Shown in pieces: positions 1 to 33,140 of a stretch of DNA of 33,140 bases. Below the pieces are notes generated by a model, which ran no database searches, had not been told where the DNA came from, and was given only the letters and a program-made list of their open reading frames with translations. The position numbers were made by a program, and so were the translations under genes. Each line of letters starts with the position of its first letter. Within the stretch, counting starts at the first letter, position 1. The DNA is from Candidatus Aquidulcis sp. (GTDB lineage Bacteria; Chloroflexota; Limnocylindria; Limnocylindrales; Limnocylindraceae): positions 1 to 33,140 of the forward strand of contig RGCW01000006.1 in assembly GCA_009919005.1 (NCBI GenBank). Direction: 5' to 3'.

Positions 1-265
1 GCACAGACTTCACCTCGTACTCCCCCGGCCCCTCAAGGATGACGGCGCTGTCCAGGCTTGTGGCGATCGGGGTGCGGTTGTCGCGAGGGGCAAGGCGCCC
101 TCGTACTCGTGAGAGGGGCGCGTCATCGGGGTGGCTCAAGGTCACAATGTCGGCGCTCATGCCGCGACCCGTCGGACCAACGATCGAGGTGTAGGGGTCG
201 TAGGCGATCGTCGCTTCACGGCTGCGGATGCGGACGCAGGTCCGACCGTAATAGGTGAGTTCCAT
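1..265 (-). CDS. MBL-fold metal-dependent hydrolase (partial, C-terminus beyond window)
   Basis: Manual reverse translation from ATG at 265: MELTYYGRTCVRIRSREATIAYDPYTSIVGPTGRGMSADIVTLSHPDDAPLSRVRG...SAVILEGPGEYEVKSV; the ADIVTLSH and GPGEYEV motifs resemble small MBL-fold hydrolases. Absent from the ORF track because it is open at the window edge. Confidence 0.75.
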   Translation of the reverse strand, partial: MELTYYGRTCVRIRSREATIAYDPYTSIVGPTGRGMSADIVTLSHPDDAPLSRVRGRLAPRDNRTPIATSLDSAVILEGPGEYEVKSV

Positions 266-496
266 GCCCCTATTCTCCCACGCGCGGCGTCACGTCGTCG
301 CACCAGGCCTGGCGCAGGGGAGGTATGCCAGGAGGGCCGATGCCCGTCGACCCTCCTGGCTTGGAGGTCGGTTCACGGGAGGGAGGTCCGGTGAGCCGAA
401 CCTCATCATCGGACTGCGAGGTAAATGTGCAACGTGGGATTGGGTAAAGAGTTCGCAATGAACGCCCCGCGAGGAGCGGCCGACGGCGCGCCCCCT

Positions 497-2326
497 CTAC
501 ATCTCTTCGGGGGCGGAGATTCCGAGTAGGCGTAGGGATGCCGAGAGGCTCGCCGCCGCGGCTGCGACAAGCCGCAGTCGTCCCGCCGAACGCTCCGGCG
601 CGGAGGTGTCGACGACCTTCGCATCTCGATAGAACGCCGAGAACGCGGTCGCAAGCTCGGTCGCGTAGGTGGTTACCCCTTGCGTCTCATGATGCATGGC
701 GGAGTCCTCAACCACTTCAGGAAGGCGGACGATCGCCCGCGCCAGCTTCGCCTCGGGCGAGGTGTGATCGTCAAGCAATGCGCCGATGGACGCGGCGGGC
801 GTAAGTGACTCCGCCGCCGCCTTGCGCAAGATGGAGCGCATGCGTGCATGCGCGTATTGCGCGTAATACACAGGATTGTCGCTGCTCTTCTCTTTCGCCG
901 CCTCGATGTCAAAGTCAATCGCCGTGGTTGCACTTCTCGAAGCGAAGTACCACCGTGCCGCATCGACGCCAATCTCTTCTAGTAGCTCATCAAGCGTGAT
1001 GAACGTGCCCGCACGCTTTGACATGCTCATCTCCACTCCGTCACGTACGAACCGTACCCACGCGACGAGCAGCATCTCTATTGACTCTTTGTCAAACCCG
1101 AGCGCCTTGCCTGCATTGCGTAATCGGGCGACGGTTCCGTGATGATCTTGACCCCACACGTAGATAACGCGGTCGTGTCCACGAGAGAACTTTTCGACGA
1201 TGTACCCAATATCAGAACCGAAGTAGGTGAATGAACCATTTGATTTTCGGATCACACGATCCTTATCGTCGCCGAACGCAGTGCTCTTAAACCAGAGGGC
1301 ACCCTCGCGCTCTTCTAGCCAATTCCCTTCTCGGAGCCTGGTGATGGCGCGATCAACATAGCCATCGGTGTAGAGCGAGCCCTCTGAGCGCCATACATCA
1401 AACTCGACACCGAGCACGGCGAGCGACGATTCGATGCCAGCTCGGATACGCTCAGAGGCCCACCGTCCAATGATTGCAACCTCATCGTCGGCAACCATAC
1501 CGTTGTATCCTTCGGCATCGATCTCCCCACTACTCTTCGGTGCAGCTGCTGCGCGGGTAGCAACATCAGGCGGAATCGCCGCGGCGAGGTCCGCAACGTA
1601 GTCGCCCTTGTATCCGTTCTCAGGAACGTCGACGCCGTCTCTTAGCGCGATGACACTCTCGCCGAGTCGTCGAACCTGTTCACCAAAGTCATTGAAGTAA
1701 TACTCACGCGTTACCGATTGACCAGCCGCCTCAAGTACGCGAGCGAGCAGGTCTCCAACAAAGGCGCCACGTGCGTTGCCAACTGTGAGTGGCCCAGTTG
1801 GATTGGCAGAGACGAATTCGATGTTGACGCGATAGGGCGCCGACCCTGGCGCCAGCGCAAGGTGTCCCCACGACATCGGCGAGGCGACGATGGCGTCGAG
1901 TAGGTCGCCGAGCAGCCCCGCCCGAAGGCGAAGGTTGAGGAATCCTGGGCCAGCGACCTCAGCGCTTGCGATCGGTCCGAGTGTGCCGCTCCCACCATGG
2001 ATTCGTTCGGACGCCTCATCCCGGAGTTGCTTGGCGATCGCCGTCGCGATCGCGGCCGGCGCTCGCTTCAACACTTTGCTCCCCTTCATGGCCACGTTTG
2101 AGGCGTAGTCGCCGTGGTCGCGATTTCCTGGAATCTCGACCTCGATGCCTGCCACGAGTGCGTCGAGAGCGGCTGCGTCGTCAGGGGCGGGAAGGTCGCC
2201 GCTCGCGACGGCACGGCGTAGGGCGCGGGCAACGGCATCGCGCACCGTGTGTCGAAGCGGGACGCCAAGCAAGGGATCGCGCGGCAGAGCCGCCGAACGA
2301 GTCACTGGTGCGGACGATGCGCTCAT
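497..2326 (-). CDS. argS: Arginyl-tRNA synthetase
   Basis: 609 aa; VNIEFVSANPTGPLTVGNARGAF, YYFNDFGEQVRRLG, VWGQDHHGTVARLRNA, MSMSKRAGTFITL, NPVYYAQYAHARMRSI and a C-terminal DALR-type anticodon-binding region. Confidence 0.96.
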   Translation of the reverse strand: MSASSAPVTRSAALPRDPLLGVPLRHTVRDAVARALRRAVASGDLPAPDDAAALDALVAGIEVEIPGNRDHGDYASNVAMKGSKVLKRAPAAIATAIAKQLRDEASERIHGGSGTLGPIASAEVAGPGFLNLRLRAGLLGDLLDAIVASPMSWGHLALAPGSAPYRVNIEFVSANPTGPLTVGNARGAFVGDLLARVLEAAGQSVTREYYFNDFGEQVRRLGESVIALRDGVDVPENGYKGDYVADLAAAIPPDVATRAAAAPKSSGEIDAEGYNGMVADDEVAIIGRWASERIRAGIESSLAVLGVEFDVWRSEGSLYTDGYVDRAITRLREGNWLEEREGALWFKSTAFGDDKDRVIRKSNGSFTYFGSDIGYIVEKFSRGHDRVIYVWGQDHHGTVARLRNAGKALGFDKESIEMLLVAWVRFVRDGVEMSMSKRAGTFITLDELLEEIGVDAARWYFASRSATTAIDFDIEAAKEKSSDNPVYYAQYAHARMRSILRKAAAESLTPAASIGALLDDHTSPEAKLARAIVRLPEVVEDSAMHHETQGVTTYATELATAFSAFYRDAKVVDTSAPERSAGRLRLVAAAAASLSASLRLLGISAPEEM

Positions 2327-2364
2327 GGCTGAATCGTAGCCGCGAACTCTGGCACGATGGCGTC

Positions 2365-2883
2365 ATGACATCCGAGACCAGCCCAGCAGGTAGCCCGCCA
2401 GGTCGCCCACCCGAGGGGGCTGTGATCGCAACCCCCGTTACCCGCGGTCAGATCGCACGCGTTGGCCTGCTGCTCTTCATCACCTTCCTTGTCGGCGCGT
2501 TGCTGCTTCGCATGCAGGCCGATCGCATCAGAGCGCTTGATCTACCTCTACCCGCGGGCTGGGAGGCGGTCAGCGCCGACACAGTGTTGGCAGGGATCTC
2601 GCCGCAAAGCGCTGTTCGCGCTGCGCGATCGGCAGATGCACCCGTCGGTGCGACGCCACGCGTCCGTTTGATCACGCTACGGAGTGGCGGCACGGACGCC
2701 CCGGAACTCCGAGGGACATTCTGGCTCATCGTCACTGACGACATCCGACCATCAATGGAGATCCCCGCTGGCGATGCCATGGATGTGATTCGAGCCTACG
2801 TGCTGATCGATCAGAGTGGTCGTGTGGCCCTTGCGGTTGAGCGAGGATTTGCCGACACCGACCCAACGCTACCTCCAGACTGA
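2365..2883 (+). CDS. Hypothetical single-pass membrane protein
   Basis: Internal ATG of ORF 1966..2883 (MTSETSPAGSPPG...); one TM segment (IARVGLLLFITFLVGALLL); divergent from argS. Confidence 0.7.
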   Translation: MTSETSPAGSPPGRPPEGAVIATPVTRGQIARVGLLLFITFLVGALLLRMQADRIRALDLPLPAGWEAVSADTVLAGISPQSAVRAARSADAPVGATPRVRLITLRSGGTDAPELRGTFWLIVTDDIRPSMEIPAGDAMDVIRAYVLIDQSGRVALAVERGFADTDPTLPPD

Positions 2884-2904
2884 GCCCAACGAGACTCGCG
2901 TCAG

Positions 2905-3741
2905 CTAAATCGCAAAGCGATCACCCTCGCGCACCGCGATGATCTCTCCCGAGAATGTCGTTGCCGCCGCGCGGCATGCGTCGGCCGGATCCACCTCGGC
3001 CCCGAAATGCGTGAGTAATAGTCGCCGCGCACCAGTCGCTGCCGCAGCGCTTCCAGCTCCATATGCCGTAATGTGCGCGTCGCCCTCGCGCCACGCTGCC
3101 ACTCCGCCGCCCGCTTCGCAGAGCAGCGTATCGCCGCGCTGAGCGATAGCGGCCAGATCCTCCCAGTGTGAGAGATCCCCTGAATAGGTAAGACCAGGCT
3201 GGTCGTCTACGGATAGGCGGATGGCATAGGACTCGCCTGTGTGGCGCACTCGAGCGCCGCGCATCGTCACATCACCAACGGGCACGACTCGTCCACCGCC
3301 GAGTGGTGGAAGCGTCGCGTCACTTCGCCACAGCGAGATTCCAAACGGCTGGACGGGCTCGGCAGCGCCAAGGGACTGCTCTTCGGGAGTGCGATCATCA
3401 AGGAGCGAAGCGAGCCGCGACGAAAGCCCACTAGGCGCAATCACTGACACGCTTCGTGCGTCGCGCCCCATCTGATTGCCATGAACGAGTGCATGACGCA
3501 ACGCAGCTAAGTCAACCCAGTGATCTGGATGGAGATGCGAGATCGCGATCGCACCGATCTGTGGCAGCGCATCGATGCCGAGGTGACCCGCGAGAGGTGC
3601 GTACGTACCGTGTCCCAAATCCAGTACGAGCCGCGTGGATCCGTGCTCTACGAGATATCCCGACGCGCGGGAGCCTTGGTGCGTTCGATAGGCTCCCGCC
3701 GAGCCGAGGACCGTAAGCGTCAACGGGTGGGAATCGGCCAC
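2905..3741 (-). CDS. MBL-fold metallo-hydrolase (RNase Z-like family)
   Basis: GTG start; ISHLHPDHWVDLAALRHAL metal-binding motif, LTYSGDLSHWEDLA, LLLTHFGAEVDP. Confidence 0.85.
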   Translation of the reverse strand: MADSHPLTLTVLGSAGAYRTHQGSRASGYLVEHGSTRLVLDLGHGTYAPLAGHLGIDALPQIGAIAISHLHPDHWVDLAALRHALVHGNQMGRDARSVSVIAPSGLSSRLASLLDDRTPEEQSLGAAEPVQPFGISLWRSDATLPPLGGGRVVPVGDVTMRGARVRHTGESYAIRLSVDDQPGLTYSGDLSHWEDLAAIAQRGDTLLCEAGGGVAAWREGDAHITAYGAGSAAAATGARRLLLTHFGAEVDPADACRAAATTFSGEIIAVREGDRFAI

Positions 3742-4604
3742 TGTTCACCCGCAGATTTCCATCGTTTCGTTGCAAGCTCATCAAACCCCGCCTCAAGTAG
3801 CAGTGCACGTGCGCGGTCAAAGTTCATTGCAAACCAATCAGGTTGGTGCGCATCTGATCCAGTGACGATGTACTCACCGCCAAGTTCGCGATATCGATGT
3901 ACGGCTTGCGGCAACGGATACGGCAACCCTGTTCGCTGTCGCCATCCCGACGAGTTGATCTCAAGCGCAGTCCCAGTTTCGATGAGTGCTCGCAGGACCG
4001 GTTCGTAGAGATCAGGCGCCGCCTCAAATGCTGCCGTATCAATATGGGGATACACATATTTCCGCACGTAGTCCATGTGCCCCACGATGTCGAAGAGCCC
4101 ACTCTCGATTCCCGCCTGCACTTCTGCGAAATATGGCGCCATATCGTGAACGTCGTGTCCCGCCCAACTCGCGGCACGTGATCGCTTGAACGGCGAGTCG
4201 ATTCCGGGGTGCACACTGCCGATCGTTAGGTCGTAGTGATTGGTGCGCAGATGATCACGAATCTCCGTCTCGTACTGGACCTCATACGAAATCTCCACAC
4301 CGAGGAGGATCTCCAGGCGATCGCCGAACTCGCGGCGCAGCCCCTCAACCGCCTCCACCCGCTGATGGTGCGGGGCGAGGGTGGCTCCAATCTCGCGCGG
4401 GTCGAAGTCGAGGTGGTCGGTCAGTGCGATGCGAGGCATCCCGAGGGCGATCGCCAGGGCGGGGTAGACGTCGAGAGGCACCTCCGAGTCGGGGGAGAGG
4501 AGCGTATGCAGATGAACGTCGAGGGGCGAGTCAAAGCGCCCTGACAGGGCGAGCTCGGGACGCCGCTCGCGGTCGCCGCTACGGCGGAGCGGAGCCTGGC
4601 TCAC
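3720..4604 (-). CDS. PHP-domain phosphoesterase, histidinol-phosphatase-like
   Basis: GTG start at 4604 in a GTGA overlap with the upstream gene; DVHLHTLLSPDSEVPLD, ITLTDHLDF-like region (IALTDHLDFDPRE), GSVHPGIDSPF, DIVGHMDYVRKY, EINSSGWRQ, IVTGSDAHQPDWF. Confidence 0.85.
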   Translation of the reverse strand: MSQAPLRRSGDRERRPELALSGRFDSPLDVHLHTLLSPDSEVPLDVYPALAIALGMPRIALTDHLDFDPREIGATLAPHHQRVEAVEGLRREFGDRLEILLGVEISYEVQYETEIRDHLRTNHYDLTIGSVHPGIDSPFKRSRAASWAGHDVHDMAPYFAEVQAGIESGLFDIVGHMDYVRKYVYPHIDTAAFEAAPDLYEPVLRALIETGTALEINSSGWRQRTGLPYPLPQAVHRYRELGGEYIVTGSDAHQPDWFAMNFDRARALLLEAGFDELATKRWKSAGEQWPIPTR

Positions 4605-4954
4605 GGTTCGTTCAGCCAGGCGCGAGCGGCGGCCCCCCGCAGCCCGCGGATCAAGAGGAGGGCGACGAGAACGGGGGGGATGCCAGGGAGCCAGTTCCCC
4701 ACGGTGAGGGCGATGAGGGGGCCCGCTGGGATCAGGATCGTGCTCAGCCCGAGCGCGAAGCCCCGCCCCGCCTCCTTCCGCTGCCAGACCAGGGTGATGG
4801 TGAAGATGCACGCGGCGATCAAGGCCATCCAGACCACCCCCTGGAGGGTGACGGGGGCGGCGGTCGCCTGTTCCACGATCCGTCCGAGGGTGAGGCCGAG
4901 ACCCGCTAAGAGGAGCAGGGCGTAGGCGAGGAAGGCGGCGACGGCAATCGGCAT
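4601..4954 (-). CDS. Small polytopic membrane protein, unknown function
   Basis: MPIAVAAFLAYALLLLAGLGLTLG...VWMALIAACIFTITLVWQRKEAG...; stop overlaps the GTG of the PHP gene. The ORF-track N-terminus (to 5359) overlaps the malE-like promoter and is likely too long. Confidence 0.6.
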   Translation of the reverse strand: MPIAVAAFLAYALLLLAGLGLTLGRIVEQATAAPVTLQGVVWMALIAACIFTITLVWQRKEAGRGFALGLSTILIPAGPLIALTVGNWLPGIPPVLVALLLIRGLRGAAARAWLNEP

Positions 4955-5047
4955 GTGCTCAGGATGCCACGGGTCCCCCATCCGCACCCGCCAGCCCTGA
5001 CGTGAGGGTTCCCCACACCTGAGCGTGGTCGCCTCGTGGGCAACGCA

Positions 5048-5077
5048 TTGACGCGGGTGCGTGGGGAGCCCTACCCT
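5048..5077 (+). promoter_or_regulatory. Predicted promoter of malE-like operon (-35 TTGACG, 18-nt spacer, -10 TACCCT)
   Basis: TTGACG at 5048-5053 and TACCCT at 5072-5077, about 110 nt upstream of the start codon. Confidence 0.45.
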
Positions 5078-5190
5078 TAGGTCACCACTGGGCCGCCCGG
5101 CGGCCCTGAGCAGAATCGGCGTCAGCAGTCGCTGGCGCCCAACGCGACGCCTCGCTGGTGGGGAGGTCTCGCAAAAAGGAGGACCATCGC

Positions 5191-6390
5191 ATGGCGCGAA
5201 AGAATTGGAAGCTCGTTGCGGTTGCAGCGATGCTTGCCGTCGTTGCCACTGCCTGTGGGAGCAATACCCCATCGGCAAACGGCCTCGAGGGTGAGGTAAC
5301 GCTCTGGCACGCATACGGCTCGTCCGGCGGCTCGGCTGAGGGCACCGCCTTCGCCGCACAGCTCGCCAAGTTCGAGAAGGAATTCCCGAAGATCAAGATC
5401 AACGCCGTTGAGGTGCCGTTCAGCGACATCTTCACGAAGTTCAAGACAGAGGCAGCCGCCGGCGGCGGACCAGACCTCTTCATTGCTCCGAACGACGACC
5501 TCGGCAACTTGGTTGCGGCCGGACTGCTTGAGCCAATCACGGACACCACGGACATCGGAACGGTATCGGAGCAGGCGCTTGATGGTGCAACCATCGGTGG
5601 CAAGCTCTACCTCGTTCCTGAGAGCCTCAAGGCTGTCGTGATGTATTACGACTCTGCGAAGATCGCGACTCCTCCAGCCACGGCTGCGGAGTTCAAGGAC
5701 TACGTCGACAACGGCGGCAAGGTTGCCGTTCCCGCCGGCGTCTATCACGTCTGGGGCTGGTACAAGGCCTTCGGCGGTTCGATCTTCGATAGCACCGGTC
5801 ACGCCGCCTGCTTCAGCGGGACGGGCGTCGGCGACGCCATGGACTACGTCAAGAGCCTGAAGGCTGGCGGCGCAGTTGTTGATGGCAACGACGGTGACCT
5901 TGGTCAGAAGTACATGAACGGCGAAGTTGACGTGATGTTCAACGGCAACTGGGTTCTTGCGGACTACCTGAAGGCCCGACCGGGCACGCAGGTTGCTCCG
6001 TTCCCAGCTGGCGCCAACGGCCTCCCTTCGGTGGGCATGGTTGGTGTCGACGGTTGGCACATCAATGCAGCTGGCATGAACAAGGAGCTGGCCATTAAGG
6101 TCGCTTCGATTCTTGCCTCGCCTGACTACGCCAAGATCATGGTTGACGGTGCCGGCCACGTGCCAGCATCGACCGCCATCGAGATCAAGGACCCGGTCAC
6201 CAAGGCCTTCGCAGCTGCGATCGCCACGGGCACCCGACGTCCTGTTGAGGCGTGGATGAACAACTACTGGGGCAACTTCGGCTCGGCGTGGGACAGCGTC
6301 CTGCAGACCGGTGCCGCTGGTGCTGATGCAGCCTCTACGGCATGCGATGCCATGGAGACTGCAAACTCCGACGCTGGCCTCTGGCCATAG
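5191..6390 (+). CDS. Sugar (maltose/maltodextrin-type) ABC transporter substrate-binding lipoprotein
   Basis: RBS AAAGGAGG at 5175-5182; lipobox VVATAC; EVTLWHAYGSSGG, PDLFIAPNDDLGNLVAAGLLEPI, YLVPESLKAVVMYYD. Confidence 0.9.
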   Translation: MARKNWKLVAVAAMLAVVATACGSNTPSANGLEGEVTLWHAYGSSGGSAEGTAFAAQLAKFEKEFPKIKINAVEVPFSDIFTKFKTEAAAGGGPDLFIAPNDDLGNLVAAGLLEPITDTTDIGTVSEQALDGATIGGKLYLVPESLKAVVMYYDSAKIATPPATAAEFKDYVDNGGKVAVPAGVYHVWGWYKAFGGSIFDSTGHAACFSGTGVGDAMDYVKSLKAGGAVVDGNDGDLGQKYMNGEVDVMFNGNWVLADYLKARPGTQVAPFPAGANGLPSVGMVGVDGWHINAAGMNKELAIKVASILASPDYAKIMVDGAGHVPASTAIEIKDPVTKAFAAAIATGTRRPVEAWMNNYWGNFGSAWDSVLQTGAAGADAASTACDAMETANSDAGLWP

Positions 6391-6428
6391 TCGGTTGCTA
6401 GCCTCGAGCTAGCCGCTACGGTGTAACC

Positions 6429-6466
6429 GCGATTGGGGCGGGGGCTTCGGCTCCCGCCCCGATTGC
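6429..6466 (+). terminator. Strong intergenic hairpin between substrate-binding-protein and permease genes (attenuator or 3'-stabilising stem-loop)
   Basis: gcgattggggcgggggc-TTCG-gctcccgccccgattgc: 17-bp stem with a few G.U pairs and a UUCG tetraloop; no U-tract. Confidence 0.7.
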
Positions 6467-6494
6467 TATCTCAACGTCGAGAAAGGGGGGCAGA

Positions 6495-7475
6495 GTGAGC
6501 ATCTTCACGCGGGTCAACCGTCGCTCCCTTACCCCATATGCCTTCATCGCCCCAGCGCTGGTGGTCATGGCGATCGTCACGATCTATCCGCTGATCTTCC
6601 AGTTCTGGATGTCATTTACCAATTACGGCCTCGCAAACCTGCGACAAGGGGCGCCGGCTCCAGACTGGGTCGGGCTTGAGAACTACGTCAAGATCCTTAC
6701 GAGCGAGCTTTCAATCCCGAACTATTCCTTCCTGAGACTCTTCCTCTACAACATCTTCTGGGCGCTGAGCAACGTTGCCATCCATATCGTTCTTGGCGTT
6801 GCGATCGCCCTCTTACTCAATCATCCAGGGTTGAAGTTAAAGCGCCTCTACCGCGCCCTTTATGTGCTCCCCGTGTTGATTCCACCCATCGTCGTTGCAA
6901 CAACCTGGCGCAACATGTTCAACCAAGATGCCGGCGCAGTGAATATGCTGCTCGGTCTCGTTGGCCAGGTGTTTCGTATTCCGCCCGAGACGTTTTCGAT
7001 TGACTGGCTGCGCCAAGTTGAAGATCCGATCAGTTTCATTCCACTGCCACTCGCGTATTACGCAATGTTGATCACTAACATTTGGCTGGGGTGGCCCCTC
7101 AATGCCGTTGTCGCGACTGGAGCGTTGCAGGCGATCCCGAAAGACTTGTACGAGGCCGCCGAGATCGACGGGGCAGGGAGGTGGGCCTCGTTCAAGACGA
7201 TCACGCTCACCTACCTGCGACCAGCGATGATCCCCTTTGCCATCTATGGCTTTGTGGTGACCTTCAACCTTTTCAGCCTCGCCTACTTCATGAGCTCTGG
7301 TGGGCCATTTGGACGCACCGAACTCTTGGTGACCCAGGCCTATCGCCTGGTCAATGAGCGGCAACTCTATGCAGTAGGCGCTGCGTTTGCCGTCGTGCTC
7401 TTCGTCATCCTGCTCACGATCAGCCTGATCACCAACCGCATCTCAAAGGCGACGGCTCGATATGACGACTTCTAA
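6495..7475 (+). CDS. Sugar ABC transporter permease (MalF-like)
   Basis: GTG start; binding-protein-dependent permease with EAAEIDGAGRWASFKTITL loop. Confidence 0.92.
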   Translation: MSIFTRVNRRSLTPYAFIAPALVVMAIVTIYPLIFQFWMSFTNYGLANLRQGAPAPDWVGLENYVKILTSELSIPNYSFLRLFLYNIFWALSNVAIHIVLGVAIALLLNHPGLKLKRLYRALYVLPVLIPPIVVATTWRNMFNQDAGAVNMLLGLVGQVFRIPPETFSIDWLRQVEDPISFIPLPLAYYAMLITNIWLGWPLNAVVATGALQAIPKDLYEAAEIDGAGRWASFKTITLTYLRPAMIPFAIYGFVVTFNLFSLAYFMSSGGPFGRTELLVTQAYRLVNERQLYAVGAAFAVVLFVILLTISLITNRISKATARYDDF

Positions 7476-8370
7476 GCGCCGTTCGTTCCGAGAGCCGTCG
7501 CTGCTCACCAAGATCCTGTTGCAGCTTGCCGCCATCGGCATCTTGATCACGGTGCTCTTCCCCGTCATCTGGGTCTTCAGCGTCTCCCTCTCGCCACTCA
7601 ACTTGATTCGTCCGGATGGACTGAACCTGATCCCGAAAGATGCGACCTTTGAGGCATACCTCAAGGTGATCGATCGACCGACGAGCAACCCTGTCAGCTT
7701 CCTTGAGCTGGCATTTAACTCGTTCAAGATTGCCGGTGGCACCGCCCTTGCAAGCGTGGCGCTCGGTGTCTTGGCGGCCTATCCGTTGAGTCGACTGGCA
7801 TTTAGAGGGCGCACCTTCATCATGTTGGTGATCCTTGGCGTGCTCATGCTTCCCGCCGTTGCAACGCTGGCGCCCCTCTTCGTGACCCTAAACGGGGTTA
7901 GGCTCGATCTTCCGATCCTCGGCGCCTTCAACCTGCGCAATTCACAACTGGGCGTGGGCATCGCCATCGTTTCAGGTTCGCTTCCGTTTGCTATCTGGAA
8001 CCTTAAGGGGTATCTCGACACGATCCCACGTGAGCTTGAAGAGGCTGCCGCTGTGGACGGCGCATCGCAGGCGCGCATTTTCCGCAGCATCGTTTTGCCG
8101 CTCGCGCTGCCTGCGATTGCCGTAACCGGGTTTCTCGGCTTTATCAGTGGCTGGACAGAGTTCTACTACTCCTGGATGTTCTTGACGCAGCCCCGCGACT
8201 TCACGCTCGCCATGGCGCTCTCGGCGATGACGGGCACGTATGCGTCAGCGATCCCGTGGCCCCTGGTTTCGGCCTTCTCGATCATGTTGACCCTCCCACC
8301 GGCGATCGTGTACCTCCTCAGCCAGCGATTCATCACGGGCGGACTCGCGGTCGGTTCGGTTAAGGGGTGA
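7462..8370 (+). CDS. Sugar ABC transporter permease (MalG-like)
   Basis: EAAAVDGASQARIFRSIVLPLALPA loop; overlaps the previous gene by 14 nt. Confidence 0.92.
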   Translation: MTTSKRRSFREPSLLTKILLQLAAIGILITVLFPVIWVFSVSLSPLNLIRPDGLNLIPKDATFEAYLKVIDRPTSNPVSFLELAFNSFKIAGGTALASVALGVLAAYPLSRLAFRGRTFIMLVILGVLMLPAVATLAPLFVTLNGVRLDLPILGAFNLRNSQLGVGIAIVSGSLPFAIWNLKGYLDTIPRELEEAAAVDGASQARIFRSIVLPLALPAIAVTGFLGFISGWTEFYYSWMFLTQPRDFTLAMALSAMTGTYASAIPWPLVSAFSIMLTLPPAIVYLLSQRFITGGLAVGSVKG

Positions 8371-9863
8371 GTTCGCAACGGCCCGAGCGGCCCGACACGC
8401 CCGTTTGGGTTCGGGACGCCGTCTTTTATCAGATCTTCCCTGACCGATTCGCACGATCCGCGCGCATACATCAGCCTGGCCCCTTGGAAGAGTGGGGGGC
8501 TGCACCGACGCGCCACGGTTTCAAAGGCGGTGACCTTCGAGGCATCACCGAGCGACTCGGTGAGCTGCAGGAGCTTGGCATCACCGCTCTCTATCTCTGC
8601 CCAATCTTTTCCAGTGCCTCAAACCATCGGTATCACACCTACGACTACTTCAACGTTGACCCGATGTTGGGCGGCAACGAGGCATTACGCGAACTTCTAG
8701 ACGCTGCTCATGCACGTGGCATGAGGGTGATCCTTGACGGTGTTTTCAATCACGCAAGTCGAGGATTTTGGCCGTTTCATCATGTGCTTGAGAACGGAGT
8801 CGACTCGCCTTACGTCGATTGGTTTTACACCGACGAGGAGTTCTTGCGTGGCGATCGCCCACTCGTCGCCTACCCGGAGGCGGCGAAGTGGCAACTCAAC
8901 GGCGGTGCCACAAAGAGCGCCGACGCTACAAACAGCCCTGAGGTTGCTCTTGGATACAAGGCCTGGTGGCAACTCCCTGCGCTCCCCAAGATCAATGTCG
9001 GTAATCCAGAGGCGCGCGAGCACCTATTGAAGGCGGCCGAGTACTGGATTCAATTTGGCGCAGATGGCTGGCGACTGGATGTTCCCGAGGAGATTGATGA
9101 TGAGAGCTTCTGGCAAGAGTTTCGTGCGAGGGTGCGCGCTGTAAACCCTGAGGCGTATACCGTCGGTGAAATTTGGAAGCGTGCGGATGAGTGGCTTACG
9201 GGTGATCGGTTTGATGCAGTCATGAACTACCCACTCACCGAAGCGATCCTCGGTTATGCCGGCAATGGGCGCCTCTCCCGCGATCTGGGCGACCACAACA
9301 ACACCCATCAACGTCCCGAGCTTACTGCGACAGAATTTGCGACACGGCTGCGAGAGATCATGGATTGGTATCACCCTGCGGTGAGCGCCGTGCAGTTAAA
9401 CCTGCTGGGCTCCCACGACACGCCCCGCATGCGCAGCATCTTGGGTGGCAGCAGTGCCGCCGCGCAACTAGCGACGCTCATCCAGTTCGCCCTCCCGGGC
9501 GCGCCCTGCGTCTACTACGGAGATGAACTTGGAGCACTTGGAGCAAACGACCCGGCGAACCGTGGCTCGTTCCCTCAGGACCTCACCGCCATTAGCGCTG
9601 AGGCGTTGGCATTCCGCGCCTTCGTGCGCGCCACGGCCGCGGCTCGAAACGCGCACCCAGTGCTGCGGGGAGGTGCTCTGCGTGTGTTGCACGCAGAGGG
9701 GGCAGTCCTTGCGTTTGAGCGCAGTGCCGAGCCTGTCGGGTTTGAGGGCGAGCCGCTGCAACTCACCGCTGATGCGACGCGCACGATGGTCGTGGTAACG
9801 AACAGCGGTACCCCCGACGGGATTCGAACCCGTGATCTCCACCTTGAAAGGGTGGCGTCCTAG
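8367..9863 (+). CDS. Cytosolic GH13 alpha-amylase-family enzyme (neopullulanase/cyclomaltodextrinase-like), C-terminus apparently truncated
   Basis: GTG start in GTGA overlap; DAVFYQIFPDRF, GVFNHASRGF, GWRLDVPEEID, VGEIW, LLGSHDTPR. Last residues GTPDGIRTRDLHLERVAS are antisense translation of tRNA-Glu. Confidence 0.88.
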   Translation: MSSQRPERPDTPVWVRDAVFYQIFPDRFARSARIHQPGPLEEWGAAPTRHGFKGGDLRGITERLGELQELGITALYLCPIFSSASNHRYHTYDYFNVDPMLGGNEALRELLDAAHARGMRVILDGVFNHASRGFWPFHHVLENGVDSPYVDWFYTDEEFLRGDRPLVAYPEAAKWQLNGGATKSADATNSPEVALGYKAWWQLPALPKINVGNPEAREHLLKAAEYWIQFGADGWRLDVPEEIDDESFWQEFRARVRAVNPEAYTVGEIWKRADEWLTGDRFDAVMNYPLTEAILGYAGNGRLSRDLGDHNNTHQRPELTATEFATRLREIMDWYHPAVSAVQLNLLGSHDTPRMRSILGGSSAAAQLATLIQFALPGAPCVYYGDELGALGANDPANRGSFPQDLTAISAEALAFRAFVRATAAARNAHPVLRGGALRVLHAEGAVLAFERSAEPVGFEGEPLQLTADATRTMVVVTNSGTPDGIRTRDLHLERVAS

Positions 9864-9882
9864 GCCTCTAGACGACAGGGGC
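9809..9882 (-). tRNA. tRNA-Glu (anticodon UUC)
   Basis: Reverse strand GCCCCTGTCGTCTAGAGGCCTAGGACGCCACCCTTTCAAGGTGGAGATCACGGGTTCGAATCCCGTCGGGGGTA: acceptor, anticodon stem CCACC-CTTTCAA-GGTGG and T-arm ACGGG-TTCGAAT-CCCGT all pair. No encoded CCA. Confidence 0.95.
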
Positions 9883-9922
9883 GCGCGGATCGCAGCGTAG
9901 CACCGCGCTCAGGGCACCGCCC

Positions 9923-10261
9923 CTACGAGGCGAGCTTGCCGAGGATGTCTGAGGCGCCGAGCGCGATTCCTGCGGCGATGGCGAACCCACCAGCGAGGAG
10001 AGCGGCGAGCATCGCTCGGCCATCGCGGGCACTCCGGATGGCTCGGATCATGCTGATCGTGAGCATGAGTGATGCAAAGGCGCAGGAGAGTCCCACCACG
10101 AATGTGCCAATGGAGAGTTCACCGATCTGATCGGAGTTCCGAATCGTTGCCACCCAGGCGAGGTAGATGAGCGAAACGCCAACCGCAACCACAACGGCGA
10201 CGAAGGTGCCGAGCGAGACGATGCCGCGCAGGCGGCTCCACCGCTTGCTAGGTGCGCTCAT
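9923..10261 (-). CDS. Small membrane protein with four predicted TM segments, unknown function
   Basis: 112 aa hydrophobic ORF, MSAPSKRWSRLRGIVSLGTFVAVVVAVGVSLIYLAWVA... Confidence 0.65.
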   Translation of the reverse strand: MSAPSKRWSRLRGIVSLGTFVAVVVAVGVSLIYLAWVATIRNSDQIGELSIGTFVVGLSCAFASLMLTISMIRAIRSARDGRAMLAALLAGGFAIAAGIALGASDILGKLAS

Positions 10262-10282
10262 CGTGTCAGGTTCCTCATAGGT

Positions 10283-12655
10283 CTAGGGTACGACCTCCCA
10301 GATGATCGCGGTGCGGGCTGGCACATCTATCCCTGCCGACAGGTCACCATCCTGTGTGGGCCCACTCGAGCGTGCCACCTCACGGAGATGCACGCCCGCT
10401 CCCAGGTCGAACGACAGTTGCTCACTCGCACCCCCCGCGTTCACCGCGACCAGCAGGTCACCCAACGTCCAAGCCGTCGCAACGTTCAGCTGAGGGATTT
10501 CACCAGCGACACCCGCCGCGCGACGTGCGAAGAGCAGGGTGCGGCTAGTTGCGCCACTCGCCCCAACAGCGAGCCAGTCGACCGATGCGCTACGCACCTG
10601 TGGATGAGCGGCGCGAATCGCGGCAAGCCGCTGATACCAGGCGAGCATCGTGAGGTCGGCCGCGCGCGCTGCAGTCAACGCCGCTGGTCGTCGGCCACCG
10701 GGCCCACTGCCATCAAGGCGCGAGGAGCGCGGGTCACTGGGCAACATAGGGAAGGTGCGGCGGTCATCCGGGTCGGTTGCGCCGCTGATGCCGATCTCAT
10801 CGCCGTAGTAGATCGTGGGTGAGCCGGGGAGCAGATACTGCATCGTCGCAGCTAAGAGTTGCCGCGCCTTGCCGATGGCGAGATTCTCGACACCCTCTTT
10901 CTCATCACGACCGTTTCCAGGAGTGAACTCCCAGAGCGAACGTGACGTGTCGTGCGAGTCGAGGAGGGTGAGGTTTGCAAGGGTTACCGCAGTCGGATAA
11001 TCCTCAGCGATCCCCAGCAGGCGCCGTATGAAGAGAAGTGCCGTTCGATTGGTGCTATCAGTTGCTCCCGCCTCAGGCTTTCCGCCGAGATACGCGAGCA
11101 CCGCGTCGCGGAACCGATAGTTCATGGTTGCGTCGGCGGCGTCACCGCGAAGCAGGCGTAACGCATCGCGACGATTCCACAACTCTCCAATGATTGGGGC
11201 GTTCGGCGACGCCGCTTTCAGCACGATGCGGAACTCCTGCCAGAATCCTTCTGGGAAGCTCCCATCGGGCATCACGTCGAGTCGCCAGCCCGCAACACCC
11301 TGTTGCAGCCACCAGCGCGCCACACCGACATCCCCTGCGGGTGAGGCGAGCAGCGTCTCGGCTGGTGCCCCTGAGGCGTTGCCAAGTATCAGCGCTCGCA
11401 CCGCATCGTTGTTCTTATTCAACACGGGAAGCGAGTCGTAATTTGCCCATCCCACGTAGCCGGCCGTGTTCGGACCCGAGGCACCGGCGCAGGGTCCCTT
11501 TGCGCCAGCCGCCTTTGTCCAGATAAACCAATCGCGATACGGAGAGTCAACCGATTCGCACGCGCCGACCGTTGACCAACGACCATACCGATCAAAGATC
11601 GGTGAATCAGAGCTCACATGATTGAAGACACCGTCAAGGATCACAGAGATGTTGAGTTTCTGTGCGGCAGAGAGGAGTCGCTCCAACGCACTGTTGCCTC
11701 CAAGACGTTGGTCTACGTTGAGGTAGTCGTTGCCATCGTAGCGATGGTTAGAGTTCGCATCAAAGATTGGATTGAGATAGATCGTATCTACGCCAACTGA
11801 GACCAGGTGCGGCAGGCGAAGGCGTATCCCATCAAGATCTCCGCCGTAGAAATCTTCGCCCTTAGGCGGCGTTGCTGGCAGGGTGTTCCATGGGATGAGT
11901 GAGGCGACGCCCTTGTATCGTCGAACTGCACCGCCATCATTGAGTGGGTTTGCATTGGCAAATCGATCGGGAAAGATCTGGTAGACGACGGATCCACTCA
12001 GCAGCGGGCTCGCTGTAAATCCGGTTGGTGAGACGACGATCGCCCAATCTCCACCGACATTCGCGGGCGAGGTGCTGCCAAGACCTTGGTCGTTGCTATT
12101 GTCGTCCGCCAGCTTGACGGCAGCGGATCCGTCGGCAATCTCGAAGTGGTATCCGATCGCCGTTGGCTCGCTACCCACCTCAATGGTGGCCTGCCAGATG
12201 TCGCAGAGCGCCGTTGTGAGGTCATTTGCCGCATCAAGGGCTGGGTCGGGAGCCAAGATTGGGGTGAGCGAACTGCTGACTCCGCGGTTCGCCCCGCCAA
12301 CCTCGCTGCACGGGACGCCGCGCGCGATACGAGCAGCGGGACTTCTCGTTGCCGAGCCGCCGAATGGTCTGGCAACGGCGAGATCGACGCTGACGGCGTC
12401 GTCCGTGCCAGTGCGAACCTGAAGGACCACCGAAGCCCCAACCTCCACAGCTCCCCCCTGAAGGCGATATGCAGGGTCCCGCGAGTCGTGGCGAATCAGG
12501 AGCTCTTGCAGCTTCCCGTCACCCTGGACCTCTGCCGCCGGGTCGGTTGGATCGCCCGCCGGTCCGCAGCCAGAGGCGAGAAGGGCGATGGCGAGGGCGA
12601 GCGGAAGGGCTCGACGCCAAGGCGTAGCGGGCTCGGGTACGATCGTAGGCACCAT
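10283..12655 (-). CDS. Extracytoplasmic GH13 alpha-amylase-family lipoprotein
   Basis: Start at MVPTIVPEPATPWRRALPLALAIALLASGCGPAG (signal plus lipobox); SGSVVYQIFPDRF, GVFNHVSSDSPIF, GWRLDVMPDG, IIGELWNRRD, LLDSHDTSR, IYYGDEIGISG; intact C-terminal beta domain ending ARTAIIWEVVP. Confidence 0.88.
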   Translation of the reverse strand: MVPTIVPEPATPWRRALPLALAIALLASGCGPAGDPTDPAAEVQGDGKLQELLIRHDSRDPAYRLQGGAVEVGASVVLQVRTGTDDAVSVDLAVARPFGGSATRSPAARIARGVPCSEVGGANRGVSSSLTPILAPDPALDAANDLTTALCDIWQATIEVGSEPTAIGYHFEIADGSAAVKLADDNSNDQGLGSTSPANVGGDWAIVVSPTGFTASPLLSGSVVYQIFPDRFANANPLNDGGAVRRYKGVASLIPWNTLPATPPKGEDFYGGDLDGIRLRLPHLVSVGVDTIYLNPIFDANSNHRYDGNDYLNVDQRLGGNSALERLLSAAQKLNISVILDGVFNHVSSDSPIFDRYGRWSTVGACESVDSPYRDWFIWTKAAGAKGPCAGASGPNTAGYVGWANYDSLPVLNKNNDAVRALILGNASGAPAETLLASPAGDVGVARWWLQQGVAGWRLDVMPDGSFPEGFWQEFRIVLKAASPNAPIIGELWNRRDALRLLRGDAADATMNYRFRDAVLAYLGGKPEAGATDSTNRTALLFIRRLLGIAEDYPTAVTLANLTLLDSHDTSRSLWEFTPGNGRDEKEGVENLAIGKARQLLAATMQYLLPGSPTIYYGDEIGISGATDPDDRRTFPMLPSDPRSSRLDGSGPGGRRPAALTAARAADLTMLAWYQRLAAIRAAHPQVRSASVDWLAVGASGATSRTLLFARRAAGVAGEIPQLNVATAWTLGDLLVAVNAGGASEQLSFDLGAGVHLREVARSSGPTQDGDLSAGIDVPARTAIIWEVVP

Positions 12656-13010
12656 GGAAGTGAACGGCATCCGCATCCCCACCATCATCGCCGAGAACAG
12701 TGCGGTGCGCTGTGATGGTTGCTCGGCGCAAATCCACGGCACGCCGTTTCGCATCAGCGTCCTCGACATCATTGCCACCGAGGTAGCCCCCTCATTCGGC
12801 GAGGCCTCGCCGCTCAATCCTGGTCCGTTCCAGTTCTGCGCAAACCCATCCTGCCCACTGCGCTGGATGACGGAACGTGGCTGGCTCTTCTGTCGGCGAA
12901 GCGGTGTGCGCGAAATCATGCGGCCAATCCGACTGCCAGCAGGTGCAGCTGCGGAGTTCGGTCTCTGCGACGGGCTGCACCACGATGCCCACGAGTTTCT
13001 GCCGGCGTAA
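12654..13010 (+). CDS. Small Cys-containing conserved protein, possibly zinc-binding
   Basis: MEVNGIRIPTIIAENSAVRCDGCSAQIHGTPFRISVLDIIATEV...FCANPSCPLRWM; CxxC and CxxxxC pairs. Confidence 0.6.
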   Translation: MEVNGIRIPTIIAENSAVRCDGCSAQIHGTPFRISVLDIIATEVAPSFGEASPLNPGPFQFCANPSCPLRWMTERGWLFCRRSGVREIMRPIRLPAGAAAEFGLCDGLHHDAHEFLPA

Positions 13011-13022
13011 GCCGGAGGTAGC

Positions 13023-14066
13023 GTGAACTCGCTGTTGCCAGCGGCGACGGCGCTCACCGCTCTCCTCTTTGCTGCGCTTCTCTTTGATCAATATCGAACC
13101 CGTCGTGGCACCTATCAATTGGCCTGGGGGATTGGCGCGCTTGCCTTTGCGTTTGCTGCTGGAGCCGAGGCCTTCGCCTCTATGGCGGGCTGGAGTGAGC
13201 CGATCTATCGACTCTGGTATCTCTTTGGCGCAGTCTGGACAGCTGCATGGCTTGGCGCTGGAACCATACTTTTGCTCGCGAAGACGCGGTTCGGGTACTG
13301 GTACGCACTCTGCCTCGCTCTCTCTGGTCTCTTTACGATTCTGGTTGCACGTCGACTGGAGGATCCTTCGGCGGGACCGACGGCACTCGTCTACTCGCTC
13401 GTTGCGTGGGGCGTGGCACTCACCATCGGCTGGCTCTCATATCTGGGCGATGCTCGTTGGACGCGCGTCGCACTGACCTTGACAGTGGGACTGAGTGCGC
13501 TCGCCGTACCACTGGTGATTACCGCCAACCTGCCGGCTCCCGGCTGGGCGATTGATCCAGCAACTGGCGCCCCAGTAGCGCTGCTCCTCCCGCCGGCGCT
13601 GCGTCTGCTCACGCCGATCCTGAATGTGAGTGGCGGCCTTGCGCTGTTGACTGGCGCACTCTTCTCGGTCTACGTCTTCATGCCGAAGCGACGAATCCTT
13701 CCCTATTCAAGCGATCCAGATCAACGCGGCGATGAACTCCTCTTCAATCTCGCCATTGCCCCAGTTGCGTTGACGGTGAACTTTGTTCGCAGCCTCCCCG
13801 ACACATGGCGCGCCTGGCGCGCCGGCTCCTTGAATCGTCGGGTTCCCGCCACAGCACTCATCGCGTTAGGAGCATTTGTGCCCAGCCTGACCGATACCCT
13901 CAATCGCGCCGGCTCCACCGAGGGCTACCAGACTGGGAAGTTCATCGGCGCAGTCCTCCTCCTCTGTGGCTTCTTGGCGAGCGTCGAGAGGGTCAGCGAG
14001 GTGCAACTCCCGCTTGTAGGGCGGCCGATTCGTGTGCTCCTCCGGTGGGTTCGCCGCGAGGGGTGA
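13023..14066 (+). CDS. Polytopic membrane protein, unknown function
   Basis: 347 aa, GTG start with GGAGGT upstream; multiple TM segments. Confidence 0.75.
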   Translation: MNSLLPAATALTALLFAALLFDQYRTRRGTYQLAWGIGALAFAFAAGAEAFASMAGWSEPIYRLWYLFGAVWTAAWLGAGTILLLAKTRFGYWYALCLALSGLFTILVARRLEDPSAGPTALVYSLVAWGVALTIGWLSYLGDARWTRVALTLTVGLSALAVPLVITANLPAPGWAIDPATGAPVALLLPPALRLLTPILNVSGGLALLTGALFSVYVFMPKRRILPYSSDPDQRGDELLFNLAIAPVALTVNFVRSLPDTWRAWRAGSLNRRVPATALIALGAFVPSLTDTLNRAGSTEGYQTGKFIGAVLLLCGFLASVERVSEVQLPLVGRPIRVLLRWVRREG

Positions 14067-14102
14067 CTGGTATCCTGTGCACCAGCACCGCACGGAGGCC
14101 CA

Positions 14103-14990
14103 ATGAAGATCCGCACCGCAGTTCTCCCGGTTGCCGGATGGGGCACCCGATTCCTCCCCGCGACGAAGGCCGTGCCGAAGGAGCTTCTGCCGATCGTTGA
14201 CCGGCCAGCGATTCAATACGCAATTGAGGAGGCTGTCGCGTCAGGAATTGAACGCGTCATCCTGGTTACGAGCGAGCACAAGCGTGCCATTGAGGACCAT
14301 TTCGATATCGCAGCCGACCTTGAGGCCATCCTTGAGGAACGAGGCGATATTGAACATCTACGGGCGGTGCGGGCCGTCGCCGACATGACGCACCTGGTGA
14401 CGATCCGACAGAAGGAGCAGCTTGGCCTTGGGCACGCAGTGTTAATGGCGCGCGACGCTGTTGGTCACGAACCGTTCGCCGTGATGTTGCCCGACGATCT
14501 GATCTTCGGGGCAACCCCAGCACTCTCGGAGTTGATTCAGGCCTACGTTGATACCCAGGCGTCGGTCCTCGGCGTGATGCGAGTCCCCCCGGTCGAAACC
14601 CTGCGATACGGCATCGTTGACCCAGATGTCACGCTCCCCACCAGCGATGGGGGACGCACCATCCCCCTCCGCGGCGTCGTAGAGAAACCACGCGCGGCAG
14701 ATGCCCCTTCCGATCTCGCCATAGTCGGTCGGTACATCCTTAGCCCGAAGATCTTCGAGCGATTGGAACAGACGCCCCACGGCCTCAATGGCGAGATCCA
14801 ATTGACGGATGCGATCCACGCGCTGGCGCAAGAGCAACCGGTCGTTGCACGGCACTTCTCTGGTACGCGTTATGACGTGGGCTCACCTGAGGGATGGCTT
14901 CGCGCCAATCTGCATGTAGCGCTCGAACATCCTGTGTATGGCTCAGTGGTGCGCAGCGCAATCGCCACTGGAAGCGAACGCAACCAATGA
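14103..14990 (+). CDS. galU: UTP--glucose-1-phosphate uridylyltransferase
   Basis: KIRTAVLPVAGWGTRFLPATKAVPKELLPIVDRPAIQYAIEEA; RBS ACGGAGG. Confidence 0.95.
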   Translation: MKIRTAVLPVAGWGTRFLPATKAVPKELLPIVDRPAIQYAIEEAVASGIERVILVTSEHKRAIEDHFDIAADLEAILEERGDIEHLRAVRAVADMTHLVTIRQKEQLGLGHAVLMARDAVGHEPFAVMLPDDLIFGATPALSELIQAYVDTQASVLGVMRVPPVETLRYGIVDPDVTLPTSDGGRTIPLRGVVEKPRAADAPSDLAIVGRYILSPKIFERLEQTPHGLNGEIQLTDAIHALAQEQPVVARHFSGTRYDVGSPEGWLRANLHVALEHPVYGSVVRSAIATGSERNQ

Positions 14991-16801
14991 CGCCGACTGG
15001 CGGCGGAGAGAGAGGGCTAAAGCCAGGCGACGTTGTTGCTGGCCGATATCGTTTGCAAGAGTTGATCGGCGAAGGTGCGGCTGCACTCGTCTTCCGTGCG
15101 ACAGACGAGGCACTCGGACGCGACGTCGCCGTGAAGGTTTTGCGTGCACCACTCGCGAGTTCGGAATCTGCAGCAAATCGCTTCCGTGCTGAGGGGCGTG
15201 CCGCTGCCATTGTGGCGCACCCGAACATAGTGGCGGTCTTTGATGTGGCACCTGACGGAGAATCTCCTGCGATCATCATGGAGTTTGTTGATGGCGAAGA
15301 TCTCGCCTCAATGTTGCGGCGGGTTGGACCGCTCGTGCCACGTCGTGCCGCAGCGGTTGCGGCACAGGTCGCACGTGGGTTGGCGGCCGCTCACGTTCGC
15401 GGCATCATCCATCGAGACGTGTCGTCGCGAAACATTTTGATCAACCGAGATGGTCGGGCGCAGATCGCCGACTTTGGAATCGCTCAGGCAATGCACGAAG
15501 TCAGTCGCCCAGAGGGGGCAACGCGAGGCGGAGCTCGACCAGAGGGATCACTTGGCTACCTCGCGCCCGAGGTTCTCGCGGGCGGTCCACAAACCGCGTC
15601 ATCGGATCTTTTTGGACTCGGCGTCGTGCTCTATGAACTTCTGACAGGGCATCGTCCGTTTGAGAACGTAGATCGCAGCGATGCAAACGAGCGACCAATT
15701 CAGCCGCCATCACCCCGCCAGGTGCGACCAGATATCTCGCCAGAACTTGAGGGGATCACCATGCGCTTGTTGGCTACACGGCCGAACGAGCGCTACGTCA
15801 ACGCAACCGCCGCCGCCGATGCACTAGAGACCTACGTCGTGCATGCAAATCGCACCGCGGTGCCAGCGCGACCCGTTGGCCCTGCGGCGGGCGCTCCGCG
15901 AGCGCTTGCAGGAACGCGTGTCGCGCGCGTCGCGGCCGAGGTGGGCCCAGGGGAGCCAGAGATGCTCTCCGACCCGAACGATGTGGAGAGCGATTCGACA
16001 TCCGACGGCGAAGACACCATGTCACTCCGTACGATGCTGCTTGCAATCGGCGGGGTGGCGCTCACGGCACTCCTCCTCGTCGGAGGGGTGATCTTGGCGC
16101 TCCGGATACTGGCGGCCGGTTCGGGCCCCGACAACAACGTGAAGGTGCCCAGCCTCACGACCCTAACCCTCGCCGAGGCGATCCCGATTGCCGAGGGGCT
16201 CGGGCTCCGGGTGCAGGTTGTTGAGCGGGTGACCACCTCTGATCAGCCGATTGACACCATCCTCTCCCAGTCACCAGGCAGTGACACGCTGGTGCCGCTC
16301 AACACCGTGATTGAAGTTCGCGTAGTTGCGGGCAGTGGCTTTGTCGTTGTCCCCGACATTCGCGGCCTACGGGAGGCCGATGCAATCGCCGCCCTAGCAA
16401 CCGCGAAGCTGACTCGAGGGGCCACGTTTACCGAATACTCTGACGCTGTCCCAGCCGGCGAAGTGATCCAGCAGAACCCCCGCCCTGGGGTGCAGGTCGC
16501 AAATGGCACCGCAATTGACATCGTGGTGTCGCTTGGAGCCGAACCCTCGCCGAGCCCTTCGCCCAGTGCCAGTGGTGCCGAGTGGCCGCAGGTCCCAGAT
16601 CTTCGTTGCTCAAGCGTGGCGGACGCGCAGGTCATCCTGACGGCGCTTGGCCTGTCGCTTGACGCAGTCTCAGCACTTCTTGATTCCACCAATCGAATCG
16701 ACACCTTTACACCCGAGGCCGGAGTGTCGGTTGCGCCAGGAAGTGAGATCACGATCATCTCCAGCGTGCCAGCTGAGACTGCGATCAGCGGTTGCCCGTA
16801 G
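14987..16801 (+). CDS. PknB-type Ser/Thr protein kinase with TM segment and three PASTA repeats
   Basis: ATGA overlap with galU; VAVKVLR, HRDVSSRNILI, ADFGIAQ, SLGYLAPEV; TM LLLVGGVILALRIL; PASTA repeats VKVPSLTTLTL.., FVVVPDIRGLREAD.., WPQVPDLRCSSVAD... Confidence 0.92.
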   Translation: MTPTGGGERGLKPGDVVAGRYRLQELIGEGAAALVFRATDEALGRDVAVKVLRAPLASSESAANRFRAEGRAAAIVAHPNIVAVFDVAPDGESPAIIMEFVDGEDLASMLRRVGPLVPRRAAAVAAQVARGLAAAHVRGIIHRDVSSRNILINRDGRAQIADFGIAQAMHEVSRPEGATRGGARPEGSLGYLAPEVLAGGPQTASSDLFGLGVVLYELLTGHRPFENVDRSDANERPIQPPSPRQVRPDISPELEGITMRLLATRPNERYVNATAAADALETYVVHANRTAVPARPVGPAAGAPRALAGTRVARVAAEVGPGEPEMLSDPNDVESDSTSDGEDTMSLRTMLLAIGGVALTALLLVGGVILALRILAAGSGPDNNVKVPSLTTLTLAEAIPIAEGLGLRVQVVERVTTSDQPIDTILSQSPGSDTLVPLNTVIEVRVVAGSGFVVVPDIRGLREADAIAALATAKLTRGATFTEYSDAVPAGEVIQQNPRPGVQVANGTAIDIVVSLGAEPSPSPSPSASGAEWPQVPDLRCSSVADAQVILTALGLSLDAVSALLDSTNRIDTFTPEAGVSVAPGSEITIISSVPAETAISGCP

Positions 16802-16805
16802 GGAC

Positions 16806-18092
16806 CTAGGCTTCGAGGCCCTCCCAGAGCCCACCACTCGCCCAACTCAGGCGTGGGCGCTCTACGGGTGTCCCATCGACATTTCGCTCGCGCTGTGCCA
16901 CGGCCTGCAGGGGAACCGGTGGTGTCCAGCACGCTTTCACGTCACTCTCTTCAACAATTCTGCGCCGCTTATCAATGCCGCAATACGACACCTTGCCGAT
17001 GACGGAACGTCGCATATGTCGGCAGCTTCCACACGAAGCGGTAGGGGTCTTGCAGACCCAGCACCGACCTGACTCCTCTTGGATCGCGCTGCAGGTTGGA
17101 CAGCGCCACGTGAGCACTGGCGCGGCACTCACGGCTCGGACATTGGCTGCTGGCGCGCCGCTTGAGTCAGTCACTGTCGCCGTGATCCGGAAATCACGGC
17201 GAGTGCTGAGGATGATCGTTCCCGGATTGAGGACGATAGAGATACGACCCACCGAAGCGCTCGTTGAAATCTCAACACTCTTTGATGTCTGATTTCCTGC
17301 ACCATCTGTCGCAGTGATCGTCAAGACATTCGTGCCGTCGCGCAGGGCGATGGCGATGCTGAAGGCTCCCTTTGTTGACGATCGTCCACTCTCAATCGTT
17401 CCGGTCGTCTCGTTTCGAACCTGCACGTCAATATCTTTGTCCGTCTTCCCTGTGACAGATACGGAATCACCGCTCAAGATATCTCCAGGTTTCGGACTCG
17501 TGATCGAAAGCGCGGGCGGTGAGGTGTCGCGCACAACAGTGACTGGATTGGATCGATTTCCTTCGACACCGTTGACCACCACGACTGCCTCGATCACATT
17601 GGATCCTGCCGCGAGTGGGATCTGCGCGATCTCAAATCCTGCAGTTTTGGGCATCGCAACCTCAGCTCCCGTAATGACAGATCCGTCGTCACGTGTGATT
17701 AGGATTCGGATGAGCGCATCGCTCGTCGCGAGCAGGTCTTGCGGCAGACTCCCGCTCAGCGTCATTGTCGACGCAGCGGTAATTGGGTCACTCGGCTCGT
17801 TCAAGGTTGGTCGCCCTGGTTCAAGTGATGGGGGTGGTGGCGTTGGTGATCCACCACTCCCAATTGAGGTGATAAATGGGAGTGCGATCGCAGCGAGTCC
17901 AATCGCCCCAACAATGACGGCGAGCGTGATCACAGTGGAGATGGCAGCGGTGATGCTACTACCAATGGAGCGCGAGCCCCGTTGCGATCGCTGCGAGGAA
18001 GAGTCAACTCGATAGGGGGGCGTATACCCCTCGGAGCGGCCACTCGGACCGCGCCGCGGGGGCGTTGTACCCGATCTACGGAAGAGTCCCAT
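16806..18092 (-). CDS. Membrane-anchored Ig-like-domain protein fused in frame to a Cys-rich zinc-ribbon module (possible deletion fusion)
   Basis: N-terminal TM (ITLAVIVGAIGLAAIALPFI), Pro-rich linker and Ig-like repeats (SPPALSITSPKPGDILSGDSVSVTGKTD; ITATVTDSSGAPAAN), then abruptly WRCPTCSAIQEESGRCWVCKTPTASCGSCRHMRR...CGIDKRRR. Confidence 0.75.
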   Translation of the reverse strand: MGLFRRSGTTPPRRGPSGRSEGYTPPYRVDSSSQRSQRGSRSIGSSITAAISTVITLAVIVGAIGLAAIALPFITSIGSGGSPTPPPPSLEPGRPTLNEPSDPITAASTMTLSGSLPQDLLATSDALIRILITRDDGSVITGAEVAMPKTAGFEIAQIPLAAGSNVIEAVVVVNGVEGNRSNPVTVVRDTSPPALSITSPKPGDILSGDSVSVTGKTDKDIDVQVRNETTGTIESGRSSTKGAFSIAIALRDGTNVLTITATDGAGNQTSKSVEISTSASVGRISIVLNPGTIILSTRRDFRITATVTDSSGAPAANVRAVSAAPVLTWRCPTCSAIQEESGRCWVCKTPTASCGSCRHMRRSVIGKVSYCGIDKRRRIVEESDVKACWTPPVPLQAVAQRERNVDGTPVERPRLSWASGGLWEGLEA

Positions 18093-18138
18093 GACACGAT
18101 TCTCGCACGCACCGCGTTGAGACCGCTACGCTCCAACG

Positions 18139-19623
18139 ATGCCTGAACTGCCGAGTGACCCCGAGCTGATTCGTGAGATGCGCGAGCGTGTGGCGCATGC
18201 TCGCCGCGAGGTCGTGGTTGCGATCGCTGAAGGGCGCGGCACTGACGCCTGGCGCGCGGCGCAGATCGCCCTGGAGTCTCGCGGACGCTTTGGCATTCGG
18301 ATGGGGTTGGAGCGTTCGACCGCTCTCCTCGCTGCGCTCGGATCACCTGAGGAGCGCGTTCGTGGCGCCCTCGTTGCTGGGACCAATGGAAAGGGGAGTG
18401 TGGTCGCCCTGGTATCGGCGGCCCTTCGCGCCGCCGGTGTGCGTCATGCCACTACACCGAAACCACACCTGGTTAGCTATCGAGAGCGTGTGCAGATTGA
18501 TGGGCGACCGCTACCTCCACTCCCGTTTGCCCAATCAGTCGCACGCGCCCTTGATGCAGCGGATCAGATTGAGGCGCGAGTCGGGCCCGCGACCGAGTTT
18601 GAACTCCTTGTTGGTGCCGTATTTGACGCGCTACGAGAAAAGGAGATCAACACAGCGATCGTTGAGGTTGGGCTAGGCGGTCGACTTGATGCGACCCACG
18701 CCTGGGATGGCGGAGTCGCCGTGGTGACAAACGTGGGGCTGGATCATCAGCAGTATTTGGGAGACACCATAGAAGCGATCGCCAACGAGAAGGCGGCGAT
18801 CATCATGCGAGGTAACCACGCAGTCACGGGCGCGAGCGAACGCGGTGGTGCACTTGATGTCATCCGACACCATGCACAGCGGGCTGGCGCACCACTGACC
18901 ATTGCACATGCTGGAGTGACTCGCTCGCTCGGGCGATCGGGCATTGAGGTCGAGCTCGAGGGGCGTGGCCGAGTCCATGTCGGTCTGCTGGGACGCCATC
19001 AAGGGGCAAATGCGGCGGTTGCTGCAGCAACCCTGGATGCGCTCGGCAAGGCTGGGATCGTCTCAGTGAACGATGAGCAGTTGCGCCACGGCTTCGCCAC
19101 AGCACGGTGGGCCGGTCGGCTGGAATTGATACCTGGTGCCCTTGGCAGTGGCGATGAACGCGATCTACTTCTTGACGGTGCACACAACGAAGATGGTGCA
19201 GCCGCACTTGCTGCATCGCTGGGAGACCTTGCGCCAGAGTTGCGTGGTTCCAATGGAACCCACGCCGCCCCGCTCGTGCTGATCTTGGCGGTTATGGCCG
19301 ACAAGTCCGTGGCAGAACTCTGCACCGCACTTGCTGCCGCGCCAGAGTTGCGCACGGCACAGGTGATCTGCACAAGTGTTGGTGATGTTCGGTCGCTTGC
19401 CCCCGAGCAGCTTGTTGCACAGGTGCGTACTGCTGGTTTGGGCGCTTCGGTTTGCAGCGCCGCAGATCCCCTCGAAGCCCTGATGATCGCTGCGCAACAA
19501 AATGGACCAATCATCGTTGCTGGATCGCTCTATCTCGTCGGTGCGATTCGCAGTGAGTTGATGCGTCGCGGCACGCTTCCCGATGACGGTAGTCGCGACG
19601 ACGTGGCAGGATCATCCATATGA
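18139..19623 (+). CDS. folC: Folylpolyglutamate synthase/dihydrofolate synthase
   Basis: VAGTNGKGSVVALV, VEVGLGGRLDATHAWDG, GLDHQQYLGDTIEAIANEKAAII, LLLDGAHNEDGAAAL. Confidence 0.93.
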   Translation: MPELPSDPELIREMRERVAHARREVVVAIAEGRGTDAWRAAQIALESRGRFGIRMGLERSTALLAALGSPEERVRGALVAGTNGKGSVVALVSAALRAAGVRHATTPKPHLVSYRERVQIDGRPLPPLPFAQSVARALDAADQIEARVGPATEFELLVGAVFDALREKEINTAIVEVGLGGRLDATHAWDGGVAVVTNVGLDHQQYLGDTIEAIANEKAAIIMRGNHAVTGASERGGALDVIRHHAQRAGAPLTIAHAGVTRSLGRSGIEVELEGRGRVHVGLLGRHQGANAAVAAATLDALGKAGIVSVNDEQLRHGFATARWAGRLELIPGALGSGDERDLLLDGAHNEDGAAALAASLGDLAPELRGSNGTHAAPLVLILAVMADKSVAELCTALAAAPELRTAQVICTSVGDVRSLAPEQLVAQVRTAGLGASVCSAADPLEALMIAAQQNGPIIVAGSLYLVGAIRSELMRRGTLPDDGSRDDVAGSSI

Positions 19624-20798
19624 ACGAACGTTACGCTCGACGCGAATCGGTGAGCCACTCGTACGGGCCTCTCCCTGCAACTCCGGTTGGTCCGCTGCTC
19701 GTTGCTGAGTCCACTCGACCTGGGCACACAGAGGTGTCTGTTGCTGATGAGATGGCACGTCTGATCCCAGCCATTGAGAGACTTCGTCGAGTGCTACCCG
19801 AGTTGGCACTCAGTGCTGATACTCAGAAGGTTGAGGTGGCCGCCGCAGCCCTGGATGCTGGAGCACACATGCTCAACGATATCTGGGGGACCCGAGCCGA
19901 CGACTCGATGCTGCGCTTGGCTGCAGAGCGCGGCGTACCGATCGTGGTGATGCATAACCGTACCGCTGTCGCGACGGGCGAACACGCAGCCGCCTTTGCT
20001 GATGAGTTCCTCGAAGAGATGGCGGCGGTTGCTGCCAGGGGGCGCGCCCTTGGGATCCCGCCAGAGCGGCTCATCCTCGACCCTGGCTTCGGCTTCGGGA
20101 AGGGCCCAGCCCAGAACCTCGTCACGCTGCGTCTCCTCGGTGCACTCAGGGATCTGGGTCACCCGGTCCTCCTGGGCACGAGTCGCAAGTCCACCCTCGG
20201 TCGGATCATCGATGGGGCGCCAGCGGATCGACTCGCCGCGACGATAGCGACGAGCGCGCTGGGTGCCATCGCTGGGGCAGACATTGTGCGTGTGCACGAC
20301 GTTCTCGAGAACCGAGATGCCGTGCGCGTGATCGACGCGACGCTGCGCGCGACGGGTGACCAGCCCGACGAGGAGATTGGCCCCAACCCAAACCGGGCTG
20401 ATCGTCCGCCACGCCCACATCAACGCGACCGCATCACGGTGCGAAACGTGCGATTTGATGCCGCTCACGGAGTCTATCCAGAGGAGCATCTCAAGCCACA
20501 GCCGTTCTTCGTTGATGTGGAGGTTGACGCCGACCTTGCTCCAGCGGGGCGAGGAGACGCACTGGCAGCTTCCGTGGACTACAGCGAATTAGTTCGTATC
20601 GCCGTTGAACGCGTCGGCACCGGTGGCCACGCGGACCTGATTGAGTCGCTAGCAGAGCGTATCGCGGACGGTGCGCTAGAGGTTGTGAGAGGGAGCGGCG
20701 CACGCGTGTACGAGATCAGAGTTCGTGTGCGGAAGCCACTCGCAGCCGTTGCTGCGGCAATTGATTGGGCTGGCGTTGAGGTGGTGCGAACGCCGTAG
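19620..20798 (+). CDS. Dihydropteroate synthase (N-terminal region missing) fused to dihydroneopterin aldolase
   Basis: ATGA overlap with folC; ESTRPGHTEVSVADEMARLIPAIERL, SADTQKVEVAAAALDAGAHMLNDIWG, LDPGFGFGKGPAQNL, GTSRKSTLGRIID (FolP); then ITVRNVRFDAAHGVYPEEHLKPQPFFVDVEV...VRKPLAAVAAAIDWAGVEV (FolB). Confidence 0.88.
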   Translation: MNERYARRESVSHSYGPLPATPVGPLLVAESTRPGHTEVSVADEMARLIPAIERLRRVLPELALSADTQKVEVAAAALDAGAHMLNDIWGTRADDSMLRLAAERGVPIVVMHNRTAVATGEHAAAFADEFLEEMAAVAARGRALGIPPERLILDPGFGFGKGPAQNLVTLRLLGALRDLGHPVLLGTSRKSTLGRIIDGAPADRLAATIATSALGAIAGADIVRVHDVLENRDAVRVIDATLRATGDQPDEEIGPNPNRADRPPRPHQRDRITVRNVRFDAAHGVYPEEHLKPQPFFVDVEVDADLAPAGRGDALAASVDYSELVRIAVERVGTGGHADLIESLAERIADGALEVVRGSGARVYEIRVRVRKPLAAVAAAIDWAGVEVVRTP

Positions 20799-20816
20799 TC
20801 AAAAACGAACTACGAC

Positions 20817-22055
20817 CTACTCCGTCGGTCGGACGCCAAGCACCACGACGATGGAAAGCTTCTCAGCGCCGCGCAGCACGGTCAGGGTGATTGAGGTTCC
20901 CGGTGCGTACTGCACTAAGAGGTCTTGCAGAGGATGACCCTCATCAATCTGGGTGTCGTTGACCTGTACGATGATGTCGCCGTCTTCAAGGCCCGCCGAC
21001 TCCGCCGGACTTCCAGGAATAATGGGTGACGTCGTTCCATCACCAACAATCCAAGCACCAGCGCTCACAGGGAGGTTGTTCTCTTTGGCGAGGCGCAGAT
21101 CAATCGTGGAGTATCGGACGCCAATCCACGGGCGCGAAAGTGGCGTTCCCGCCAATGCTTGCTCCAGGATCGGACGAGCGATGTCTATCGGAATCGCGAA
21201 ACCAATGCCAGAGCCTTCGGTAGAAATTGCTGTGTTGATACCGATGACAGCGCCGCTGCTATCAACGAGCGCGCCACCTGAATTGCCTGGGTTAATCGCC
21301 GCATCCGTTTGGATCAGCCCGTGGATTGATCCACTTTCGGTGGTGATATCACGGCCGAGAGCAGAGACGATTCCTGCAGTTACCGAGTTGGTGTAGACGC
21401 CAAGTGGTGAGCCGATTGCGATGGCAGTTTGCCCAACCTTGATCCCTCCGGATCGTCCGAGCGTGGCGGTGGGGAGTCCAGCTGCGTCAATCTTTACGAT
21501 CGCCAGATCGGTCAGTGTGTCAATGCCGTAAACCGTTCCTGCAAAGTCACGACCGTCTTTCAGGTGAACCAATATGTCTGTTGCATCTGCGACCACATGT
21601 TTGTTCGTGACGATCCAACCGTCTGCCGAATAGATCACGCCAGAGCCGATGGCATCGCCAGCGGCGGTCGTGATCTCAAGTGTGACGATTGCGGGCGAGA
21701 CACGTTCCGCCACGGCGACGATCGCCGACTGCTCGGAGACGAGCGTCTGACGGATTTGTGTCGTGATATCAGCGCCTGAAAAGCCATCAAGGAGCAGGAT
21801 TGTGGCCGCAGCACCTCCCCCAGCTCCAAAGAGGAGCGAGAGCGACAACATTCCGATGACGGCACCACGACTGAGCGAGCCGGTCCCCGCACGCAGTGAG
21901 TTCCGTGCCGCTTGAAGCGGACCACTCTCTCGGGGCAGAAACGATGCGGGGTTGGCGGCTGGCTCTGGCTCAAAGCGTAACGGGGCCCGCCGTCGGGCTG
22001 GGGCCTTCGCCCCCTTCTTCGCCGTAGCCGTTGTGCGCTTCGCCTTGTCAGCCAC
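20817..22055 (-). CDS. HtrA/DegP-family trypsin-like serine protease with PDZ domain, membrane-anchored
   Basis: GTG start at 22055 (MADKAKRTT...), AAGGAG upstream; TNKHVV, DTLTDLAIVKI, GNSGGAL catalytic triad; C-terminal PDZ (GSPAESAGLEDGDIIVQVN). Confidence 0.92.
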   Translation of the reverse strand: MADKAKRTTATAKKGAKAPARRRAPLRFEPEPAANPASFLPRESGPLQAARNSLRAGTGSLSRGAVIGMLSLSLLFGAGGGAAATILLLDGFSGADITTQIRQTLVSEQSAIVAVAERVSPAIVTLEITTAAGDAIGSGVIYSADGWIVTNKHVVADATDILVHLKDGRDFAGTVYGIDTLTDLAIVKIDAAGLPTATLGRSGGIKVGQTAIAIGSPLGVYTNSVTAGIVSALGRDITTESGSIHGLIQTDAAINPGNSGGALVDSSGAVIGINTAISTEGSGIGFAIPIDIARPILEQALAGTPLSRPWIGVRYSTIDLRLAKENNLPVSAGAWIVGDGTTSPIIPGSPAESAGLEDGDIIVQVNDTQIDEGHPLQDLLVQYAPGTSITLTVLRGAEKLSIVVVLGVRPTE

Positions 22056-23802
22056 CTGGGTTCTCCTTCGGTTCATCCGGGTTCGTAGGTGCCGCGCTCA
22101 CTTGGGTGGGCGTCTCGCTCACCGTAGAGGATGGAGGGTCTGCACGTAGAACTCGGCGTAGGCGGAGTGAAGTTTTCGCAACCTCGCCGAGGAGTGCTGC
22201 TGCTCGTCGGCCGAAGCTGACGAGGGTCGCTGGGCCAGGGGGAGTGGGCGATGGATCCGGCACCTCTTCACCGAGCGCCTCGGGATCGGCGGGGAAGGTC
22301 AGGGCGAAACTCGTCCCTTCGCCAGGCAGGCTTTCGACCACAATGCGGCCCGCGTGCAGGTCGACGATTGATTTCACGATCGCGAGGCCAAGGCCCGACC
22401 CGGTGGCCCGCGCCGCACGATTGGCAGCGGCGAGGCCCTCGGTACCGCGGTAGAAGCGATCAAAGATTCGCGGCAACTCCTCAGAAGAGATGCCAACGCC
22501 AGTGTCGCGAACCGTCACTGTGGCGGCACCCGTCGAGAGGAGTTGGATTGAGACGACGACGTTCCCTCCGCGCGGGGTGAATTTGAGGGCGTTCGCAACA
22601 AGGTTCGCAACCGCCTGTCCTACAAGCGCAGGATCGTGACGAACAAGAACTTTTCGCGTTGGCAATCGCTCATCAACGGCTACACCTGCTCGTCGGGCGC
22701 CCGCCGCCGCCTGCTCCACTGCCGCACGTACGCTCCCGCGCATGTCAGTCACCACAAAGGCTGGACGAGCGATTCCCGCATCAAACCGGGAGAGCTCCAA
22801 AATGTTGGACGTCAGAGCGTCCATTCGTTCGAGTTGGCGGCTCGACTCTACGAAGAGCTTCTTTCGCGTTGCCTCATCGGTGGAAGGATCTTGGAGCAGG
22901 TCAACAAATGCGCGCAGTGCGGCGAGTGGGGTTCGGAGTTCGTGGGAAACATCAGCAAGGTGCTCCTGGCCCAGATCGCGTTCTCGACGAAGGGCCTTCA
23001 TTGACCCCTCGAGTCGGTCGGCCATGAGGTTGAACTTCGTGAGGAGTGCCACCATCTCATCGTTTGCGGCAACGTCAATGCCAGTCGGGACACGTGCGGA
23101 AAGGTTCCCCTCGCTGATCGCCGTGGCGGTTTCGGAGAGGAGTTGTACCGGTTTCGCAAAACGAGCCGCTGCAATTGCCGAAATGATGATCGCAACGATC
23201 ATTGCAACGATTCCTACAAAGGTGATCGTCCCTGTGATTCCTGCGATGCGCCATTCGCGGGTGGTGAGCGGAGAGATCAGCGTGACTTCAATTGCAACTG
23301 AGGATGGTGCGCCACCAATCAGCTCGACACTGGGCTCTAGTTGAATGGAATCTCGAGCCTCATCTGCGGCCAGTACCGCACTGTCAGAGCTGATGAGGAA
23401 CTCGGAATCTGCCGCAGGAGAGAAGTGTTCCGTATCGGGGTTCAAGGTTCCAAATCGCACGAGAACATCAGCACGAGCAATCTCCAAAGCGAGTTGCTGA
23501 AGTTCAGGGTCCTGCAGCAAGAATCGCTCGCGCACCTTGACATTAAGTTTCCCTTTGCTATCAATGATTTGCTTGTTCCCTGCCACACTTTGAGCGAGGC
23601 TCCGCACGCTGCTCAAGACTGCGGATGCACGGGCCGATTGCGCGGCACGCTCCTGAATCTCGAATTCTTGTGCGGCGCGATCAACGACGAGGAAACCAGA
23701 GATGGCGAGTGCAATCGCTACGATGCCAAGAAAGGCGATCGTTAGGCGAGCGCGAAGTCCTCTGGGCGGTATGCCGTACAGGGAGTCAAGCTGCGGGCTC
23801 AG
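22048..23802 (-). CDS. Two-component sensor histidine kinase (TM, HAMP, HisKA, HATPase_c)
   Basis: DVSHELRTPLAALRAFVDLL, NLVANALKFTPRGGNV, DTGVGISSEELPRIFDRFYRG, GSGLGLAIVKSIVDLH. Extended past the ORF-track start (23616) because the in-frame upstream codons give a basic segment plus TM helix (RARLTIAFLGIVAIALAISGFLVVDRAAQEF); candidate CTG start at 23802. Confidence 0.85.
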   Translation of the reverse strand: MSPQLDSLYGIPPRGLRARLTIAFLGIVAIALAISGFLVVDRAAQEFEIQERAAQSARASAVLSSVRSLAQSVAGNKQIIDSKGKLNVKVRERFLLQDPELQQLALEIARADVLVRFGTLNPDTEHFSPAADSEFLISSDSAVLAADEARDSIQLEPSVELIGGAPSSVAIEVTLISPLTTREWRIAGITGTITFVGIVAMIVAIIISAIAAARFAKPVQLLSETATAISEGNLSARVPTGIDVAANDEMVALLTKFNLMADRLEGSMKALRRERDLGQEHLADVSHELRTPLAALRAFVDLLQDPSTDEATRKKLFVESSRQLERMDALTSNILELSRFDAGIARPAFVVTDMRGSVRAAVEQAAAGARRAGVAVDERLPTRKVLVRHDPALVGQAVANLVANALKFTPRGGNVVVSIQLLSTGAATVTVRDTGVGISSEELPRIFDRFYRGTEGLAAANRAARATGSGLGLAIVKSIVDLHAGRIVVESLPGEGTSFALTFPADPEALGEEVPDPSPTPPGPATLVSFGRRAAALLGEVAKTSLRLRRVLRADPPSSTVSETPTQVSAAPTNPDEPKENPGG

Positions 23803-24527
23803 GCGCCACCCCGTTCACCACGCTCACTTCGGTCGGAGAAGCTGTATCCAACGCCACGTACAGTCAACACAAAACGTGGCTTGGCGGGGTTCGGTTCAAC
23901 TTTGTCGCGCAGGTGGCTCACATGAACGTTGATCGTCTTCTCGTCTCCCGCGATCGCTGCGTCGTAGTCGCGGACTCGTTCAAGGAGATCGCGGCGAGCG
24001 AATACACGTCCAGGCTTCTCGGCAAGGATGCGCAAGATCTCAAATTCGGTTGGGGTCAGAGGGATGCGCGAGCCGCCCCGCGTAACCTTGCGGCGTTCTA
24101 GGTCGATGACCAGGTCCTCAGCACGGATCACGCGACCACCCATTGCGTCAGCGAGATCGCCGTAGGCGCGGCGCAGTTGCGACTTCACCCGAGTGAGCAG
24201 TTCGCGAACGCGGAATGGCTTCGTCATGTAGTCGTCCGCACCGAGCTCCAAGCCGAGGATCGTGTCGACCTCCTCATCTCGAGCGGTCAGGATGATCACC
24301 GGCGCCTTGGATCCTCCGGCTCGCAAACGGCGCAGGAGTTCGAAACCGTCAATCCCGGGGAGTCGAACATCAAGGATGAGCAGGTCTGGCGCCTGTTTCA
24401 TCCCGATCTCGAGGCCCTTGTCGCCCGTGGCGGCCATCAGCGGCAGGTAGCCCTCGCCCTTCAGCGCCACCTCGAGGGCGAGCGCGACGGCCGGATCGTC
24501 TTCTACAACAAGGATCGTGGCTGACAT
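23799..24527 (-). CDS. OmpR/PhoB-family response regulator
   Basis: TILVVEDDPAVALALEVAL, LILDVRLPGIDGFELLRRLR, LTARDEEVDTILGLELGADDYMTKPF, winged-helix C-terminus TVRGVGYSF. Confidence 0.95.
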   Translation of the reverse strand: MSATILVVEDDPAVALALEVALKGEGYLPLMAATGDKGLEIGMKQAPDLLILDVRLPGIDGFELLRRLRAGGSKAPVIILTARDEEVDTILGLELGADDYMTKPFRVRELLTRVKSQLRRAYGDLADAMGGRVIRAEDLVIDLERRKVTRGGSRIPLTPTEFEILRILAEKPGRVFARRDLLERVRDYDAAIAGDEKTINVHVSHLRDKVEPNPAKPRFVLTVRGVGYSFSDRSERGERGGA

Positions 24528-24569
24528 GCGCCGATGCTACACCCCTGACGGGGCTATCCTTCGCCTCAC

Positions 24570-26306
24570 ATGAGCACGCCAAGCGCCCCCCAGGTCATCA
24601 ACGGCAACCTAACGCCCGCCGCCACCCTCGCGGTCAAGGAGCGTGGGAAGGCCCTCCTGAGCCGCCCGACCCTCAACAAGGACACAGCCTTCAGCCGCGA
24701 GGAGCGACGCCTCCTTGGCCTTGATGGACTCCTCCCCGCCTCCATCCTGACGCTGGACGAGCAGGTTGCGGTGGAGCTGGTCAAGATCCGCCGCAAGCAG
24801 GATCCACTAGAGCGCTACATCGGCCTCGCCGCACTTCAAGACCGTAATGAGACGCTCTTCTATCGACTGCTCGTAGAGAATGTCGAAGAGTTCCTCCCTA
24901 TCGTCTACACACCCACCGTTGGTGAGGCCTGCAAGCGCTGGAGTCAGATCTGGCGTCGAGCCCGCGGCGCATGGATCACGCCAGAAGATGCACAACGCAT
25001 CCCCGAACTGCTGCGCAACGCATCTGGCGGTTCAGAGATTCGACTCATCGTTGTTACGGACAACGAGCGAATCCTTGGACTCGGCGATCTTGGCGTGGGC
25101 GGCATGGGCATTCCGATCGGGAAGCTTTCGCTTTACACGGCCGCCGCGGGAATCCAACCATCGTGGGCGCTCCCCGTGTCGCTTGATGTTGGGTCTGACA
25201 ACCGAGAGCTGACCGCTGACCCGAACTACCTCGGACGTCGTACACCGCGACTTCGTGGCGCAGAATATGACGCATTCATTGAATCATTCGTGCGCGGCGT
25301 GCAGACGGCGTTTCCCGGATGCGTCATTCAATGGGAAGACTTCAAGCAGCAGAACGCCATTCGCATCCTTGAACGGTACCGAGGCTCCGTTCCGTCATTC
25401 AACGATGACATCCAAGGCACTGGCGCCGTTGCACTCGCTGGCATCATTGCTGCGATCGTTGCGGGAGGCGGGTCAGGAAGTGGCACACTCAATGATCAGC
25501 GATTCCTCTTTTACGGGGCCGGTGCAGCAACACTCGGCATCGCGCGGCTCTTGCGTCACACCCTTGCTGCGGTCGGCGTGCAGGGAACTGCGCTGGAGAG
25601 TGCGATCATCGCTCTCGACTCCAAAGGTGTCGTGCACGATGGTCGATCGGAACTTGGCGACGGCAAGAGTGAGCTTGCACTCTCGAGCGATGCCGTCTCT
25701 GCTTTGGGAATCGGCAATTTGCTGAACGCTGGGCTGACGGAGGTGATCACACAGATCAAACCAACCGTCTTGATCGGCACAAGTGGCCAGACTGATGCGT
25801 TCACGGAACATGCAATCCGTGCCATGGCGATGAGTGCCCGAGCACCGCTGATCTGGCCGCTCTCTAATCCGACCTCGTGCGCAGAGGCAACGCCAAGCGA
25901 CATCCTTGCCTGGAGTGATGGCCGTGCAATCGTTGCAACCGGCTCACCCTTTGACCCCGTCGTTGTAGCCGGGATCAGCCGAACGATCAGCCAGGCGAAC
26001 AACGTCTATATCTTCCCTGGAGTTGGCCTTGCCGCCATCGCAGGGAGACTCAAGTCCATTCCAGACGAGGCCTTCATCGTTGCGGCGCAACGCTTGGCGC
26101 AACTCACGGCAGAGAGCCGACCGGCAGGCGGAGCGCTCTACCCACCACTCGCGGACCTTCGATCCATTAGTCGGGCAATCGCCATCGGGGTGATTGAGGC
26201 TGGGGCGGCGGCGGGTTGGGCGAACGCAGCGGATGGGGTGCGCGCGGCCGAACTCGTTGATGGGGCGATGTGGAGCCCAACCTACCGCACGTACGTTCCC
26301 GCCTAA
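24570..26306 (+). CDS. Malic enzyme (NAD-type malate dehydrogenase, oxaloacetate-decarboxylating)
   Basis: FLPIVYTPTVGEACKRWSQI, RILGLGDLGVGGMGIPIGKLSLYTAAAGI, FNDDIQGTGAVALAGI, PLSNPTSCAEATPSD. Confidence 0.94.
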   Translation: MSTPSAPQVINGNLTPAATLAVKERGKALLSRPTLNKDTAFSREERRLLGLDGLLPASILTLDEQVAVELVKIRRKQDPLERYIGLAALQDRNETLFYRLLVENVEEFLPIVYTPTVGEACKRWSQIWRRARGAWITPEDAQRIPELLRNASGGSEIRLIVVTDNERILGLGDLGVGGMGIPIGKLSLYTAAAGIQPSWALPVSLDVGSDNRELTADPNYLGRRTPRLRGAEYDAFIESFVRGVQTAFPGCVIQWEDFKQQNAIRILERYRGSVPSFNDDIQGTGAVALAGIIAAIVAGGGSGSGTLNDQRFLFYGAGAATLGIARLLRHTLAAVGVQGTALESAIIALDSKGVVHDGRSELGDGKSELALSSDAVSALGIGNLLNAGLTEVITQIKPTVLIGTSGQTDAFTEHAIRAMAMSARAPLIWPLSNPTSCAEATPSDILAWSDGRAIVATGSPFDPVVVAGISRTISQANNVYIFPGVGLAAIAGRLKSIPDEAFIVAAQRLAQLTAESRPAGGALYPPLADLRSISRAIAIGVIEAGAAAGWANAADGVRAAELVDGAMWSPTYRTYVPA

Positions 26307-26331
26307 ACTACCGAGAGCGAAAGGGGGAGTC

Positions 26332-27444
26332 ATGCGAATTGGGGTGTTGCGCGAAACCGTTCCGGGTGAGCGACGCGTTGCCCTCGTTCCCGATGCCATC
26401 ACCAAGCTTGTTGCCGCTGGCCATCAGATCACCGTGCAGCATGGCGCTGGCGAGGCCGCTGGATTCCTTGACGCCGCCTATGAGCGCGCCGGTGCAACGC
26501 TCGTTAAGGATGCGGCCGCGCTCTGCGCTGGCAACCCCGAAATCATCGTTAAGGTACGGAAGCCGAGCAGCGCTGAGGCGGCTCTCCTGCCAAAGGGATC
26601 GGTGCTGGTCGCGCTCCTGACCCCAGGAGCCAATGAGGATCTACTCCCGCTCCTGAAGGAGCGCGGCCTGACCGCTCTCGCGTTGGAGTTGGTGCCGCGC
26701 ATCAGCCGCGCACAGTCTATGGACGTCCTCTCGTCGCAGAGCGGCGTGGCCGGCTACAAGGCGGTGCTATTGGGTGCAAGCGCACTCGACAAGTTCTTGC
26801 CGATGTTGACCACGGCGGCGGGCAGCATCGCCCCAGCCAAGGCGTTCATCCTCGGCGCCGGCGTCGCTGGCCTTCAGGCGATTGCGACCGCGCGTCGCCT
26901 CGGCGCCGTGGTGAGCGCTTTCGATGTGCGCTCCGCCGCGGGCGAGCAGGTGCGATCACTCGGGGCGCAATTCGTTGAGCCGGCGGCAAAGGCCGAGGGG
27001 ACGGGCGGCTATGCGCGTGCGCAGACCGACGACGAGGCGGCCCAGAATGCCGCGATCATCGCCGACCACATCAAGGGTCAAGATCTTGTTGTGACGACAG
27101 CGTTGATCCCTGGTCGAAAGGCGCCGATCCTTGTGACGGATGCGATGCTAGCCAGCATGCGCCCAGGCTCCGTTGTCCTTGACCTCGCAGCCGAATCAGG
27201 CGGCAACGTCGAGGGATCTGTCGCCGGCGAGAGCCTCGTGCGCAACGGGGTACAACTCATCGGCGTCGCGAACATTGCCGCCTCCGTGCCGCTGCATGCC
27301 AGCCAGATGTTCTCAACGAACGTTCGCACGCTCTTGACGCATCTCAGCGGCGAGGGTGGCGCACTCACCATTAACGCCGCAGATGAGATCACTGGACCGA
27401 TGCTGCTTCTCCACAATGGCGCCGCACCGGTGAAGGCATCATGA
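26332..27444 (+). CDS. pntA: NAD(P) transhydrogenase subunit alpha, part 1 (NAD-binding)
   Basis: MRIGVLRETVPGERRVALVPDAITKLVAAGH, AFILGAGVAGLQAIATARRLGAVVSAFDVRSAAGEQV; RBS AAGGGGGAG. The upstream part of the ORF-track entry overlaps malic enzyme. Confidence 0.93.
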   Translation: MRIGVLRETVPGERRVALVPDAITKLVAAGHQITVQHGAGEAAGFLDAAYERAGATLVKDAAALCAGNPEIIVKVRKPSSAEAALLPKGSVLVALLTPGANEDLLPLLKERGLTALALELVPRISRAQSMDVLSSQSGVAGYKAVLLGASALDKFLPMLTTAAGSIAPAKAFILGAGVAGLQAIATARRLGAVVSAFDVRSAAGEQVRSLGAQFVEPAAKAEGTGGYARAQTDDEAAQNAAIIADHIKGQDLVVTTALIPGRKAPILVTDAMLASMRPGSVVLDLAAESGGNVEGSVAGESLVRNGVQLIGVANIAASVPLHASQMFSTNVRTLLTHLSGEGGALTINAADEITGPMLLLHNGAAPVKAS

Positions 27445-27597
27445 CCGCGATATTCACTCGCCGGCGCTGAGCGTCCGCTCTTCATCAACATCATGGGAGC
27501 GGTGGCGGTCGCCGCGGCCACAGTAAATGTTGTTGGTGGCTTCGTGATCACTGACCGTATGCTCAAGATGTTCAAGAAAACGGAGGGGCCGAAGTGA
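27441..27597 (+). pseudogene. Remnant of NAD(P) transhydrogenase alpha part 2 (PntAB): start plus C-terminal TM helix, middle missing, frame disrupted
   Basis: ATG at 27441 (ATGA overlap with pntA) gives only MTAIFTRRR*; a different frame encodes LAGAERPLFINIMGAVAVAAATVNVVGGFVITDRMLKMFKKTEGPK*, the hallmark PntAB C-terminus, ending in GTGA overlap with pntB. Confidence 0.8.
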
Positions 27598-29018
27598 TCG
27601 ATCAGCAGATCGGCGCCCTCTTTGTGCAGATCGCCTACATCGGTGCCTCTGCGGCTTTCATCCTCGGGCTTCGCGGTCTTACCAAGCCCGACACCGCTCG
27701 TCGCGGCATGCAGCTCGCGGCGCTAGGGATGCTTCTGGCCATTGTCGGCACCCTGTTGAATCACGAGATCGTCACCTATCAATTCATCATCATCGGGCTT
27801 GTCGTAGGTAGCGCAGTTGGCCTGCCGATGGGGCTGTTAGTGCCGATGACTGCAATGCCGCAGCGCATCGCCGTCAGCCATATGTTTGGAGCCCTCGCGG
27901 TGACGCTCGTTGGGATCGCGGAGTTCTTGCACTATCGCGATAGCGCTGGTGGCCCTGGAGTTGTGAAGATGATTGCTCTCGGATTTGAGACGCTCTTTGG
28001 TGCCCTCACGATTACAGGATCATTTATGGCGTTCGGCAAGTTGCAAGGATTTGTCACTGGCCGTCCGGTCACCTTCCCTGGCCAGAAGCTCATTAACGCC
28101 GCAGTATTCCTGGCGGCTGTTGGCCTCTACGTGACACTCGTCATCACTCAGTCGGGTGGTGCAGCGGGAGATGCGGGGCTGGTCATGTTCGCCGCGATGA
28201 CGGTACTCGCCCTCATCATCGGCGTCACACTCGTCCTGCCGATCGGCGGCGCAGACATGCCCGTCGTCGTCTCGCTCCTGAACTCCTATGCCGGCCTTGC
28301 GGCGAGCGCGACAGGATTTGCCATCGGCAACAACATTCTTATCGTGGCTGGCGCACTCGACGGCGCAAGCGGGTTCATCCTCTCTATCCTTATGTCAAAG
28401 GCGATGAATCGCTCGTTCGCGAACGTGCTCTTCGGTGCATTTGGCGGAGAGAAGGCCGCGGCATCGACCAAGAGTGCTGAGGGTCTCACGACTCGCAGCA
28501 TCTCCGCTGAAGACGCCGCGATGCGTATTGGGTACGCCCGCAATGTCATCATCGTTCCAGGTTACGGAATGGCCGTGGCGCAAGCGCAGCATGCGGTTCG
28601 CGAGCTTGCGGAGTTGGTTGAGAAGCGTGGGGGTCGTGTGCGCTTTGCGATCCACCCAGTTGCCGGTCGCATGCCTGGCCACATGAACGTGCTGTTGGCC
28701 GAGGCGAACGTACCGTACGACCACCTCTTCGACCTTGATGAGATCAACGAAGAGTTCCAGGCGTGCGATGTCGCCCTCGTACTCGGCGCAAATGACGTGA
28801 CCAATCCGGCGGCGAAGAGTGACCCTGGTTCGCCGATCTATGGCATGCCGATCCTTAACGTTCAAGATGCCGAACAGGTAATCGTTGTGAAGCGCGGCAT
28901 GGCTACCGGCTTCGCGGGTATCGAGAACGAACTCTTCTACCTCGATAAGACATCCATGCTCTTCGGCGATGCCAAGAGCGTGCTCGCCCAGGTGGTGACC
29001 GAGGTGAAGGGGCTCTAG
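27594..29018 (+). CDS. pntB: NAD(P) transhydrogenase subunit beta
   Basis: GADMPVVVSLLNSYAGLAASATGFAIGNNILIVAGALDGASGFILSILMSKAMNRSF, IIVPGYGMAVAQAQHAVREL, VRFAIHPVAGRMPGHMNVLLAEANVPYD. Confidence 0.96.
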   Translation: MIDQQIGALFVQIAYIGASAAFILGLRGLTKPDTARRGMQLAALGMLLAIVGTLLNHEIVTYQFIIIGLVVGSAVGLPMGLLVPMTAMPQRIAVSHMFGALAVTLVGIAEFLHYRDSAGGPGVVKMIALGFETLFGALTITGSFMAFGKLQGFVTGRPVTFPGQKLINAAVFLAAVGLYVTLVITQSGGAAGDAGLVMFAAMTVLALIIGVTLVLPIGGADMPVVVSLLNSYAGLAASATGFAIGNNILIVAGALDGASGFILSILMSKAMNRSFANVLFGAFGGEKAAASTKSAEGLTTRSISAEDAAMRIGYARNVIIVPGYGMAVAQAQHAVRELAELVEKRGGRVRFAIHPVAGRMPGHMNVLLAEANVPYDHLFDLDEINEEFQACDVALVLGANDVTNPAAKSDPGSPIYGMPILNVQDAEQVIVVKRGMATGFAGIENELFYLDKTSMLFGDAKSVLAQVVTEVKGL

Positions 29019-29701
29019 TGGGGGTGCAGCTGAACCCTTTTGCCCGAGCGGTGAGCGGTGTTGCCCTGGCGGCAACCGCCTTCTTTACCGTTGCTGCGTT
29101 CCAGACACTGCCCGCCGATGCTGTCCTCGCGATCCACTGGAACATCGACGGGATCGCCGACGGCTTCGCTGGTCGTGAGGCGCTCCTGATCGTGCCGATG
29201 ACCGCAGCGCTGGTCGGTGGACTTCTCTGGCTCGCCCTCCGCTACGACCCAAAGCGAGCGAACCTCGCCCGAAGCTCCGAAGCCATCGGGAACGTGGTCG
29301 TCGCGCTCTCGCTGCTGGTTGCCGTGGTGCAGTCAGCAATCATCAACTCAGGCTTTGGTGAATCTGCGCGGCTCGATCGGGCAATCCCCGTTGTGGCTGG
29401 CACGTTGTTTGCGATCCTTGGGTACGCGATGCCGCACATCCGCCAGAACTACACCATTGGCGTGCGATTACCATGGACCATTGAGAGCGAAGCTGCGTGG
29501 GATGCCTCCCATCGCTTTATTGGCGGGGCGTGGATTCTTACTGGTGTCACAACAACAATCCTCGGCATCCTCGCCTTCATCGAGTTGGCCGTCGTAACGC
29601 TGCTGCTCGGTTTGGCGTTGAGCGTTGCCGGAACGATCTTCGTTGCCTATCGAGTATGGAGCCGTCAATCAGCATCGACACGTACATCACGCCGCCGGTG
29701 A
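29018..29701 (+). CDS. SdpI/DUF1648-family membrane protein
   Basis: GTG start sharing the last G of pntB TAG; LAIHWNIDGIADGFAGREALLIVPM and NYTIGVRLPWTIESEAAWDASHRFIGGAWI motifs. Confidence 0.8.
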   Translation: MGVQLNPFARAVSGVALAATAFFTVAAFQTLPADAVLAIHWNIDGIADGFAGREALLIVPMTAALVGGLLWLALRYDPKRANLARSSEAIGNVVVALSLLVAVVQSAIINSGFGESARLDRAIPVVAGTLFAILGYAMPHIRQNYTIGVRLPWTIESEAAWDASHRFIGGAWILTGVTTTILGILAFIELAVVTLLLGLALSVAGTIFVAYRVWSRQSASTRTSRRR

Positions 29702-30456
29702 CGACGGTCACCCTCCCATCTCCGGAGGAGCTCGCTGCCGCCTCGTCGGTGTTCACCTTCGCTCTGGTCGGGATAAGTGCTGTGGTCGCTGGCAGCGCAG
29801 TCGCGGCCGCGCTCTGGGCGCGCTCCCTCAACGCGTGGGCACTTGGCGGCGTCTCATTCGTTCTCAGTCAAACGGCACAAGTAGCGACGCTCTTCCTCCT
29901 CGGCCCACTAGTTGGCGCATTGGTGAACGCACCGCTCCAAGAGTTCAGCCGCACGCTCATTCTCACCACTGCTGCCCGACGCGTACGGGGTGAACCGGCG
30001 GGTGCAGCATTTGGATTAGGTCATGGCGCAATTGACATCCTGACTAGTGCTCTGCTTCCAACGCTCTCTGCGGTCGTAATCCTTGGGGGTATTCGCGATG
30101 GGGGCATCTTCATTGGCCTCGCGCCAGAGGTGACGGAGAGAGTCAACGCCGTTGGAGTCTATCTAGCCAGCCAAGGGATTATCTCTGCGGCACTCCTGAT
30201 CGTTCAGGTGTCGTTGATGCTGGCGGTCCACGTCATGCTCACCCTTCTTGTCCTTCGAGTCGTAGCGCGGGGCGGTGAGCGACGAGAGATCGTGCGAGGT
30301 GTCCTTCTCCCGACGGCCATCCACCTTCCAGTTGCCGTGGTGCGGGTCCTCTTCCCGTCAGTGACGACCCCAGTGCTGCTCGTCGCCCTAGTCGGTGCTG
30401 TGATAGTTTACCGGCGCGGCACGAACGCTATGACGGAGACGCCGCCGACTCAGTAG
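29656..30456 (+). CDS. Polytopic membrane protein, possible YhfC-like intramembrane glutamic endopeptidase
   Basis: MEPSISIDTYITPPVTT...; NAPLQEFSRTLILTTAARRVRGEPAGAAFGLGHGAIDIL resembles the E..R / GLGHG pattern of YhfC-like proteins; overlaps the preceding gene by 46 nt. Confidence 0.55.
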   Translation: MEPSISIDTYITPPVTTVTLPSPEELAAASSVFTFALVGISAVVAGSAVAAALWARSLNAWALGGVSFVLSQTAQVATLFLLGPLVGALVNAPLQEFSRTLILTTAARRVRGEPAGAAFGLGHGAIDILTSALLPTLSAVVILGGIRDGGIFIGLAPEVTERVNAVGVYLASQGIISAALLIVQVSLMLAVHVMLTLLVLRVVARGGERREIVRGVLLPTAIHLPVAVVRVLFPSVTTPVLLVALVGAVIVYRRGTNAMTETPPTQ

Positions 30457-31414
30457 GTGATGGCGTCGGTGATTCGGACGGTGATTCGGTAGGCGATTCC
30501 GTCGGTGACTCCGTAGGCGATTCACTTGGGCTTGGAAGCACATACCCATCTGGCGGAACCAACGAGCTGCATGATGGTCCGATCACCCGTTCCCCACCGT
30601 TTTGACGATTCCAGAAGAAGATGCGTGGAACCTGCCCACTACAAACAATCTCATAGGCGAGGTCCTTACCAACGAAGCGCCAGTGCCACGCCTCTGCCCC
30701 ATAGCAACTCAAGGCGATATTTGCGGCTCCCGCAGGGTACGATCGCACGAATCCAAACCTATAGGCATTGGCCTCGAGCCAAAGTGCGGTGGCGGACGTT
30801 GGAAATTTAGGGTTGCTCCACGAAACGCCAGTCAGGCTGCCAAGGTCAACGGTTGTTCCAAGTTGGTGCTCAGAGTGCCCTGGAACCGCACTGTATTTTC
30901 GGGCCTGCTGCAGCCCTGATTTCGCGACCCATTTCGCAAAGGTCGCCACCTGTGTTGAGTACGAGCGATATGCCGAGAGGATCTTGAGGTTGATCTTCTG
31001 CAGCTTTGCCTCGGCAAACATCGCGCTGAGAGCTTCGGCAGCTTCTCGTTTGAGGAGATAACCGCCCTTGACGTTGATGACACCGCGCCACGTCACCGCG
31101 ATCAGGCCCGTTGGACGATATTTCGCGGGGAGGCGATACATCGGATCGAGCAGCGTGGTTGCCCACTGGTTGGTTCGCCAATTCATGGTGGTGACCGCCC
31201 CTTGGATGCCGATTGAGGTGCGGCTAAAGATGATCTTGCGCTTATTGATCTCGGAGCATGGGGTGATCGGCAAGACCTCGACCGTTCGAGGGACCACCCC
31301 GACCGCGGCCACGCCACCCCCCGGTAGGGCTGCCCCGAGGGCTGATGCCCCAAGGATGAGCGCGACAAGGGGGGCGGCACGGCGCAGGGGTTGGTGCTGT
31401 CGTGCTCGATTCAT
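30428..31414 (-). CDS. D-alanyl-D-alanine carboxypeptidase (VanY/peptidase M15B-like), secreted
   Basis: Signal peptide MNRARQHQPLRRAAPLVALILGASALGAALP; ILSAYRSYSTQVATF, YSAVPGHSEHQLGTTVDLG, YGAEAWHWRFVG; Ser/Pro/Thr/Glu-repeat tail. Confidence 0.9.
   Translation of the reverse strand: MNRARQHQPLRRAAPLVALILGASALGAALPGGGVAAVGVVPRTVEVLPITPCSEINKRKIIFSRTSIGIQGAVTTMNWRTNQWATTLLDPMYRLPAKYRPTGLIAVTWRGVINVKGGYLLKREAAEALSAMFAEAKLQKINLKILSAYRSYSTQVATFAKWVAKSGLQQARKYSAVPGHSEHQLGTTVDLGSLTGVSWSNPKFPTSATALWLEANAYRFGFVRSYPAGAANIALSCYGAEAWHWRFVGKDLAYEIVCSGQVPRIFFWNRQNGGERVIGPSCSSLVPPDGYVLPSPSESPTESPTESPTESPSESPTPSPTESAASPS
30431..30535 (-). repeat. Degenerate 12-bp tandem repeats encoding (SPTE)n tail of the VanY-like protein
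   Basis: Repeated units such as ggcgattccgtc / ggtgattcggac on the + strand; encoded SPSESPTESPTESPTESPSESPTPSPTES. Confidence 0.8.
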
Positions 31415-31523
31415 GGGCATAGTTTGGCGCATTCCCATCTTCAACAAAGGAGCGGCTAATGCTCGGGGGGCACCATGGGGAAGAACGAGGCAGATGTCCT
31501 CGGAGAGTTGGAAGGAGCCAGAT

Positions 31524-32309
31524 ATGGCACGGAAGGTGAAGCTTGCCCCGACTGAGAAGTCGGCGCCGAACGCCACTCAGGTGGTGGCACCATCTCGATT
31601 CAGCAGCATCCGCAAGAACATCCCGACCATTGTTGGAGCCGTTGCCCTCGTCGCTGCAGGCGCGCTCGCAGGTGGTGTCTTGGCACGTGGCGGGTTTGAC
31701 GGGCGCGATGGGCGTCACGCTGGGCCCGGCATGGAGGCGCGAATGGATCGCCATGGCGATCACCGCGGCGATATGGAAGGTCCAGGCGGCCATCGCGACG
31801 GCGACGAGCAAACGGGAGCCGGTGGCCCTCAGATGGGGGCTGATCTTTCGGGCACTGTGGTCAGCGCCACAGCAACCCAGCTAACCATCACCCGAGCTGA
31901 TGGCACGACACAGTCCGTCGCCCTCGACGCGGAGAGCCAATACTTCTCGCAGACAACGGCGACAGCAGCCGATGTAACTGTTGGCTCTTATGTACTCGTC
32001 GAAGTCAGTGCGCCGAACGGCACGGGCGCTGCGGAAGCATCTGGCATCGCCGTTCTAGCCAACGGCCTCACCGACGCACACGTTCACCTTGGGCGACCTG
32101 CAAAGGTCACGGCGGTCAACGGCAGCGAGCTAACCCTTGAGTCGCTAACACCTCGCGGTGTCGTCACCACAACGGTGACGATCGGTGCGCAGACTGCGAT
32201 CAGCACGATCGCGACGGCGTCGGTTTCCGATCTGGCATCGGGAAGCACCGTGGTTGTTGATCTCGGACGTGACTCACTCGCGGCGAAATCGGTGCTGATC
32301 GTCAAGTAG
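31524..32309 (+). CDS. DUF5666-like membrane-anchored protein with His/Asp/Gly/Met-rich juxtamembrane segment
   Basis: RBS GAAGGAG at 31511; MARKVKLAPTEKS...TM TIVGAVALVAAGALAGGVLA; DGRDGRHAGPGMEARMDRHGDHRGDMEGPGGHRDGDEQ; two OB/DUF5666-like repeats (LSGTVVSATATQLTITRADG; PAKVTAVNGSELTLESLTPRG). Confidence 0.75.
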   Translation: MARKVKLAPTEKSAPNATQVVAPSRFSSIRKNIPTIVGAVALVAAGALAGGVLARGGFDGRDGRHAGPGMEARMDRHGDHRGDMEGPGGHRDGDEQTGAGGPQMGADLSGTVVSATATQLTITRADGTTQSVALDAESQYFSQTTATAADVTVGSYVLVEVSAPNGTGAAEASGIAVLANGLTDAHVHLGRPAKVTAVNGSELTLESLTPRGVVTTTVTIGAQTAISTIATASVSDLASGSTVVVDLGRDSLAAKSVLIVK

Positions 32310-32331
32310 TCAGCCCGCTCACTCTCGTAAC

Positions 32332-32362
32332 GCGCCGCTGGTGGTCCTCCTGCCAGCGGCGC
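32332..32362 (+). terminator. Rho-independent-like terminator hairpin
   Basis: gcgccgctgg-tggtcctcctg-ccagcggcgc: perfect 10-bp stem followed by ttctctgt; downstream of the DUF5666-like gene. Confidence 0.65.
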
Positions 32363-32390
32363 TTCTCTGTCTAGAGGGGAGCGACCAAAT

Positions 32391-33140
32391 TCAGCGCTTG
32401 CGAGCTGGACGCGACCGAGCTCCTTTACGGCTAGCGCGATTAGTTCGCAACAGTGAGGCAACGATTGCCAGCGCCAAGATTGAGAGCACCACAATCAGGC
32501 TCACGAGTGGTGGCACCTTCCAATCGTGATTGATGGCTGGAAGGATCATCTTGACCCCAATCCACATCAATACAAATGCAAGTCCTGCGCTGAGATAGTG
32601 GAAACGATCCTTTGCATCTGCAAGAAGGAAATAGAGATTGCGGAGGCCCAAGATGGCAAACGCATTTGATGTGAAAACGATAAATGGATCAAGCGTGATC
32701 CCAAAGATAGCCGGAATGCTATCGACAGCAAAGACAAGATCGATGATGCCGATGACCGCGATGGTGAGGAAGATCGGAGTGAAGACGCGCCGGCCCGCCT
32801 TGATGATCCAGAATCGCTCTTCGTTGTAATCATTGGTCACGTGGATGAATCGTCGAGCAAGCTTGATTGCTGACGGCTCACCCTCGTTTGCGTGTCCGCC
32901 GCTACGGAGCATCTGAACTCCGGTGAAGAGCAGGAATGCTCCAAAGAACCAGATGATCCATTCAAAGCGCTCAATGAGCGCAGCGCCGATAAGAATCATG
33001 ACGCCGCGCAACAGAAGCGCCAGGAGAATGCCCCACATAAGCGCGAGCTGCTGAAGTTTCTTCGGTGTCTTTAGCGCCGCGAAGATCAGTGTAAAGACGA
33101 AGATGTTGTCAACCGAAAGTGACTTCTCTACGAGGTAGCC
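32391..33140 (-). CDS. TerC-family integral membrane protein (partial, N-terminus beyond window)
   Basis: GYLVEKSLSVDNIFVFTLIFAALKTPKK...LALMWGILLALLLRGVMI, FGAFLLFTGVQML, AVIGIIDLVFAVDSIPAIFGIT, TSNAFAILGLRNLYFLLA; frame continues to the window end. Confidence 0.93.
   Translation of the reverse strand, partial: GYLVEKSLSVDNIFVFTLIFAALKTPKKLQQLALMWGILLALLLRGVMILIGAALIERFEWIIWFFGAFLLFTGVQMLRSGGHANEGEPSAIKLARRFIHVTNDYNEERFWIIKAGRRVFTPIFLTIAVIGIIDLVFAVDSIPAIFGITLDPFIVFTSNAFAILGLRNLYFLLADAKDRFHYLSAGLAFVLMWIGVKMILPAINHDWKVPPLVSLIVVLSILALAIVASLLRTNRASRKGARSRPARKR

Follow-up and report, generated by a model that had tools for sequence, protein, structure and literature searches.

Long gene overlaps in prokaryotes were reported to be mostly errors, and only some convergent ones may be real (PMC2478687); the same work attributes such overlaps mostly to errors of sequencing or gene prediction. 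Assemblers that operate on k-mers can also produce paths that are absent from the real genome (PMC8172020). Here we describe a convergent overlap between an amylase gene and a tRNA gene in Candidatus Aquidulcis sp., a member of the Limnocylindraceae (Chloroflexota). The candidate genus Limnocylindrus has been described from freshwater (PMC6169038), and the organism probably belongs near it. The window, a stretch of 33,140 nucleotides that was analysed over its full length, is contig C46 of a metagenome-assembled genome (MAG) of 1.1 Mb, which consists of 96 contigs and is 83% complete.

The ORF at 8367-9863 on the plus strand (GTG start, 498 aa) encodes a GH13 TIM barrel, as indicated by a Pfam match to PF00128 over residues 22-411 (E 3.9e-67). 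Judged by this match and by alignment with congeners, the native part of this GH13 amylase or neopullulanase-type gene extends from 8367 to 9806 (residues 1 to ~481), and it is ~80% identical to its congeneric counterparts. D238, E268 and D351 are kept and are invariant in an alignment of 24 sequences; from general knowledge of GH13 enzymes we take them to be the catalytic Asp/Glu/Asp. The 481 codons contain no internal stop or frameshift, and dN/dS against congeners was ~0.05-0.14 over the first 412 codons. Higher values (0.09-0.24) were obtained for the short C-terminal stretch, where the congeners also differ most from one another. We rejected a decayed pseudogene on account of the low dN/dS over most of the gene and the lack of internal stops.

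From 9807 onwards the ORF lies antisense to a tRNA-Glu(UUC) gene on the minus strand (9807-9882; ARAGORN, anticodon TTC), for which a cloverleaf with UUC anticodon was found (ARAGORN; Rfam RF00005, 62.9 bits). The tail TPDGIRTRDLHLERVAS is a translation of the antisense strand of this tRNA: it comprises ~17 residues and a TAG stop codon (9807-9863, plus strand), the stop lies inside the tRNA at 9861-9863, and the overlap amounts to 57 bp. The first-pass annotation had described this arrangement, and both its coordinates and its translation were right (ORF; ARAGORN).

Eight congeners, all of them draft genomes, have a readable amylase/tRNA junction (G001, G002, G003, G006, G010, G011, G014 and G018). 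In the window NSG is joined directly to the tRNA, whereas in the congeners NTG is followed by 51 residues, a stop codon, 22-26 bp and then the same tRNA; none of the eight shares the ending with the tRNA overlap. The MAFFT alignment and the translated tails place the junction at 9806/9807 (9804-9809) and indicate a net loss of ~181 bp relative to all eight, equivalent to 51 codons, the stop codon, the spacer of 22-26 bp and 3 bp, with the right edge of the loss at the 3' end of the tRNA. Up to 3 bp (GGT) are shared at the junction, a possible microhomology. The missing orthologous tail runs from ESPARV to SGAIFQLR and was not found when the MAG was searched for it; the same query matched three control congeners. 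Homologues outside the genus have the full amylase C-terminus, so the change is a loss in the window and not a gain elsewhere, and an insertion in the congeners was rejected on these grounds. Nor was there evidence that the contig is a chimera joined at the tRNA: the sequences to its left and right are both collinear with G014 and G001 and similarly diverged from them (~77-81%).

The consequences for the protein were assessed with structure models. In the AlphaFold2 model of a congener (pLDDT 86.5), eight strands follow residue 436 and form domain C. The model of the window amylase (pLDDT 83.0) has a high-confidence barrel and keeps three of these strands, while the last five (485-489, 497-499, 508-511, 517-521 and 525-531 in congener numbering) have no counterpart, which leaves the GH13 C-terminal beta domain incomplete; the antisense tail was modelled as a short helix without strands. 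The congener alignment and the models bear out the earlier proposal that the last beta-strands and the spacer are missing, with the joint at the tRNA 3' end, and the models put the loss at five of eight strands. The length of the missing tail needed correction, since ~45 residues had been inferred from a paralogue and the true orthologous tail has 51. Synteny in relatives, also proposed as a check, revealed the 22-26 bp spacer between amylase and tRNA-Glu in the eight congeners, and a normal C-terminus plus spacer in all eight weakens the case for a natural gene overlap.

The tRNA is affected by the joint as well. Together with its 5' flank it forms a block of 94 bp that is identical between the window and the eight congeners; identical shared blocks of this sort are the kind that breaks short-read metagenome graphs. 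The encoded 3' CCA is absent from the window copy (CC|G at the junction, the final A being lost), whereas all 17 tRNA-Glu(TTC) copies that were examined in congeners have it. CCA is also encoded by almost every other tRNA of the MAG, the exceptions being tRNA-Lys(CTT) and one poorly resolved tRNA-Gln call. The MAG contains a candidate CCA tRNA nucleotidyltransferase-like gene (NF009814 match of 236 bits, below the cut-off of 290 bits), and a CCA-adding enzyme could compensate for the altered tRNA-Glu end. A tRNA-Glu(CTC), which occurs in several congeners, was not found in the examined part of this incomplete MAG. The tRNA-Lys(CTT) at 7858-7933 of contig C7 resembles the tRNA-Glu: it sits at a clean-loss junction, has no encoded CCA and lies directly against carA, which is itself nearly complete.

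To place the amylase junction in context, 600 kb of the MAG were set against three congeners (G014, 702 kb; G011, 316 kb; G001, 137 kb). The 360 kb aligned with G014 yielded 13 gap calls, representing 12 places, in which 120-631 bp are missing from the MAG and hardly any residual sequence remains; in the reverse direction G014 had one loss, and this was ragged. Between G014 and G011 (216 kb) the counts were 0 and 1. Several comparable clean losses are found in this MAG and not in the related assemblies. The loss lengths with G014 and with G011 as reference agree (138/138, 207/207, 236/236, 120/120 and 181/173), which shows that the segments are present in both congeners. Relative to G014, 4 of 12 lengths are multiples of three, as by chance, and the GC content of the lost segments revealed no consistent bias. 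With one additional loss against G011 (C23:11158), 13 junctions were examined for proximity to tRNAs; four of them have a tRNA no more than 25 bp away, compared with 0.47% of bases (P ~3e-7). Contig C1 of G001 carries a single clean loss of 242 bp at 9545 relative to G014 and G011, and no tRNA is present on the examined part of that contig.

Two of the losses are located elsewhere in the window. At 17130-17142 (17136/17137) ~212 bp are missing relative to G014 and G001, and on the minus strand the ORF of a truncated repeat-domain protein now runs into the zinc-ribbon-like ORF downstream of it. At 19700-19707 (19703/19704) an in-frame loss of 168 bp has removed the N-terminal motif region LTPDSFSGDG of FolP (dihydropteroate synthase), and the folP ORF continues into a FolB domain. 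On other contigs, the gene for Lon protease (contig C8, 18772) lacks 236 bp and is split into two frames without the segment LLEVLDPEQN..LPKQRENHGL; ilvD (contig C13, 3481) lacks 138 bp, its C-terminal domain being covered only to position 122 of 191; an LmbE-type gene lacks 120 bp; a nucleoside-hydrolase-like gene (named by inspection) lacks 428 bp; and a further clean loss lies between tRNA-Lys and carA (contig C7, 7930). Three of the core-gene losses are in frame (FolP 168, IlvD 138, LmbE-type 120). In the remaining parts dN/dS against G014 was 0.013-0.021 for Lon, 0.053 for FolP and 0.016 for IlvD, and by this measure purifying selection on the damaged genes remains strong.

Taken together, these comparisons suggest that the joint at 9806/9807 is probably an assembly fault of the MAG, because biology is a poorer explanation than a fault for some dozen recent losses that affect conserved genes and cluster at tRNAs, all within a single draft genome. 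A technical cause is what we infer as most likely from the missing segment, its conservation in the congeners, and the excess of losses and their clustering at tRNAs. The ~181 bp between amylase and tRNA-Glu would have been dropped in assembly and the flanks joined without Ns, for example if contigs ended at a tRNA sequence shared by co-occurring species and were then joined with the gap discarded. The amylase frame would consequently run into the complement of the tRNA only by chance. The actual genome most likely has the same gene end as the congeners, with a full domain C, a stop codon, a spacer of ~23 bp and a convergent tRNA-Glu with encoded CCA. Some observations speak against an assembly fault. 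The joints contain no Ns and share no more than a few bases, whereas assemblers usually join contigs in other ways, and three of the core-gene losses (FolP, IlvD and the LmbE-type gene) preserve the reading frame. Even with the other losses being artefacts, that of the amylase could be genuine, and some excess of real deletions is expected since the lineage of the window is longer-branched than its congeners.

A real, recent and lineage-specific deletion of ~181 bp between short GGT repeats, removing the C-terminus of the amylase, its stop codon and the spacer, is the strongest competing explanation, and we regard it as unlikely. The gene would then be a young pseudogene or encode a shortened enzyme that is probably unstable; the tRNA would survive because the loss of its templated terminal A is the only damage, and a CCA-adding enzyme could restore this base. 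The clean joint with its possible microhomology, a right edge exactly at the start of essential tRNA sequence, the nucleotidyltransferase-like gene and the undisturbed amylase frame are in keeping with a deletion. However, a single draft genome would then have undergone around a dozen such losses recently, those in Lon, FolP and IlvD included, with four of them at tRNAs. It is very doubtful that such a deletion left a functioning amylase gene overlapping, over 57 bp in antisense, a tRNA-Glu deprived of its templated CCA end, within a wave of small tRNA-border deletions in a streamlined freshwater lineage of the Chloroflexota. A maintained sense/antisense overlap, in which a functional short-tailed amylase takes its last residues and stop codon from the tRNA complement, is hardly credible: the frame does stay open into the tRNA and no catalytic residue has been lost, but no relative shares the ending, five of the eight domain-C strands are missing, and the strandless tail is whatever this antisense frame happens to give.

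The probable assembly fault implies that the striking overlap is most likely not a real feature and not new biology, and the natural overlap considered in the first-pass annotation is also weakened by the comparable losses that the same MAG shows at other tRNAs and within conserved genes. The main lesson is one of caution: none of the readable congeners has the overlap that looks so striking in one MAG, in which losses of the same type also affect Lon, FolP, IlvD and the end of a second tRNA. Gene losses, fusions or overlaps claimed from this assembly should be verified with reads. Were the deletions real, loss at tRNA borders would be unusually fast.

Among known enzymes the amylase is closest to GH13 neopullulanase/cyclomaltodextrinase-like amylases: Foldseek matched the full-length congener model to the Nostoc debranching enzyme (2wcs/2wkg) and to a Thermus structure (2z1k; E 1e-49 to 1e-50); in contrast to these, the window copy is without the last five strands of domain C. 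As in the overlaps of Palleja et al. 2008 (PMC2478687) and the ORFs overlapping tRNAs in AntiFam (PMC9710616), a gene of abnormal length relative to its orthologues overlaps a convergent neighbour. Unlike the erroneous 3' extensions and convergent-overlap errors in those reports, the locus described here is missing ~181 bp, with no frameshift or point change in the stop codon, and its neighbour is a tRNA.
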